NCBI GenBank assembly: GCA_903905455.1
Contig: CAIVGN010000120.1
Coordinates: forward strand, 1 to 58,313
DNA: 58,313 nucleotides
Reading direction: 5' to 3'
Source of the DNA: an uncultured Archangium sp.
Lineage (GTDB): Bacteria > Myxococcota > Myxococcia > Myxococcales > Myxococcaceae
Shown piece after piece: positions 1-58,313 of this stretch (positions are counted from its first letter, which is position 1; every line of letters starts with the position of its first letter). The notes beneath the pieces are model-generated. The model saw only the letters and a list, made by a program, of their open reading frames with translations, ran no database searches and was not told the origin of the DNA. Position numbers and translations under genes: made by a program.

Positions 1-2022
1 GTGCAGCAGCAGCCCCGCCCCGAGGCCCACCATGAAGAGCTGGGTCCAGGGAATGAGCTCGCCGTCACCGGCGCGCAGGGGCTCCATGAGGCGCAGGCCG
101 AAGAGCACCACGGTGGCGAAGGCCGCGCCGCGCAAGGTGCCACGAATCGAGGCCACCACGCCCAGGGCCGCCATCAACGCCAGCGCCACCAGCACCTGCA
201 GCGGCTGGCTGGGGAGCGAAGACAGGGCGAAGATCGAGAAGACCAGGGTGGTGATGGAGAACGACACCAGCACCCGCTCGACCTTCAGGAAGAACGTCGC
301 CCCGAGCAGCGCGATGCCCAGCACCAGCGGCGGGCCGAGCGCGAGCACCGGGTCCACCGCGCCGGGGCCGTCGAGCGAGTGCGAGGTCACGTTGACGAGG
401 TCGATGGCGAAGGCCACGGCCGGCGCCACGCCCACCAGCGGCTGCCACGCCATGCCCTTCTCGTCGCGGCCCAGCCACACCAGCAGCAGGGTCACGACGC
501 CGAAGCCGATGGAGAACGTGAGGTGCGATTCAGCGTGGGTGCTGCGCACGGCGGCGAGCAGCAGCACGCCCATCACGCCGGCGAGCAACCAGCGCGCCGA
601 GGCCCGGGCCGTGGTCCGTCGCGGGTCGGGCTGGGGCCACTCGACGTTGAGCACGGCGATCGCGCAGAGGCCGAGGTTCACCACGAGGAACATCACGCCG
701 GTCAGCTCGCTCGTGGCCCGCGAGGTGGCGGCCAGGGCGAGCACCGTCAACACCGCGCCCACGGACAGCGTGAGCAGGGCCTCTTCACCCTGCGCGGCCT
801 TGCGGTGAATGAAGCCCACCCCGACCAGGAGCACCGCGAGGAAGCCCGCGGTCGGCGCCAGGGGCACGGCCAGGGTGCTGCTGCTGGCGAAGTAGATCAG
901 CACCACCGTCGGCGTCAGCAGCGCGAAGGACTGCAGCAGGCGCGAGGCCGGCGTGGGCTCGTGCTCGTCGCTGAACCGGTCCGAGAACACCGCGAAGAGC
1001 ACGGCGAAGACGGCCATCACCGCGAAGGCGATCCACACCTGGCCTGGCTCCATGCGGCCGAAGACCCAACCGAACTCGAGCAGCACGGTCCCGCCCAGGG
1101 CGAGCGCGGCGACGCTCTTCCACCGCTTGAGGTACGCGACCCACAGCAGCGCGACGTCGAGGAAGAGCACGTACGAGAACAGGGAGATCGGCGCGTTCTG
1201 GCCGGTGGACAACATCAGCGGCGTGGCGAAGCCGCCCACGAGGCCTAAGTACGCGGCGAGCCGGTTGTCCTGCTTGACCGCGAGCACGCCGGCCACCGCG
1301 GTGATCAACACCATCAGCAGGAACGCCAGGGGGAACGGGATCAGATCGTAGAGCGACTTCGAGGCCCAGGTGGCCGCGTAGAGCACCACGATGCCGCCGC
1401 CGCCGAGCGCCTGGCCGGTGACCTCGTAGCGCTCGCGCAGCCGCTGCGACGCCACCAGGCCCCCGAGGCCCGCGAGCACCGCGCCGATCACGCGAATGGT
1501 CGGGGAGATCCACCCCTGGGCGATGGAGTACTTGAAGAGGTACAGCCCGGCCATGGCGAAGACGATGCCGCCGAGCACCGCGGCGCCGCGCACGCCGATC
1601 CACTTCTCCCACTCGAAGGGGGGCGCGGCAGGCACGGGCGGGGCCACCGGAAGCGGAGGCGGCGCCTCGACCTGCGGCTCGGGCGGGGCGGTCGGCGCCT
1701 CGAAGGTGTCGCTGACGGGCTGGGGCTCGAAGGCCTCACCCGGAGGCGGGGGCTCGGCGATCGGCTCCGGCTCGGCGCGAATCTCGGGCGGCGAGGCGAA
1801 GAACACCGGAGCCGCGACCGGAGCCTGCGCCTCGACCACCACCGGGGGCGCCGCGCGAAGGGCGCTGAGCTGCCGCTGCAGCAGCTCGAGCCGCAGCATC
1901 GTCATGTCGGCCTTCTTGTTCGCCTCGTCGGCTCGGCCGCGCGCCGTCCACGCGATGACGAACGCGGCGACCGTGGGGATCGCGGTACAACAGAGTCCAA
2001 AGCCCAAGACCGCCTCGTCCAT
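1..2022 (-). CDS. DUF2339 multi-pass membrane protein (3' end cut by window edge)
   Basis: Open from the ATG at 2022 to the window edge with no stop, so at least 674 residues. An N-terminal hydrophobic segment (about residues 5-24) is followed by a short charged coiled stretch and a Pro/Ala/Glu-rich linker (about 60-135). Then comes the DUF2339 hallmark WIGVRGAAVLGG, followed by a long series of hydrophobic helices that fills the rest. The family is an uncharacterised, very hydrophobic inner-membrane protein; no enzymatic motif is visible and I assign no function. It diverges from the histidine kinase at 2178 across 155 bp in which I could not identify a promoter. The family assignment is firm; the true C-terminus lies outside the window. 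Confidence 0.88.
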   Translation of the reverse strand, partial: MDEAVLGFGLCCTAIPTVAAFVIAWTARGRADEANKKADMTMLRLELLQRQLSALRAAPPVVVEAQAPVAAPVFFASPPEIRAEPEPIAEPPPPGEAFEPQPVSDTFEAPTAPPEPQVEAPPPLPVAPPVPAAPPFEWEKWIGVRGAAVLGGIVFAMAGLYLFKYSIAQGWISPTIRVIGAVLAGLGGLVASQRLRERYEVTGQALGGGGIVVLYAATWASKSLYDLIPFPLAFLLMVLITAVAGVLAVKQDNRLAAYLGLVGGFATPLMLSTGQNAPISLFSYVLFLDVALLWVAYLKRWKSVAALALGGTVLLEFGWVFGRMEPGQVWIAFAVMAVFAVLFAVFSDRFSDEHEPTPASRLLQSFALLTPTVVLIYFASSSTLAVPLAPTAGFLAVLLVGVGFIHRKAAQGEEALLTLSVGAVLTVLALAATSRATSELTGVMFLVVNLGLCAIAVLNVEWPQPDPRRTTARASARWLLAGVMGVLLLAAVRSTHAESHLTFSIGFGVVTLLLVWLGRDEKGMAWQPLVGVAPAVAFAIDLVNVTSHSLDGPGAVDPVLALGPPLVLGIALLGATFFLKVERVLVSFSITTLVFSIFALSSLPSQPLQVLVALALMAALGVVASIRGTLRGAAFATVVLFGLRLMEPLRAGDGELIPWTQLFMVGLGAGLLLH

Positions 2023-2177
2023 GGTGGCGGTGTAACACTGGTTGTCGCTGGCTCTTCCGTCCGTCTTGGCCTCGGCAGGAACCTGCGCCGCCGGGCCCCA
2101 TTCCCATGACACACGTCGGCGAGGGCTCAGCTGCTGACGCGGCGTTCCCCGGTGGTAGGCTTCGCGCCGGGGGGGTC

Positions 2178-4463
2178 ATGAACGCATTGTTGGGTGAACT
2201 CGTAGAGCGACTGCGGGTCGTCGCGCGCGCGGACGGCGCGGTGTTCTTCACGCACAGCACAGGGTCGTGGCGCGCGGAATGCGTGCTGGGCCCCCTGGTG
2301 GGCCACCCCGGCACCTACCGCACCTACCCCTCGGGCATGATCGCGCACGCGGTCGAGCGCCGGGGCCCGGTGCTGATGCGCGAGGTCGCCCTGGGCCCCC
2401 AGTTGGCAGAGGTGCTCGCGTCGCGCGGCATTCGCGACGCCCTCGCCCTGCCCTTGATCTCCTCCCAGGACTCCGTGCTCGGTGCCCTGGTGTTGCACTC
2501 GCTGAGCGACGCCGCGTTCACCGCCGAAGTCCAGGGGATGGCCCAGGCGCTGGCCGTGGCCATCACCGCCGTGCTCGAGCGCCGCGAAATGCCGGAGGTG
2601 GTCGAGCTCAACCGGCAGGCGGTCGTCGAAGAGAGCGAGCTGCGGTTTCGCGCCTTCATGGCGGCCGTGCCGGCGATGACGTGGGTGAAGGACGACAGCG
2701 GGCGGTACCTGTTCGCCAACCAGTTGATGGGCCAGTTGCTTCACAGCGGCCGCTCGCTGGTGGGGCTCACCGACTTCGACTTCTTGCCCGAGGAGGCGGC
2801 GCGCGCCGTGAGGGTCGACGACGACGCCGTCCGCGCCAGCGCGCAGGTGCTCTACCGCGAAGAAGACATCCCCACCCAGGACGGGGTGATGCACACCTGG
2901 CTCACCACCAAGTTCCCCATCGTCGACTCGAACGGCCGCGTCACGGTGGGCGGCATGGGCCTGGACATCACCGAGAAGAAGGCGGCCGAGCGGGCGCTGG
3001 TCCGCGCCGAGCTCGAGCTCGAGCACCTCGTCGACCTGCTCTCGGAGCCGGTGCTCATCCATCGCCACGGGCGCATCGCCCACGCCAACGGCGCGATGGG
3101 GCAGTTGATCGGGGTGCCCCGGGAGGCCTTGCTCGGGCAGGACCTGCGCGCGCTGATCTCCGCCGAGAGCCTCGCGGACTTCGAGGCGGGGCTCGCGGCG
3201 GTGGCCGTGGGCCAGAACGCCCGGAGCGAGCAGCGCATGCGCCACGCCGACGGCCGGGCCCTCATCGTCGAGGCGTCGGCCCAACCCATCACCCACCGCG
3301 GCGCACCGGCGACCCTGGCGCTGCTGCGTGACGCGACGTCCCGCCGCGCCGCCGACCAGCAGCTCCAGATGACCGACCGCCTGGTGTCCATCGGCACGCT
3401 CGCCGCGGGCGTCTCGCACGAGATCAACAACCCGCTCTCCTACGTGATGTCGAACCTCTCGTTGATGCTCGAGCAGGTCCCGCCCGAGGCCGGCGAACTG
3501 CACGAGCTGGCCCGCGATGCGCTCGACGGCGCCGAGCGCATCGGCCGCATCGTCGAGGGCATGCGCACCCTGGCCCGCCCCGCCGACCCCAGCAGGCGCG
3601 TGGCCGTCTCGCTGGAAGAGGTCGTGGGCCACGCCCTCGACCTGACGGCCAACGAGCTGCGCCACCGGGCCGACATCCAGGTCGATCTCGCGCACCTCCC
3701 GCCGGTGGTGGGCGACGAGACCGCGCTGGTCCAGGTCTTCGTCAACCTGCTCTCGAACGCCGCCCACGCCGTGGGGGCCGAGGCCAGCAGCCGCCACCAC
3801 GTGCGCCTCGGCGGCGTGGACCTCGGTGACGGCCGGGTGCGCGTCACCGTGAGCGACGACGGCGTGGGCATCGCGCGGGAGCAGGTGGCACGCGTCTTCG
3901 ACCCGTTCTTCACCACCAAGCCGGTCAACGTGGGCACCGGGCTGGGCCTGAGCGTGAGCCACGGCATCATCGCCGCGCACGGGGGCGAGCTGACCGTGGA
4001 GAGCGAGCTGGGCCGCGGCTCGACGTTCGCGGTCACCCTGCCCCGGGCCCGGCCGAGCGCGCCCCCGGCTCGCGTGGCGCTCCCCGTGGACGACGGCGCG
4101 CGGCGGGCGCGGGTGCTGATCGTCGACGACGACCAGCTCGTCGCGCGGGCCCTGTCCCGGCTGCTGGCGCGCCACGAGGTAGTGCTCGCCCCGAGCGCCG
4201 AGGCCGCCCTGGCGCTCTTCGGTTCCCGCGAGTTCGATCTCGTGCTGTGCGACGTGATGATGCCCGGCCTCGATGGCCCGCAGCTCTACGCGCGCGTCTC
4301 ACCCGGGCTCGCCGCGCGCTTCGTGTTCATCACCGGGGGCGCCTTCACCCCTTCGACCCGGGACTTCATGGCGAAGACCCACGTCCCCGTGCTGACCAAG
4401 CCCATCGATCGGGCCCGGCTCAACGAGCTCGTCGCCGCCGGCATTGCGCGCCGCGGGACCTGA
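2178..4463 (+). CDS. Hybrid sensor histidine kinase (GAF-PAS-PAS-HisKA-HATPase-REC)
   Basis: A 761-residue probably cytoplasmic kinase with no transmembrane segment. In order: a GAF-like domain (about 1-150), a PAS domain with the PAC-type end GMGLDITEKK (about 155-275), a second PAS (about 285-390), HisKA with the phospho-acceptor His414 in GVSHEINNPLSY, an HATPase domain (NLLSNAAHAVG, DDGVGI, GTGLGLSV) and a C-terminal receiver with Asp692 in LCDVMMPGLDG. It should autophosphorylate His414 and pass phosphate to its own receiver. No output domain or adjacent response regulator is present, so the downstream target is unknown. The frame is open back to 2106, but the ATG at 2178 follows a G-rich stretch and fits the GAF start best. 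Confidence 0.92.
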   Translation: MNALLGELVERLRVVARADGAVFFTHSTGSWRAECVLGPLVGHPGTYRTYPSGMIAHAVERRGPVLMREVALGPQLAEVLASRGIRDALALPLISSQDSVLGALVLHSLSDAAFTAEVQGMAQALAVAITAVLERREMPEVVELNRQAVVEESELRFRAFMAAVPAMTWVKDDSGRYLFANQLMGQLLHSGRSLVGLTDFDFLPEEAARAVRVDDDAVRASAQVLYREEDIPTQDGVMHTWLTTKFPIVDSNGRVTVGGMGLDITEKKAAERALVRAELELEHLVDLLSEPVLIHRHGRIAHANGAMGQLIGVPREALLGQDLRALISAESLADFEAGLAAVAVGQNARSEQRMRHADGRALIVEASAQPITHRGAPATLALLRDATSRRAADQQLQMTDRLVSIGTLAAGVSHEINNPLSYVMSNLSLMLEQVPPEAGELHELARDALDGAERIGRIVEGMRTLARPADPSRRVAVSLEEVVGHALDLTANELRHRADIQVDLAHLPPVVGDETALVQVFVNLLSNAAHAVGAEASSRHHVRLGGVDLGDGRVRVTVSDDGVGIAREQVARVFDPFFTTKPVNVGTGLGLSVSHGIIAAHGGELTVESELGRGSTFAVTLPRARPSAPPARVALPVDDGARRARVLIVDDDQLVARALSRLLARHEVVLAPSAEAALALFGSREFDLVLCDVMMPGLDGPQLYARVSPGLAARFVFITGGAFTPSTRDFMAKTHVPVLTKPIDRARLNELVAAGIARRGT

Positions 4464-4508
4464 AGTCGGAGGTTTGCCCACCCCGCCTTCCCGTGGTTGG
4501 GTGACGAG

Positions 4509-6182
4509 GTGATTCGCGAAGCGTTTCAAGACCTCAAGCGGCTGCGGCAGATCTCGATGATCGCCGCCCGCTATGGGTTCGCCGATCTCCTCCAGCGCAC
4601 CGGGCTGCGAAAGCCCGACGAGAAGACCGAGGTCGCCGAGACCGCCCGGGCTTCGAGCGTGGCCCGGCGCTTCAGCCTGATGCTCGCCGAGCTGGGGCCG
4701 ACGTTCGTGAAGCTGGGCCAGGTGCTCTCGACGCGCGCCGACCTGCTGCCGTCGGACTTCATCGAGGAGCTCTCGACGCTGCAGGACCAGGTGCCCCCGG
4801 TGCCCTTCGACCAGGTGCGCAAGCAGATCCGCGAGGCCTTCGGCAAGGAGCTGGAGGAGGTCTTCGCCGAGTTCGACCCCGTGCCCCTCGCCGCGGCGTC
4901 CATGGCCCAGGCGCACCGGGCGAAGACCAAGGGCGGCGACGAGGTGGTGGTCAAGGTGCAGCGCCCGGGCATCACCGAGCAGCTGCGGGCCGATCTCTCG
5001 GTGCTGCACTACGTGGCGCGCGCGCTCGAGGCGGTGATCGAAGAGGTGGGCGTCTACACGCCCACCGGCATCGTCGAGGAGTTCGAGAAGGCGGTGCAGG
5101 AGGAGCTCGATTTCCTCAACGAGGCCGCCAACATTCGCGCCTTCTACCGGAACTACCAGGCCGTCACCCACACCCGCATTCCGAAGGTCTACGACGAGCT
5201 CACCGCGCGCACGGTGCTCACCATGGAGTTCATCAACGCGCCCAAGCTCAACAGCGCCAACCTCGACGAGCGCTCGAAGCAGGCCCTGGCCAAGGCCATT
5301 CTCCAGGGGGCCTTCAAGCAGCTCTTCGAAGACGGGCTCTTCCACGGCGACCCGCACCCCGGGAACCTGCTGGTGCTCGAGGGGCCGGTGCTGGGGCTCA
5401 TCGACTTCGGGCTGGTGGGCCGCGTCACGCGGCAGATGCAGGACACCCTGGTGCAGCTGGTGCTGGCCATTGGGCTGAAGGACTCGGAGTCCACGGCGCG
5501 CATCCTGTACCGCATGGGCACGCCGGACTCGCGCACCAACCTGATGGCCTTCCGCAAGGACATCGACGCGATCCTCGGCACCTACCTGCCGACGTCCCTC
5601 AAGGACATCGACACCAAGCACATGCTGGCGGACATCTTGAACCTCGCGGTCAAGTACCGCATCCGCATCCCCAAGGAGTTCGCCATCCTCTCCCGGGCGG
5701 CGATCGCCATCGAGGGCGTGCTGCGCAGCCTGTACCCGGAGATGCCGATCAACGACATTTTCATGCCCTACGCCAAGCAGTTGCTGGGAGATCGCTACGA
5801 TCCCGCGCAGCTCCAGGGCAACGTGATGAAGACCCTCTTGCGGCTGCAGGGCGCGGCCGACGAGATGCCGCTGCAGCTGCAGCAGATCCTCCTCGATCTC
5901 GAGTCGGGCAAGTTCACCGTCACGGTGAAGGCCGACCAGATGACCGAGCTCAACAACACCCTGCGCGCCTTCGCGGTGGTGGCCTTCGCCGGCCTGTGCG
6001 CGTGCGGCTTCATCATCGGCACCTTCATCGCCTTCGCCAACAAGCCGGTGGAGGTCTGGGGCGTGCCGGTGATGGGGGTGCTCGGCATCGCGGCGACGAT
6101 CTTCCTCTTCAGCACCGCGATGGTCCGGCAGCTGTGGCGCGGGTTCCGCAAGGTATCGATCAAGCGCTTCTTGAAGAAGTGA
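4509..6182 (+). CDS. AarF/UbiB/ABC1-family atypical kinase
   Basis: A 557-residue member of the ABC1/UbiB family, membrane-anchored ATP-binding proteins linked to ubiquinone or other prenyl-lipid metabolism. Visible are the family KxGQ motif (KLGQ, 68-71), the catalytic-loop equivalent HGDPHPGN (from His279) and the metal-binding IDFGL (298-302). Two C-terminal hydrophobic helices (about 480-540) are followed by a basic tail. A TTG at 4497 and a GTG at 4509 are both possible starts; I chose GTG, and neither has a strong ribosome binding site. The gene ends back to back with the small lipoprotein on the other strand. Family certain, substrate unknown. Confidence 0.9.
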   Translation: MIREAFQDLKRLRQISMIAARYGFADLLQRTGLRKPDEKTEVAETARASSVARRFSLMLAELGPTFVKLGQVLSTRADLLPSDFIEELSTLQDQVPPVPFDQVRKQIREAFGKELEEVFAEFDPVPLAAASMAQAHRAKTKGGDEVVVKVQRPGITEQLRADLSVLHYVARALEAVIEEVGVYTPTGIVEEFEKAVQEELDFLNEAANIRAFYRNYQAVTHTRIPKVYDELTARTVLTMEFINAPKLNSANLDERSKQALAKAILQGAFKQLFEDGLFHGDPHPGNLLVLEGPVLGLIDFGLVGRVTRQMQDTLVQLVLAIGLKDSESTARILYRMGTPDSRTNLMAFRKDIDAILGTYLPTSLKDIDTKHMLADILNLAVKYRIRIPKEFAILSRAAIAIEGVLRSLYPEMPINDIFMPYAKQLLGDRYDPAQLQGNVMKTLLRLQGAADEMPLQLQQILLDLESGKFTVTVKADQMTELNNTLRAFAVVAFAGLCACGFIIGTFIAFANKPVEVWGVPVMGVLGIAATIFLFSTAMVRQLWRGFRKVSIKRFLKK

Positions 6183-6335
6183 TCACGGCGCGCCGGCGTC
6201 GGGCACTTCGCAGGCCACCTTCTCGGTGCCCTTGACCACGCACACCCGGGCCTCGCTGCAGGGCACGTTCGCGCACGGGTCGGCGGGACCACAGGCCGTG
6301 AAGGAGAGGCAGAGGACGAAGAGCGCACGAAGCAT
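6183..6335 (-). CDS. Small Cys-containing lipoprotein (50 aa)
   Basis: A 50-codon gene with a classical lipoprotein signal: MLRALFVLCLSFTAC, lipobox FTAC with Cys15. The mature part is about 35 residues, has four further Cys (DPCANVPC, ARVCVVK, VACEV) and ends DAGAP, like many myxobacterial surface lipoproteins. The Cys spacing recalls the small Cys-rich 'CxxxxC...C' units at the N-termini of larger myxobacterial lipoproteins, so this could be a minimal version or a remnant. The stop directly abuts the stop of the UbiB-type gene, and the ATPase gene at 6370 diverges from it. No function can be assigned. Its short length leaves some doubt that it is expressed. Confidence 0.6.
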   Translation of the reverse strand: MLRALFVLCLSFTACGPADPCANVPCSEARVCVVKGTEKVACEVPDAGAP

Positions 6336-6369
6336 GGCGCGGAAGCGTACTAGCGTCGGCCGCCCCCCG

Positions 6370-7017
6370 ATGCGCTTGTCGACGCACCACCTCTGCCTGC
6401 GCTTCGGCGCCGTCCACGCGCTCACCGACGTGACCCTCGAGTTCCCCGTCGGGAGCCGCACCGTGCTCTGGGGCCCGGCGGGCGGCGGGAAGACCTCGCT
6501 GCTCAAGTGCCTCACCGGCCTCGCCTTCGCCACCGCGGGTGACGTGCAGTGGGACGAGGTGAGCGTGGCCAGCCGCGCGCCCGAGGTGCGCCGCGACGCG
6601 CAGGTGGCCTTCGGCATGGTCTTCCAGAGCGACGCGCTCTTCGACTCGCTCACGGTGCTGGAGAACGTGCTCCTGCCACTGCGCCGGCGCCACGTGCCCG
6701 AGGCCGAGGCCCAGGCGCGGGCCGCCGAGGCCCTGGCACGCGTGGGGCTGACCACGGCGGCCCAGAAGCACCCCGAGACGCTGTCGGGGGGCATGAAGAA
6801 GCGCGCCGGCGTGGCCCGGGCCATCGTCGCCCGGCCCCAGGTGCTGATCGCCGACGATCCCTTCGCCGGCCTCGACCCGGTGACCGAGCAGTCCATCGCC
6901 GACCTGTTGATCGAGGTCTCGGAGGGCAAGACGTTGATCGTCGCCCTGCCCGACCCCGTGCCCTCGTTGCCGGTGGAGCTGGCGGTGCGCCTCGTCGCCG
7001 GGCGGGTGGCCTCGTGA
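6370..7017 (+). CDS. Mla/MCE-type ABC transporter ATPase, subunit 1 (degenerate catalytic site)
   Basis: A 215-residue ABC ATPase at the head of a phospholipid-transport (MlaF-like) operon. Walker A is GPAGGGKTS (35-43, Lys41) and the signature LSGGM (138-142) is canonical. The Walker B region reads VLIADDP (158-164), so Asp163 stands where the catalytic Glu should be. The H-loop His is also missing: the strand after the D-loop reads LIVALPDPVP instead of the usual VSHD. It therefore binds ATP but probably cannot hydrolyse it in its own site. The partner ATPase at 10629 has the opposite defects. The ATG at 6370 was chosen because the ABC fold begins immediately after it. A GTGA overlap joins it to the permease gene. 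Confidence 0.88.
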   Translation: MRLSTHHLCLRFGAVHALTDVTLEFPVGSRTVLWGPAGGGKTSLLKCLTGLAFATAGDVQWDEVSVASRAPEVRRDAQVAFGMVFQSDALFDSLTVLENVLLPLRRRHVPEAEAQARAAEALARVGLTTAAQKHPETLSGGMKKRAGVARAIVARPQVLIADDPFAGLDPVTEQSIADLLIEVSEGKTLIVALPDPVPSLPVELAVRLVAGRVAS

Positions 7018-7793
7018 TCGCGGCCCCCTTCCGCGCGCTGGGCGGGTTCGTGCTGTGGCTGACCCGGCTCGTCGGCGCGAACCTGATGGTCTTCGGCCGC
7101 ACGCTGCTGCACCTCCCGCGGCTCGACCTGGGGGAGCTGAGCCGGGGGCTGGTGCTCTTCGGCTTCCGCTCGCTGCCGCTCGCGCTGGGCGCGGGCACCT
7201 TGATCGGCGCCACGGTGGTGCTCCAGGCGGGGGTCTACGCCACCAAGTTCGGCGCGCGCCTCTACACCGGCTGGGCCGCGGGCTTCGCGCTGCTGTGGGA
7301 GTTCGGCCCGCTGCTGCTGGGCCTGGTGATGGCCGCCCGCATCGGCGCGCGCAACGCCGCCGAGCTCGCGCTGCTCACGGTCAACGGGCAGATCGAGGGC
7401 CTGCGGGGCATCTCCCTCGACCCCTTCCGCATTCTCGTGGCGCCGCGGGTGGTGGCCAGCGTGATCTCGGTGATGGCCCTGACCACCTCGACCTTCCTCG
7501 TCTCGATCCTCTGGGAAGCGGTGGCCGCGTACTTCACGCTCGAGCTCCCGGTGCGCGTCTTCTTCGGCGCGTTCTCCGACATGTTGCGCTGGGGCGACCT
7601 GGTGGGCGGCGTGGCCAAGACCACCGCCTTCGGGCTGGCCATCGCGGTGGTCTCCACGGCGGCGGGCTTGCGCGCGTCGGGTGGCGCGCGCGGGGTGGGC
7701 CAGGCCGCGGCGGCCTCGGTGGTCACCAGCTGCGCTGCGATCTTCACCCTCGACTTCCTCCTCACCCCGCTGCTCGCCCGGGTGTTCGGGTGA
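7014..7793 (+). CDS. MlaE-family permease, subunit 1
   Basis: A 259-residue polytopic protein of the MlaE/permease family that carries lipids between the inner membrane and an MCE protein. The N-terminal amphipathic/interfacial helix is followed by the typical core: GATVVLQAGVYATKFG, the conserved LLLGLVMAARIGARNAAEL and the EIG/EL-type loop VNGQIEGLRG. About five hydrophobic segments can be counted. It starts with GTG at 7014, overlapping the ATPase stop (GTGA), and its own stop overlaps the next GTG in the same way. With a second, diverged MlaE next to it, it is probably one half of a heterodimer rather than a homodimer. Confidence 0.88.
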   Translation: MIAAPFRALGGFVLWLTRLVGANLMVFGRTLLHLPRLDLGELSRGLVLFGFRSLPLALGAGTLIGATVVLQAGVYATKFGARLYTGWAAGFALLWEFGPLLLGLVMAARIGARNAAELALLTVNGQIEGLRGISLDPFRILVAPRVVASVISVMALTTSTFLVSILWEAVAAYFTLELPVRVFFGAFSDMLRWGDLVGGVAKTTAFGLAIAVVSTAAGLRASGGARGVGQAAAASVVTSCAAIFTLDFLLTPLLARVFG

Positions 7794-8533
7794 GCCTGGT
7801 GCACACCGTCGGCGCGCAGACGCTGCTCCTCGTTCGATCGGTGAAGAGCGCGCGGCGCGAAGGCGTGGTGGGCCGCGAGGTGCTGCGTCACATGGCCGAG
7901 CTGGGGGCCCAGTCGAGCCTGCTGGTCGGCGCGGGCCTGGCCTTCTTCGGCACGGTGATGGTGACCATCGCCAACGCCCAGGCGCGCAAGTACACCGGCA
8001 ACGTCTCGGTGGTGGGGCCGGCCTACTTCGAACTCATCTTGCGCGAGTTCGCGCCCATGCTCACCGCGCTGCTCGCCGCCTCGCGGCAGGCCGCCTCGAC
8101 GACCGCCGAGCTGGGCGCGATGTCGGTCAACGAGCAGATCGAAGCCCTCGAGCTCTCGGCTGCCGACCCGCTGGCCGAGCTGGTCGTGCCACGGATCATC
8201 GCCTCGACGCTCACGCTGCCGCTGCTGACCATCGTCGGCACCTTCTTCGCCACGGCCTCCGCGGTGCTCACCATCACCTATGCCTTCGGCGCCGATGGGA
8301 GCGCCTTCATGGACCCCTCCATGGTCGACCCCGGCGACGTGGCCTGTGCCCTGGTGAAGTCGGTGGCCTGCGGGGCGTTCATCCCCGTCGCCGCCTCGCT
8401 GCGGGGACTGCGGGCGAAGGGCGGCGCCAGCGCGGTGGGCGAGGCGGTCACCACCGGGGTGGTCGAGGCCTGCATGGGCTGCCTGCTGCTCGACTTCATG
8501 GTGGCCGCGGTCTTCCTGATTATCGGAGTCTGA
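7790..8533 (+). CDS. MlaE-family permease, subunit 2
   Basis: A 247-residue second MlaE-type permease, clearly diverged from its neighbour but with the same core: AFFGTVMVTIANAQARKYTG, the conserved LREFAPMLTALLAASRQAAS and the loop MSVNEQIEALEL. It starts with GTG at 7790 overlapping the previous TGA (GTGA), so translation is coupled. Two non-identical permeases in tandem imply a heterodimeric transmembrane domain, which matches the two non-identical ATPases of the operon. There is a 110-bp gap before the next gene, so transcription may be boosted or restarted there; no promoter is obvious. Confidence 0.88.
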   Translation: MSLVHTVGAQTLLLVRSVKSARREGVVGREVLRHMAELGAQSSLLVGAGLAFFGTVMVTIANAQARKYTGNVSVVGPAYFELILREFAPMLTALLAASRQAASTTAELGAMSVNEQIEALELSAADPLAELVVPRIIASTLTLPLLTIVGTFFATASAVLTITYAFGADGSAFMDPSMVDPGDVACALVKSVACGAFIPVAASLRGLRAKGGASAVGEAVTTGVVEACMGCLLLDFMVAAVFLIIGV

Positions 8534-8643
8534 GAAAAACGCGGGGCCGGCGCGCGCGCTGCCACCTCGACTTCGGCGCACCGCTGCGCCTAGGTTCGGC
8601 GCCGCCTTCAGGGGAAACTTTCATTTCGGAGTCCGAACGCCAC

Positions 8644-10641
8644 ATGAAGCAAATCACCATCGTTGCCCTCTTCGCCGGCGCCCTCGTCGCCTGTACGCCC
8701 CAGTCCAAGACCTGCACCACCCTCACCGTCCTCGACGACTGCGGCGCCAACCAGGTGTGCGTGATGGGTGAGTGCCGCGGAGGCCTCGTCGGCACGGGCT
8801 CGGGCACCGGCCAGGGCGGTGGCGCCACGCAGACCGGCGGCAGTGGCGGTGGCGTCACCGGCGGCGGCAACGGCCAGGGCGGCGGCAGCGCGCAGGGTGG
8901 CGGCACGGGCGGCGGCCTCACCGAGCCCGACTCGGGCGTGAACCCCAACTACGACGGCGGCTGCGGCCCCCCGGTGCCGGGCAACCCCACCATTCGTCGG
9001 CTGTGCGCCCCGGCGACGGACGACGAGTGCGCGGGTGCGACCGACTCGGCGCTGACCACCGGTGGCGTGCCGGCATCGCGGCTCAACGGCCCCCAGGGCA
9101 ACGGCTTCGACGACGACTGTGACGGCCTGGTCGACGAGGGCTGCTTCTGCCCCGCCAACGGCGTCACCAAGGACTGCTACCTCGTGCCGGCCACGCAGGT
9201 CGACCCCGGGACGGGGCTGCCCGTGGGCTGGTGCAGCAACAACGCCAAGGGCAGCCTCGACTGCGCCGGCGGCGAGCTCGCGAGCTGGTCGGGCGTGTGT
9301 CGTGGCGCCCAGCCCCCCGCGCTCACCGACTCGTGCGCGGCCGGCGACTACAACTGTGACGGCCTGTCGGGGAACAACGCGGCCGAAGGCTGCATGTGCG
9401 CCAACAGCGTGCAGTGCCCCTCGGCGAGCATCACCACCGCCCCCTACCCCAGCCCCGCGGCCATCCCCCTGGTCGACGGCTCGGCGTGGATTACCGACGC
9501 CGCGGCCCGCGGTCGCACCACCAACTGGACCTGGACCGTGCTCGGCGGGGACTGCGACAACGTGCTGCCCAACCCCAGCTTCGCCATCTACAGCCAGGCC
9601 AACTCCGGCACCGCGGGCGCGCGCAAGGGCACCCGCACCGGCGTTCGCCTCGACGCGACGCAGACCCCCGCGCGCTACGTCCCCCAGGCGGGCGGCACGC
9701 TGATCGGCCTGCAGGCGGTCAACTTCGGCAACGGCGCGGCGGGCGGCCGCGTCTACCCGGCCTTCGGCTTGTCGGGCGACTACATCGTGCAGGGCGAATT
9801 CACCCTCGACGGCAAGAGCTACAGCTGCACCCAGAAGGTCCAGGTGCGCGCCCCCGGCATTCGCGCCGAGCTCTGCTGGGACACCGTCGGTGGCATCGGC
9901 GGCGCCGGCAACGACATCGACCTGCACTTCGCCCGGCTCCAGGGCGTGACCTGCGCCACCAAGGGGTGGACCAACATCTGCCCGACGCAGGACTGCTACT
10001 ACAACTCGGGCTGCGCGGACGGCCGCGGCACGCCGGGTTGGGGCTACACGCAGTCGGCGGCGACGGCCTGCCAGGGCTGGTCGAGCAAGCGCACGTCGGC
10101 CTGCGACAACCCCCGCCTCGACCGCGACAACGTGCAGTGCGATCGCAGCCTCACCGACCCCACCAACACCGACTTCTGCGGCCCCGAGAACATCAACCTC
10201 GACAACCCGGGCAACGGCGACACCTTCGTGGTGGGCGTCAACCACTACGGCAACAGCTCGGGCACGGCCAACGCCAAGCCCCACGTGAACCTGTACTGCA
10301 ACGGTGAGCGCGTGGTGTCGGTGGGCTACAACCCCGCCACCGGCCAGGTCGCCCACCCGCTGCTGAACACCGCGGGCGCGAGCATCGCAGGCGACTTCTG
10401 GACGGTGGCGACCATCAAGGCCAACGTCGCCGGCGGCAGCCTCACCTCGTGCACCGTCACCACCGTGCCTTCGCGCGTGGCCGACACCCTGCGCGACGGG
10501 CCGGCGAACATGGGCGGTACGGGCAACGACATCTGCGTCGCCCACGCCTACGCCTCGCAGGCCTTCGTCGACAACGGCACCACCCAGGGCCTCACCCAGG
10601 GCGTCCAGCCGGCCACCGCGGCCCAGTGGTGCAAGCACTGA
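8644..10641 (+). CDS. Secreted lipoprotein with Gly-rich linker and MopE-like metal-binding motif
   Basis: A 665-residue protein with a lipoprotein signal (MKQITIVALFAGALVAC, lipobox LVAC, Cys17). A short Cys-rich unit follows (about 23-43), then a Gly/Thr/Ser/Gln-rich linker (about 45-97). Next comes the putative metal-binding motif NGFDDDCDGLVDEGC (MopE/PF11617 type) with a weaker copy DYNCDGLSGNNAAEGC. The C-terminal part is a Cys-rich beta-sheet region containing GNDIDLHFARL and paired Cys (CYYNSGC), a layout common in myxobacterial surface proteins. Its last 13 nt overlap the next ATPase gene, so it belongs to the lipid-transport operon. It may act as a partner at the outer membrane, but it has no similarity to MlaA or PqiC that I can see; the role is inference. 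Confidence 0.8.
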   Translation: MKQITIVALFAGALVACTPQSKTCTTLTVLDDCGANQVCVMGECRGGLVGTGSGTGQGGGATQTGGSGGGVTGGGNGQGGGSAQGGGTGGGLTEPDSGVNPNYDGGCGPPVPGNPTIRRLCAPATDDECAGATDSALTTGGVPASRLNGPQGNGFDDDCDGLVDEGCFCPANGVTKDCYLVPATQVDPGTGLPVGWCSNNAKGSLDCAGGELASWSGVCRGAQPPALTDSCAAGDYNCDGLSGNNAAEGCMCANSVQCPSASITTAPYPSPAAIPLVDGSAWITDAAARGRTTNWTWTVLGGDCDNVLPNPSFAIYSQANSGTAGARKGTRTGVRLDATQTPARYVPQAGGTLIGLQAVNFGNGAAGGRVYPAFGLSGDYIVQGEFTLDGKSYSCTQKVQVRAPGIRAELCWDTVGGIGGAGNDIDLHFARLQGVTCATKGWTNICPTQDCYYNSGCADGRGTPGWGYTQSAATACQGWSSKRTSACDNPRLDRDNVQCDRSLTDPTNTDFCGPENINLDNPGNGDTFVVGVNHYGNSSGTANAKPHVNLYCNGERVVSVGYNPATGQVAHPLLNTAGASIAGDFWTVATIKANVAGGSLTSCTVTTVPSRVADTLRDGPANMGGTGNDICVAHAYASQAFVDNGTTQGLTQGVQPATAAQWCKH

Positions 10642-11336
10642 CCCCAGCGCAGCCCTCAGCGCAGCTCGGGGGGCCGACCCTCGAGTTGCGTGGCATCACC
10701 AAGCGCTTCGGCGCGGCGACCATCCTCGAGGGGCTCTCCGTGGAGATCCCCCTGACGGGCATCACCTTCATCGTGGGGGCCTCGGGCAGCGGCAAGTCGG
10801 TGCTCTGCCGCCTGGCGGTGGGGCTGCTCAAGCCCGACGCAGGCGAGGTGTTCCTCTTCGGGCAGCGGGTCGACACCCTGCCCGAGCGCAAGCTGCAGCC
10901 GCTGCGCGCGCGGGCGCCGTACCTGGTGCAGGGGCCGGCGCTGCTCGACTGGCTGACGCTCAAGGCCAACGTGGCCCTGGCCGACCCCACCGCGAAGCAC
11001 GATGGCCGGGCCGAGGCCGCGCTCGAGCGCGTGGGCCTCGCGGACTTCGTCGACCGCAAGCCGCCCGAGGTGGGGCCGGGCATCCGCAAGCGGGCGGCCA
11101 TCGCCCGGGCGCTGGTGCTCAAGCCCGAGGTGCTGTTGCTCGACGAGCCCACCACCGGGCTCGATCGCGAAGCCGCGGGCCAGGTCAACGACACCCTGGC
11201 GCTGGTGCGCGACCAGGGCCTCGGGGTGGCGTTGGTGTCCCACGACTACGACGCGCTGCGGAAGCTGGCCGACCGCGTGGTGCAGGTGAAGGATCACCGC
11301 ATCGGCTACTGCGGCCCCGCGAAGGGCTTCGCCTGA
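10629..11336 (+). CDS. Mla/MCE-type ABC transporter ATPase, subunit 2 (degenerate signature)
   Basis: A 235-residue ABC ATPase directly upstream of the MCE gene. Walker A is GASGSGKS (50-57), Walker B is VLLLDEP (168-174) with the catalytic Glu173, and the H-loop VSHDYDAL is intact. The signature motif, normally LSGGM in MlaF proteins, reads VGPGI (148-152). It thus has a full hydrolysis machinery but a poor signature, the mirror image of the ATPase at 6370. The start is uncertain: GTG at 10626 or 10629 overlaps the lipoprotein gene end, and a TTG at 10686 lies just before the ABC fold. The overlap and the MCE gene 13 bp downstream support one operon. Confidence 0.87.
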   Translation: MQALTPAQPSAQLGGPTLELRGITKRFGAATILEGLSVEIPLTGITFIVGASGSGKSVLCRLAVGLLKPDAGEVFLFGQRVDTLPERKLQPLRARAPYLVQGPALLDWLTLKANVALADPTAKHDGRAEAALERVGLADFVDRKPPEVGPGIRKRAAIARALVLKPEVLLLDEPTTGLDREAAGQVNDTLALVRDQGLGVALVSHDYDALRKLADRVVQVKDHRIGYCGPAKGFA

Positions 11337-11349
11337 TAAACCCCCCGGC

Positions 11350-12360
11350 ATGGACGAGAGTCGTCTCGAGCTGAAGGTCGGTACGCTGGTCGTCGCGGCG
11401 CTCGTCGGGGCGTTCGCCCTGCTGGTGCTGATGGGCGAGGTCTCGTTCGGCAGCGGCAAGCAGCTGGTCGTGGACTTCTCGCACACCGGCAACGTGGTGA
11501 AGAACGCGCCGGTGAAGCTGGGCGGCGTGGTGGTGGGCAAGGTGGCGGACGTGGAGCTCCTCGCTTCGCGCCGCGACACCGACGGCTCGCCCATGCCGGT
11601 GAAGATGACGCTGGGGCTGTCGAACGAGGCCGCCGAGGCCCTGCGCACCGACGTCGCGGTCACCGTGTCGAGCGTGGGGCCGCTGGGGGAGTCGTACCTC
11701 GAGCTGTGGCCCGGCTCGGCGACCACCCCGCACGACCCGAAGGTCCCGGTGCGCGGCATGGACTCGCCCCGCATCGACGTGGTCTCCAACCGCCTCGCCA
11801 AGTTCCTCGACGCGGCCTCCAAGGTGCTCGACTCCGACCCGGAGGTGTTCACCAAGCTCATTGGCGGCGTGGGCGGGCTCACCACCACCGTCGACGGGGT
11901 GCTCACCGACAACCGCGCCGAGCTGCGGACCATGGCCGTGGAGCTCTCGGCGGCGGCGAAGGATCTCCGCGCCCTCGCCGCGGCCGCGCGCACGCAGCTC
12001 GAGCCCGGCGGCAAGGCCCACGGGCTGCTCGACGACGCCGCGGCGACGGCCAAGGTGGCCCGGGCCGACTTCCCCGAGCTCTCGAAGCAGGCGTCGATCG
12101 CCCTGGGCGGGCTGGCCCGCGTCTCGGGGCAGCTCACCGAAGAAGACGGCCAGCGCCTCAAGTCGATGATCGCGAAGTACCAGTCGGCCGGCGAGAAGGT
12201 CGAGGTGCTCGCCACCCGCGCCGATCGCCTGCTCTCGAAGATCGAAGCCGGCGAAGGCAGCCTGGGCGCCGCGATGAAGGACCCGGCGGTCTACGACGAG
12301 CTCAAGAGCCTGCTGACCGACGTGCGGAAGAACCCGTGGAAGCTCCTGTGGAAGGAATGA
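11350..12360 (+). CDS. MlaD/MCE-domain lipid-transport protein
   Basis: A 336-residue protein with one N-terminal transmembrane anchor (about 10-32, LVVAALVGAFALLVLM), then an MCE domain (about 38-115: FSHTGNVVKNAPVKLGGVVVGKV...GPLGESYLEL) and a long helical C-terminal region (about 140-336). It should sit in the inner membrane with the MCE domain in the periplasm, forming the substrate-binding ring of the transporter. The long C-terminal helices resemble tunnel-forming MCE proteins more than the short E. coli MlaD. It is the last gene of the operon that starts at 6370 and lies 13 bp after the second ATPase. Confidence 0.9.
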   Translation: MDESRLELKVGTLVVAALVGAFALLVLMGEVSFGSGKQLVVDFSHTGNVVKNAPVKLGGVVVGKVADVELLASRRDTDGSPMPVKMTLGLSNEAAEALRTDVAVTVSSVGPLGESYLELWPGSATTPHDPKVPVRGMDSPRIDVVSNRLAKFLDAASKVLDSDPEVFTKLIGGVGGLTTTVDGVLTDNRAELRTMAVELSAAAKDLRALAAAARTQLEPGGKAHGLLDDAAATAKVARADFPELSKQASIALGGLARVSGQLTEEDGQRLKSMIAKYQSAGEKVEVLATRADRLLSKIEAGEGSLGAAMKDPAVYDELKSLLTDVRKNPWKLLWKE

Positions 12361-12441
12361 GCTGATCCACTTGGGAGCACCCGCGCGATCCATCCCGGTG
12401 CACCCCCGGGGTCGCCAGGCCACGCATCAAGCGCTTACGGC

Positions 12442-12458
12442 TTGGCATCGCCCCTGCT
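12442..12458 (+). promoter_or_regulatory. Possible sigma-54 (-24/-12) promoter
   Basis: The sequence TTGGCATCGCCCCTGCT has the GG and GC doublets exactly 10 nt apart, as sigma-54 RNA polymerase requires, and TTGGCA matches the -24 half well; the -12 half (CTGC for TTGC) is weaker. It lies about 55-70 bp before the MBL-fold hydrolase gene, whose next neighbour is a sigma-54 activator. No upstream activator site was recognised. Confidence 0.4.
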
Positions 12459-12512
12459 GAGCGACTCCCCGACCGCGACGTTCCCGTCAGCGGCGCAGCC
12501 AAGGGGTCACCG

Positions 12513-13343
12513 ATGCACGTGCGGTTCTGGGGTGTACGAGGAAGTGTCGCTTCGTCGGGTTCAAATGTTGCGAAGATCGGCGGCAACACCTCGTGCCTGG
12601 AGCTGGAGAGCCACGGGCACCGGCTGATCTTCGACGCGGGCACGGGCCTCCGGGCGCTGGGCGACTCGCTGATCAAGTCGCCGCCGGTCAAGGCCACGAT
12701 GCTCTTCTCGCACCTCCACTGGGACCATGTGCAGGGGTTCCCGTTCTTCGGCCCGGCATTCATGCCCACCTCGGAATTGACGCTCTACGGGCCGGGCGCC
12801 GACGGCGAGCAACTGCTGCAGTCGGTGCTCAAGAACCAGATGGAGCCCCCGAACTTCCCGGTGCCGCTGACGGCGATGCGCGCGCGCATGGACTTCCGCT
12901 CGGCGGTGCCCAACCGGGTGATCGAGACCGGGCCCTTCCGGGTGACGCCCTTCGAGCTGCCGCACCCCCAGGGCTGCATCGGGTACCACGTGGAGGCCGA
13001 TGGCTTTCGTTTCGCCTACTGCACCGACGTGGAGATGACGCTGGAGTCGCTGCGCACCGAGGTGGGTGACCGGCTGGCGGGGGTCGACGCGCTGGTGCTC
13101 GACGCCCAGTACACCCGCGACGAGTACGAGGGCCGGGTGGGGCCGCCCAAGAAGGGCTGGGGCCATTCGACCAACGTGGACGCGGCGCGCATCGCGAAGG
13201 CCGTCGGCGCCCAGCGGCTGTTCCTCTTTCACCACGACCCGGGGCACGTGGACACGCAGGTCGAAGACATGGCCGAAGAGGCGCGCGCGTACTTCCCGAT
13301 GAGCGAGCCGGCGCGCGAGAACAAGCACATCACCCTGGGGTGA
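12513..13343 (+). CDS. MBL-fold metallohydrolase
   Basis: A 276-residue metallo-beta-lactamase-fold hydrolase. It begins MHVRFWGVRGSVA, has the strand DAGTGLRALG, and carries the metal motif HLHWDH (His67, His69, Asp71, His72). Later ligands are the His of ELPHPQG and the HHDPGH near the C-terminus. This subgroup (COG1235-like) includes PhnP and cyclic-nucleotide phosphodiesterases; the substrate cannot be told from sequence, though a second-messenger role would suit the cyclases nearby. It has a good ribosome binding site (AAGGGG at 12501-12506, 6 nt before ATG). The sigma-54 activator starts 3 bp after its stop, so the two are one operon. Confidence 0.85.
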   Translation: MHVRFWGVRGSVASSGSNVAKIGGNTSCLELESHGHRLIFDAGTGLRALGDSLIKSPPVKATMLFSHLHWDHVQGFPFFGPAFMPTSELTLYGPGADGEQLLQSVLKNQMEPPNFPVPLTAMRARMDFRSAVPNRVIETGPFRVTPFELPHPQGCIGYHVEADGFRFAYCTDVEMTLESLRTEVGDRLAGVDALVLDAQYTRDEYEGRVGPPKKGWGHSTNVDAARIAKAVGAQRLFLFHHDPGHVDTQVEDMAEEARAYFPMSEPARENKHITLG

Positions 13344-13346
13344 ACC

Positions 13347-14912
<1,566 letters not shown>

Positions 14913-14919
14913 ACCCGCC

Positions 14920-15294
14920 ATGGTCCGCCGCATGTTTCGGACCGTGATCGCCGCCGCCCTCGCCTTCTCCACTACCGCGCTGGCCGACGAGATCGTCAAC
15001 GCCGCGCCGTCCCCGGCCGAGCTGGGCCGCTACTCCGTGGTGCGCACGGCCGACACCACGGCCCGCTTCGACAGCGCCACCGGGGCGACCTGGTTCCTGT
15101 GCAGCCGTAAGTCGAAGCAGGCGTGGTGCAAGGCCAAGGAGATCCCCTCGTTGCCCGCGGGACCGGTGGGCCGCTACCGCCTGGCCGAGACCGTGCCGCT
15201 GCTGCTCATCGACTCGGTCACCGGGCGCTCGTGGGCCCGCTGCGAACTGCCGACGCCCGAGAAGGGCCTCGCGTGGTGCGCGCTCGAGGAGTGA
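14920..15294 (+). CDS. Small secreted protein of unknown function
   Basis: A 124-residue protein with a Sec signal peptide (RMFRTVIAAALAFSTTALA, likely cut before DEIVN). The mature part shows two related segments: RYSVVRTADTTARFDSATGATWFLC and RYRLAETVPLLLIDSVTGRSWARC, an internal duplication of a roughly 45-residue unit. Each carries a Tyr-x-Val/Leu strand, an acidic 'DS.TG' turn and a Trp...Cys end, with a further WC pair after it. The Cys (CSRKSKQAWC and CELPTPEKGLAWC) probably form disulfides. It starts 7 bp after the sigma-54 activator and may be cotranscribed. I do not recognise the family. Confidence 0.7.
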   Translation: MVRRMFRTVIAAALAFSTTALADEIVNAAPSPAELGRYSVVRTADTTARFDSATGATWFLCSRKSKQAWCKAKEIPSLPAGPVGRYRLAETVPLLLIDSVTGRSWARCELPTPEKGLAWCALEE

Positions 15295-15312
15295 GCGGCG
15301 CAGAGAGTGGGG

Positions 15313-17286
<1,974 letters not shown>

Positions 17287-17317
17287 CGCACAGCCTCCCC
17301 CTCGAGCCAGGCGACCA

Positions 17318-18997
17318 TCACCGGCCCGTGTAGTCGAGGACGCGGAAGGCGGGCACGCCCTTTTCCTTGCCCTTGACCTGCAGCACGGAGACCGCCTCGA
17401 CCTTGAAGCCTGGACCGGCGCGGCGCACGGTGGCCTCGCTGGCGAGCACCTCGCCACCCTTGGCCAGGCCACAGAGACGGGAAGCGGTGTTGACCGAGTC
17501 ACCGATGGCGGTGAACTCGTGGCGCTCGTTCGAGCCGATGTAGCCGACGACCGCCTGGCCGGTGTTGACGCCGATGCCCACCTCGATGGGCTTCTTGCCG
17601 CCGGCGACGCGGGTGTCGTTCATGGCGTTGATCTCGTCGAGCATCTCCAGCGCGCACTTCAGCGCGCGGCCGGCATCGTCGGGATGGGTGATGGGCGGGC
17701 CCCAGGTGGCCATGACGCAGTCCCCGATGAACTTGTCGAGGTTGCCTTCGTGCGTGAAGATCACGTTGGCCATCGCGGTGAAGAACGTGTTGAGCATGGC
17801 CACGGTTTCCTGCGGGCTGTCGGCCTCGGCCATCGAGGTGAAGCCGCGGATGTCCGCGAAGATGCAGCTGACCTCGGCCAACCGGCCCACGCGCAACAGC
17901 TCGACCTTGCCCGAGACCACCGCCTCGGCGACGGCCGGCGCGAGGAAGCGCGAGAGCTCGGCGCGGGTCAGCACTTCCTGCTCGATCTTCCGCGCCAGCT
18001 CGGAGTTCTCGAGGGCGATGGCGGCCTGGGAGGCGATGCCCGAGAGCACCTTCAGGTCCTTCTCCGAGAAGGCATTGGTGCGCTCGCGGGTGTCGCAGAA
18101 GAGCACCCCGCGCAGCACGCCCTTGGACAGCAGGGGCACGGCCATGGCGGAGCGGATGCCCTGGGCGACGATCGACTCCGACGACGAGAACCGCGAGTCG
18201 AGGATGGCGTCGGCGGTGAGCACGGCGCTGCGGGTCTCGGTGACGCGCTTGAGCACCGTTTCGGACACCACGACCTCGGCGTTGTCTTCCTTGCGCTTGA
18301 GGATCGCCTGCGGCGACAGCGAGCCGTCTTCGGCCGCGAGGAACACCACCGCGTTGTCGGCGGCGAGCAGCTGGAAGGCCACCTTCAAGATCTTGTCGAG
18401 GAGGCTCTTGAGATCGCGCTCCATGCCCACCAGCCGGTGGAACTCGTTGGCGATGCGCAGCTTCTCGTAGTCCTGGCGCAGGGTGTCGAGGTCGCTGAGC
18501 TTGTCGGCGGGGCGGAACTCGGCCGACTCCATCTGCGCCACGGTGGCGAGGAAGGCCGGCATCGACTGGGCCGAAGCCACGACGGTGACGCCCGCCGAGG
18601 TGGTCTGGCCCGCGGTGCCGCCGCCGTCGTGGAAGACGAGGCGGCTGTTGCCCAGGGCGATCTCGTCGCCGTCGCGCAGGCGCAGCTCGCGCACCTTGCG
18701 GCCGTTGACGAAGGTGCCGTTGCTCGAGTTGAGGTCGCGCAGCAGGTAGGTCGCGCCCACCTTCTCCACGATGCAGTGCTCCTTCGAGACCTCGCGATCG
18801 ACCAGGCGCAGGGTGTTGTTGGGGTGCCGGCCCATGGACGTGCGGTCCGAGAGGGGGAACTCCCCGACCTTGCCGTCGGCGAAGCGGCCCGCGAGGCGCG
18901 GACCCTTGAGTTGACCGGGGGCGAAGACCTGGCCCGGCTTGGGTTGAGATCCCGTCCCGGCGACGTCGGTGAGAGGAATGGGGGGCTGGTTGCTCAA
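17318..18997 (-). CDS. FHA-GAF-adenylate/guanylate cyclase
   Basis: A 559-residue cytoplasmic protein. The FHA domain (about 38-123) has GRHPNN, SKEH and NSSNGTFVNG, so it binds phosphothreonine. A GAF domain follows (about 190-345), then a class III cyclase catalytic domain (about 375-540) with the metal Asp in IFADIRGFTSM, GDCVMATWG and FTAIGDSVNTASRL. It probably makes cAMP, though nucleotide specificity cannot be fixed by eye. The cotranscribed Ser/Thr kinase downstream is the obvious candidate for supplying the phosphothreonine that the FHA domain reads, so kinase and cyclase may form one relay. It diverges from the SUFU gene over 120 bp. Confidence 0.93.
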   Translation of the reverse strand: MSNQPPIPLTDVAGTGSQPKPGQVFAPGQLKGPRLAGRFADGKVGEFPLSDRTSMGRHPNNTLRLVDREVSKEHCIVEKVGATYLLRDLNSSNGTFVNGRKVRELRLRDGDEIALGNSRLVFHDGGGTAGQTTSAGVTVVASAQSMPAFLATVAQMESAEFRPADKLSDLDTLRQDYEKLRIANEFHRLVGMERDLKSLLDKILKVAFQLLAADNAVVFLAAEDGSLSPQAILKRKEDNAEVVVSETVLKRVTETRSAVLTADAILDSRFSSSESIVAQGIRSAMAVPLLSKGVLRGVLFCDTRERTNAFSEKDLKVLSGIASQAAIALENSELARKIEQEVLTRAELSRFLAPAVAEAVVSGKVELLRVGRLAEVSCIFADIRGFTSMAEADSPQETVAMLNTFFTAMANVIFTHEGNLDKFIGDCVMATWGPPITHPDDAGRALKCALEMLDEINAMNDTRVAGGKKPIEVGIGVNTGQAVVGYIGSNERHEFTAIGDSVNTASRLCGLAKGGEVLASEATVRRAGPGFKVEAVSVLQVKGKEKGVPAFRVLDYTGR

Positions 18998-19117
18998 GAC
19001 CGGCGCACGCTAGCAAGAGAAGGTCGGGGTGGCATCACTCTGAAAAAGACACGCGAGGCGCCCGAAACTTCCTCTCAACGGGTGCACGACGCCTCACGCA
19101 GCGGTACTCAGGGGCCC

Positions 19118-20173
19118 ATGACCCGCGCAGCTCCGAAGAAGGCCGGCCCTCGCGCGCCGGTGAAGCGCGTAACCTCCCGGAAACAGAAAGTGGATCCCCC
19201 GCCGAAGTCGCCGGCCAAGGCCCCCGTCAAGGCGGCCCCGAAAGCCACCGAGGCGCAGAAGCGCGCGGCCCTGGCGACGGTGGCCGAGGCGACGCGACAG
19301 AAGCTGTGGGGCTCCGAGGGCCAGCCGCTGACCACCGTCGAGGGCGTGACCATCGCCTCGGCGCTGCTGACCCGGGGCCGGCCGCACTGGCACCTGCTCA
19401 CCTTCGGCATGGGCTTGTCGGGCTTCGAGCTGTCGCTGCGGGTGCTCAAGGCGAAGGACGAGCTCGCCGCGCCGGCCTGGGCGGTGACCCTGCTGCGCTT
19501 GCTCATCGAACGGGCGAAGACCGGCGACCTGACCTGCGACACCAACCAGGTGATGTTGCTGTCCGAGGGCATCGCCCCGGGCACCGACTCCGAGCACTTC
19601 GGGCTGGTCTTCACCCCGGACCCCGAGGCGGGCGCGCTGGTGACCCCCTACGAGAGCGTGCCGGTGCTGCTCGCCGTGCCGGTGACCCGCGACGAGGCGA
19701 AGGCCGTGCGCGAGTGGTCGCCCACGGGCCTGGTGGAGGTGCTCTCCAGGGTCGACCCGCTGCTCATCAGCGACCTCGATCGCCCCTCCCTGCTCCAGTC
19801 GCCCCGGGCGCGCATGCTCATCGACCAGCGCATGGAAAAAGAGGGCAGCAGTCTCGCGGGAGTGCGGGCCACGGTCAGCCAGGTCAGCAAGGTGGGCCCG
19901 ACCATCACCTGGACGCTCTCGGCCGACGCGGTGGACAACCTCACCAGCCTGCTCAAGGGGCGCATCGGGCACCTGCGGCCGTTCTCCATCGTGTCGGGGT
20001 CGACCCGGGTGGAGGTCCTCAACGCCGACGCGCCGGGGGTCGAGCTGGGGCCCGATCAGCTCACCCTGAAGCTCACCCTGGTGGCCGCGCGGCAGCTCCG
20101 GTCGCTGGTCCGGGCCAGGCCGGGCACCTATACCTTTGACCTGCTGCCGAACTTCGCCCTCGTGGTGTGTTAG
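19118..20173 (+). CDS. Suppressor-of-fused (SUFU) domain protein
   Basis: A 351-residue protein. The first 45 residues are Lys/Pro/Ala-rich and probably disordered. A SUFU-like domain follows (about 65-230) with TRGRPHWHLLTFGMGLSGFE, the conserved His-Trp/aromatic and Gly-Phe-Glu core, and ELAAPAWAVTLL. A C-terminal part (about 235-351) ends in a hydrophobic strand. In bacteria SUFU proteins are best known as immunity proteins of polymorphic toxins, but no toxin gene lies beside this one: its neighbours are the cyclase (divergent) and truD (13 bp downstream, same strand). A housekeeping protein-binding role is therefore equally possible. The ATG at 19118 is the first one that excludes the upstream gene. 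Confidence 0.75.
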   Translation: MTRAAPKKAGPRAPVKRVTSRKQKVDPPPKSPAKAPVKAAPKATEAQKRAALATVAEATRQKLWGSEGQPLTTVEGVTIASALLTRGRPHWHLLTFGMGLSGFELSLRVLKAKDELAAPAWAVTLLRLLIERAKTGDLTCDTNQVMLLSEGIAPGTDSEHFGLVFTPDPEAGALVTPYESVPVLLAVPVTRDEAKAVREWSPTGLVEVLSRVDPLLISDLDRPSLLQSPRARMLIDQRMEKEGSSLAGVRATVSQVSKVGPTITWTLSADAVDNLTSLLKGRIGHLRPFSIVSGSTRVEVLNADAPGVELGPDQLTLKLTLVAARQLRSLVRARPGTYTFDLLPNFALVVC

Positions 20174-20186
20174 GGCGACTCTCGAA

Positions 20187-21623
20187 ATGAAGATCAAGCA
20201 GAAGCCCGAAGACTTCTCCGTCAAGGAGTCGTACCGCTTTGACGCCGTCGAAGACGGCCCCTTCCGCGTCTACCTGATGGACAAGCAGAAGCTGTCCACC
20301 TTCGACGCCGTCGCCCGCATCCAGGCCAAGTTCGGCCTCTCGCCGGGGTCGATCAGCTACTGCGGCCTGAAGGACAAGCAGGGCCGCACCGAGCAACTGA
20401 TCGCGGTCAAGGGCGTGGCCATCGACCTCCAGGACGAGGACCTGCGGCTCAAGTTCCTCGGCCGCACCGACAAGGCCCTCTCGTCCAAGAACACCACCTC
20501 CAACCGCTTCGCGGTGACGGTGCGCGAGATCCTCGAGCGGGAGATCAACGAGGTCACCATCGCCTCGACCGAGGTGCAGCGCCTGGGCGTGGTGAACTAC
20601 TTCGACAGCCAGCGCTTCGGCTCGCTCAAGCACGGCCAGGGCTTCATCGCCAAGGACCTGATCCGCGGCGACTTCGAGGCCGCGCTGCACAACTACCTCG
20701 CCAAGCCCTCGCCGCTCGATCGCACCGACGACGCGAAGGTGAAGGAGTTCTGGTCGGCCAACTGGGGCGACTGGACGGCGAAGGTCCCCTACGAGGCCGG
20801 CCGCAAGTACCAGCGCATCATCCGCTCGCTGCGCGATGAGCCCGAGGACTTCGTCAACGCCTTCCTGCAGATCGACGCCGACTACCGCGCGCTGCTGCTC
20901 TTCACCTACCAGTCGTACCTGTGGAACGAGGGCGTGAAGCGGCTGATGCAGCTCGTCTTCCCGCGCGAGCACCTCTTCCCCATGCCGTACCAGGCGGGCA
21001 CGCTGCTGCACCACACCGACGCCACGCCCGACGTCATGGCGTGGATGCGCGACCGCACCTTCCCCCTGCTGGCCCCCAACAGCTCCTTCAAGGACCCGAA
21101 GATCGAAGAAGCCGTGAAGTGGGTGCTGACCAAGGAGAAGCTGAAACTCGAGGACCTGCGCATCGAGCTGGCGCCCAAGCTCCTCTACTTCCGCCACGAG
21201 GAGCGCCCGCTGGTGGTGCACCCCGGCAAGCTGGTCATCGGCAAGACCCGGCCCGACGAGATCAACCGCGGCTTCACCAAGGTGAACATCGCCTTCACCC
21301 TGCCCCCGGGCAGCTACGCCACGCTGGTGGTCAAGCGCCTGTTCCACTTCGGGGTCAAGAAGGAGACGCCGGAAGACGTCGCCCCCCGCGAGTACGTCGA
21401 GTACGTCGAGCAGCCGCAGGTCTCGCGCGCGAAGATCGACCACAAGACCGGAGAGGCCAAGCCCAAGCACGCCGCGCGCAAGGGCCTGCTGGCCGCCAAG
21501 CCTGTCGTCGCCGCAGCCGCCGCCCCCGTGGCCCGGCCGAACGACGAGACCGGGTTCCGCGCCAAGTCGAAGGCCGCCAAGAAGCTCAAGGCCTCGCGCC
21601 GCATGGAAAACACAAAGCGCTGA
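20187..21623 (+). CDS. truD: tRNA pseudouridine(13) synthase TruD
   Basis: A 478-residue pseudouridine synthase that isomerises U13 in tRNA. The N-terminal FxVxE-type start (EDFSVKES), the catalytic loop GLKDKQGRTEQ with Asp63, and the TRUD-insert hallmark NYFDSQRFGSLKHG are all visible. Compared with the roughly 350-residue E. coli enzyme it is longer, with a basic C-terminal tail (about 420-478, many Lys and Ala) that may help bind RNA. It begins 13 bp after the SUFU gene, so the two are probably cotranscribed. Confidence 0.93.
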   Translation: MKIKQKPEDFSVKESYRFDAVEDGPFRVYLMDKQKLSTFDAVARIQAKFGLSPGSISYCGLKDKQGRTEQLIAVKGVAIDLQDEDLRLKFLGRTDKALSSKNTTSNRFAVTVREILEREINEVTIASTEVQRLGVVNYFDSQRFGSLKHGQGFIAKDLIRGDFEAALHNYLAKPSPLDRTDDAKVKEFWSANWGDWTAKVPYEAGRKYQRIIRSLRDEPEDFVNAFLQIDADYRALLLFTYQSYLWNEGVKRLMQLVFPREHLFPMPYQAGTLLHHTDATPDVMAWMRDRTFPLLAPNSSFKDPKIEEAVKWVLTKEKLKLEDLRIELAPKLLYFRHEERPLVVHPGKLVIGKTRPDEINRGFTKVNIAFTLPPGSYATLVVKRLFHFGVKKETPEDVAPREYVEYVEQPQVSRAKIDHKTGEAKPKHAARKGLLAAKPVVAAAAAPVARPNDETGFRAKSKAAKKLKASRRMENTKR

Positions 21624-21688
21624 TCTTGCTGACTTCTACGACGTAGAAGCCCGCGGCAATCATTGTCGCGGCGCTTCGTTGTCCGGGC

Positions 21689-22321
21689 GTGGAAACGATG
21701 CGCGCCCTCACCTCGTCGTCTTCGATGTCGCTGGGCATCATGGCCTCCGAACCGGCGAACCCCTGGGTCGATGACGTTCGCCGCGCCCGCGGGGGTGATG
21801 CCAACGCGTTTGCCGCCCTGGTCAAGTCGGTGCAGCGCCAGGTCTACGGCCTGTGCCTGCGGTTGCTGCGCACCGAGGCCGAGGCCTCCGAGGTGGCCCA
21901 GGAGACCTTCCTGCGCGCGTACCAGAACCTCGATCGCTTCGACGAGTCGCGGCCCTTCGATCTCTGGGTGCTGACCATCGCCCGCAACCAGTGCCTCGAC
22001 CTGCTGCGCCGGCGCCAGAAGATGCGCACCGACGACGTGGACGATCACGCCCACTGGCTGCAGTCGGGGGAGCCGAGCCTCGAAGACGGGGCCATCGCCC
22101 GGCAGGAGCGCAGGTCGCTGGAAGACGCGATGGCCACGCTCTCGGTCGACGATCGAGAAGTGCTCGCGCTGTATTACGTGCAGAAGCGCACCACGAAGGA
22201 GATCGCCCTGGTGATGAACGTCGCCCCGGGGACGATCATGGCCCGCCTGTTTCGCGCGCGAGAGAAGCTGCGCACGCGCATGCAGGCCGCCGAAGCCAAC
22301 GACAAGGGAGCCGCGTCATGA
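21689..22321 (+). CDS. ECF-type RNA polymerase sigma factor
   Basis: A sigma-70-family ECF factor of up to 210 residues. Region 2 has EASEVAQETFLRAYQNLDRFD and FDLWVLTIARNQCLDLLRRR; region 4 has LSVDDREVLALYYVQKRTTKEIA and a helix-turn-helix ending TIMARLFRAREKLR. It should direct RNA polymerase to an extracytoplasmic stress regulon, held inactive by the membrane protein encoded next. The start is uncertain: GTG 21689 gives the longest form, while ATGs at 21698, 21725 and 21740 keep the sigma domains whole. Its stop overlaps the next start (ATGA), so stoichiometry with the regulator is coupled. Confidence 0.9.
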   Translation: METMRALTSSSSMSLGIMASEPANPWVDDVRRARGGDANAFAALVKSVQRQVYGLCLRLLRTEAEASEVAQETFLRAYQNLDRFDESRPFDLWVLTIARNQCLDLLRRRQKMRTDDVDDHAHWLQSGEPSLEDGAIARQERRSLEDAMATLSVDDREVLALYYVQKRTTKEIALVMNVAPGTIMARLFRAREKLRTRMQAAEANDKGAAS

Positions 22322-22797
22322 GTGAGCCCACCGACACCGAGCTCGAGGCGCTGCTCGCCGAGCTCGCCCCCACCGAGGCCGAGCGCGCGTTGCTGCTCGA
22401 GGAACACCGGCAGCTGGAGAAGGACCTGCTGCGGCTGGCCGACCCGCTGCCCCCCCCTGACTTCCTGTCGAAGGTGATGAACCGCGTGGCCGAAGCGCCC
22501 GCCCGCCCGCTGTCCCCCGCCGACGTCTGGGCCGGGGTGGGCATCGTGGCCGTGACCCTGGTGCTGGCGGTGATCGCGCTGGGCGCCAGCGGCGGCGTGT
22601 CGGGCAGCTTCGGGCTGGCCCTCGCATCCATCGCCGTGAAGCTGCGCGAGGGCCTCGTGGCCACCGGCAGCGGACTGCTCGCCCTGTGGACGACCGCGGC
22701 CCTGCCGTTGGTTGGTGCGCTCTCGTTGTTGCTGGTCGCGACGCTGACGGCCTTCCGCCGTTTCGCTCAGCCCGCGGCCACGAAGGTGGTGTCGTGA
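22318..22797 (+). CDS. Probable membrane anti-sigma factor
   Basis: A 159-residue protein with an acidic, helical N-terminal half (about 1-65, TELEALLAELAPTEAERALL and PPPDFLSKVMNRVAEAP) followed by two hydrophobic segments (about 74-95 and 117-145). It has no zinc-binding HxxxCxxC motif. Position (ATGA overlap with the ECF sigma gene) and layout (sigma-binding cytoplasmic helix bundle plus membrane anchor) are those of an anti-sigma factor. Assignment rests on context rather than a recognised domain. Its stop overlaps the next gene's start. Confidence 0.7.
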   Translation: MSEPTDTELEALLAELAPTEAERALLLEEHRQLEKDLLRLADPLPPPDFLSKVMNRVAEAPARPLSPADVWAGVGIVAVTLVLAVIALGASGGVSGSFGLALASIAVKLREGLVATGSGLLALWTTAALPLVGALSLLLVATLTAFRRFAQPAATKVVS

Positions 22798-24278
22798 TGA
22801 TGCTCTCGATGATGACCGCGCTGCTGGTGGCCGGCAGCCCGGTGTCGCTGCAGTACAACGGCGCGCTCAAGGGTGGGCTCCAGCAGCTCGCCGAGAAGAG
22901 CGGGCTCAACCTGGTGGTGCTCGGCGAGCTCGACGAGAAGGTGCAGCTCAACCTGCCCAACGTCGACGGCGAAGAGGCCCTCGAGACCATCGCCGAGGCC
23001 TACGGGCTCCAGGTCACCCGGTCGGGGAAGGCCTCGAAAATGTGGGTGGTGCGCAAGGCGCCCCCGGCCCCGGTGGCGCTGACCATTCCGCTGGTGCCGC
23101 CGCCTCCCGCGATCCCCGCCGTGCCGGTGGTGCCCGACGCCCAGGCGATGCGTGACGGCGCCGAGCAGGCGCGGGAAGCCGCCGACAGCGCACGGGAAGA
23201 GGCCGATCGGCTCCAGCAGCAGCTCGAGTCGCTCAAGAGCGGCTCGGCCGACGCCCGCGAGAAGGCCCAGGAGGCCGCCGACGAGGCCCGGGAGAAGGCC
23301 CGCGAAGCCGCCGACGACGCGAAGGAGAAAGCCCAGGAGTTGGCCGAGGCGCAGCGCGAGCAGGCCCAGGCGCAAGCCGACCTCGACCGCGAGAAGGCCC
23401 GCCTCGATCGCACCCGCGCAGACCTCGAGCGCCACGCGGTCAGCACTGGTGGCCCGGTGACGGTGGCGAAGGACACGCAGGTCGACACCGCGGTCGCCTA
23501 CGGCGGGCCGGTGATCGTCGAGGAGAACGCGGTGGTCGAGGGTGACGCGGTGGCCTTCGGGGGAGACGTCGTCCTCAAGAAGGGCGCGGTGGTCGAAGGT
23601 GACGCGGTGTCGTTCGGCGGCAACGTGGTGCGCGAGCCGGGCTCGTCGGTGCACGGCGAGTCGGTGTCCATGGGCGGCTCGGGCATCGGCACCACGGTGG
23701 CGCGCAACATGGTGAAGACGCAGCGCTCGGCGCGGGTCTCCGACGCCGAGGACGCCGACGCCCCCTCGGGTGGGTTCGGCCGGGGGCTCGCGGGGTTCCT
23801 GCTGCAGTTCGCGGTCTTCTTCGGCCTGGGCTTCCTGCTGATGATGTTCGCCCCGCAGCGCATGAAGGCCCTCGAGGCGACGGTGCGCGCCGAGCCGGGC
23901 AGGAACGGGCTGGCGGGGTTCCTGGGGCTGCTGGCCACTGTGCCGCTGACCATCATGCTGGTGGTGACGCTGGTGGGCATTCCCGTGGCGGTCTTGATGT
24001 GGATCGCCATCGCCCTCTTCGTGCCCATCGGGGTGGCGGTGGTGGCCAACGCCGTCGGCGCGAAGCTCCCCACGGGCCGGCTGCGCAAGACGCAGGCGCT
24101 GGTGCTCGCGGTGGGCCTGCTCGCGGTGCTGCTGGTCGGCCAGGTTCCCGTGCTGGGCACGCTGGCAATGCTGGTCGCGGTCTTCGTGTCGATGGGGGCC
24201 ATCATCCGTACGCGGTTCGGGCAGACGCCCCGCGGGACGCCCATGCTCGACCCCATGCAGACCGCCCCGGTGCTGTGA
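22797..24278 (+). CDS. STN-domain / coiled-coil / bactofilin-like repeat membrane protein
   Basis: A 493-residue protein with an unusual domain order. A signal-like hydrophobic start leads into an STN/secretin short domain (about 18-80, LKGGLQQLAEKSGLNLVVLG). A Pro-rich spacer and an Ala/Glu/Lys coiled coil follow (about 115-215, repeated ADEAREKAREA). Next come tandem repeats of about 20 residues (about 220-290; VVEGDAVAFGGDVV, VVEGDAVSFGGNVV) that look like the beta-helix of bactofilins or polymer-forming proteins. The C-terminus has about four transmembrane helices (about 350-480). It is third in the sigma/anti-sigma operon (TGATG overlap; a GTG at 22794 is also possible) and is a likely envelope sensor or target of that sigma factor. 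Confidence 0.78.
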   Translation: MMLSMMTALLVAGSPVSLQYNGALKGGLQQLAEKSGLNLVVLGELDEKVQLNLPNVDGEEALETIAEAYGLQVTRSGKASKMWVVRKAPPAPVALTIPLVPPPPAIPAVPVVPDAQAMRDGAEQAREAADSAREEADRLQQQLESLKSGSADAREKAQEAADEAREKAREAADDAKEKAQELAEAQREQAQAQADLDREKARLDRTRADLERHAVSTGGPVTVAKDTQVDTAVAYGGPVIVEENAVVEGDAVAFGGDVVLKKGAVVEGDAVSFGGNVVREPGSSVHGESVSMGGSGIGTTVARNMVKTQRSARVSDAEDADAPSGGFGRGLAGFLLQFAVFFGLGFLLMMFAPQRMKALEATVRAEPGRNGLAGFLGLLATVPLTIMLVVTLVGIPVAVLMWIAIALFVPIGVAVVANAVGAKLPTGRLRKTQALVLAVGLLAVLLVGQVPVLGTLAMLVAVFVSMGAIIRTRFGQTPRGTPMLDPMQTAPVL

Positions 24279-24292
24279 CGGCGGGACCGGCG

Positions 24293-25249
24293 CTACGCGG
24301 GCCGGCTGCAGATCTCGATGGTGAGGTGGTTGACGGGCGCGGCGGCGGTGACCACGCGCTTGTACTCGGAGAGGTCCTTCGGCTCCTGCGAGGCGATGGA
24401 CACCACGCACACCAGCTGCTTGGGGCCCACGCGCCAGAGGTGGAGATCCACCACCCGCGTGCCCTCGAGGCCCTCGAGCGCGGCCTTCACCTGGTCCCGG
24501 TGCCGGGTCGAGGGGTCGAGGTCGATGAGCTGCCGGCCGCACTCGCGAATGAGGCCCGCGCCCCACTTGAGGATGACGAGCGCCCCCACCAGGGCCACCA
24601 CCGGGTCGATCCACGTCCACCCCAGGTACTTGCCGCCGAGCAGCGCGCCGATGGCCATCACCGAGGTCAGCGCGTCGGCCACCACGTGGAGGTACGCGGC
24701 GCGCAGGTTGTGATCGTGCTCATGCGCGTGGTCGTGATCGTGGGCGTCGTGATCATGCGCGTGGTCATGGTCGTGCGTGTGGGTGTCGACCCCGAGCAGC
24801 CAGGCCGAGGCGAGGTTGACCAGCAGGCCGAGCACCGCGACCGGGAAGGCGTCGGTGAAGTTGACCGTCTCGGGCGTGACGAAGCGGCTGATCGACTCGA
24901 TCATCACCCCCACCGCGACCATGATCAGCAGGGCCGCGCTGGTGTAGCCGGCGAGCGCGTAGACCTTGCCGGTGCCGAAGGCGAACTGGGTCTGGCCGGC
25001 GCGGGTGCGGGCGTACCAGTAGGCGATGGCCGAGATGCCCAGCGCGCCCACGTGCGTGCCCATGTGCCAGCCGTCGGCGAGCAAGGCCAGCGAGTGGGTC
25101 CACCAGCCGACGATCAACTCGAGCACCATCATTGCCGCCGTCAGGCCGACCACGATGCGGGTGCGCACCTCGCCCTTGGTGCTCTCGGGCGGCGCGTGCA
25201 CGACACAGGCGGGGACGTCGGCCACGGCGTTGGCGTCAGGCGCAGTCAT
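24293..25249 (-). CDS. dmeF: CDF-family Co(II)/Ni(II) exporter, DmeF type
   Basis: A 318-residue cation diffusion facilitator. The family features match DmeF rather than generic CzcD: LALLADGWHMGTHVGALG in TM2 (His62...His66 instead of HxxxD), FGTGKVYALAG, the loop between TM4 and TM5 with about a dozen His in alternating His-Asp pairs (157-180), and NLRAAYLHVVADALTS in TM5. A short cytoplasmic C-terminal domain follows (about 240-318). It should export cobalt and nickel, perhaps zinc, against the proton gradient. Its first 14 bases overlap the end of the Fur-family gene, so regulator and pump are cotranscribed. Confidence 0.82.
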   Translation of the reverse strand: MTAPDANAVADVPACVVHAPPESTKGEVRTRIVVGLTAAMMVLELIVGWWTHSLALLADGWHMGTHVGALGISAIAYWYARTRAGQTQFAFGTGKVYALAGYTSAALLIMVAVGVMIESISRFVTPETVNFTDAFPVAVLGLLVNLASAWLLGVDTHTHDHDHAHDHDAHDHDHAHEHDHNLRAAYLHVVADALTSVMAIGALLGGKYLGWTWIDPVVALVGALVILKWGAGLIRECGRQLIDLDPSTRHRDQVKAALEGLEGTRVVDLHLWRVGPKQLVCVVSIASQEPKDLSEYKRVVTAAAPVNHLTIEICSRPA

Positions 25250-25676
25250 CGCATTTGCCTCTGAGTTGAATCTCGACCTTTTGCTTCGAGAGCGACTTCG
25301 GCACGCCCTTGCCCGCCTTCACCGAGAGGGTGACCTCGGGGAGACAGGCGACGGCGCCGCAGTCGGTACAGGTGAAGTGGGGGTGGCGAATGCTCTCGCC
25401 CTCGCCGCGCTTGAGCTCGAAGCGCCACACGTGGTCGCCCAGGTCCGTGCGCTGGACCAGGCCCGCCTCGGTGAGGTCGACGAGGTTCCGGTAGACGGTG
25501 GTGCGGTCCATTCCCTCTTCGCTCAGGGCGTCGACCAGCTCGCCGTGGGACACGGGCGTGGTGGCCGCCAGCAGGCGCTTGAGCACCGCAATGCGGGGCG
25601 CCGTGCTGCGCAACCCCGCGCCGCGGATGGTCGACTTCAGCTCATCGAGCGGTGGGGACAGGGACGTCGTTGCCAT
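25236..25676 (-). CDS. Fur-family metalloregulator (Fur/Zur/Nur type)
   Basis: A 146-residue Fur-family repressor: winged helix (about 10-85, LRSTAPRIAVLKRLL and MDRTTVYRNLVDLTEAGLV), a hinge with the His-rich regulatory site (RHPHFTC), and two structural CxxC pairs (CTDC and CDDC at the C-terminus). The metal sensed cannot be read directly. Cotranscription with a DmeF-type exporter points to nickel, cobalt or zinc rather than iron. A long palindrome covers the start codon and the bases before it (25669-25694), so the protein probably represses its own operon. Confidence 0.9.
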   Translation of the reverse strand: MATTSLSPPLDELKSTIRGAGLRSTAPRIAVLKRLLAATTPVSHGELVDALSEEGMDRTTVYRNLVDLTEAGLVQRTDLGDHVWRFELKRGEGESIRHPHFTCTDCGAVACLPEVTLSVKAGKGVPKSLSKQKVEIQLRGKCDDCA

Positions 25677-25694
25677 TGCAATTGCAACAGTAAC
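25669..25694. promoter_or_regulatory. Palindromic operator of the Fur-family/dmeF operon
   Basis: The core TTGCAATTGCAA (25676-25687) is a perfect 12-bp palindrome. Dyad symmetry continues imperfectly outward to GTTGCC on one side and AGTAAC on the other. It overlaps the ATG of the regulator gene (complement of 25674-25676) and the place of its ribosome binding site. Size and AT-rich symmetric core fit a Fur/Zur-class box in otherwise GC-rich DNA; the site could also act on translation. Confidence 0.6.
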
Positions 25695-25718
25695 AATTCC
25701 CGCCCTCCCCGCGGCCGA

Positions 25719-27353
<1,635 letters not shown>

Positions 27354-27401
27354 GAGCCGCGGTTTGTGCCAGAGAACCCCTTGCTGCGCTATGCCGCGCG
27401 C

Positions 27402-28364
27402 ATGACGCGATCTGCCATCACCGCCGCCCTGCTCCTGACCGCCTGTGGCAGCACCAACCCCGCTTCGGGCGACGCCGGCGCGACCGCCGATGAGGGCCTG
27501 GCCCTTGATGCAGGCGTGGTCGTCGTGGACGCGGGCACGCCCGACGCCGGCCTCTCCGTGCGCGGCCCGCTGGTCACCGCCCGGCCCTTCGCCGAGGTCG
27601 TGCCGCTGAGCTACACACCCGGTGCGCCGACGCCGCTGGTGGTGCTGCTCCATGGGTACACCGCCACGGGTGCCACCCAGGACGCCTACTTCCACCTCTC
27701 GGAGCTGGCGCACCTCAAGGGCTTCATCCTCGCCCTTCCCGACGGCACCATCGACTCGGCCGGCAACCACTTCTGGAACGCCACCGACGCCTGCTGCGCC
27801 TTCGGCCAGACGGTCGACGACGTGGCCTGGCTCACGGCGGTGATCGCCGATCTCCAGGCCCGCTACACGGTGGACCCGCGGCGCATCTTCCTCGTGGGGC
27901 ACTCCAACGGCGCGTTCATGGCGCACCGCATGGCGTGCGATCGCAGCGAGCTCGTCGCGGGCATCGTGTCGCTGGCCGGCGCGGTGTGGGCCGACACGGC
28001 CAAGTGCAACCCGGGCGCGAAGGTCAACGTGCTGCAGGTGCACGGCACGCTGGACGCGGTGATCAAGTACGCGGGCGGGTCGGCCACGGCCGGCGCGCCC
28101 CCCCACCCCGGCGCCGAGACCACGGTGGCCACCTGGGCGGCGAAGAACGGGTGCAGCGGCGCGGCGCTGACCTCCATCGGCGGCGATCTCGACCTGGTGT
28201 CCGATCTCCCGCTCGCGGAGACGCAGCGCGAGTCGTTCGGGGGGTGCCCGGCCGGCGCGGCCGCCGAGCTGTGGCGCATTCGCGGGGGCTCGCACATCCC
28301 GGTGTTCAACGCGACCTGGGCCGAGAGCCTCTACACGTGGCTGATGGCGCACCCCAAGCCGTAG
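27402..28364 (+). CDS. Lipoprotein esterase of the PHB-depolymerase/LpqC family
   Basis: A 320-residue alpha/beta hydrolase on a lipid anchor (MTRSAITAALLLTAC, lipobox LTAC, Cys15). A spacer with three DAG tripeptides (about 25-50) leads to the hydrolase domain: oxyanion strand VVLLHGYTATG, nucleophile Ser168 in GHSNGAF, and the late GGSHIPVFN that supplies the catalytic His. The family covers polyhydroxybutyrate depolymerases, feruloyl and acetylxylan esterases; the substrate is unknown. It should sit on the outer surface or periplasmic face. A second ATG is not needed: the one at 27402 directly precedes the signal. Confidence 0.87.
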   Translation: MTRSAITAALLLTACGSTNPASGDAGATADEGLALDAGVVVVDAGTPDAGLSVRGPLVTARPFAEVVPLSYTPGAPTPLVVLLHGYTATGATQDAYFHLSELAHLKGFILALPDGTIDSAGNHFWNATDACCAFGQTVDDVAWLTAVIADLQARYTVDPRRIFLVGHSNGAFMAHRMACDRSELVAGIVSLAGAVWADTAKCNPGAKVNVLQVHGTLDAVIKYAGGSATAGAPPHPGAETTVATWAAKNGCSGAALTSIGGDLDLVSDLPLAETQRESFGGCPAGAAAELWRIRGGSHIPVFNATWAESLYTWLMAHPKP

Positions 28365-28418
28365 CGCCACGACTTCGTTTCGCCCGGGGGCGGCTCGCAG
28401 TACACCGCTGCCCGCCCC

Positions 28419-29666
28419 ATGCCCCGCATCAAGCCCCTCGAGTCGAAGGTCACCATCGAGCTCGATGGCGACCAATTGCAGGCCCGCGAAGGTGAGCCCG
28501 TCGCCGCTGCGCTGATCGCGCACGGGCTGCTGAGCTTCAGCCGGTCGCCCAAGTACCACCGGCCGCGCGGCCCGTTCTGCATGAGCGGCGGCTGCTCGCA
28601 GTGCCTGATGCGCGTCGACGGCCTGCCCAACGTGCCCACCTGCCGGGTGCCGGTGAAGGCGGGCATGCGCCTCGAGCGGCAGAACGCGATGCCCGACGGG
28701 CGCCTGGACCTGCTGCGCGCCAACGACTTCATCTTTCGCGACTGGTTCAACCACCACGAGTTCCTCGCGGGCGTGCCCATTGCCGAGCACCTGCTGCTGA
28801 AGATCGCCCGCGAGCTGTCGGGCCTGGGCATCTTGCCAGAGCGCGCCGCCGCCGAGCGCGAGCCGGCGATCGTCGAGCACCTGGGGCTGGTGATCGTCGG
28901 CGCGGGCGCGGCCGGGCTCGGCGCCGCCAGGCACCTCGCCGAGCGCGGCGTGGCCTTCAGCCTCTTCGATCGCGACGTGGCCGTCGGCGGCCGCCTGCTC
29001 ACCGCCGCCGAAGACCGCCAGGGTGCGCCGTGGCCCGCGCCCGCCCGCCTGCGCGCCGAGGTGGTGGGGCTCTTCGCCGACGCCGGCAAGCCCTTCCTCG
29101 CGGTGACCGAAGGGGGCCGGTTGCACCTGGTGTTCTTCGAGCGGCTGCTGCTGACCGTGGGCACGCACGCCACGCTGCCCACCTTCCCCAACAACGATCT
29201 CCCCGGGGTGATGTCGGGGCGCGCCGTGGCCGGGCTCATCCGCCGGGCCGGGGTGCTCGCCGGTCGCCGCGTGGCCTGCGTGGGCGAGGCCACCGAGGCG
29301 CGCGCGCTCGCCGAGCTGGTGAAGAGCGCCGGAGGCGAGGCGCTGGCCGTGGGCGAAGAGGTGGTGCGCGCGCACGGGCTGCGCTCGGTCGACGCGGTCA
29401 CCACCACCGGAGGGGGCAAGCAGCGCTGCGAGATCATCGCCGCCTGTGGCGCCCAGACGCCGGCCTTCGAGCTGGCCCGGGCGGGCGGCGCCGAGGTGGC
29501 GTGGAGCTCGCAGAACCAGTGCTTCGTGGTGCAGGCCGACGCCCAGGGGCGGACCGCGAACCCCACCCTCTTCGTCGCCGGCGAGATGCGCGGGCCGATG
29601 TCGTCGGCCGCCGCCGCCGCGCAGGGCCACGCCGCCGCCATGGCGATCGCCGGGAGCGCCTCATGA
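28419..29666 (+). CDS. Amino-acid (opine/sarcosine/proline-type) dehydrogenase, [2Fe-2S]+FAD alpha-like subunit
   Basis: A 415-residue fusion of a small [2Fe-2S] domain and an FAD/NAD(P)-binding oxidoreductase. The Fer2_4 domain (about 8-90) has Cys54, Cys59, Cys62 and Cys75 in GPFCMSGGCSQCLM...TC, as in HcnA and the sarcosine oxidase alpha N-terminus. The second part has the dinucleotide motif VIVGAGAAGLGAA (about 157-170) and ends with a second FAD-type strand LFVAGEMRG. Such subunits pair with a DAO-type flavoprotein, encoded next with a 4-base ATGA overlap. The complex passes electrons from an amino acid (opine, sarcosine, proline or hydroxyproline) to the respiratory chain. Confidence 0.84.
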   Translation: MPRIKPLESKVTIELDGDQLQAREGEPVAAALIAHGLLSFSRSPKYHRPRGPFCMSGGCSQCLMRVDGLPNVPTCRVPVKAGMRLERQNAMPDGRLDLLRANDFIFRDWFNHHEFLAGVPIAEHLLLKIARELSGLGILPERAAAEREPAIVEHLGLVIVGAGAAGLGAARHLAERGVAFSLFDRDVAVGGRLLTAAEDRQGAPWPAPARLRAEVVGLFADAGKPFLAVTEGGRLHLVFFERLLLTVGTHATLPTFPNNDLPGVMSGRAVAGLIRRAGVLAGRRVACVGEATEARALAELVKSAGGEALAVGEEVVRAHGLRSVDAVTTTGGGKQRCEIIAACGAQTPAFELARAGGAEVAWSSQNQCFVVQADAQGRTANPTLFVAGEMRGPMSSAAAAAQGHAAAMAIAGSAS

Positions 29667-31156
29667 GCAAGTCGTTGGTGTGCGCCTGCGAGGACGTGAC
29701 CGCGAGCGAGATCGAGCACGCGATGACCAAGGGGCCTTGCGACATCGAGTCGATCAAGCGCTTCACCGGCTTCGGCACCGGCATGTGCCAGGGCAAGCAG
29801 TGCCTCAACGCCGTGGCCCGGTTGCTCGAGGCCAAGGCCCCGCAGAAGCCCGCGCCAGAGCAGCTCCTGGCGTTCACCCCGCGGCCGCCGCTCTTCCCCA
29901 CCGAGCTGAGCTACTGGGCGAGCGCCTCGTTCGACCCGGCCCTGGCGCCGGGCGGCGGCGTGCCCGGGGCGCTCGACGTCACCGCGCCCACGCTGCGGCC
30001 CACCGCCCCCATCAAGTCGAAGGCGAAGATCGTGATCATCGGCGGGGGCATCATGGGCCTCTCGCTGGCGTGGAACCTCACCCTCCAGGGCGAGACCGAC
30101 GTGGTGGTGCTCGAGCAGGGTTACCTGTGCGCCGGGGCCTCGGGTCGCAACGGCGGCGGCATCCGCGCCCAGTGGGGCACGCCGACGCTGATCACCCTCG
30201 CCCGGCGCAGCATCGAACTGATGCAGCGCTTCGCCCGCGACATGGGCATCAACGTCTGGTTCCGCCAGGGCGGCTACCTCTTCCTCGCGAAGTCGGACGA
30301 CGTGGTGCGGCGCATCGAAAAGAGCGCCCGGCTGCACAACCAGCACGGGGTGCCGACGGAGATCCTCACCGCCGACGCCGCGCGCGACGTGGTGCCCGAG
30401 TTGACGATGAAGGGCGTGAAGGCCGCCGCGTGGAACCCCAAGGACGCGGTGATCTTCCCCTGGCCGTTCCTGTGGGGCTACGCCACGCAGGCGCAGAAGC
30501 GCGGCGTGCAGGTCGAGACCTTCACCCGGGTTCAGGGCTTCGAGCTCTCGCAGGGCAAGGTGAAGAAGGTGATCACCGACCGCGGCGACATCGAGTGCGA
30601 CACCGTGGTGCTGGCCGCGGGCGCGTGGAGCGCAGAGATCGCGAAGCTCGCCGGTGTGCACCTGCCCAACGAGCCGCACCGCCACGAGATCTGCAGCACC
30701 GAGCCGCTCAAGCCCTTCCTCGGGCCGCTGGTCTCGGTGCTCGACTCGGGGCTCTACTTTTCGCAGTCGATGCGCGGGGAGATCGTCGGCGGCATGGGCG
30801 ACCCCCGCGAGCCCGCCGGCATGAACCTGGGCTCCACCGCCCGCTTCTTGACCCGCTACGCGCAGGCGCTCACCGAGCAGCTGCCGCAGGCCGGCGCGGT
30901 GAAGGTGCTGCGCCAGTGGTCGGGGCCCTACGACGTCACGCCCGACAACTCGCCCATCCTGGGCAAGACGCCGCAGCTGGAGAACCTGCTGCACTTGAGC
31001 GGCTTCGTCGGCCACGGTTTCATGATGGCCCCGGCGGTCACCGAGCGCATGGCGAAGTGGATGGCCACCGGCGAGTCGGACGAGCTGTTCGAGCGCTTCA
31101 CCCTCTCGCGCTTCGCCGAGGGGCGCCTGGAGCGGGAAGACATGATCATCGGATGA
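29663..31156 (+). CDS. Amino-acid dehydrogenase, BFD [2Fe-2S] + DAO flavoprotein subunit
   Basis: A 497-residue protein. An N-terminal BFD-like [2Fe-2S] domain (Cys7, Cys9, Cys42, Cys47) is fused to a DAO-family FAD domain (about 120-480) that starts KIVIIGGGIMGLSLAWNL, has GASGRNGGGIRAQWG, and ends with the family motif GFVGHGFMMAP. It is the substrate-oxidising subunit of a HcnBC/OoxAB/proline-dehydrogenase-like complex. P5C dehydrogenase encoded nearby makes proline a reasonable substrate, but sarcosine, opines or D-hydroxyproline cannot be excluded. It is coupled at both ends (ATGA overlaps) to its partner subunit and to an ABC ATPase. Confidence 0.85.
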   Translation: MSKSLVCACEDVTASEIEHAMTKGPCDIESIKRFTGFGTGMCQGKQCLNAVARLLEAKAPQKPAPEQLLAFTPRPPLFPTELSYWASASFDPALAPGGGVPGALDVTAPTLRPTAPIKSKAKIVIIGGGIMGLSLAWNLTLQGETDVVVLEQGYLCAGASGRNGGGIRAQWGTPTLITLARRSIELMQRFARDMGINVWFRQGGYLFLAKSDDVVRRIEKSARLHNQHGVPTEILTADAARDVVPELTMKGVKAAAWNPKDAVIFPWPFLWGYATQAQKRGVQVETFTRVQGFELSQGKVKKVITDRGDIECDTVVLAAGAWSAEIAKLAGVHLPNEPHRHEICSTEPLKPFLGPLVSVLDSGLYFSQSMRGEIVGGMGDPREPAGMNLGSTARFLTRYAQALTEQLPQAGAVKVLRQWSGPYDVTPDNSPILGKTPQLENLLHLSGFVGHGFMMAPAVTERMAKWMATGESDELFERFTLSRFAEGRLEREDMIIG

Positions 31157-31908
31157 GCACCCCGCCCCCTGCCCTCGAGCTGAAGCACGTCACCAAGCGC
31201 TTCGGCGACAAGGTGGCCGTCGACGATCTCAGCCTGACGCTCGCCCCGGGCACGTTCCTGGGGTTGCTGGGCCGCAACGGCGCCGGCAAGTCGACCACCC
31301 TCAAGATGGCCACCTCCCTGGTCGACCCCACCAGCGGCAGCATCCACGTGCTGGGCCACGACCTGAAGACGCATTCCCTCGAGGCGCGCCGGCTGATGGG
31401 CGTGATGCCCGAAGACATGGCCCTGCTCGAGCTGCTCACCGGCGCCCAGTACCTGCGCTTCGTCGGCCGCATGTACGGGCTGGAGGACGCGCAGATCGAC
31501 CAGCGCGGCGCCGAGCTCTTCGACACCCTGGACCTGAAGCCCGGCACGCGCACCCTGGTGGCCGACTACAGCTTCGGCATGAAGAAGAAGCTCGCCCTGT
31601 GCGCGGCGCTGATCCACGGCCCCCGGGTCCTCTTCCTCGACGAGCCCTTCGAGGGCATCGACGCGGTCACCAACCGCACCATCAAGGACATCCTGCTCGC
31701 GCTGCAGGCGCGCGGCGTGACCCTGGTGCTCACCAGCCACATCCTCGAGGTGGTCGAGAAGCTCTGCCCGCTGATCGCGATCATCGACGAGGGGAAGTTG
31801 AAGGGCTACGGCACGCTCGACGAGCTCAAGCAGGGCGCCGAGTCGCTGGAGTCGCTCTTCGTCAACCTCGTCGGCGGCGCGCCGCGCAATGGGCTCTCGT
31901 GGCTGTGA
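31153..31908 (+). CDS. ABC transporter ATP-binding protein
   Basis: A 251-residue ATPase of the ABC-2/DrrA-like type: Walker A GRNGAGKSTT, signature YSFGMKKK (the usual LSGG is replaced by YSFG, as in some Ccm/Nat-type exporters), Walker B VLFLDEPFEGID and an H-loop TSHILE. With the permease encoded next (GTGA overlap) it forms an exporter. Four consecutive coupling overlaps tie it to the amino-acid dehydrogenase genes upstream, which is odd for an exporter; a link to the dehydrogenase product or to its assembly is only inference. Confidence 0.9.
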   Translation: MSTPPPALELKHVTKRFGDKVAVDDLSLTLAPGTFLGLLGRNGAGKSTTLKMATSLVDPTSGSIHVLGHDLKTHSLEARRLMGVMPEDMALLELLTGAQYLRFVGRMYGLEDAQIDQRGAELFDTLDLKPGTRTLVADYSFGMKKKLALCAALIHGPRVLFLDEPFEGIDAVTNRTIKDILLALQARGVTLVLTSHILEVVEKLCPLIAIIDEGKLKGYGTLDELKQGAESLESLFVNLVGGAPRNGLSWL

Positions 31909-33485
31909 GCCCGTTCCGCGCGCTGGCCACCGCGCACCTGCAGAGCACCTGGAACCGGCTGCGCAAGCAGATGGGCTCCGCGGGGTTGATCGCCTTCTTC
32001 CTGGTGGTGGGCTTCCTGTGCCTGACCGTGCTGCTGCCGCTCTTCGGAGGCCTGGGCGCGCTGGGCTACTTCGTGGCGCTCTCCTTCGAGACGAAGGACG
32101 CCACGCGCATCTCCACGGTGGCGGCCTTCGCGTTCACCGCGCTCACCGTCTTCTCGGGCGTGGTGGGCGGCATCTCCAGCGGCTCGCGGCAGCTACCGTG
32201 GGAGACGCTGCGGGTCTTCCCGGTGCGCTCGTTCACCCTGTTCCGCGCCGAGCTCTTCGCCGGTGCCGGGGAGGCCCTCACCCTGGTGGAACTGGGCGCG
32301 CTGGCCTCGGCCTGCCTGGGGGCGTGCCTCGGGGCGCCGATCGCCACCCCGCTCTTCCTCGTGCTGCTGGCCACCCACGGGCTGGCGCTGCTCGCGCTGC
32401 AGCAGCTCTTCGGGAGCATCGCCCAGCGCCTGAGCCGCCGGCTGCGCGCGATGCTCATCTTCCTGCCGCTGGCGGGCATCACCATGTCGTGGCTGGCGCC
32501 GATGGTGGCGCGCAAGATGGACCGCGGGTCGTTCGAGACGTGGAGCGATCGCCTCGGGGTGCTCACCCCCTGGTTCCCCGCCCGGCTGCTGATGGACGCG
32601 GCGCAGGCACTCTCGCAGCGCAGCGCCAGCGTCGGCGCGGTGCTCTTCGCGGTGGTGGTGCCGGTGGCCCTGGTCGCGGTCTTCGTGGTGCTCGCGTGGC
32701 TGTTCGTGGCCCGGGAGCACCCGCTCACCCAGGAGGCCGACGGCGCGCACCCGGCGAAGCTGTGGAGCTTCGACTCGCAACTGTGGGGCGTGGCGCGGCT
32801 GCAGTGGGAGTCGCTGTCGCAGAGCCTGCCGGGACGGTTCGGGTTGTTGATGCCGCTCATCACCATCGTGCTGGTGCGCGGGCCGTTGGCGGAGCTCATG
32901 CCCAGCCGCGGGTGGACCGCGCCGATCGCCTTCGGCTACGCGTCGCTGGCGGGCACCAACCTGCTCTTCAACCAGTTCGGCCTCGATCGCCACGGGGTGA
33001 AGGTGCTCTTCCTGCTCCCCGTGGACCTGGCGGCCATCTTGCGCGGCAAGCTGCTGGGCTTCGCGGCGTGGCAGGGGCTGCAGGCGGGGCTCTTGCTGGT
33101 GCTCCTCGCGCTCACCGGGCACCGCGACCTGCTGGAGCTGCTGGTGGGCCTGGCGCTGTACGGGTGCGTCTTCCTGATCCTCGCGATGGTGGGCCAGTTC
33201 GCGAGCATCTGGCAGCCGCGGCCGCTGCGGAAGAACGGGCTGCGGGCCGCCCAGCCGCCGCTGAGCGTGGTGATGATCATGTTCGGCACCCTGGGCACCG
33301 CGAGCGGGCTGCTCTACGGGGTGGTGTTCGGCGTGCGCGCGTACGCCCCGGGCTGGGAGCTGCCGGTGTTGCTGGTGTTAGGCCTCCTGCTCACCGCCCT
33401 CGTGTTCCCGGTGATGGCCTTCAACGCGCTCTTCCTCGAGCGCAACCGGGAGAAGCTGGTCGAGGTGCTGGGCTCGGCGGGTTGA
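31905..33485 (+). CDS. ABC-2-like transporter permease
   Basis: A 526-residue polytopic protein with about 10-12 hydrophobic helices arranged in two similar halves, split by a hydrophilic region near 280-315. The first helix pair (LIAFFLVVGFLCLTVLLPLFG) and the interfacial SSGSRQLPWETLRVFPV resemble ABC-2 or 'putative exporter' permeases. Near the middle LDRHGVKVLFLLPVDLAAILRGK resembles the same motif in the second half. It starts with GTG at 31905, overlapping the ATPase stop. The substrate is unknown. It is the last gene of the operon and ends 3 bp before the convergent gene. Confidence 0.82.
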   Translation: MSPFRALATAHLQSTWNRLRKQMGSAGLIAFFLVVGFLCLTVLLPLFGGLGALGYFVALSFETKDATRISTVAAFAFTALTVFSGVVGGISSGSRQLPWETLRVFPVRSFTLFRAELFAGAGEALTLVELGALASACLGACLGAPIATPLFLVLLATHGLALLALQQLFGSIAQRLSRRLRAMLIFLPLAGITMSWLAPMVARKMDRGSFETWSDRLGVLTPWFPARLLMDAAQALSQRSASVGAVLFAVVVPVALVAVFVVLAWLFVAREHPLTQEADGAHPAKLWSFDSQLWGVARLQWESLSQSLPGRFGLLMPLITIVLVRGPLAELMPSRGWTAPIAFGYASLAGTNLLFNQFGLDRHGVKVLFLLPVDLAAILRGKLLGFAAWQGLQAGLLLVLLALTGHRDLLELLVGLALYGCVFLILAMVGQFASIWQPRPLRKNGLRAAQPPLSVVMIMFGTLGTASGLLYGVVFGVRAYAPGWELPVLLVLGLLLTALVFPVMAFNALFLERNREKLVEVLGSAG

Positions 33486-33488
33486 GGC

Positions 33489-34340
33489 TCAGCGCTTGGG
33501 CAGCGAGCGCTTGAGCGCCATGTACTCCTCGTACACCGCCTTCATCTCCACGTAGGCGGCGTGGTCCTGGCCGCCCGAGGCGTCGACCTGGGCCTTGAGC
33601 GCGCGGTGCCGCTCCTTCAACTCGGCGAGCTTCGTCTCCTGGTTGCTGGGGGCGAGCTTGATCAGCTGGGCGCGGGCCTCGTCGTAGCCCTTGACGATGC
33701 CCGCGTAGCGACCCTGGAGCGCCTGCATGCCCTGCTCGTACTGCTCGCGGGTGATGAGCTTGCGGGCGTACTTCGAGAGCAGCTCCCGGGCATCGAGCTG
33801 GGCGGACGTGGCGTCGGCCTGGAGCAGCATCAACTGCCCCAGCAACAGCTCACGATCCAGCTTGAGCATCTTGCGGTCGTGCTCGTTCTTCGAGGCCGCG
33901 AGCCGCAGGTCGAGCTCGCGCATCCGTTGCGTCACCTCGGCCTGGTCGTCGCTGACCAACACGTCGAACACCGCGCCCACCAGCACCGCCGCGCCGACGC
34001 TGGCGATGAGGGGGGCGGCGGCCACGGCGCCGGTGCCCACCGCGGCCTCCGCGCCCAGGGCCGCGAGCGACTTGAGGATGCCCTTGAGCACCGCCTGCTT
34101 CGCGGCCGCGGAGTCCCCACCCTGCGCCGCGCCCAGGGCGGTGGCGAAGTCGTCGACGGGGATGGTCTTCACCACCGCGCCGAAGCTCGGCGCCCCGGCC
34201 TTCTTCGCCAGCTCGTTGAGCGACTCGAGGGCCGCCGACTGCTGCACCTCCTCGACGAGATCGGTCTTCAACGACTCGGCGGTGACCGCGCCCCACGCCG
34301 GCAACCCCAGGACCAGAGCGACGAAAACGATGCGCACCAT
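33489..34340 (-). CDS. Exported helical protein of unknown function
   Basis: A 283-residue protein with a signal peptide (MVRIVFVALVLGLPAWGAVTA). A Gly/Ala-rich hydrophobic stretch (about 93-130, GTGAVAAAPLIASVGAAVLVGAVFDVLV) could insert in a membrane. The C-terminal half (about 135-283) is charged and strongly helical, probably coiled coil (RKMLKLDRELLLGQLMLL, KLAELKERHRALKAQV). An upstream in-frame ATG at 34367 exists, but the one at 34340 starts the signal peptide. It lies 40 bp downstream of the SET-domain gene on the same strand. I do not recognise the family. Confidence 0.72.
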   Translation of the reverse strand: MVRIVFVALVLGLPAWGAVTAESLKTDLVEEVQQSAALESLNELAKKAGAPSFGAVVKTIPVDDFATALGAAQGGDSAAAKQAVLKGILKSLAALGAEAAVGTGAVAAAPLIASVGAAVLVGAVFDVLVSDDQAEVTQRMRELDLRLAASKNEHDRKMLKLDRELLLGQLMLLQADATSAQLDARELLSKYARKLITREQYEQGMQALQGRYAGIVKGYDEARAQLIKLAPSNQETKLAELKERHRALKAQVDASGGQDHAAYVEMKAVYEEYMALKRSLPKR

Positions 34341-34379
34341 GCAGGCCTCCGCGCGGGCGGTCTGCATCCCACGTGCCCT

Positions 34380-34781
34380 TCAGCGCTTCTCGACGATCCA
34401 CCCGCGGCAGGACCTGGTGCGGCAGTAGCAGCGCTCCTTGAGCTCGGGGGGCAGCGCGTAGTCGAAGAAGAGCTCCTCGCCGGGCTTCAGATCGCGCAGC
34501 GCCTGCAGCTGGGCCCAGCCGTTGCCGTTCTTGGTGACCCCGGCCTCGACGACCACGTTGGGCTCACACGAGTGGTTCAGGTAGCGGGTCTGATCGACCA
34601 TGTCGAAGAAGATGCCCGGCTCGAGGATCAGCGAGTGGCGATCGTCGCGCTTCTCCTTCGCGTACCAGATCACCCCTTCGACGTTGGTGATCACCGAGCC
34701 CTTCTTGCGCTTGCGGGTGGTGATGACTCCATAACCTGCGACCTTCGAGCGAATGACCTGCAGCCCGGGAATGCGTGCCAT
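34380..34781 (-). CDS. Small SET-domain protein (putative protein-lysine methyltransferase)
   Basis: A 133-residue minimal SET domain, a fold typical of eukaryotic lysine methyltransferases. Visible are the N-terminal SKVAGYGVITTR (SAM-binding turn), the pseudoknot motif NHSCEPN (69-75), the catalytic GEELFFDYA with Tyr108, and a post-SET zinc motif CYC...C (Cys118, Cys120, Cys125). It has all parts needed to bind SAM and transfer methyl groups to a protein lysine; the target is unknown. The frame is open further upstream, but the ATG at 34781 begins the domain. It diverges from the OsmC-like gene with only 22 bp between start codons. Confidence 0.87.
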   Translation of the reverse strand: MARIPGLQVIRSKVAGYGVITTRKRKKGSVITNVEGVIWYAKEKRDDRHSLILEPGIFFDMVDQTRYLNHSCEPNVVVEAGVTKNGNGWAQLQALRDLKPGEELFFDYALPPELKERCYCRTRSCRGWIVEKR

Positions 34782-34787
34782 GGGCGC

Positions 34788-34795
34788 TGTATACA
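34788..34795. promoter_or_regulatory. Palindromic -10-like element shared by two divergent genes
   Basis: TGTATACA is a perfect palindrome in the middle of the 22-bp gap between the SET-domain and OsmC-like start codons. Read on either strand it gives TATACA, a fair -10 hexamer, 6 to 8 nt before each ATG. This is the spacing of leaderless transcripts. No good -35 was found on either side. Confidence 0.45.
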
Positions 34796-34803
34796 AGGTG
34801 ATC

Positions 34804-35259
34804 ATGTCGATGCATCGAGCGACGGTGGAGTGGCAGCGCGATGGCGAGTTTGCCCGCAAGAAGTTCCAGCGGGCCCACCGGTGGCGCTTCGATGGCGGGA
34901 TCGAGGTGCCGGCGGCGGCGTCCCCCGAGGTCGTTCCCACCCCGTGGACGAGGGCAGATGCCGTGGACCCCGAGGAGGCCTTCGTGGCGGCGCTCTCGAG
35001 CTGTCACCTGATGACCTTCCTGTTCCACGCGGCGAACGACGGGCTGGTGGTCGAGTCGTACGTGGATCACCCCGAGGGGCTGCTCGACGGGTGGATCCGC
35101 GAGGTGGTGCTGCGGCCCCAGATCGTCTTCTCCGGGGCGCGCCAGCCCTCGGCCGAGGAGGTGGCGGCGCTCCACGTGCGCGCCCACGAGGGGTGCTTCA
35201 TCGCCCGCTCGGTGAAGACCGCGGTGCGCGTCGAGCCGGGGACCGGGTTCAGCGCGTGA
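34804..35259 (+). CDS. OsmC-family protein
   Basis: A 151-residue OsmC/Ohr-fold protein. It has the N-terminal strand HRATVEWQRDG, the acidic PEEAFVAALSSCHLMTFLF helix with the single conserved Cys (Cys60 by my count), and the C-terminal AHEGCFIARSVKTAV that carries the second Cys. Both active-site Cys of the peroxiredoxin-like OsmC family are therefore present, and it probably reduces organic hydroperoxides. Starts at 34804 and 34810 are both possible; an AAGG lies 5 nt before the first. Its end overlaps the convergent membrane-protein gene by 11 bp. Confidence 0.88.
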   Translation: MSMHRATVEWQRDGEFARKKFQRAHRWRFDGGIEVPAAASPEVVPTPWTRADAVDPEEAFVAALSSCHLMTFLFHAANDGLVVESYVDHPEGLLDGWIREVVLRPQIVFSGARQPSAEEVAALHVRAHEGCFIARSVKTAVRVEPGTGFSA

Positions 35260-35707
35260 ACTCCAGGGCGAGGGTCTCGCCGAGGAGCAGGCTGACGACG
35301 ATCACGTGGGTGACGGTGCGGGCGGTGCCGGGTTGGTTCGAGCCGAAGCCCGCCAGCACCCCGCCCAGCAGCGCCCCCGCCAGCCCGCTCAACACGGGGA
35401 TCAAGATGTAGGTCAAAAGGGAGCCGGGGTTCTGCTTCAGCGAACCGAACCCCAGCCCGAGGCCCGCCCCCAGCAGCCCACCGGAGATCACCCCGCCGAC
35501 GGTGCCCAGGGGGAAGCCGGACGGCTGGTCTGCCGTGGCGAAGGCGCCCGCGACGTAGGCCCCCGACAGCGCGAGCCCCGTGGCCCCGATCAGCAGCGCG
35601 GTCCACACCCCGCGCGAGGACGCCGGAGGGGGCGACTCGCCTTCGGGCGCGGCCGCGTGGGCGGTCATCGAGACGACCAGGAGGAAGACGGTGAGCCAGC
35701 GCGACAC
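35249..35707 (-). CDS. Small exported membrane protein of unknown function
   Basis: A 152-residue protein with a signal peptide (SRWLTVFLLVVSMTAHA, then AAPEGESPPP) and about four hydrophobic Gly-rich segments (about 33-58, 66-88, 97-121, 128-147). The glycine pattern GGVISGGLLGAGLGLGFGS resembles glycine-zipper proteins. The start is GTG at 35707. It overlaps the OsmC-like gene end to end and lies 31 bp downstream of the TIGR02996 gene on the same strand. No family is recognised. Confidence 0.68.
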   Translation of the reverse strand: MSRWLTVFLLVVSMTAHAAAPEGESPPPASSRGVWTALLIGATGLALSGAYVAGAFATADQPSGFPLGTVGGVISGGLLGAGLGLGFGSLKQNPGSLLTYILIPVLSGLAGALLGGVLAGFGSNQPGTARTVTHVIVVSLLLGETLALEFTR

Positions 35708-35738
35708 GGGGCGCCGATGGTAGCCGAAGGGCGAGAGG

Positions 35739-36737
35739 TCAGGTGCCGTGGGTGACGAACACGTCGCCCAGGCGCTCGAGCTCGGCGCGGGTCGCGGGGC
35801 GCTCGCCCACGCGCACCTCGAAGCGCCCGTAGGGGAACGGCGCGAAGCGCGAGGCGAGGTTGCGCAGGGCCCGCTCGTGCTGCCCCAGCCAGAAGACGTT
35901 GGCGAAGTGCACCGTCAGCGCCCCGCGGTGCAGCCGCAACGAGACCCCCAGGGTGGCCAGCTCGAGGGTCAACCGGGGCAGCTCCTGCCGCACCAGCTGG
36001 GCGTGGAGCCCGGCGACGTCGAAGGGCAACTCCAGCTGCAGCCGCAGGCGGTCGAGCTGCCGCAGCAGCGGCGCGGCGAAGAGCCACGAGAGCCAGTCGG
36101 CGTGGTGGCGAAACGGGGTCGGCGCCAGCGAGAGCACCTTCAAGGCGGGGAACCGGGTGAGCGCCAGCACCTGGGCCTGCTCGCGGGCGCCGCGGTCGGC
36201 GAGCATCGCCGGGCCGTGGACCCCCAGCTCGCGCAGCCTCGGGCGCTCGGGCCCCGCGAGCAGCACCGCCAGCCCGGGGCCGTCGAGCCCGGTCAGCACC
36301 TCGAGCCGGCCCAGCGCCGGGGCCGCCAGCTCGCGGGGCACCGGGCCGTCGTGGCTCACCACGTCGAGGCGCTCCAGCAGCCGCCAGGTGGGGCTGTCGA
36401 CGCCCTCGCCGCGCGGGGTGAGCACCGCGCTCCGGGGGAAGCCCCGGTGGAACTGCACCGTGCCCCCTTCGACGATCACCGGGGACTCGCCGAGCCCCGG
36501 GATCTCCCGCAGCCAGCGTTGCTGGTGGTCGGCCCGCAGGGCCTCCTCGCGCTGCTGCTGGGCCGGCGTGGCCACGCCCCGCGCCGAGAGCAACTGCAGC
36601 GCGAGGAACTCGCCGCGCAGGTCGCCCCGCTCGAGCAGCGCGTCGGCCAGCACCTGCCGCGGGGCGTCGTCGTCCGGCGAGGCCACCACCGCGTCGAACA
36701 GGGGCACCAGCGCAGGGGGGTCGTCGCGGCGCTGCAC
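35739..36737 (-). CDS. TIGR02996-domain protein
   Basis: A 332-residue protein whose N-terminus is the TIGR02996 domain (about 10-48: PLFDAVVASPDDDAPRQVLADALLERGDLRGEFLALQL), a short motif found in large families in myxobacteria and planctomycetes. The remainder has Leu/Arg-rich segments like degenerate leucine-rich repeats (LGRLEVLTGLDGPGLAVL, FPALKVLSLAPTP). It probably acts by protein binding; no catalytic residues are seen. It starts 10 bp after the dnaE2 stop on the same strand and may be cotranscribed with the mutagenesis cassette. A second family member lies at 54604-55593. Confidence 0.85.
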   Translation of the reverse strand: MQRRDDPPALVPLFDAVVASPDDDAPRQVLADALLERGDLRGEFLALQLLSARGVATPAQQQREEALRADHQQRWLREIPGLGESPVIVEGGTVQFHRGFPRSAVLTPRGEGVDSPTWRLLERLDVVSHDGPVPRELAAPALGRLEVLTGLDGPGLAVLLAGPERPRLRELGVHGPAMLADRGAREQAQVLALTRFPALKVLSLAPTPFRHHADWLSWLFAAPLLRQLDRLRLQLELPFDVAGLHAQLVRQELPRLTLELATLGVSLRLHRGALTVHFANVFWLGQHERALRNLASRFAPFPYGRFEVRVGERPATRAELERLGDVFVTHGT

Positions 36738-36747
36738 GGGGCCGACG

Positions 36748-39700
36748 CTAGCGGAAGTGGTGCACCTGCGGCGTGACCGGCAGCTCGGGCAAGAGCGCCT
36801 CGAGGTGCGTCACCTTCAGGTTCACCACCTTGCCGCTGCGCTCGACGCGGCCCGTGGCCACCAGCAGCGGCGTGCCGGTGATCTCCCGGCGGTATTTGTC
36901 GAAGAGGTGGGGTTCGACGATCACGTTGGCGATGCCCGCCTCGTCTTCCATCGAGAGGAAGGTGAAGCCCTTCGCCGTGGGAGGCCGCTGGCGGACGATC
37001 ACCAGGCCCCCCAGCTTCGCGCTGCGCCCGCTGCTCACCTTGCCCAACTCGGCCGAGGTCACCGCGCCCAGGCGCTTCAACTGCGGCCGCAGCAGGCCCA
37101 CCGGGTGCGCCTCGAGCGAGAGGCTCACCGTCTCGAAGTCGGCCGACACGCGCTCGGGTGCCGTCATCAGGGGGAACTGGGCGCGGTCGGCCACCATCGG
37201 CAGGCCGAAGAAGAGATCGTCTTCGTCGAAGGGCCCCAGGGCGTGCAGGTCCCACAGGGCGTTGCGGCGGTTGTGGCACAGCGAATTGAGCGCCCCGGCC
37301 AGGGCCAGCCGGGTCAGCTCGTGGCGCGGCATGCGGGTGCGCTGGGCAAGATCGGCCACCGAGACGAAGGGCCCGTCACGGCGCGCCGCCTCGAGGCGCC
37401 GGGCGCTGTCTTCCCGCAGGCCCCGCACCAGCTCGAAGCCCAGGCGCAGCACCGGCTGCCGCGGCCGTCGCCCCCCGGCCGGCGGGGCGCGCACCGCCAC
37501 CTCGTCGTCGTCGAGCTCGAGGCCGCAGGTCCACGCCGAGGCGTTGACGTCCACGGCGCGCACCTCGACCCCGTGCCTCCGCGCGTCGTCCACCAGGGTG
37601 TGCGGGGCGTAGAAGCCCATGGGCTGGGCGTCGAGCAGCGCCGCGCAGAAGGCCGCCGGGTAGTAGTGCTTGAGCCACGACGAGGCGTAGGCGATCAACG
37701 CGAACGACGCCGAGTGGCTCTCGGGGAAGCCGTAGTGCGAGAAGCCCTTGAAGCTGTCGAAGCAGCGCTCGGCGAACTCCCGGGTGTAGCCCCGGCCCAC
37801 CGAGCCCTCGATGAAGCGCTCGCGGAACGGGGGCAGCAGCTCGTCGGCCCGCTTGTTGGTCAGCGCCCGGCGCAGGCGATCCGATTCCCCCGCCGAGAAG
37901 CCCGCGGCCACCATGGCCAGCTTCATCGCCTGCTCCTGGAACAGCGGCACGCCCAGGGTGCGGCTCAAGATGTCGCGCACCTCCGGCGAGGGGTAGGTCA
38001 CCGCCTCTTCCCCGTTCCGGCGGCGCAGGTAGGGGTGCACCATGTCGCCGACGATCGGCCCGGGGCGGATGATCGCGATCTCCACCACCAGGTCGTAGAA
38101 GCAGCGCGGCTTGAGCCGCGGCAGCATGTTCTGCTGCGCCCGGCTCTCGACCTGGAAGGTGCCGATGGAGTCGCCCTCGCAGAGCATGTCGTAGACCGCG
38201 GGATCTTCCGCGGGGATGGTGGCCATCGACCACCCCCGGCCGGTGGTCTCTTCGATGAGCGACAGGCAGCGGGAGATCACCGTCAGCATGCCCAGCGCCA
38301 GCAGGTCGACCTTCAAGATGTTCAGCGCCGAGAGATCGTCCTTTTCCCACTGCACCACGGTGCGCTGCTCCATGGAGCCGTTCTCCAGCGGCACCAGCGC
38401 GGTGAGATCGCCCTGGGTGATGACGAAGCCGCCGACGTGAATCGAGAGGTGCCGGGGCATGCCCACCAGCTGCCGCGCCAGCGCCACCGTCTGCTGCACC
38501 GCGAGGTCGGCCGCCGAGAGCCCCGCCTCCGAGAGCTGGGTGGCGCCCACGTCTTCGCCGAAGTCGATGGCCTTGCTGAGCCGGTCCACCTGGTCCAGCG
38601 AGAGGCCCAGCGCCTTGCCCACCTCGCGCGTGGCCATGCGCCCGCGAAAGCAGATGTGCTCGCACACCATGGCCGCCCGGTGCCGGCCGTGCTTCTCGTA
38701 GACGTACTGCAGCACCTCCTCGCGGCGGTCGTGCTCGAAGTCCACGTCGATGTCCGGCGGTTCGCGGCGCTCCATGGAGAGGAAGCGCTCGAAGAGCAAC
38801 CCCATGCGCACCGGGTCGATGGCGGTGATCTGCAGCGCGAAGCACACCGCCGAGTTGGCCGCGCTCCCCCGCCCCTGGCACAAGATGCCCCGGCCCCGGG
38901 CGAAACGGACGATGTCCCACAGGGCGAGGAAGTAGCCGGGGTACGCCAGCGCCTCGATGAGCGTGTATTCCTTCTGGATCTGCCGCCGCACGTCGTCGGG
39001 GATGCCGGTGGGGTAGCGCACCCGCAGGCCCTCTTCGACCAACTGCACCAGGAACTGCATGGCCGTCAGCCCCGGCGGCAGCGCCGCTTCGCTGAACTGG
39101 TAGCGCAGCTGGTCGAGCGAGAACTGGCAGGCCTCCGAGAGCTCGAGGGTGCGCCCCACCACCTCGGGCATGTCGGGGAAGAGGGCCACCAGCTCGGCGG
39201 GTGACTTGAGGGTGCGCTCGGCGTTGGGGAAGAGCAGCGTGCCGGCCTTCGCCACCGTGGTCGCGCAACGGATGGCGGTCATCACGTCTTGCAACGGCTG
39301 GCGTTCGCGCCGGTGGGTGTGCACGTCGTTGTGCGCCAGCAGCGGCACCTCCAGCGCCCGGGCCCAGGCCTGCGCGCGGTGCACCCGGGCCTCGTCGTCG
39401 GCCGCGAGGTGCCGGGTCACCCCCACGTAGAAGCGCCCGGGGAAGGCCTCGGCCAGCGCGTGCAGCGACGACGACTCGCCTTCGGGCGCCTGGGGCAACA
39501 CCGCGATCAACCCCTCGGACTGCTCGGCCACGCGTTGCCAGTCGAGGCCCGCCTCGCCCTTGGGGTGCGCGAGCCGGCTGGACGAGATGAGGCGGCTCAA
39601 GTTCGCGTAGCCCGTGGCGTTGGCCACGTAGAGCACCACCTTCGGCGCGCCCCACAAGGTCATCGACGAGGCGAGGAGCAGCTTGAGCTGCCTTTCTTTC

Positions 39701-39858
39701 GCCTCGAGGTGCGCCTTCACCAGCCCGTAGAAGCCGTCGTCGTCGCACAGGGCCAGGGCCGAGAGCCCCAGCTCGGCCGCGCGGCACACGAGTTCCTCGG
39801 GGTGCGAGGCCCCGGTGAGGAAGCTGTAGTTCGAGCGGCACACGAGCTCGGCGTACAT
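36748..39858 (-). CDS. dnaE2: Error-prone DNA polymerase III alpha-like subunit DnaE2 (ImuC)
   Basis: A 1036-residue C-family polymerase for damage-induced mutagenesis. The PHP domain (about 1-200) starts YAELVCRSNYSFLTGASHPEEL; the HxH metal ligands of replicative DnaE are lost (CRSNYSF). The catalytic Asp pair is PPDIDVDF (Asp369, Asp371), with the third acidic residue in LKVDLLALGML. The finger region and a C-terminal OB domain (about 910-1020, GGLVIVRQRPPTAKGFTF) follow. Length and motifs are those of DnaE2/ImuC rather than DnaE1 (about 1160). It begins at once after the imuB stop and works with ImuA and ImuB in translesion synthesis. Confidence 0.95.
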   Translation of the reverse strand: MYAELVCRSNYSFLTGASHPEELVCRAAELGLSALALCDDDGFYGLVKAHLEAKERQLKLLLASSMTLWGAPKVVLYVANATGYANLSRLISSSRLAHPKGEAGLDWQRVAEQSEGLIAVLPQAPEGESSSLHALAEAFPGRFYVGVTRHLAADDEARVHRAQAWARALEVPLLAHNDVHTHRRERQPLQDVMTAIRCATTVAKAGTLLFPNAERTLKSPAELVALFPDMPEVVGRTLELSEACQFSLDQLRYQFSEAALPPGLTAMQFLVQLVEEGLRVRYPTGIPDDVRRQIQKEYTLIEALAYPGYFLALWDIVRFARGRGILCQGRGSAANSAVCFALQITAIDPVRMGLLFERFLSMERREPPDIDVDFEHDRREEVLQYVYEKHGRHRAAMVCEHICFRGRMATREVGKALGLSLDQVDRLSKAIDFGEDVGATQLSEAGLSAADLAVQQTVALARQLVGMPRHLSIHVGGFVITQGDLTALVPLENGSMEQRTVVQWEKDDLSALNILKVDLLALGMLTVISRCLSLIEETTGRGWSMATIPAEDPAVYDMLCEGDSIGTFQVESRAQQNMLPRLKPRCFYDLVVEIAIIRPGPIVGDMVHPYLRRRNGEEAVTYPSPEVRDILSRTLGVPLFQEQAMKLAMVAAGFSAGESDRLRRALTNKRADELLPPFRERFIEGSVGRGYTREFAERCFDSFKGFSHYGFPESHSASFALIAYASSWLKHYYPAAFCAALLDAQPMGFYAPHTLVDDARRHGVEVRAVDVNASAWTCGLELDDDEVAVRAPPAGGRRPRQPVLRLGFELVRGLREDSARRLEAARRDGPFVSVADLAQRTRMPRHELTRLALAGALNSLCHNRRNALWDLHALGPFDEDDLFFGLPMVADRAQFPLMTAPERVSADFETVSLSLEAHPVGLLRPQLKRLGAVTSAELGKVSSGRSAKLGGLVIVRQRPPTAKGFTFLSMEDEAGIANVIVEPHLFDKYRREITGTPLLVATGRVERSGKVVNLKVTHLEALLPELPVTPQVHHFR

Positions 39859-41439
39859 TCAGTCGAAGACCCCCTGCGCGTAGAAGGCGCCGTCCTGGCC
39901 ATCGCGGAAGACCCACAGCTGCCCCACGCCCTCGAGCGAGAGTCGGTAGTAGTCGCGGGAAAAGGGGTCGGGGCTCCACCACGCGCCCACCAGCCGCTCG
40001 GGCCCGGTGAGCGCCTCGACGCGGTGCCGGCGGCCCGCGAGCGTGACGTGCAGCAGCGCGCCGTCGGGCGAGAGCTCGGCGGGCAGCAGGCTGGGTTCCT
40101 TGAAGAGCCGCGGAGGGCGGGCCTCGAAGGTGGGCAACGAGAGCGCGCCGTGTTGTTCGGTCTTCGCCTTTCGTTTGGGCCAGGGGGCGTCGTTGGCCCC
40201 GCGAGGCGCTGGGGGCCGCGGCCCTTCTCCCGGCACCGGCACCGCGCCCTGTTGGCGCAGCGAAAGGGGAACACAGTGCCAGGCAGCCTCGGGCCGGTGG
40301 GTGGCCACCGCCTCGGCCGAGAAGAGCGCGTCTTCGCCCAGCGCCGACTGCAGCCTGGACATCACCACCTCCAGCTCCACTTCCCCCGCCGGGGCATCGC
40401 CCAGCACCAGCTGGCGCCCGTGATCGGCGCTCGCCTCGTCGACCCGCAGGTGCAGCGTGGTGATCGGCTGGCGCACGGTGAGATCGGTCATGCGGTGGCG
40501 GATGAGCTCCACCAGCAGCCGGCTCTCGGCCGACGCGCGGGCGAGCAGCAGCGGCACCTCGAGCGGGCTCCCCCCCTCGAGGCCCACCGTCGCCGTCAGC
40601 CGCACCGCGGCCAGCTGTCGCCCCTGGAGCCGCCCGCAGAGCCGATCGACGAGCATCTTGAGCGCGAAGAGCACCGGCTCGAGCTGCTCGGCGGGCCAGT
40701 CGAGCTGCACCGACTCTTCGAGCACCTCGGGCAACACGTCGGGCACGAAGCGCGAGTCGTCTTCGCCCCGGCACAGCCGCGCGGCCTGGAGCCCCATCGA
40801 GCCGAAGCGCCCCACCAGCGCCCCCGTGGGCAGCCCCGCGAGCTCGCCTAAGGTCGAGAGCCCCAGGGCCCGGAACGGCGCGGCGGCCCCGGCCCCCAGC
40901 CAGCCCTCTTCGAGCGCCAGCAGGGGCAGCTTCGCCACCTGCGCCCCGCCGCGCTCGGGCACCACGGTGAGGGTGTCCACCGTCCACCTGGCGAGGGCCT
41001 GGGTGCTGAAGCGCTCGGAGCCCACCACACACCGCCCCCGCAGCCCCACCGCGCGGCAGGCGCCCAGCACGCGCTGCCCCCAGCGCTCCTCGGAGCCGCT
41101 CAGGTGCGTCGCCGAGGCGTCGAGCCACAGCCCCTCGGGCGCGTCGACCTGGAACCCCGGCGCCAGCGGCAAGAGCAGCTCGCCCAGCGACGCGAGGGCC
41201 TTCGCCTCGGCGTCCCCGTCGAAGCGCAGCCGCACCACCGACGGCTCGAGGGCCATGGCCGAGGCGACGGTCGCGCCGGGCCGCACGCCGCGCTTGAGCG
41301 CCGCCCCGGACGCGAAGCGCACGCGCTGGCTGCCCTTCTCGTCGGCGTGCAGCACCACCGGCCGCCCCGACAGCGAGGGTTGTTCCAGCACCCGGCGCTG
41401 CACCGGGAAGCGGGGAAGAAAGAGGTACGAAAGGCGCAT
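39859..41439 (-). CDS. imuB: ImuB, Y-family polymerase-like mutagenesis protein
   Basis: A 526-residue Y-family-like protein without polymerase activity. The N-terminal palm strand that holds the catalytic Asp in real Y polymerases reads LSYLFLPRFPVQRR, with no acidic residue, as is usual for ImuB. It retains the helix-hairpin-helix region (LSTLGELAGLPTGALVGRFG) and the little-finger region. A Pro/Arg-rich linker (about 395-425) leads to a C-terminal part of about 100 residues that is expected to bind ImuA and DnaE2. It sits between imuA (2 bp) and dnaE2 (0 bp), forming a compact operon. Confidence 0.92.
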   Translation of the reverse strand: MRLSYLFLPRFPVQRRVLEQPSLSGRPVVLHADEKGSQRVRFASGAALKRGVRPGATVASAMALEPSVVRLRFDGDAEAKALASLGELLLPLAPGFQVDAPEGLWLDASATHLSGSEERWGQRVLGACRAVGLRGRCVVGSERFSTQALARWTVDTLTVVPERGGAQVAKLPLLALEEGWLGAGAAAPFRALGLSTLGELAGLPTGALVGRFGSMGLQAARLCRGEDDSRFVPDVLPEVLEESVQLDWPAEQLEPVLFALKMLVDRLCGRLQGRQLAAVRLTATVGLEGGSPLEVPLLLARASAESRLLVELIRHRMTDLTVRQPITTLHLRVDEASADHGRQLVLGDAPAGEVELEVVMSRLQSALGEDALFSAEAVATHRPEAAWHCVPLSLRQQGAVPVPGEGPRPPAPRGANDAPWPKRKAKTEQHGALSLPTFEARPPRLFKEPSLLPAELSPDGALLHVTLAGRRHRVEALTGPERLVGAWWSPDPFSRDYYRLSLEGVGQLWVFRDGQDGAFYAQGVFD

Positions 41440-41441
41440 GG

Positions 41442-42287
41442 TCAGCCCCTTCGGTGCGAGGCGGTGCGGGGCAAGACGAGGGGCCCGTCACGCCCCGGCC
41501 GCGCGCCCCAGGCGGGGTAGCCGTCGCGCAGCAGGTTCTTCTTCGGTCGCTGCAGCGAGTCGCTGGGCACCACCGGCAGCCACAGCGGCGGCGCCCAGGG
41601 GCGGTCGAGGGGGCGCCCACGCAGCGGCCGGCTGGGCACCACCGCGCGGCGGCCGTGGGGGGCGGCGATCTCGAAGGTGGGCGTACACGAGGGCGCCTCG
41701 AGCGGGTCTTCGGCGCGCACCACGTGCAGCGAGCGCGCCCCGCCCTTCGCCACCGAGCGGGTCTTCATCATCAGCCGCACGAAGCCCTGGGCCGGCGCGG
41801 CGCTGGAGGTCACCAGCACCAGCAGCGAGCCCCCCAGCCGGGCGGCGTCGAGGAGCTTCCGGGTGTCGGTCATCGTCAACTGCACCCCGGTGTGGGTGAC
41901 GTCGAGCACCACGCAGGTGAAGGCCCCGCTGCGCAGCAGCTGCATGGCCGTCCACACCAGCTGGCCGGGGGCCTTCGGCCGGGCGATGAGCAGGCGAGGG
42001 AGTTCGACCCCCAGGGCCGCCGCCGCCGGGGGGTAGAGTTCCTGCGGGCCGTCGACCCAGGCCGAGAGCCGCTGCTCGCGCCCCGCCGCGGCCACCAGGC
42101 GCAGCGCCACGGTGGTGCGCCCCGACGCCTCTTCCCCGCACAGCTCGACCCCCGAGCCGAGCCGGAAGGCCCCGAAGTCATCGAGCTCGGCCACCCCCGT
42201 GCGCAACCCCAGCACGAGCTCCCGGGGCGCGGCCTCGAGCTTGCGGATCTTTTCCCTGAGCTGTTCCACCACTGCCGATTGAGCCAT
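41442..42287 (-). CDS. imuA: ImuA, RecA-like mutagenesis protein
   Basis: A 281-residue RecA/SulA-like protein. An N-terminal helix (VVEQLREKIRKLEAAP) is followed by TGVAELDDFGAF, the degenerate Walker A region LCGEEASGRTTVALRL and the strand CVVLDVTHTG. The C-terminus is Arg/Pro-rich and ends near RTASHRRG. It is the first gene of imuA-imuB-dnaE2. The ATG at 42287 has a good ribosome binding site (GGGAG, about 7 nt upstream). A LexA box lies 16-32 bp before the start, so DNA damage should induce the operon. Confidence 0.9.
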   Translation of the reverse strand: MAQSAVVEQLREKIRKLEAAPRELVLGLRTGVAELDDFGAFRLGSGVELCGEEASGRTTVALRLVAAAGREQRLSAWVDGPQELYPPAAAALGVELPRLLIARPKAPGQLVWTAMQLLRSGAFTCVVLDVTHTGVQLTMTDTRKLLDAARLGGSLLVLVTSSAAPAQGFVRLMMKTRSVAKGGARSLHVVRAEDPLEAPSCTPTFEIAAPHGRRAVVPSRPLRGRPLDRPWAPPLWLPVVPSDSLQRPKKNLLRDGYPAWGARPGRDGPLVLPRTASHRRG

Positions 42288-42302
42288 CGCGTGCTCCCTG
42301 AT

Positions 42303-42319
42303 ACTGAACGCGCGTATAG
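42303..42319 (-). promoter_or_regulatory. LexA box of the Myxococcus type upstream of imuA
   Basis: On the minus strand the site reads CTATACGCGCGTTCAGT. From memory, the consensus reported for M. xanthus LexA is CTRHAMRYBYGTTCAGS; 16 of 17 positions agree, the last base being the exception. It ends 15 bp before the imuA ATG and overlaps a TATACG that could be the -10, so bound LexA would block transcription. Confidence 0.7.
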
Positions 42320-42426
42320 TACACCCCGGCACTGACAAGTGATTTCCAGGCCGGTAAATCGGCCCGGGCGCGATTCACACGTTTCTCAACGGGTGCGCCT
42401 GTCCGCGCTCGCTACGATGCCCGCCC

Positions 42427-43623
42427 ATGACGGACACGCTGTCGGGTGACACCCAGCTGAGCGAGGCCACGAAGTCGCAGGCCGTCACCACCCCGGGTAA
42501 CCCGGCCCGCAGCACGGTGCTCCCCCGGGTCGAGTGGGAAGGGCCGGAGCCCAAGGTGAACCCCTCGCAGCGCCACCGCTTCGAGGAGCTGGGGCTGCTG
42601 GGCGAAGGGGGCATGGGCGAGGTGGTGCTGGCCAGGGATCACGACATCGAGCGAGAGGTGGCGCTCAAGCGGCTGCCTGCCAACTGCGATCTCGGCCGGG
42701 TGCTGCGCTTCGTCGAGGAGATCCGCACCGTCGGCCAGCTCGAGCACCCCAACATCATGCCGGTGCACGACGTGGGGGTCGACGCCTCGGGCCGGTACTT
42801 CTTCGTGATGAAGCACCTCCACGGGCAGACCCTGGAGTCGGTCATCGCGAAGCTCGCCGCCGGCGACGCGCAGACCCACGCGCGCTTCACCATGCCAGTG
42901 CGCGTGCAGCTCTTCCTCTCGGTGCTCAACGCCATGGGCTACGCGCACCAGCACGGCTTCATCCACCGCGATCTCAAGCCGGCGAACATCATGGTGGGGC
43001 CGTTCGGTGAAGTGACGGTGATGGACTGGGGGCTGGCCAAGCGCATCCGCGCCCCGGAGCGACCGTCGCACGACGCGGCGATCAGCGGCCCGCGCGACGG
43101 CACGGTGCTCCAGACGCAGCTGGGCGCGGTGATGGGCACCCCGCTCTACATGTCACCCGAGCAGGCGAGCGGGGCCAACGACACCCTCGACGAGCGCAGC
43201 GATCTCTACGCGCTGACCGTCATCTTCCACGAGCTGCTGCACCTCGAGCACTACCTGCACGGGTCCGACGATCTCCAGCGCGTGCTCGACGGGGTGAAGA
43301 CGAAGGTGCCGGTGTTGCAACCGGCGAGCCTCAAGGCGGGCCGGTACCAGGTGTCGGCCGAGCTCGACTGGTTCTTGAAGAAGGGTTTTGAGAAAGACCC
43401 GGCCCAGCGCTACCAGTCGGTGGTCGAGATGCAGGACGAGCTGCAGCGCATCATCAGCGGCGCGTGCCGGGTGCAGTGCCAGCGCACCTTCGCCAAGCGG
43501 GCGCTGCACGAGGCCTCGCGGCTGGTCGACGAGCGGCCGGTGGTGATGATCTTCGCCAGCACCGCGGTGGGCGCGTTGTTCCTGGCGGCCATCGTCAAGT
43601 CGGTGCTCTCACTGCTGGGCTGA
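42427..43623 (+). CDS. Ser/Thr protein kinase with C-terminal membrane anchor
   Basis: A 398-residue eukaryote-type kinase. A disordered N-terminus rich in Thr and Ser (1-48) precedes the kinase domain (about 52-350): GEGGMGEV, Lys81, HRDLKPAN (180-187), metal motif DWG (200-202, in place of DFG, common in bacterial members) and activation-segment end GTPLYMSPEQ. A single hydrophobic helix (about 372-395) ends the protein, so the kinase is tail-anchored with no outside domain. It diverges from imuA over 140 bp that include the LexA box, which might also affect this gene. The target is unknown. Confidence 0.92.
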   Translation: MTDTLSGDTQLSEATKSQAVTTPGNPARSTVLPRVEWEGPEPKVNPSQRHRFEELGLLGEGGMGEVVLARDHDIEREVALKRLPANCDLGRVLRFVEEIRTVGQLEHPNIMPVHDVGVDASGRYFFVMKHLHGQTLESVIAKLAAGDAQTHARFTMPVRVQLFLSVLNAMGYAHQHGFIHRDLKPANIMVGPFGEVTVMDWGLAKRIRAPERPSHDAAISGPRDGTVLQTQLGAVMGTPLYMSPEQASGANDTLDERSDLYALTVIFHELLHLEHYLHGSDDLQRVLDGVKTKVPVLQPASLKAGRYQVSAELDWFLKKGFEKDPAQRYQSVVEMQDELQRIISGACRVQCQRTFAKRALHEASRLVDERPVVMIFASTAVGALFLAAIVKSVLSLLG

Positions 43624-44187
43624 GCGCAGCGCCGGCCAGTCCTGCTCGAGCACGGCGTAGAGGAACGAGTCGCACCACTCGCCCTTGACCCACCAGTTCT
43701 CGCGCAGGTGCGCTTCGCGGCGCATGCCCACCTTCTCCATCACCCCGGATGAGCCCACGTTGCGAGGGTCGCAGTCGCCGTAGAGGCGGTGCAGCCCGAG
43801 CTGGGAGAAGCCGAAGTCGATGAGCCCGCGCAACGCCTCCGACGCGAGGCCCCGGCGCCAGTGATCCCGGCGCAGGTTGAACCACACCATGGCCTCGCGG
43901 TGCTCCGGTCGCTCGACGCGCAGGCCCACGCGCCCCAGGAGCCGGTCGTCACCCTTGAGGCAGAGCGCGAAGTCGTACACCTGCCGGGGCGACTGGCTGG
44001 CCGCGAGCACCGACGAGGCGAGGTACTTCTTCGTGCCTTCCTCATCGAGCACGTCGTTGAGCTGGTAGCGCACCACCAGCGGGTCGCGGTCGAGCACCTG
44101 CGCCTCGGGCCAGTCTTCGACGCGCAGCTCCCGCAGCACCAGCCGGGGAGTCTCGATTCGCACCGCCGCTGATGGCTCGTCGCCCAT
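43609..44187 (-). CDS. GNAT acetyltransferase of the RimJ/RimL type
   Basis: A 192-residue N-acetyltransferase. It starts with the family-typical ETPRLVLRELRVEDW, has the strand GRVGLRVERPEHREAMVWF and the acetyl-CoA loop RRGLASEALRGLIDFGF, then LHRLYGDCDPRNVGSSGVMEKVGMRREAHLRE. It resembles enzymes that acetylate protein N-termini or small amines; the substrate cannot be fixed. Its end overlaps the end of the kinase gene by 15 bp. Confidence 0.9.
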   Translation of the reverse strand: MGDEPSAAVRIETPRLVLRELRVEDWPEAQVLDRDPLVVRYQLNDVLDEEGTKKYLASSVLAASQSPRQVYDFALCLKGDDRLLGRVGLRVERPEHREAMVWFNLRRDHWRRGLASEALRGLIDFGFSQLGLHRLYGDCDPRNVGSSGVMEKVGMRREAHLRENWWVKGEWCDSFLYAVLEQDWPALRSAQQ

Positions 44188-44258
44188 TGCGCGGACCTTA
44201 CGTCGCGCACCGCAGACTCCGCGAGCGCGCCGGGGAAGATGGCCTACGCTTGGGCCCC

Positions 44259-44711
44259 ATGTTCAGAGCACTGCTGCTCGTCACTCTCTTCGCGCTGCAG
44301 GCCCACGCCGCCGCGCCGCTCCCGTTGGTGTTCGCCGAGTCGATCGCCGGGCTCAAACCCGGCATGACCCGGGCGCAGGTGCTCAAGTTGGGCCACCGGC
44401 TCGAGCCCGAGGGCATCGATCGCGCCGAGCGCACCGGCTTCTTCTCAGGCCCGATGCTGCTGCTCTTCGATGCTCACGACACGCTGGTGCTCATCAGCGT
44501 CGATCTCCACAAGAGCGCCGGCCTCCAGTTCGGGAAGAAACACCTCCCGCCCCGCGCCACGCTCCAGCAGCTCTCCGAGATTCTCCCGGGCTGCAAGCTC
44601 GAGCGGGGATCCGGCGGCAACGCGCTGTCGTGCGCCGACGCTCAGGGGCGGCTACTCAATGCCTATGACGACTTCGGAGCCCAGGTGTGGGTTCAGCTCG
44701 GGCCGGGGTGA
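44259..44711 (+). CDS. Small secreted protein of unknown function
   Basis: A 150-residue protein with a Sec signal (MFRALLLVTLFALQAHA, cut before AAPLP). The mature protein has the motif ESIAGLKPGMTRAQVLKLG, a helix-turn seen in SmpA/BamE-like and other small periplasmic proteins ('G.s...v...lG'), followed by beta strands (GPMLLLFDAHDTLVLISVDL). Two Cys (CKLERGSGGNALSC) may form a disulfide. A BamE-like fold is possible but unproven. It ends 3 bp before the response-regulator cyclase and may be cotranscribed with it. Confidence 0.72.
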   Translation: MFRALLLVTLFALQAHAAAPLPLVFAESIAGLKPGMTRAQVLKLGHRLEPEGIDRAERTGFFSGPMLLLFDAHDTLVLISVDLHKSAGLQFGKKHLPPRATLQQLSEILPGCKLERGSGGNALSCADAQGRLLNAYDDFGAQVWVQLGPG

Positions 44712-44714
44712 CGC

Positions 44715-45896
44715 GTGAAGAACCGCAACGACGAGACCGACGACGCCCCGCGCCCCGCCTGGGAGACGCTGGTGGGCCAGCGCGTCGAGAGCACCGCCCC
44801 GAGGCGCCCGGCACGCATCCTGGTGGTCGACGACGACGACGGCATGCGCCGCGCCCACGAGCGGCTGCTGCGCTCGGCGGGCCACGAGGTGCAGACCGCC
44901 GAAGACGGGGTGATCGCCCTGGCGGTGCTCGAGCGCGAGTGGTTCGACCTGGTGCTGCTCGACATGCGCATGCCGCGCCTCAGCGGCCTCGAGGTGCTCA
45001 CCAAGCTGCGCGCCGACCCGCGCACCGTCGAGCTGCCGGTGTTGATGTGCTCGGGCAGCGACGACATGGACGACATCGTGCGCTGCGTGGAGCTGGGCGC
45101 TGACGACTACCTGGTCAAGCCGCCCCGCGCCCAGCTGCTGCACGCCCGGGTACGGGCCGCCATCGAGCGGAAGTTCGCCCGCGACCAGGAGCGCGCCTAC
45201 CTCGCGAGCATCGACCGCGAGCGCCGCCGCGCCGATTCGTTGCTGGCCTCGCTCTTCCCGGCCCCGGTGGTCGAGGAGTTCCGCGCCACCGGCACCGTCG
45301 CCTCCCGCCGCCACGAAGACGTCGCGGTGCTCTTCTGCGACGTGGTGAGCTTCACCTCGTGGTGCGAGCGGCACACCCCGGAAGAGGTGGTCACCACGCT
45401 GCAGGCGATGGTGGTGCGCTTCGAGCAGGTGGCCGACCACCACGGGCTCCAGAAGATCAAGACCGTGGGTGACGCCTTCATGGCGACCGCGGGGCTCTTC
45501 GACGCCAGCGAAGACCCGGTGATGGCCTGCGTGCGCGCCGCCGGGGACATGATCGACGCCGTGCGCGAGTTCGACACCGGCTGGGAGGTGCGAGTGGGGG
45601 TGCACATCGGCCCGGTGGTCGCGGGCATCGTCGGGCACAAGCAGTTCCAGTTCGACGTGTGGGGAGACACGGTCAACACCGCGGCCCGCGTCGAACAGCA
45701 CGCGAAGCCGGGCACCACCGCCCTGAGCACCGCCGCCTGGGAGCGCGTCCGCGGGGCCCTCGAGACCAGCTCGATGGGCACCCTGGAGGTCAAGGGCAAG
45801 GGGCCGATGGAGCTCTTCGCGGTGATCAGCGACGCAGAAGCCGAGGCGCCCCGGCCGAGCCCCGGGGCGAAGAACCGCAAGCGGCGCCGGCACTGA
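44715..45896 (+). CDS. Response regulator with class III nucleotide cyclase output
   Basis: A 393-residue protein: receiver domain (about 33-150) with the phospho-acceptor Asp83 in LVLLDMRMPRLSG and Lys in YLVKPP, a short helical linker (ERKFARDQERAYLASIDRERRR), and a class III cyclase (about 190-365) with FCDVVSFTSW, KTVGDAFMATAG and FDVWGDTVNTAARVE. Phosphorylation should control production of cAMP or cGMP. The sensor kinase is not adjacent; the hybrid kinase at 2178 is distant. It starts with GTG at 44715. A basic C-terminal tail (KNRKRRRH) ends the protein. Confidence 0.92.
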   Translation: MKNRNDETDDAPRPAWETLVGQRVESTAPRRPARILVVDDDDGMRRAHERLLRSAGHEVQTAEDGVIALAVLEREWFDLVLLDMRMPRLSGLEVLTKLRADPRTVELPVLMCSGSDDMDDIVRCVELGADDYLVKPPRAQLLHARVRAAIERKFARDQERAYLASIDRERRRADSLLASLFPAPVVEEFRATGTVASRRHEDVAVLFCDVVSFTSWCERHTPEEVVTTLQAMVVRFEQVADHHGLQKIKTVGDAFMATAGLFDASEDPVMACVRAAGDMIDAVREFDTGWEVRVGVHIGPVVAGIVGHKQFQFDVWGDTVNTAARVEQHAKPGTTALSTAAWERVRGALETSSMGTLEVKGKGPMELFAVISDAEAEAPRPSPGAKNRKRRRH

Positions 45897-45909
45897 GCGG
45901 CGCGCCTCC

Positions 45910-47868
45910 TCAGAGGCTGAACTTGAGCAACTCCGCGCCCTCGGACACCTGGTCGCCCGGCGAGAAGAGGAACTCGGCCACGGTGCCGTCGGCCGGGGCG
46001 GTGATGGTGTGCTCCATCTTCATCGCCTCCATCACCAGCAGGGGCGTGCCCTTCTTCACCGCGGCGCCCTGTCCGCAGAGGAGGGCCACGATCTTCCCCG
46101 GCATGGGGGCCACGAGCTTGCCGCCCTGCCCTTCGTCCTGGCCGGCGTGGGCGATGGCGTCGAAGAGCTCGAGCGCCGTCACCGTGCCCGCGTGGAAGAC
46201 GTGCAGCGTCTCGCCCTCGAAGACCACCGTGCCGCGCACCGGCTGCTCGCCGAGCATCAACTGGTAGTCGAGACCGTCGCGGGTCACCGTCATGGGCTGG
46301 CCGTTGAAGCGGTAGCCACTGTGCCCGTAGGCCACCTGCACCTCCGAGCTGCCCAGCTTGAGCGAGCGCAGGAAGACCTGGTTGAGCCGCCAGCCCGAGC
46401 GCGAGGACCACGGGTCGGCGTCGGCCGACTCGGCCTCGCGGGCCAGCACCGCCGCCGCAGCCAGGGCGAGCACGGTGTCCACCGGGGCCTTCGCCGCGGG
46501 GAAGAGCACGTCGTGGTTCTTGGCGATGAGCCCGGTGTCGAGATCGCCGGAGGCGAACGCCTTGCTCTCGACGAGCCGCTTGAGGAACGCGACGTTGGTG
46601 GCCAGCCCGACGATCTGCGTCTTGCCCAGCGCGTCGGCCATGCGGGTGAGCGCCAGCTCGCGGTCTTCGCCCCAGACGATCAGCTTGGCGATCATCGGAT
46701 CGTAGAACGGGGTGATCGCGTCACCCTCGCGCACGCCCGAGTCCACGCGCACCGCCCCGTCGCGCACGAAGGACACGTGCTCGGGGAAGCGGAGGTGCGA
46801 GAGCGTGCCGATGGCCGGCAGGAAGCCCTTCTCGGGGTTCTCGGCGTACACCCGCGCCTCGAGGGCATGGCCGCGAATCTTCAACTCGGCCTGGGTCGCG
46901 GGGAGCCGCTCGCCCGAGGCCACGCGCAACTGCCACTCGACGAGATCGAACCCGGTGATCATCTCGGTCACGGGGTGCTCGACCTGGAGCCGGGTGTTCA
47001 TCTCCATGAAGTAGAACTGCTCGCCCTCGGCGATGAACTCCACGGTGCCCGCGCCCACGTAGCCCACGGCCTTGGCGGCGGCGACCGCGGCCTCGCCCAT
47101 GGCCTTGCGACGGGCCTCCGACAGCCCCGGCGCCGGCGCTTCTTCGAGCACCTTCTGGTGCCGCCGCTGCACCGAGCAGTCGCGCTCGAAGAGGTAGACG
47201 CACTCGCCGTGCGTGTCGGCGAAGACCTGCACCTCGATGTGGCGGGGCTTGGTGAGGTACTTCTCGATCAGCACCGCGTCGTCGCCGAAGGCGTTGATCG
47301 CCTCGCGCTTGCACGACTCGAGGGCCGCGAGGAAGTCGGCGGAACGATCGACCGCGCGCATGCCCTTGCCGCCGCCGCCCGCGCTGGCCTTGATGAGCAC
47401 CGGGTAGCCGATGCGATCCGCCTGCTGGTGGAGCAGCGCGGGGGCCTGGTCGGCGCCGTGGTACCCGGGCACCAACGGCACCTTCGCCTTCTCCATGCGC
47501 GACTTGGCCTCCGACTTGAGACCCATGGCGGAGATGGCCGACGCCGGCGGCCCGATGAAGGTCACCCCGGCCTTCGCGCAGGCCTCTGCGAAGTCTTCGT
47601 TCTCGGACAAGAAGCCGTAGCCGGGGTGAATGGCCTGTGCGCCGGTGGCCTTCGCCGCCGCGAGGATCTTCTCCATCACCAGGTAGCTCTCCTTGGCCGT
47701 GGCGGGCCCGAGGTGCACGGCCTCGTCACACGCGGCGACGTGCTTCGAGCCTGCGTCCGCGTCGGAATAGACGGCGACGGTCTTGATGCCGAGGCGGCGG
47801 GCGGTGGTGGCCACGCGGCAGGCAATCTCTCCACGGTTCGCGATGAGGATCTTGGTGAACATGGTCAC
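45910..47868 (-). CDS. Acyl-CoA carboxylase biotin carboxylase/biotin carrier subunit (methylcrotonyl-CoA type)
   Basis: A 652-residue alpha subunit. The biotin carboxylase domain (about 4-450) begins [14 protein letters not shown] and has the ATP loop [14 protein letters not shown] and [15 protein letters not shown] linker domain (about 460-575) precedes the biotinyl domain with Lys617 in MEAMKMEH. It fixes CO2 onto biotin for transfer by the partner subunit. Size and pairing with a 535-residue carboxyltransferase fit 3-methylcrotonyl-CoA carboxylase (LiuD/MccA), used in leucine breakdown and known from myxobacteria, but a propionyl- or geranyl-CoA enzyme is possible. Its ATG overlaps the end of the partner gene. 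Confidence 0.88.
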
Positions 47869-49472
47869 ATCCGGAAGAGGCCGAACTTCGTCTCGGGAAT
47901 CGGTGCGTTGAGCGTCGCGGACAGGCCCAGGGCGAGCGTCATGCGCGTGTCTGCAGGGTCGATGATGCCGTCATCCCACAGGCGCGCCGTCGCGTAGTAC
48001 GGGTGCCCCTGGGTCTCGTACTGCGCGCGAATGGGCGCCTTGAACGCGGCCTCTTCCTCGGCGCTCCACTGGCCGCCCTTGAGTTCGATGCCGTCGCGCT
48101 TGACCGTGGCCAGCACGCTGGCCGCCTGCTCGCCGCCCATCACGCTGATGCGCGCGTTGGGCCACATCCACAAGAAGCGCGGGCTGTAGGCGCGGCCGCA
48201 CATGCCGTAGTTCCCGGCGCCGAAGCTGCCGCCGATGATCACCGTGAACTTGGGCACCGCGGCCGTCGACACGGCGGTGACCATCTTCGCGCCGTTCTTG
48301 GCGATGCCTTCGTTCTCGTACTTCCGCCCCACCATGAAGCCGGTGATGTTCTGCAGGAAGACCAGCGGCACGCGGCGTTGGCAGCACAGCTCGATGAAGT
48401 GGGCGCCCTTCAAGGCGCTCTCGGAGAAGAGGATGCCGTTGTTGGCGATGATGCCCACCGGCATGCCGTGAATGTGCGCGAAGCCGGTGACCAGCGTGGT
48501 GCCGTAGCGGGCCTTGAACTCGTCGAACTCCGACGCGTCCACGATGCGGGCGATGATCTCGCGCACGTCGAAGGGCTTCTTGGTGTCGGTGGGAATGACG
48601 CCGTACAGCTCGTCGGCCGCGAACTTCGGGGGCCGGGGGGCGCGCAGGGTGATGTCGGGCCGCTTCGCCGCGTTGAGCGTGCCCACCGAGCGCCGCGCGA
48701 TGGCCAGCGCGTGCAGGTCGTTCTGCGCGAGGTGATCCACCACGCCTGACAGCCGGGTGTGCACGTCGCCGCCGCCGAGATCTTCGGTGGTCACCACCTC
48801 GCCGGTCGCCGCCTTCACCAGCGGGGGCCCGCCGAGGAAGATCGTGCCCTGGTTCTTGACGATGATGCTCTCGTCGCTCATCGCCGGCACGTAGGCGCCG
48901 CCGGCGGTGCAGCTGCCCATCACCACCGCGATCTGCGGAATGCCGTCGGCCGAGAGGTTCGCCTGGTTGAAGAAGATGCGCCCGAAGTGCTCCTTGTCGG
49001 GGAACACCTCGTCCTGGTTGGGCAGGTTCGCGCCGCCGGAGTCGACCAGGTACAGGCACGGCAGCCGGTTCTCCTTGGCGATCTCCTGCGCGCGGAGGTG
49101 CTTCTTGACCGTCACCGGGTAGTACGTGCCGCCCTTCACCGTGGCGTCGTTGCAGACGATGACGCACTCGCGGCCGGCCACGCGGCCGATGCCGGTGATG
49201 AGGCCGGCGCCGGGGGCGTCGTCCTTGTACATGCCGAAGGCCGCGAGCTGGCTGAACTCGAGGAACGGCGTGCCCGGGTCGAGCAGCTGGTTGACGCGCT
49301 CGCGGGGCAGCAGCTTGCCGCGCGAGGTGTGCTTCTTCCTGGCGTCTTCGCCACCACCCTCGGCGACCTTCGCCACCTTCGCCTTGAGGTCGTCGACGAT
49401 CGCCTTCATCGCCGACGCGTTGGCCTGGAACTCAGCACTGCGGACATTCAACTGACTGTCGAGGATCGCCAT
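47865..49472 (-). CDS. Acyl-CoA carboxylase carboxyltransferase subunit (methylcrotonyl-CoA type)
   Basis: A 535-residue beta subunit. Family marks: [21 protein letters not shown] near the N-terminus (split here in the reading), [36 protein letters not shown] and, in the C-terminal half, [18 protein letters not shown] and [16 protein letters not shown]. The [13 protein letters not shown] stretch is typical of MccB/LiuB and argues against propionyl-CoA carboxylase. It moves the carboxyl group from biotin to 3-methylcrotonyl-CoA. It is the first of the two genes and overlaps the next start by 4 bp. Other liu genes are not in the window. Confidence 0.9.
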
Positions 49473-49610
49473 AGCGCGCGGGCCTTCTACTGGAGGGCTG
49501 CACGCGAGGCATGATCGAACTGGCCCTCGAACCAGAGGGGACGAAATGTCTTGTCCGCGTGCGTCACGCCGCGCCCTGTGCGTGGGAGCGGTGGGCTACC
49601 CTCGCCGGCC

Positions 49611-50090
49611 GTGGAACCCACGCAGCGCCCCAGCTCGATGGGTCTGTTCGCCGTCGCGCTCTCGGCGGCGTGCGCGGGCTGCTACTTCCTGCCGGGCCTC
49701 CTCGTTCGCCTCTCGGTCCTGATGCCGCCCGGGGCCTCGCGCGGCGAGGCGTTCGCGCAGGGCACGGCGCTCGTCGGCGGCTTCTTCTTCTCGGTCGCCG
49801 GGGCCATCGGCTGCGGGGCGATGGCGGTGATCGCCGCGGGCCTGGCCATGAACTCGGGGCAGCGCGGCCCCGCGCGCTTGAGCCTGCTGATCGTCCTCGG
49901 GGTGCTCCTCGTCGCGATGCGCGCGCAGCAGGAGGACCACCGCTCGCTGCCCGCCGCCGCGCCCACGCAGAAGCTCGACCCCGACTGTGTCGGTGCCGCG
50001 CTCGCCGGCGAGCTGCCGCCCCCGAAGTGCCGGCCCTCGACCCCGCAGCCGAGCGGCCCGTTGCGCGAGTTCAAGCCAGCGCGGAAGTAG
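49611..50090 (+). CDS. Small membrane protein of unknown function
   Basis: A protein of up to 159 residues with three hydrophobic segments (about 10-32, 48-80 and 91-105), the first containing AACAGCYFLPGLL. A hydrophilic, Pro-rich C-terminal tail (about 108-159) carries two Cys (DPDC and PPKC). The start is unsure: GTG at 49611 or ATG at 49638. The layout recalls other small myxobacterial membrane proteins, but I know no family. The gene is followed by 122 bp without a coding region, then by a larger membrane protein. Confidence 0.65.
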   Translation: MEPTQRPSSMGLFAVALSAACAGCYFLPGLLVRLSVLMPPGASRGEAFAQGTALVGGFFFSVAGAIGCGAMAVIAAGLAMNSGQRGPARLSLLIVLGVLLVAMRAQQEDHRSLPAAAPTQKLDPDCVGAALAGELPPPKCRPSTPQPSGPLREFKPARK

Positions 50091-50212
50091 GCCCGCGCGG
50101 CCCACTCGCCACACGCGCGGCGCCGCACCCGCGAGGGGCCCTGCCAGCGACCGCTCACCGCGGATTGCGACCGTTCGTCCCCGGGCCACCCGCTTGCACA
50201 GGCCGTCGCGCC

Positions 50213-51691
50213 ATGACTGCCACCATGACCCCTTCCTTCGTGCTGCCGTCGGCCGTGACCTTCTCCGAGCGTCTCCGGCCGCACCGCAGCCAGGTGCTGG
50301 TGGGCCTGGCGCTGGGCCTTTCCGCCGAGCGGCTCCTCGACGGCACGCCGTTCGGCCTGGGCCACGCGCTGTTCGCGGTGCTCGCCGCGGGCCTGGTGGC
50401 GCACCACGCGGGGCGAGAAGCGTGGACCCAGGCCGGCGCGCACCGCTGGGTACTCGGCGCGTCGGTGCTGCTGCTCGGCTCCACCATGCTCCACACCTCC
50501 ACCTGGCTGGCGGTGATGAGCACGGTGGCCTCGGTGCTCCTCTTCGCCCTCGCCGTGCAGGGGTGGACCGGGGAACGCCCGCTCTCCGGGTTGCGCACGG
50601 GCCAGCTCCTCGGGGCCCCCTTCAAGACCGTGGGCCAGGCGGTGCATGCCGGCGCCGTGGTCACCAGCCGCGAGCTCGAGGCGGCCAACGTGAACCAGGT
50701 GGTGAGCGCCTATGGCCCCGGGGCGCTGCGGCTGGTGGCGATCGTGGTGCCGCCGGTGCTGCTGCTCACGGTGCTGCTCTCGTCGGGTGACGCGGTCTTC
50801 CGGGCGCGGCTCGAAGCGCTCGAGCGGGCCCTCTTCGGGGTGCCCCTCGAGGGGTTCGTTCGCGGCGGCTTCGTCACCCTCGTCTCGGGCCTCGTGCTCA
50901 CCGGCGTGCTGGCCATGGCCTCGCGTCGCCGTGACGGGGTGAGCCCCAGCGCCCCCCGCCGCGCGCTCAAGGGCTTCGAGAGCTTCGTGCTGCTCGGCAC
51001 GCTGACCACGCTCCTGCTGGCCTTCGGGGTCAGCGCCACGCCCTGCGCGCTCGCGCCGGCCGCCTGCGAGCTGCCCGAGGGCGTCACCTACGCCGACGCC
51101 GCCCACGAGGGCTTCTTCCAGCTGCTCTTCGCGGCGGTAGCCATCCTGGGGCTGCTGATGGGGCTGCCGGCCCGCACCCAGCTCAGCTCGAAGAGGGCCG
51201 AGCTCACCTTCACCGCGCTCTCGACCGCGCTGGTGCTGGCCACGATGCCCATGGTCGTCTCCGGGGTGGCGCGGCTGTGGCGCTACGAGACGACCTACGG
51301 GCTCACGGTGCTCCGGCTGCTGGCCTACGCGGGCCTGGGCCTCGTCTCGGCGGTGCTGGTGTGGCGCGCGCTGACCCTGTGGACGATGCAGGGCTCGTTC
51401 GTCGGCGGGGCGCTCGCGCTGTTTACCGTCACCATGCTCGGCCTCGCGGTGCTCGCCCCCGACGCCTTCATCGCGCGGCGCAACCTGGCGCGCGAGGAGG
51501 TCGACTACGCGTACCTGCTCTCGCTCTCCGTCGACGCCCTGCCCCCGATGGTCGAAGCCGGCGCGAAGGCCGAAGGGCTGGAGTGGGCACTGCGCGGCGA
51601 GCTCCAGAGGGTCGCACCGGGAGATTCGCTGCTCACGTGGAACCTCGGTCGCTCCCGCGCGCGGGCAGCGCTTGCTACGCTGTTCCCGTGA
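50213..51691 (+). CDS. DUF4153/DUF4173-like multi-pass membrane protein
   Basis: A 492-residue integral membrane protein with about 12 hydrophobic helices. The segment YADAAHEGFFQLLFAAVAIL in the second half is the hallmark of the DUF4173 (DUF4153) family. The preceding soluble loop has two Cys (ATPCALAPAACELP) that may form a disulfide outside. The C-terminal 65 residues are hydrophilic and helical. No function is known for the family. The stop overlaps the GTG of the Uma2 gene (GTGA), so the two are translated together. Confidence 0.8.
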   Translation: MTATMTPSFVLPSAVTFSERLRPHRSQVLVGLALGLSAERLLDGTPFGLGHALFAVLAAGLVAHHAGREAWTQAGAHRWVLGASVLLLGSTMLHTSTWLAVMSTVASVLLFALAVQGWTGERPLSGLRTGQLLGAPFKTVGQAVHAGAVVTSRELEAANVNQVVSAYGPGALRLVAIVVPPVLLLTVLLSSGDAVFRARLEALERALFGVPLEGFVRGGFVTLVSGLVLTGVLAMASRRRDGVSPSAPRRALKGFESFVLLGTLTTLLLAFGVSATPCALAPAACELPEGVTYADAAHEGFFQLLFAAVAILGLLMGLPARTQLSSKRAELTFTALSTALVLATMPMVVSGVARLWRYETTYGLTVLRLLAYAGLGLVSAVLVWRALTLWTMQGSFVGGALALFTVTMLGLAVLAPDAFIARRNLAREEVDYAYLLSLSVDALPPMVEAGAKAEGLEWALRGELQRVAPGDSLLTWNLGRSRARAALATLFP

Positions 51692-52251
51692 GCGGCGCGC
51701 TGAAGAAAAAGTCGAACCTCGAGCTCCTCGCCGAAGTCGACCGGCTGCCCGAGAACATGACCGGCGAAGTCATCGACGGTGAGCTGTACGCAATGGGGCG
51801 CCCCTCGGGGTCGCACCAGAACGTCGAGGGAGAACTCTTCTCGGACCTTCGTCGCGGCGGCGGCGGTAGCGGCTGGCTCATCCTCCCCGAGGTCGAGGTG
51901 AAGTTCTCGACTGATGAGCTGGTGGTGCCTGACCTCTCGGGCTGGCGTAAAGAGCGCATCGCGGGCTTTGAGCGCCAGAACCCATTCACCATTCGCCCCG
52001 ACTGGGTCTGCGAAATCCTGAGCGACTCGACCCGACTCAAGGACCTCGGCCCCAAGCGCGCCCTGTACGCGCGCCAAGGGGTACCCCACCTCTGGGAGAT
52101 CGACCCCGAGGCGCACATCCTCGAGGCATTTTCGCTCAGTGGCCCCAGGTGGGTGCTGCTGGGAATGTGGTCAGAAAACGAGGTCGCCTCAGGCATCGAC
52201 CCGTTCCCCGAAGCCCAGTTCGACCTGGGCCGCTGGTGGCTGCGAACCTGA
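51688..52251 (+). CDS. Uma2-family (PD-(D/E)XK fold) putative nuclease
   Basis: A 187-residue protein of the Uma2/DUF820 family: GEVIDGELYAMGRPSGSHQNV, then VVPDLSGWRKERI and DWVCEILSDSTRLKDLGPKRALYARQGVPHLWEIDP. The last stretch holds the Asp/Glu...Lys cluster of a restriction-endonuclease-like fold. Family members are widespread, often in many copies in cyanobacteria and myxobacteria, and their role is not settled. The start is the GTG at 51688 overlapping the upstream stop. Confidence 0.87.
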   Translation: MSGALKKKSNLELLAEVDRLPENMTGEVIDGELYAMGRPSGSHQNVEGELFSDLRRGGGGSGWLILPEVEVKFSTDELVVPDLSGWRKERIAGFERQNPFTIRPDWVCEILSDSTRLKDLGPKRALYARQGVPHLWEIDPEAHILEAFSLSGPRWVLLGMWSENEVASGIDPFPEAQFDLGRWWLRT

Positions 52252-52254
52252 ACG

Positions 52255-53460
52255 TCAGGGAAAGAAGCCGGGCTCGAAGAAGTCGCCGAAGTCCGCCGCG
52301 CCCGCCACCGTGGGCAACACCGGCACGCGCATGATGCGCTCGAGCGACTTGAGGTAGCTGCTGTGCGAGTAGCCCACCGGGCTCGCGTGCCCGGGCTTCA
52401 CGTGCGGCCCCACCACCACGAAGGGCTGCATGCCGGCGGCCTCGGGCTCATCCCACACCAGGAACAACACCCCGTCGTGGGTCGCGATGTACGCGAGGAT
52501 CGCCGGCACGTTGGCCGCCAGCCACGCGTCGCCGGTGGAGACGCAGGTGCCGATGGTGAAGGACCCCAGGCACCCATTCAGGCACACCCCCCCGTGCATG
52601 TCGTTGCACAGGTCCGGAGTGATGAAGGTGTAGTCGGCCACGTCATTGGCCCGCAGGTCGGCCTGGAACGACGCCGCGTCGTAGGGCCGGTGATGGGCCG
52701 CGCAGTCGACGTTGGTCTTCGAGGGCGGGTTGCCTGAGACGTCCTGGAAGAACACGAAGGGGTCGTGCTTGGGCGCGTACTGACCGCTGCCCGAGATGGG
52801 GCAGGCACCGCTCGTCGCGTCGAGCCCCATCTGGTAACTGCGCCAGGTCTTCGGCGTCGGCGCGTTCGCCAGCTGCGTGACCAGGTGCTCCGTCGAACTG
52901 GTGCTGTTCGTCGCCGTGACGTTGCCGTCGGTGGTGAAGGTGTGATCGGCGAACACGTTCGTGCCCGCCTCGAGCCAGAGGTAGTGCGGCTCGCTGAGCA
53001 CCGACGACCCGAGCACGTCGGCGTACATCGTCGCGTAGCCGCCCTGCGTCATCAGCGTGCCGTTGAGGTAAGGCGCGTTGGGGCTGGAATAGATGGCCGA
53101 CGCCGCCTGGTTCTCGAGCGCGATGACGAAGACCTTGTTGATGCCGGAAAACGGCATGCCCGCGTCGGGTCGCGGCGGAGGCATCCCGGCGTCGGGGCGC
53201 GGGGGCGGCATTCCGGCGTCGGGCCGGCCGGCATCGGGAGCCCCGGCATCGGCGAGCCCGGCGTCGACCAGTCCGGCGTCGGGCAGTCCGGCGTCCTCCC
53301 CTGCGGAAATCCCGGCGGCGGCATCGGGAGCCATGCCGTCGCCCTGCCCGGCATCGACCCCGGGCTCCGGGAGCGGCCCGCCATCGAGTGGATCGAGGCC
53401 CTCAGGGGCCATGCCGCACGAGACAAACACCGAGAGAGCGCAGGCCAGGAATCGTCGCAT
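52255..53460 (-). CDS. Surface lipoprotein with phosphoesterase (acid phosphatase-like) domain
   Basis: A 401-residue lipoprotein (MRRFLACALSVFVSC, Cys15). A low-complexity linker (about 25-108) has repeated DAG tripeptides, and the nine-residue unit MPPPRPDAG occurs twice in tandem. The catalytic domain (about 112-390) is of the PF04185 phosphoesterase family: KVFVIALENQAASAIY supplies the metal-binding Glu-Asn, followed by HDPFVFF, DYTFITPDLCNDMHGG and LFLVWDEPEA. Homologues include acid phosphatases and phospholipases C. It should act outside the outer membrane or in the periplasm. A TTG at 53469 would add three residues; the ATG at 53460 was preferred. Confidence 0.84.
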   Translation of the reverse strand: MRRFLACALSVFVSCGMAPEGLDPLDGGPLPEPGVDAGQGDGMAPDAAAGISAGEDAGLPDAGLVDAGLADAGAPDAGRPDAGMPPPRPDAGMPPPRPDAGMPFSGINKVFVIALENQAASAIYSSPNAPYLNGTLMTQGGYATMYADVLGSSVLSEPHYLWLEAGTNVFADHTFTTDGNVTATNSTSSTEHLVTQLANAPTPKTWRSYQMGLDATSGACPISGSGQYAPKHDPFVFFQDVSGNPPSKTNVDCAAHHRPYDAASFQADLRANDVADYTFITPDLCNDMHGGVCLNGCLGSFTIGTCVSTGDAWLAANVPAILAYIATHDGVLFLVWDEPEAAGMQPFVVVGPHVKPGHASPVGYSHSSYLKSLERIMRVPVLPTVAGAADFGDFFEPGFFP

Positions 53461-53563
53461 CGCCCCCAAAGACCTACCCCACGGCCAACGACCACGTACG
53501 GGGTGAGTTGCCCGATCGCCTCCCTGCCCTTAACACCAGTGGCCGAAACCGCCCCAAGGGGTC

Positions 53564-54631
53564 ATGCGTACGGCCCGTATGAACCGATGGCTCATCGCAT
53601 TGGCCGTGATTTCCGTCGTCCTCGCCTTCGCCATGACGGCCTTTGCGCAGTCGACCCAGAAGAAAGGCAACCTCGTGTCGAAGTCCGGCAGTGAAGATTT
53701 GAAGAAGAAGCTCTCGCCCGAGCAGTTCCATGTCACCCAGGAATGCGGCACCGAGCCCCCCTTCAAGAACGCGTACTGGAACAACCACGAAGACGGCATC
53801 TACGTCGACGTGGTGTCCGGCGAGCCGCTCTTCTCGTCGAAGGACAAGTTCGACTCCGGCAGCGGTTGGCCGAGCTTCACCAAGCCGCTGGAGAAGAACG
53901 TCACCGAGAAGAAGGACATCACCTTCGGCATGACCCGCATCGAGGTGCGCTCGAAGAACGCCGACTCGCACTTAGGTCACGTCTTCGACGACGGCCCCAG
54001 CGACCAGGGTGGCCTGCGCTACTGCATCAACTCCGCGTCGCTGCGCTTCGTGCCTGCCACCCGCCTCGAGGCCGACGGCTACCCGCAGTACGTGAAGCTC
54101 TTCCCGCTCGCGAAGCAGGAGGGCGTCACCACCGCGGCCGTGGGCACCCAGACCGTGTACCTCGCGGGCGGTTGCTTCTGGGGCATGGAGGACCTGCTGC
54201 GGAAGATCCCCGGGGTGATCGACACCGAGGCTGGCTACACCGGCGGCTGGCTCCAGAACCCGACCTACGACGACACCCACGACAGCAAGTCGGGCCACGC
54301 GGAGTCCGTGAAGGTCGTCTACGACCCGAAGAAGCTGCGCTTCGAGGACCTGCTCGAGAAGTGGTTCTTCAAGATGCACGACCCCACCACGCTCAACCGC
54401 CAGGGCAACGACACCGGCACCCAGTACCGCTCGGCGATCTTCTTCCTGAACGACGAGCAGCGGAAGACGGCCGAGCTGGTGAAGGACCGCGTCAACAAGT
54501 CGGGCACCTGGAAGAAGCCGGTGGTCACCGAGATCACCGCCGCGGGCACCTGGTTCAAGGCCGAGGAAGATCACCAGGACTACCTGGTGCGAAACCCCGG
54601 CGGCTACACCTGCCACTTCATGCGCGAGTGA
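53564..54631 (+). CDS. msrBA: Exported methionine sulfoxide reductase MsrB-MsrA fusion
   Basis: A 355-residue bifunctional repair enzyme. A signal sequence (about 1-28, [21 protein letters not shown]) sends it to the periplasm. The MsrB domain comes first (about 46-182: [18 protein letters not shown], catalytic Cys154 in RYCINS); the four zinc-binding Cys of some MsrB are absent. The MsrA domain follows (about 195-355) with catalytic Cys204 in GGCFWG and the end GGYTCHF. Order B then A is opposite to the common MsrA-MsrB fusions. It reduces both epimers of oxidised methionine in exported proteins. ATGs at 53564 and 53579 are possible starts. Confidence 0.93.
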
Positions 54632-55593
54632 CCTGACGGCAGCGCGAGGTTGGTCAGCCGCAAGCGCTTGCTGGCCACGCGCAGGGTGCCCATCAACGCC
54701 GGATCGAGCGGCGACTGGCAGGTGACCGCCAGGTCGTCGAGCGCATCGGGCGGAAGGGTGTCGAGCATGGCCGCGAACACCACCACGCCGGTCGGCGGCT
54801 GCAGCTCCGCCGAGAGCGAGCGGAAGCGATCGCTGGCCCGCAGCCGCAACCTGATCCCCCCTCCGAGGAACAGCACCTGGGCTGGCGGGGTATCGAGGCC
54901 GCGCAGCACCGAGAGCACGTTGTGAATCGGCACCCCGCGAAACGAGCCGTCGAACTCCAGCGACCGCAGCCGCCCCAGCACCGGCAGCTTCCACACCCAG
55001 TCGACCTGGTCGAAGTTGGCCCGGCCCGAGCGCAGGGTGAGGCGCTGCAGCTTCGGTAACGAGCGCGCGAGGCCCACCTGTTCGATCACCCCCGCGGGCC
55101 ACGCCGTGAGATCGCCCGGCCCCGAGAGCCCCACCGCCTCGATCTCCAGCGGCCGCGGCGCGTCGAAGAGCACCGGCACCGCGCTCAGGGCAGCCATGGT
55201 CACCTCGCGCAACGAGCGCATGTGCGGCGAGGCGAGCTCCAGCGGGGCCGCCGGGCTGAAGACCACCTCCAGGCGGCGCAGCGTGGCGAGATCGGGCACG
55301 TCGACGTGGAGCCCCTCGAGCACCACCGTGGCCTCGGTGAGGAACCCGCGCTCCCAGCGCTGCAGGCCGCTGGGCATCACGATGGGGTTGAGGCCGCGCA
55401 GGAACGCCGCCCGGTGCCGCTCCAGCAGCTTGCCCATGCGCCGCTCGCTGCGCTGCGTGCGCCGCGGCTGGAGCTGCAACGAGAGGAACTCCCCGCGCGG
55501 GTCTCCCACCTCCTGCAGCGCGTCGGCCAGCACCAGGCGCGGCCCGTCATCGTCGGGCGCCGCGAAGACCGCTGCGTACAGTTCGTCGATCAC
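54604..55593 (-). CDS. TIGR02996-domain protein
   Basis: A 329-residue protein with the N-terminal TIGR02996 motif (about 1-40: [35 protein letters not shown]), followed by Leu-rich segments like degenerate repeats ([25 protein letters not shown]). It is a paralogue of the protein at 35739-36737 and shares its length and layout. The start is taken as the GTG at 55593 because the TIGR02996 motif begins there. It lies 4 bp after the stop of the UshA-like selenoprotein candidate and may be cotranscribed with it. The 3' end overlaps the msrBA gene by 28 bp. Confidence 0.84.
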
Positions 55594-55597
55594 GACG

Positions 55598-56686
55598 TCA
55601 GTGAGAGCCGGCGTACGTGGGCTCGATCTGCAGCACCTTCGCCTTGAGCTTCGGGTCGTCGGCCACGTCCTGGCCCAGCAGCACCCACTCGAGCTTCGCC
55701 GTCTTGCCGGTGGCCCCGCTCTTCTGCGCCAGCGCGGTGGCGAGCTCTTGCTGGCGGCGCTTGAGGTCACCGAGCGTGCGCCGGAGATCGGCGGTGGCGG
55801 TCTTGTCCTTCGCTGCGCGCACCCGGTCTTCCAGCGTCGTGACCTGCTGGCCCACGAAGTCGAGCTGCTGGCGATCGCGATCCCCCAGGGAAAGGTCGAC
55901 GAAGCCGCCCTTGCCCTTGTCGAGCGTCAGCTGCAGCTTGCCCAGCGCCTGGCCCTTCTGCGCCGAGGCCAGCAACAGCGCGGCCCCCTCTTCCATGCGC
56001 TGCGCGGGCTGCGTGCCCCGGTACTCGCCCGACTGCATCACGAAGTCGACGTCACCCTTGAGCTCGGTCGAGAGCTGCATCGCGTCGGCGTAGGAGGTCG
56101 CGGCGAGCACGATGGTCACGTCGCGCGGGCCCAGCACCTTGAGCGCGGCGCGCGCGGCCTCGAGGGTCGCCCCGGCCACCACGTCTTTCTCGTTGGGCGC
56201 CACCGGCCCCGGCGCGGTGAGCCCGACGAGCCCCACCTTCACCCCGCCCGCGTCGATCACCACGCCGGCCTCGAAGAGCCGCTGGCCGCCACGCTTCAGG
56301 TTCGCCGAGAGCAGCTTGAGCTTGCGGCCCTTCGCCAACCCCTCGAGGAACACGGTTCCCGCGGCGAGATCGCGCTGCCCCACGGCCATGGCCCGGGTGC
56401 CCAGCTCGTCCATCACGCCCAGGATGAGCGTCGCCCGCTTCTGGTCGTCGGCCGTCGCCACGCCCGCGTTGCGGAAGAGCGCGTTACCCGAATCGAGCAC
56501 CAGCACGTTCGCCGTGCCGAGCTGGTTCAACACCGTTCTGCGCCTGGCCAGACCGCCAGTGGGATTGGCGTGTCAACCACAGGGGGCGACTTCGCCCCCG
56601 TTGTCCCCTTCGAAGAGAATGGTCAGCTGCTTGCCGCCGGCCAGGGCGGGCACCGCGAGCAACGTCACGAGCCAGAGGAGCCTCAC
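55598..56686 (-). CDS. Candidate selenoprotein: exported UshA-like protein with Cys-Gly-Sec motif (in-frame UGA)
   Basis: Read from the GTG at 56686, the frame gives a signal peptide (MRLLWLVTLLAVPALA), then KQLTILFEGDNGGEVAPCG, an in-frame UGA at codon 38 (56573-56575), then HANPTGGLARRRTVLNQL and on to a stop at 55598, 362 residues with selenocysteine. The fold up to about residue 210 is that of UshA-type 5'-nucleotidases (VLVLDSGN, TRAMAVGQRDL, LLSANL, VGLVGLTAPGP). However, the metal ligands NDxH, GD and GNHE have become GDNG, GN and GQRD, so phosphatase activity is doubtful. The C-terminal third is coiled coil. GTGA overlap with the CpoB-like gene fixes the start. A hairpin after the UGA resembles a bacterial SECIS. 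The alternative is a nonsense mutation or sequencing error. Confidence 0.75.
56544..56575 (-). promoter_or_regulatory. Putative bacterial SECIS element following an in-frame UGA
   Basis: After the UGA (56573-56575) come exactly 18 nt and then GGUCUG. This sequence forms the loop (56554-56549) of a perfect 5-bp hairpin, CUGGC (56559-56555) with GCCAG (56548-56544). As I recall it, E. coli fdhF also has 18 nt between UGA and GGUCUG, and its GGU loop is what SelB binds. The stem is short and the lower part is unpaired. Confidence 0.7.
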
Positions 56687-57465
56687 TTCTTGGCGCCCTT
56701 GCGCAGCTCGGCGAGCTTGGTCTTCGCCGTCTTCGCCGCGTCGCTCTTGGGGTGGCTCTTGACGAGCTCCTCCAGCGCGAGCCGCGCCTCGTCATTCATC
56801 TTCAGCTGCTTGAAGCACTCCGACGAGCGCAGGTAGGCCACCGGCGCCGACTTCGTCTTGGGGTGCTCCTGGATGACCTTGCCGAATTCGTAGAGCCCCT
56901 CGCGGCACTTCTGCTCGCCGAAGAAGAGCTCGCCCAGCGCGAAGTGCGCCTCGCCGATGCCCTCGTCGCGCGGCCACTTCTTCATGAACTCCGCGTACAG
57001 CTTGCGGCCCAGCTCCGTCTCGCCGGCCTTCACCTTGTCGTCGGCCAGCTTGAGGAAGTCCTTCGGGTCGTCGGGGCGCTTGAGCTCTTCCTTCTTCGGC
57101 TCCACCGGCGTGGCCGTGCCGTTGGTGGCGGGCTGGGCCGCGAGCTTGCCCTCGAGCTCCTGCATCTTGAACTGCTGCGACTCGATCTGCCCGCGCAGCA
57201 CGGCCATGTCCTGCAGCGCCGTGTCGACCTTCACGCCCATGTTGGCGCCGGTGGTGCGGCTGGCCCGGTCGAGCTGGTCGAGGGCCGCCTGGAGCTGCCC
57301 CGTCGCGTCCTCGAGCTTGCCCCGCGTCTCCGCGAGCTCGGCCTTCAACTTCACGTTGTCGGCAGCCAGGCCGTCGAGGCGGTTCTCGACCACGCGACCC
57401 CGGTCAGCAGGAAAAAAGCAGCCAGTGAAGACGACGGCACACAGCGCGACGGTCAGGCGAAACAT
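56683..57465 (-). CDS. CpoB/YbgF-like lipoprotein with TPR repeats
   Basis: A 260-residue lipoprotein (MFRLTVALCAVVFTGC, lipobox FTGC, Cys16). A long coiled coil follows (about 25-105, VENRLDGLAADNVKLKAELAETR cut short here), then a Pro/Lys linker and C-terminal tetratricopeptide repeats (about 135-255: GRKLYAEFMKKWPRDEGIGEAHFALGELFF, GLYEFGKVIQEHPKTKSAPVAYL in part). This is the layout of the Tol-Pal-associated CpoB/YbgF, which coordinates outer-membrane constriction with peptidoglycan synthesis, although the usual tol-pal genes are not next to it. Its stop overlaps the GTG of the selenoprotein candidate, so translation of the two is coupled. Confidence 0.85.
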   Translation of the reverse strand: MFRLTVALCAVVFTGCFFPADRGRVVENRLDGLAADNVKLKAELAETRGKLEDATGQLQAALDQLDRASRTTGANMGVKVDTALQDMAVLRGQIESQQFKMQELEGKLAAQPATNGTATPVEPKKEELKRPDDPKDFLKLADDKVKAGETELGRKLYAEFMKKWPRDEGIGEAHFALGELFFGEQKCREGLYEFGKVIQEHPKTKSAPVAYLRSSECFKQLKMNDEARLALEELVKSHPKSDAAKTAKTKLAELRKGAKK

Positions 57466-57487
57466 TGCTTTGCACCATACAGATGAA

Positions 57488-57518
57488 GACGCCCCCGGCA
57501 AACTTCGCAAGGGGCGTC
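57488..57518 (-). terminator. Possible terminator after the metallopeptidase gene
   Basis: A perfect 8-bp inverted repeat, GACGCCCC (57488-57495) and GGGGCGTC (57511-57518), with a 15-nt loop. It starts 9 bp after the minus-strand stop at 57528. On that strand it is followed by TTCATCT, a weak T-rich run, so termination may be partial. Confidence 0.5.
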
Positions 57519-57527
57519 CCCGGTCGT

Positions 57528-58313
57528 TCAGCTGCGACGACGGCGCGCGCGCAGCAGCAACCCCAGGGCCGCGAAAGGCAGCAACTCGAGCCCACTGGCG
57601 CAACCGCAGCCCCTGGTCATGGGGGCCAGGTCCGTGGTCGGCGTGGGGTTCTTGATGACCACGTCGACCACCGCGGGCGCGGAGGCCTGCGTCGGGTCGC
57701 GCACCACGAGCTGCAGCTTCACCACGTCGCTGACCAGCACCGCGGGCGCCTGGAAGGTGACCGTGTCGGTGGTGGCCCCCGTCAGCGCCACCTCCGGGCC
57801 CCCGACCTGCGACCACTCGTAGGTGATGGCGTCGCCGTCGGCGTCCCCGCCTGAGCCGAGCACCGTCACCGACTCGCCCATGAGGGCCTCCTGGGTGGCG
57901 GGCACGGTGGCCGTCGGCGCGCGGTTGACGTTCTTGACCAGCACCGTCTGCTCCCGCGGCTGCGACACCGCGCGGCCATCGCTCACCGTGAGCTCCAGCG
58001 AAATGAGCGTGTCCACCGTCACCTCGGGGGCCGTGAAGGTGCCGCCGGTGATCGTCACCTGCGGGCCCGCGACCTGCGTCCAGGTGAGGGTCAGCGGGTC
58101 GCCGTCCGGGTCCGTCGCCGAGCCCACCAAGGTCACCTGCGAGCGCTCGTCGACCTCGACGTTCGGCCCGATGGTCACCGTGGGCGCGCCGTTGGTGCAG
58201 GTGTTGGGGTCCGAGGTCACGCTGGTGAAGGGCTTGTTGGTGATGCCGGTGAACGAGATGTCATCGACCTCCCAGCCCTTGGCCGCGGCTGCGTCGTCAG
58301 CGCCGATGCGGAA
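57528..58313 (-). CDS. C-terminal part of a secreted metallopeptidase-like protein (probably M36) with PKD/Ig-like repeats and MYXO-CTERM tail
   Basis: Open to the right window edge, so the N-terminus is missing; 261 residues are visible. The first part, FRIGADDAAAAKGWEVDDISFTGITNKPF, matches the end of myxobacterial M36 (fungalysin-like) metallopeptidases. Two PKD/Ig-like repeats follow (ATDPDGDPLTLTWTQVAGPQVTI and DADGDAITYEWSQVGGPEVAL, both shortened here), then a MYXO-CTERM-like sorting tail: GCGC, a hydrophobic helix (LELLPFAALGLLL) and RARRRRS. The tail should tether the protein at the outer surface after processing. The peptidase identity is inferred only from the end region. Confidence 0.75.
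   Translation of the reverse strand, partial: FRIGADDAAAAKGWEVDDISFTGITNKPFTSVTSDPNTCTNGAPTVTIGPNVEVDERSQVTLVGSATDPDGDPLTLTWTQVAGPQVTITGGTFTAPEVTVDTLISLELTVSDGRAVSQPREQTVLVKNVNRAPTATVPATQEALMGESVTVLGSGGDADGDAITYEWSQVGGPEVALTGATTDTVTFQAPAVLVSDVVKLQLVVRDPTQASAPAVVDVVIKNPTPTTDLAPMTRGCGCASGLELLPFAALGLLLRARRRRS

Follow-up and report, generated by a model that had tools for sequence, protein, structure and literature searches.

A Myxococcota MCE-type lipid transporter cluster with two ATPases of complementary motif defects and a putative degenerate ATP site

The window analysed here is a stretch of 58,313 nucleotides from an uncultured Archangium sp. It contains a cluster that encodes an MCE protein, two MlaE-type permeases (T1 and T2) and two ABC ATPases (A1 and A2), neither of which has a complete set of catalytic motifs. 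The question raised by this locus is what kind of ATPase core two such subunits could form, and how widely the arrangement is found. An earlier note on this DNA had proposed a fully heterodimeric transporter with two ATPases and two permeases. The phylum-wide motif split described below supports that proposal, in which the pairing itself is predicted from the sequences. We give a probability of roughly 0.87 to the reading that A1 and A2 form an obligate heterodimer on T1:T2 in a Myxococcota MCE lipid transporter, one of its ATP sites being live and the other degenerate.

The positions of the genes and motifs are collected in Table 1. The ABC_tran domain was found in A1 and A2, and the A1 fold matched MlaF and MceG, which identifies both products as ABC ATPases. 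Both permeases scored well over the PF02405 cut-off and belong to the MlaE family. The MCE protein reached 43 bits against PF02470, with a cut-off of 25, and carries an MCE domain. Against TIGR04430, the MlaD equivalog, it scored 51.4 bits with a cut-off of 135, so it is not assigned to that equivalog. Its structural model showed a fairly confident MCE domain, the N-terminal helix and a low-confidence helical tail, with a mean pLDDT of 55. A periplasmic needle formed by this protein is not claimed, because the monomer model is poor past the MCE domain. No MlaB (STAS) or MlaC gene was seen among the six cluster genes, and no promoter- or terminator-like sites above chance expectation were detected at the cluster.

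Table 1. Genes and ATPase motifs of the transporter cluster, with positions counted from the first nucleotide of the window
Feature	Position	Strand	Evidence
A1, ABC ATPase 1, 215 aa	6370-7017	+	Pfam ABC_tran (PF00005) E 1.3e-29; motifs; AlphaFold2 model
A1 Walker A, GPAGGGKT	6472-6495	+	sequence
A1 signature, LSGGM, intact	6781-6795	+	sequence; Ser-Gly-Gly in 71/71 of the A1 clade
A1 catalytic-Glu position, Asp (Walker B VLIADD)	6856-6858	+	sequence
A1 H-loop position, Pro for His (TLIVALPDP)	6949-6951	+	sequence
T1, MlaE-type permease 1; GTG start overlaps A1 stop	7014-7793	+	PF02405 E 1.8e-50; own clade 100/98
T2, MlaE-type permease 2; GTG start overlaps T1 stop	7790-8533	+	PF02405 E 6.2e-46; own clade 100/100
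Interposed lipoprotein-type gene, 2 kb	8644-10641	+	no Pfam or NCBIfam family
A2, ABC ATPase 2; GTG start 10626 or 10629	10626/10629-11336	+	Pfam ABC_tran E 6.1e-26; motifs; own clade 100/99
A2 Walker A, GASGSGKS	10776-10799	+	sequence
A2 signature position, VGPGI, degenerate	11070-11084	+	sequence; Ser-Gly-Gly in 0/68 A2
A2 catalytic Glu (LLLDE)	11145-11147	+	sequence; Glu in 68/68 A2
A2 H-loop His (VSHD)	11241-11243	+	sequence; His in 67/67 A2 covering the position
MCE protein, 336 aa; single MCE domain after an N-terminal membrane helix, helical C-terminus of about 200 aa	11350-12360	+	PF02470 (MlaD/MCE) E 4.7e-11

The five transporter genes had been described earlier as one operon. All of them are clustered, and the A1/T1 and T1/T2 junctions, read directly in the sequence, are GTGA overlaps. 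However, the row is broken between T2 and A2 by the lipoprotein-type gene, in whose 3' end the A2 start lies. Orthologues of this interposed gene were located upstream of A2 in the two genus relatives examined, and other genera have A2 immediately after T2. The interposed gene is probably outside the transporter. The same genome, an 8.6-Mb draft, contains two more MlaE loci, each with an ordinary complete MlaF-type ATPase.

In a head-to-tail dimer of nucleotide-binding domains (NBDs), one subunit supplies the Walker motifs, Q-loop and H-loop to each ATP site and the other subunit the signature (PMC7756269). A1 has an intact signature and altered residues at the catalytic Glu and H-loop positions; A2 has both of these residues and an altered signature. 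The Q-loops read FQ in A1 and VQ in A2. On this reading, the A2 Walker side and the A1 signature would make a complete site, and the A1 Walker side and the A2 signature a site degenerate on both faces. A1 was predicted by AlphaFold2 to have a normal NBD fold (mean pLDDT 94.5), and the solved structures closest to the model included MceG (8fed), LolD, MacB and MlaF (6xbd).

Orthologous loci were gathered at the genus, family, order and phylum levels, and 71 A1 and 68 A2 sequences were kept after removal of duplicates. Every A1 retained the Ser-Gly-Gly signature, the Walker A Lys was present in 70/70, and the D-loop was kept in essentially every species. The catalytic position of the 71 A1 sequences was Asp in 60, Glu in 10 and Gly in one. 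Their H-loop position was Pro in 42, Ala in nine, Thr in seven, Asn in six, His in four, Ser in two and Gly in one. As a result, Glu and/or His was missing in 70/71 A1. The A2 sequences displayed the opposite pattern, with Glu and His invariant and Ser-Gly-Gly absent throughout (counts in Table 1); their signature was mostly Gly-Pro-Gly, with Gly-Ala-Gly, Ser-Ala-Gly and others also found. As controls, ordinary MlaF sequences from the same searches had all motifs complete (33/33), as did MlaF from Acidobacteriota (15/15).

Forty-nine non-redundant loci carried both A1 and A2. Of these, 47 scored as complementary, L138 was cut at a contig end, and L189 was the sole true exception. The complementary defects that the earlier note had described in this one cluster were thus borne out on re-reading and recur, with L138 included, in 48/49 loci. 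Given this recurrence, the split is not due to chance. The paired substitutions were conserved in other myxobacteria and throughout the phylum, including genomes with unlinked ATPase genes. We also looked for homologous operons in which each ATPase is separately complete, a case that would speak against the heterodimer. None was found; an intact signature occurred in no A2, and a single A1, that of L189, looked complete. The gene set A1-T1-T2-A2-MCE was common to Archangium, Myxococcus, Corallococcus and Pyxidicoccus, and the direction of the asymmetry never flipped among the loci.

The exceptions are few. The L189 A1 (G156) has LSGGM, Glu and His, and, judged by these motifs, it could in principle work alone. 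In L045 the A1 has His again, but Asp, and in L198 and L201 the A1 His is kept and Glu is lost. L201 (G069) has A1-T1-T2 and no recognised A2. G178 contains T1-T2-A2-MCE, and A1 was not found there; five further ABC loci were checked in this genome, all of which keep the signature and the Walker B Glu, and none is A1-like. The A2 Walker A is disrupted in L080, a MAG, which is probably a sequence error. None of these cases reverses the direction of the asymmetry. Score was the criterion for T1 orthologues in distant families, so that the survey may miss very diverged systems.

An ATPase tree was built with the motif columns excluded. A1 (support 97/77) and A2 (100/99) formed separate clades, both apart from ordinary MlaF. 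The permease tree likewise separated T1 and T2 (Table 1) from each other and from ordinary MlaE (96/88). The four separate clades indicate one old four-subunit system and not a recent duplication. On the ATPase tree, the signature state of A2 changed once and the His state twice, and the Glu state changed at least five times, each time in A1. We infer that the signature was lost first and that the A1 catalytic residues were then freed, which fits the complete-looking A1 of L189. In the permease tree, which contained no mycobacterial sequences, L159 supplied the sole MlaE pair accompanied by a canonical ATPase. Common descent of the T1/T2 pair with an L159-type pair was rejected, since the L159 permeases grouped with neither T1 nor T2.

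Further signs of partnership were found in the distribution of the genes. At least six genomes from other families of Myxococcota (G181, G174, G176, G177, G180 and G068) have an A1 that is unlinked from T1-T2-A2. In G181, G177 and G068 a contig end lies near T1, yet A1 is on a different contig. The unlinked A1 proteins have LSGGM or ISGGM and Asn or Thr for His, and the A2 proteins of these genomes have a degenerate signature. In one family of the order (f3) the genes were also dispersed and the motifs retained. The complementarity is therefore no by-product of linkage. Conversely, 21 Myxococcaceae genomes without T1 had neither A1 (best score 193 bits, compared to 329-338 in three carriers) nor A2 (best 203 bits, compared to 341-351 in carriers).

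The permeases differ from each other as well. In a cytoplasmic segment that reads EQ in ordinary MlaE, T2 has Glu in 66/71 and T1 has Gly in 57/73, mostly as GQ. The coupling helix of MlaE between TM2 and TM3 touches the ATPase (PMC7790496), and the EQ segment of T1 and T2 presumably lies at this helix.

These data bear on three other explanations. Each ATPase could form a homodimer in a transporter of its own, A1 for instance with T1 and A2 with T2, the two transporters being merely encoded together. Homodimeric ATPases are the rule in the described Mla and Mce1 transporters, and the identity between A1 and A2 is only 29%. However, in nearly all species an A1 homodimer would lack a complete site, and no A2 homodimer would possess one. 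The losses complement each other exactly and their direction is never swapped, and both ATPases vanish together with the permeases. We regard separate homodimers as very unlikely. It is also quite improbable that A1 is a regulatory pseudo-ATPase, or a partner of the MlaF of another operon, and that an A2 homodimer performs all hydrolysis with its altered signature. The sharing of mycobacterial MceG by several Mce systems (PMC9882608), the genome G178 with A2 and no detected A1, and the partly kept A2 signature (fourth-position Gly in 67/68) would agree with such a role. Against it, A1 has kept a perfect LSGGM, the Walker A and the D-loop in essentially all species, as needed in a partner that completes a site, and A1 tracks T1, T2 and A2: in Myxococcaceae that lack the system, matches at the level of ordinary MlaF are still present and A1 is missing.

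If the transporter were decaying, with its motif changes the product of drift in two paralogues that are not essential, this would explain why the cluster is repeatedly broken by other genes and why the system was lost from several Myxococcaceae genera. However, the A1 signature and the A2 Glu and His have stayed invariant despite the deep divergence within the phylum, and degradation on either side is confined to dead-site positions, which makes drift hardly credible. The obligate A1:A2 heterodimer on T1:T2 therefore remains the preferred reading.

The cluster was compared to known systems. It shares with the Mla transporter MlaFEDB of E. coli, P. aeruginosa and A. baumannii an MlaE-fold permease, an ABC ATPase and an MCE protein in one cluster, together with the match of the A1 model to MlaF. 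MlaFEDB is MlaF2E2D6B2 and has one ATPase gene and one permease gene (PMC7790496), in agreement with the earlier statement that E. coli MlaFE is homodimeric in its ATPase. A single ATPase gene there gives a homodimer with two complete sites, whereas the Myxococcota cluster has two split-motif ATPases, neither complete alone, two distinct permeases and a longer MCE protein. The mycobacterial Mce1 system (YrbE1A/YrbE1B, MceG and six Mce proteins) resembles it in having a heterodimeric MlaE-family permease pair and MCE proteins. The Mce1 core consists of YrbE1A/B with a MceG homodimer, and MceG is thought to be common to several systems (PMC9882608). In contrast, the Myxococcota ATPases would be heterodimeric, and a single MCE gene accompanies the two permeases instead of the six MCE proteins of actinobacterial Mce systems. 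Each of the 15 best Acidobacteriota loci by T1 profile had a single permease and a complete ATPase; the broader T1 profile was non-discriminating in this phylum, where ordinary MlaE exceeded 200 bits. The contig scan of genomes used myxobacterial peptide patterns and is uninformative on absence in other phyla.

The closest likeness at the ATP sites is to TAP1/2, TM287/288, CFTR and MRP1, in which the signature is altered in one NBD and Glu is changed to Asp, often with an H-loop change, in the other, so that one composite site is consensus and the second degenerate (PMC7756269). The comparison to TAP and CFTR made earlier thus holds at the motif level: signature loss in A2 and Glu/H-loop loss in A1 are complementary, and the Walker A Lys is present in both. 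However, those proteins have the exporter fold, or act as a channel, and their TMD and NBD are fused within a chain, whereas the Myxococcota NBDs are encoded by separate genes and would act on MlaE-fold permeases, which does not agree with a type IV exporter. This difference indicates that the likeness is convergent, and the best explanation is that the degenerate-site engine evolved independently of the classical heterodimeric exporters.

In the proposed transporter, the ABC core in the inner membrane would consist of four different chains, with A1 and A2 on T1 and T2, and a ring of the single MCE protein, presumably a homohexamer, would sit above it. A1 and A2 would pair head-to-tail as an obligate heterodimer, and lipid would be the substrate. 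Site 1, with the Walker A/B motifs, Glu and His of A2 and the LSGGM of A1, is complete and would hydrolyse ATP. Site 2, with the Walker A and Asp of A1, no His and the degenerate signature of A2, would bind ATP with slow or no hydrolysis. Since the Walker A Lys is retained in A1 and A2, both sites should still bind ATP, and the retained A1 Walker A argues for a kept ATP-binding role. In degenerate-site exporters, one site hydrolyses ATP per cycle and the other holds ATP as a hinge, and slow ATP hydrolysis is still possible at sites with Asp for Glu (PMC7756269). Site 2 may similarly play the part of a clamp or hinge, like the degenerate sites of TAP, TM287/288 and CFTR, with one hydrolysing site per cycle. 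A wider reading is tentative, and we lean somewhat against it in its full form: an ancient Myxococcota-wide MCE transporter with four specialised core chains and its own TAP/CFTR-like engine, whose asymmetry sets the driven permease half and makes inter-membrane lipid transport one-way.

A full-text literature search, with subscription papers and bioRxiv mostly outside its scope, returned no Mla or MCE transporter for which two ATPases or a degenerate site had been described, and an earlier report is possible. Degenerate sites as such are already known from TAP and CFTR; the novelty would be an MCE-type transporter with a convergent one. Such sites have mostly been discussed for exporter-fold ABC proteins, and no agreement has been reached on the purpose they serve there. 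If they arose independently in a lipid transporter whose ATPases are separate subunits, each site could be mutated or swapped with the membrane domains untouched. Furthermore, the pattern of decay is legible on the tree, with the signature altered in every A2 and the A1 His and Glu altered repeatedly, and these changes rank in the same order as those reported for degenerate sites in humans. Within the MCE field, the arrangement implies that a homodimeric core of the MlaF/MceG kind probably does not occur in every transporter, and the built-in asymmetry of A1 and A2 offers a handle on the direction of Mla transport.

The gene interposed between the permease gene T2 and the ATPase gene A2 encodes a lipoprotein-type protein, which gave no match in Pfam or NCBIfam. 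A DDDCDG motif is present in this protein. In two genus relatives (loci L258 and L259), its orthologues also precede A2. The helical C-terminus of the MCE protein ends in a conserved PWK..WK motif and was predicted with low confidence in the monomer model.

Coordinates of the features described in this part
Feature	Location	Description
Lipoprotein-type protein	window 8644-10641	665 aa; between T2 and A2
MCE protein	window 11350-12360	helical C-terminus of ~200 aa
MlaF-like ATPase, L103	G036:C15:54866-55444	

Unrelated genes split the cluster at junctions that differ between genera, namely T1/T2, T2/A2, and A2/MCE (L258, L259, L146, L147, L122, and L134). The T2-A2 gap reached ~11-17 kb in two genus relatives, and its contents include a TRAP solute-binding protein-like gene and large membrane proteins.

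The MlaF-like ATPase at L103 retained LSGGM and DEP, and its H-loop His was replaced by Ala (TSVVIMADLASAF). No MlaE was recognised in the short flank examined near this ATPase.

A myxobacterial-type cluster (L143) was found under the record title Comamonas sp. KCTC 72670. Its T1 showed 63% identity and its A1 fell with Myxococcaceae; the organism label of this record is probably wrong.

In family f3 of the order, A1, T1-T2, A2, and MCE occupied separate loci (L097, L098, L100, L084, L085, and L087). Despite this scatter, all of them were kept in these small genomes of ~2.9 Mb.

Follow-up and report, generated by a model that had tools for sequence, protein, structure and literature searches.

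A gene on the minus strand of a contig from an uncultured Archangium sp. carries one in-frame UGA near its 5' end, raising the question of whether this codon is a stop or specifies selenocysteine (Sec), and what the protein would then do. The window, i.e. the whole stretch of DNA analyzed here, is 58,313 nucleotides long and the gene occupies positions 55598-56686. The evidence below makes it very likely that the gene belongs to a short myxobacterial branch of UshA-like CxU selenoproteins, with Sec insertion, probable export and a probable redox role covered by a single explanation. Actual Sec insertion, export and redox role are the parts of this best explanation that we infer.

The gene and its reading frame

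The sequence-only reading had described a frame running from 56686 to 55598 with a single UGA at codon 38, directly after Cys-Gly. Translation of the minus strand with TGA read as a residue confirmed both points, yielding a protein of 362 aa (GTG start, TGA stop) with Sec38 as its only internal UGA residue, in the context ...GGEVAPCG-U-HANPTGGLARR.... The CxU motif Cys36-Gly37-Sec38 is encoded at 56573-56581 (minus strand), with the Sec codon TGA at 56573-56575. Residues 1-16 (VRLLWLVTLLAVPALA, 56639-56686, minus strand) resemble a signal peptide, as judged by eye from the translation. Under the standard code the longest open reading frame is 311 aa, starts at a GTG 3' of the UGA and excludes the signal peptide.

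The start of the gene overlaps by 4 nt with a conserved neighbor at 56683-57465 (minus strand), which encodes a TPR lipoprotein-like protein (YbgF/CpoB-like, 260 aa, lipobox-like FTGC). Downstream neighbors differ: the window has a TIGR02996 gene and a Myxococcus-like genome the gene for ribosomal protein L31. Further upstream of the TPR gene in the window, near the contig end, an open frame at 57528-58220 (minus strand) has PKD/Ig-like domain matches. In a Myxococcus-like genome (G084, L171, positions 18-7325) the TPR and selenoprotein genes are preceded by a chemosensory cluster with MCP, CheA-type kinase and CheB.

Selenocysteine machinery of the source genome

We searched the source genome for the genes required for Sec incorporation, as the sequence-only reading had proposed, and found all four: selA, selB, selC (tRNA-Sec) and selD score above the curated cut-offs. 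The genome is myxobacterial, its closest named relatives being MAGs of Archangium and other Myxococcales. In the same genome, a match to formate dehydrogenase alpha (L175, G000:C133:141536-143407) likewise contains one in-frame TGA and is a probable second selenoprotein, so the UshA-like gene is probably not the only Sec user there. Wholesale reassignment of TGA was rejected, as the gene's own terminator is TGA.

A SECIS hairpin downstream of the UGA

Published limits for bacterial SECIS elements are a loop of 3-9 nt, a stem of 4-16 bp, a G within the first two loop positions, a spacing of 16-37 nt and a minimum free energy of at most -7.5 kcal/mol (PMC13188914). The hairpin CTGGC-GGTCTG-GCCAG at 56544-56559 (minus strand) falls within all of them, with a loop of 6 nt starting with GG (GGTCTG, 56549-56554), a stem of 5 bp, a spacing of 18 nt after the UGA and -9.5 kcal/mol. 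That this loop and this distance are exactly those of Escherichia coli fdhF had been claimed before and proved correct; the 46-nt fdhF reference matched annotated fdhF genes at 100%.

Folding of the RNA after the UGA supported the hairpin in part. All 56 nt following the UGA in the window prefer another structure (-18.1 kcal/mol, z -0.49), whereas omission of the first 9-12 nt, as if they were inside a ribosome paused at the UGA, leads to prediction of the SECIS hairpin. Taken alone the window hairpin does not rise above chance, and we consider it real because it is conserved across the UGA genes. As evidenced by codon usage, conservation reaches the nucleotide level: the loop Gly codon is GGT in 71 of 73 UGA genes versus 2 of 27 Cys genes, counted over distinct sequences and uncorrected for relatedness. 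Across the alignment of Sec genes, the codon for Gly44 is GGC in 72/72, that for Gly45 GGT in 71/72 and that for Ala47 GCC in 69/69; beyond codon 60 the conserved positions of Sec genes are mostly variable in codon. The stem covaries, with 17 cells changed on both sides versus 4.1 in shuffles. One pair is U-A (44) or G-C (7), another occurs as U-A, A-U, C-G and G-C. In genes with Ala47 replaced by Pro the pairing is offset by a single base, and a hairpin persists with GGUCU as its loop. The fdhF-like character of the element is thus borne out by the fdhF comparison, the stem analysis and the covariation. A search of the source genome with the Rfam model SECIS_1 (RF00031) gave no match, which carries no weight since the control genomes gave none either.

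Hairpin loss is seen in the complete genome G048, which has neither selA nor selB and whose Cys form is nested within a Sec clade. Compared with G041, it has synonymous changes in 5 of 8 SECIS-zone codons and in 69 of 288 codons in the rest of the gene, while Sec-Sec pairs show 0/8 such SECIS-zone changes in four pairs and 1/8 in one more distant pair. The switch to Cys in G048 was accompanied by synonymous changes that destroyed the hairpin.

At UGA38, SelB carrying Sec-tRNA would bind the hairpin with the GGUCUG loop 18 nt downstream, and selenocysteine would be inserted; at the terminal TGA, which has no SECIS context, translation would stop.

Selenocysteine and cysteine exchange among homologues

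A protein search of 144 related genomes identified 79 in which a homologue is interrupted by a single TGA; wherever the codons of a locus were inspected, this TGA follows PCG. Among the named carriers are Myxococcus xanthus strains, other Myxococcus, Archangium violaceum, Citreicoccus and Hyalangium. UGA forms of greater divergence come from Anaeromyxobacter and from MAGs of Marinimicrobia and Chloroflexi. Other homologues have Cys at position 38, as the sequence-only reading had expected, making it a site of Cys/Sec exchange. Immediately upstream, the TPR lipoprotein gene is present at 105 Sec loci and at 8 Cys loci (five genomes), counts in which some contigs are doubled because they are present in two collections. 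Its presence beside both forms indicates that Sec and Cys were exchanged at a single orthologous locus.

The two forms were compared with the Sec machinery in lists of genomes compiled by hand from the homologue and sel-gene searches. selA was found in 77 of the 79 UGA-form genomes; the two in which it was not detected are incomplete MAGs (80% and 87% complete), and selB is present in one of them. Among good matches, seven genomes have only the Cys form, and six of these lack both selA and selB over cut-off. One genome (G018) has the Cys form yet retains both selA and selB. The homologues are related by descent, and counts across genomes are not independent. Change to Cys is scattered over several lineages: in a 50-row tree the Sec/Cys label changes 8 times, at least 7 of which are forced by well-supported branches. 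The simplest reading of these sequences is that Sec would be ancestral and was lost repeatedly, on a tree whose root is not known.

Several single loci are worth recording. L111, in a genome (G096) that forms a long branch of unsure placement, is a Cys form still containing GGC GGT CTG; selA and an over-cut-off selB were not found in G096, perhaps a case of recent Sec loss. Several large Myxococcaceae genomes carry, beside the Sec form, short Cys paralogues without the TPR neighbor (L052, L054, L055, L057, L063, L066, L070, L084, L088, L092 and L099). A record titled 'Comamonas sp. KCTC 72670' (L147, BNCN01000006.1) has a Myxococcus-like locus and is probably mislabeled. A scan of viral contigs yielded no relative.

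These data bear on the simplest alternative, in which the TGA is a real stop resulting from pseudogenization or a sequencing error and the frame beyond it is a separate or dead gene. The 311-aa standard-code frame 3' of the TGA is indeed open. However, the identical TGA recurs in 79 genomes of many genera, from isolates as well as MAGs, the frame and the protein are conserved on both sides of it, and a change from TGA to TGC is found mainly where selA and selB are absent, all of which makes a real stop extremely improbable. A pseudogene was rejected on account of the conservation of the TGA among homologues. With the UGA aligned to Cys in homologues, a downstream hairpin within the bacterial SECIS limits and selA, selB, selC and selD in the genome, it is strongly supported at the sequence level that 55598-56686 encodes a putative selenoprotein.

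A second hairpin upstream of the UGA

Another hairpin precedes the UGA. It consists of GGGGGCG-AAGT-CGCCCCC (56582-56599, minus strand; codons 30-35) and has 7 bp, with 6 nt separating its end from the UGA. Nearly all Myxococcaceae Sec genes, along with L100 and L104, have it intact; in Anaeromyxobacter and the majority of other distant Sec forms it is weak or missing, and the Cys orthologues have lost it. In simulations preserving peptide and codon usage, its z-score is about -2 to -4 for the Sec genes of Myxococcaceae, compared with about 0 for Cys genes. Few changes affect both sides of the helix, a clear case being L041 with C-G changed to A-U, and consequently the loss linked with that of Sec is the main evidence for it. 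These codons may also be conserved for some other reason.

The upstream hairpin lies too near the UGA to fold under the ribosome, which leads us to speculate that it acts before the ribosome arrives or by refolding behind it. It is a tentative and rather doubtful proposal that Sec insertion uses both the downstream SECIS and this hairpin, as an undescribed cis element tuning ribosome pausing or RNA refolding. No description of a hairpin upstream of a Sec UGA was found in our non-exhaustive literature search, and a Sec-linked hairpin in this position seems undescribed.

A UGA near the 5' end, flanked by two hairpins, could also be a selenium-sensing switch that sets the amount of full-length protein, with regulation outweighing the Sec residue itself. 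Against this, the protein is also conserved in Cys forms that lack the hairpins, so that it is the full-length product that selection maintains; moreover, Cys36 is invariably C and position 38 invariably C or U. We consider such a switch very unlikely.

Fold and possible function of the protein

We modeled the protein with AlphaFold (mean pLDDT 91.9). The fold is that of the N-terminal domain of 5'-nucleotidases, of the metallophosphoesterase type (Z about 31), in support of the UshA-like assignment made earlier. A Pfam search of the window protein gave no match. The C-terminal substrate-binding domain is absent, as the protein has 362 aa and the model aligns only with the N-terminal part of 5'-nucleotidases; a long helical hairpin spans residues 249-307 of the mature model. 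The CxU motif is located in the loop following the first strand, a site of metal ligands in UshA. Of the seven metal and catalytic positions of UshA, a single one (Asp28) is kept. The other six differ (in UshA numbering, H43 to G, D84 to N, N116 to Q, H117 to R, H217 to A and H252 to G).

Longer relatives matching NF041198 contain 3-4 CXXCH motifs and also match cytochrome c554; this tetraheme part is fused to the PCG(C/U) domain in Cys forms as well as in a single Sec form (L109). Such c554-like fusions were seen at L112-L119, L107 and L109; L109 (G093) has the loop GGCUUC in place of GGUCUG. The fusion in long relatives suggests redox chemistry by the PCG(C/U) domain. The short form has no CXXCH, and next to it no electron partner is encoded, the TPR gene being the only conserved neighbor. 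The sequences suggest a short branch without hemes, or one with hemes from elsewhere.

Could the protein instead be a working metallophosphoesterase like UshA, with Sec or Cys taking the place of a metal ligand and selenium serving metal binding or hydrolysis rather than redox chemistry? The 5'-nucleotidase fold, the position of CxU within the UshA metal-ligand loop and the Asp84- and His-equivalents retained in some distant relatives would fit. On the other hand, six of the seven metal and catalytic positions are altered in the window protein, the C-terminal substrate-binding domain is missing and relatives are fused to hemes. This makes a phosphatase unlikely, and it is the ligand loss in particular that led us to downgrade this function. 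Because the tetraheme domain is absent and six of seven UshA residues are lost, the product is probably a periplasmic thiol/selenol redox protein and not a phosphatase, a role that we deduce from the domain fusion in relatives and from the ligand loss. Cys36-Gly-Sec38 would probably act as a thiol/selenol redox pair. The product would probably be exported and co-expressed with the TPR lipoprotein of the overlapping upstream gene, a candidate partner or scaffold.

Significance

The findings add a widespread putative selenoprotein to the myxobacteria, including M. xanthus, for which the literature searched contains no such report. Text searches of papers accessible without subscription, combining selenoproteins with Myxococcus or Myxococcota, returned nothing relevant; an earlier report may exist. 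Since the curated models miss this branch at their cut-offs, its members are probably annotated as truncated hypothetical proteins. Repeated Sec/Cys switches, accompanied by the disappearance of selA and selB and by erosion of the hairpins, form a natural experiment on selenocysteine loss, and the upstream hairpin offers a simple test case for the effect of pre-UGA sequence on recoding. The tetraheme fusions point toward a redox role in a family named after phosphatases.

Comparison with known systems

UshA-like (COG0737) selenoproteins with a CxU motif appeared in the 2008 GOS selenoproteome (PMC2398784) and UshA-like selenoproteins are also covered in reviews (PMC9312934, PMC13188914), while the NCBIfam models NF041198 and NF049981 describe UshA-like (seleno)proteins. 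The claim of the sequence-only reading that no selenoprotein of this family had been described therefore fails. What looks new here is the myxobacterial short branch with its operon, repeated Sec/Cys switches and upstream hairpin.

The window protein shares the PCGU/CxU motif and the same domain with NF041198 (E 4e-47, model positions 19-374). It differs in its score of 160.9 bits against a cut-off of 275, which 0 of 147 genomes of the class reached, and in that the match ends at position 374 of 519, so that the C-terminal part is missing, which is a tetraheme cytochrome in the long relatives examined. With NF049981 (family 2) it shares the same broad domain in a weak match of 42.5 bits, but the cut-off of 140 is not reached, nor is it by any of 60 relatives, and the window protein has CGU (CxU) where the motif of that family is CxxU (PMC13188914). 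E. coli UshA and other 5'-nucleotidases (1ush, 2z1a, CD73) have the same N-terminal domain fold (Z about 30-31), from which the window protein departs by loss of most metal and catalytic residues and of the C-terminal domain and by gain of Cys-x-Sec. At the RNA level, the window gene and E. coli fdhF share the 18 nt from UGA to a GGUCUG loop; the stem sequence differs, the stems of the UGA genes show no clear bulged U of the E. coli kind, and the window gene has an additional hairpin upstream of its UGA.
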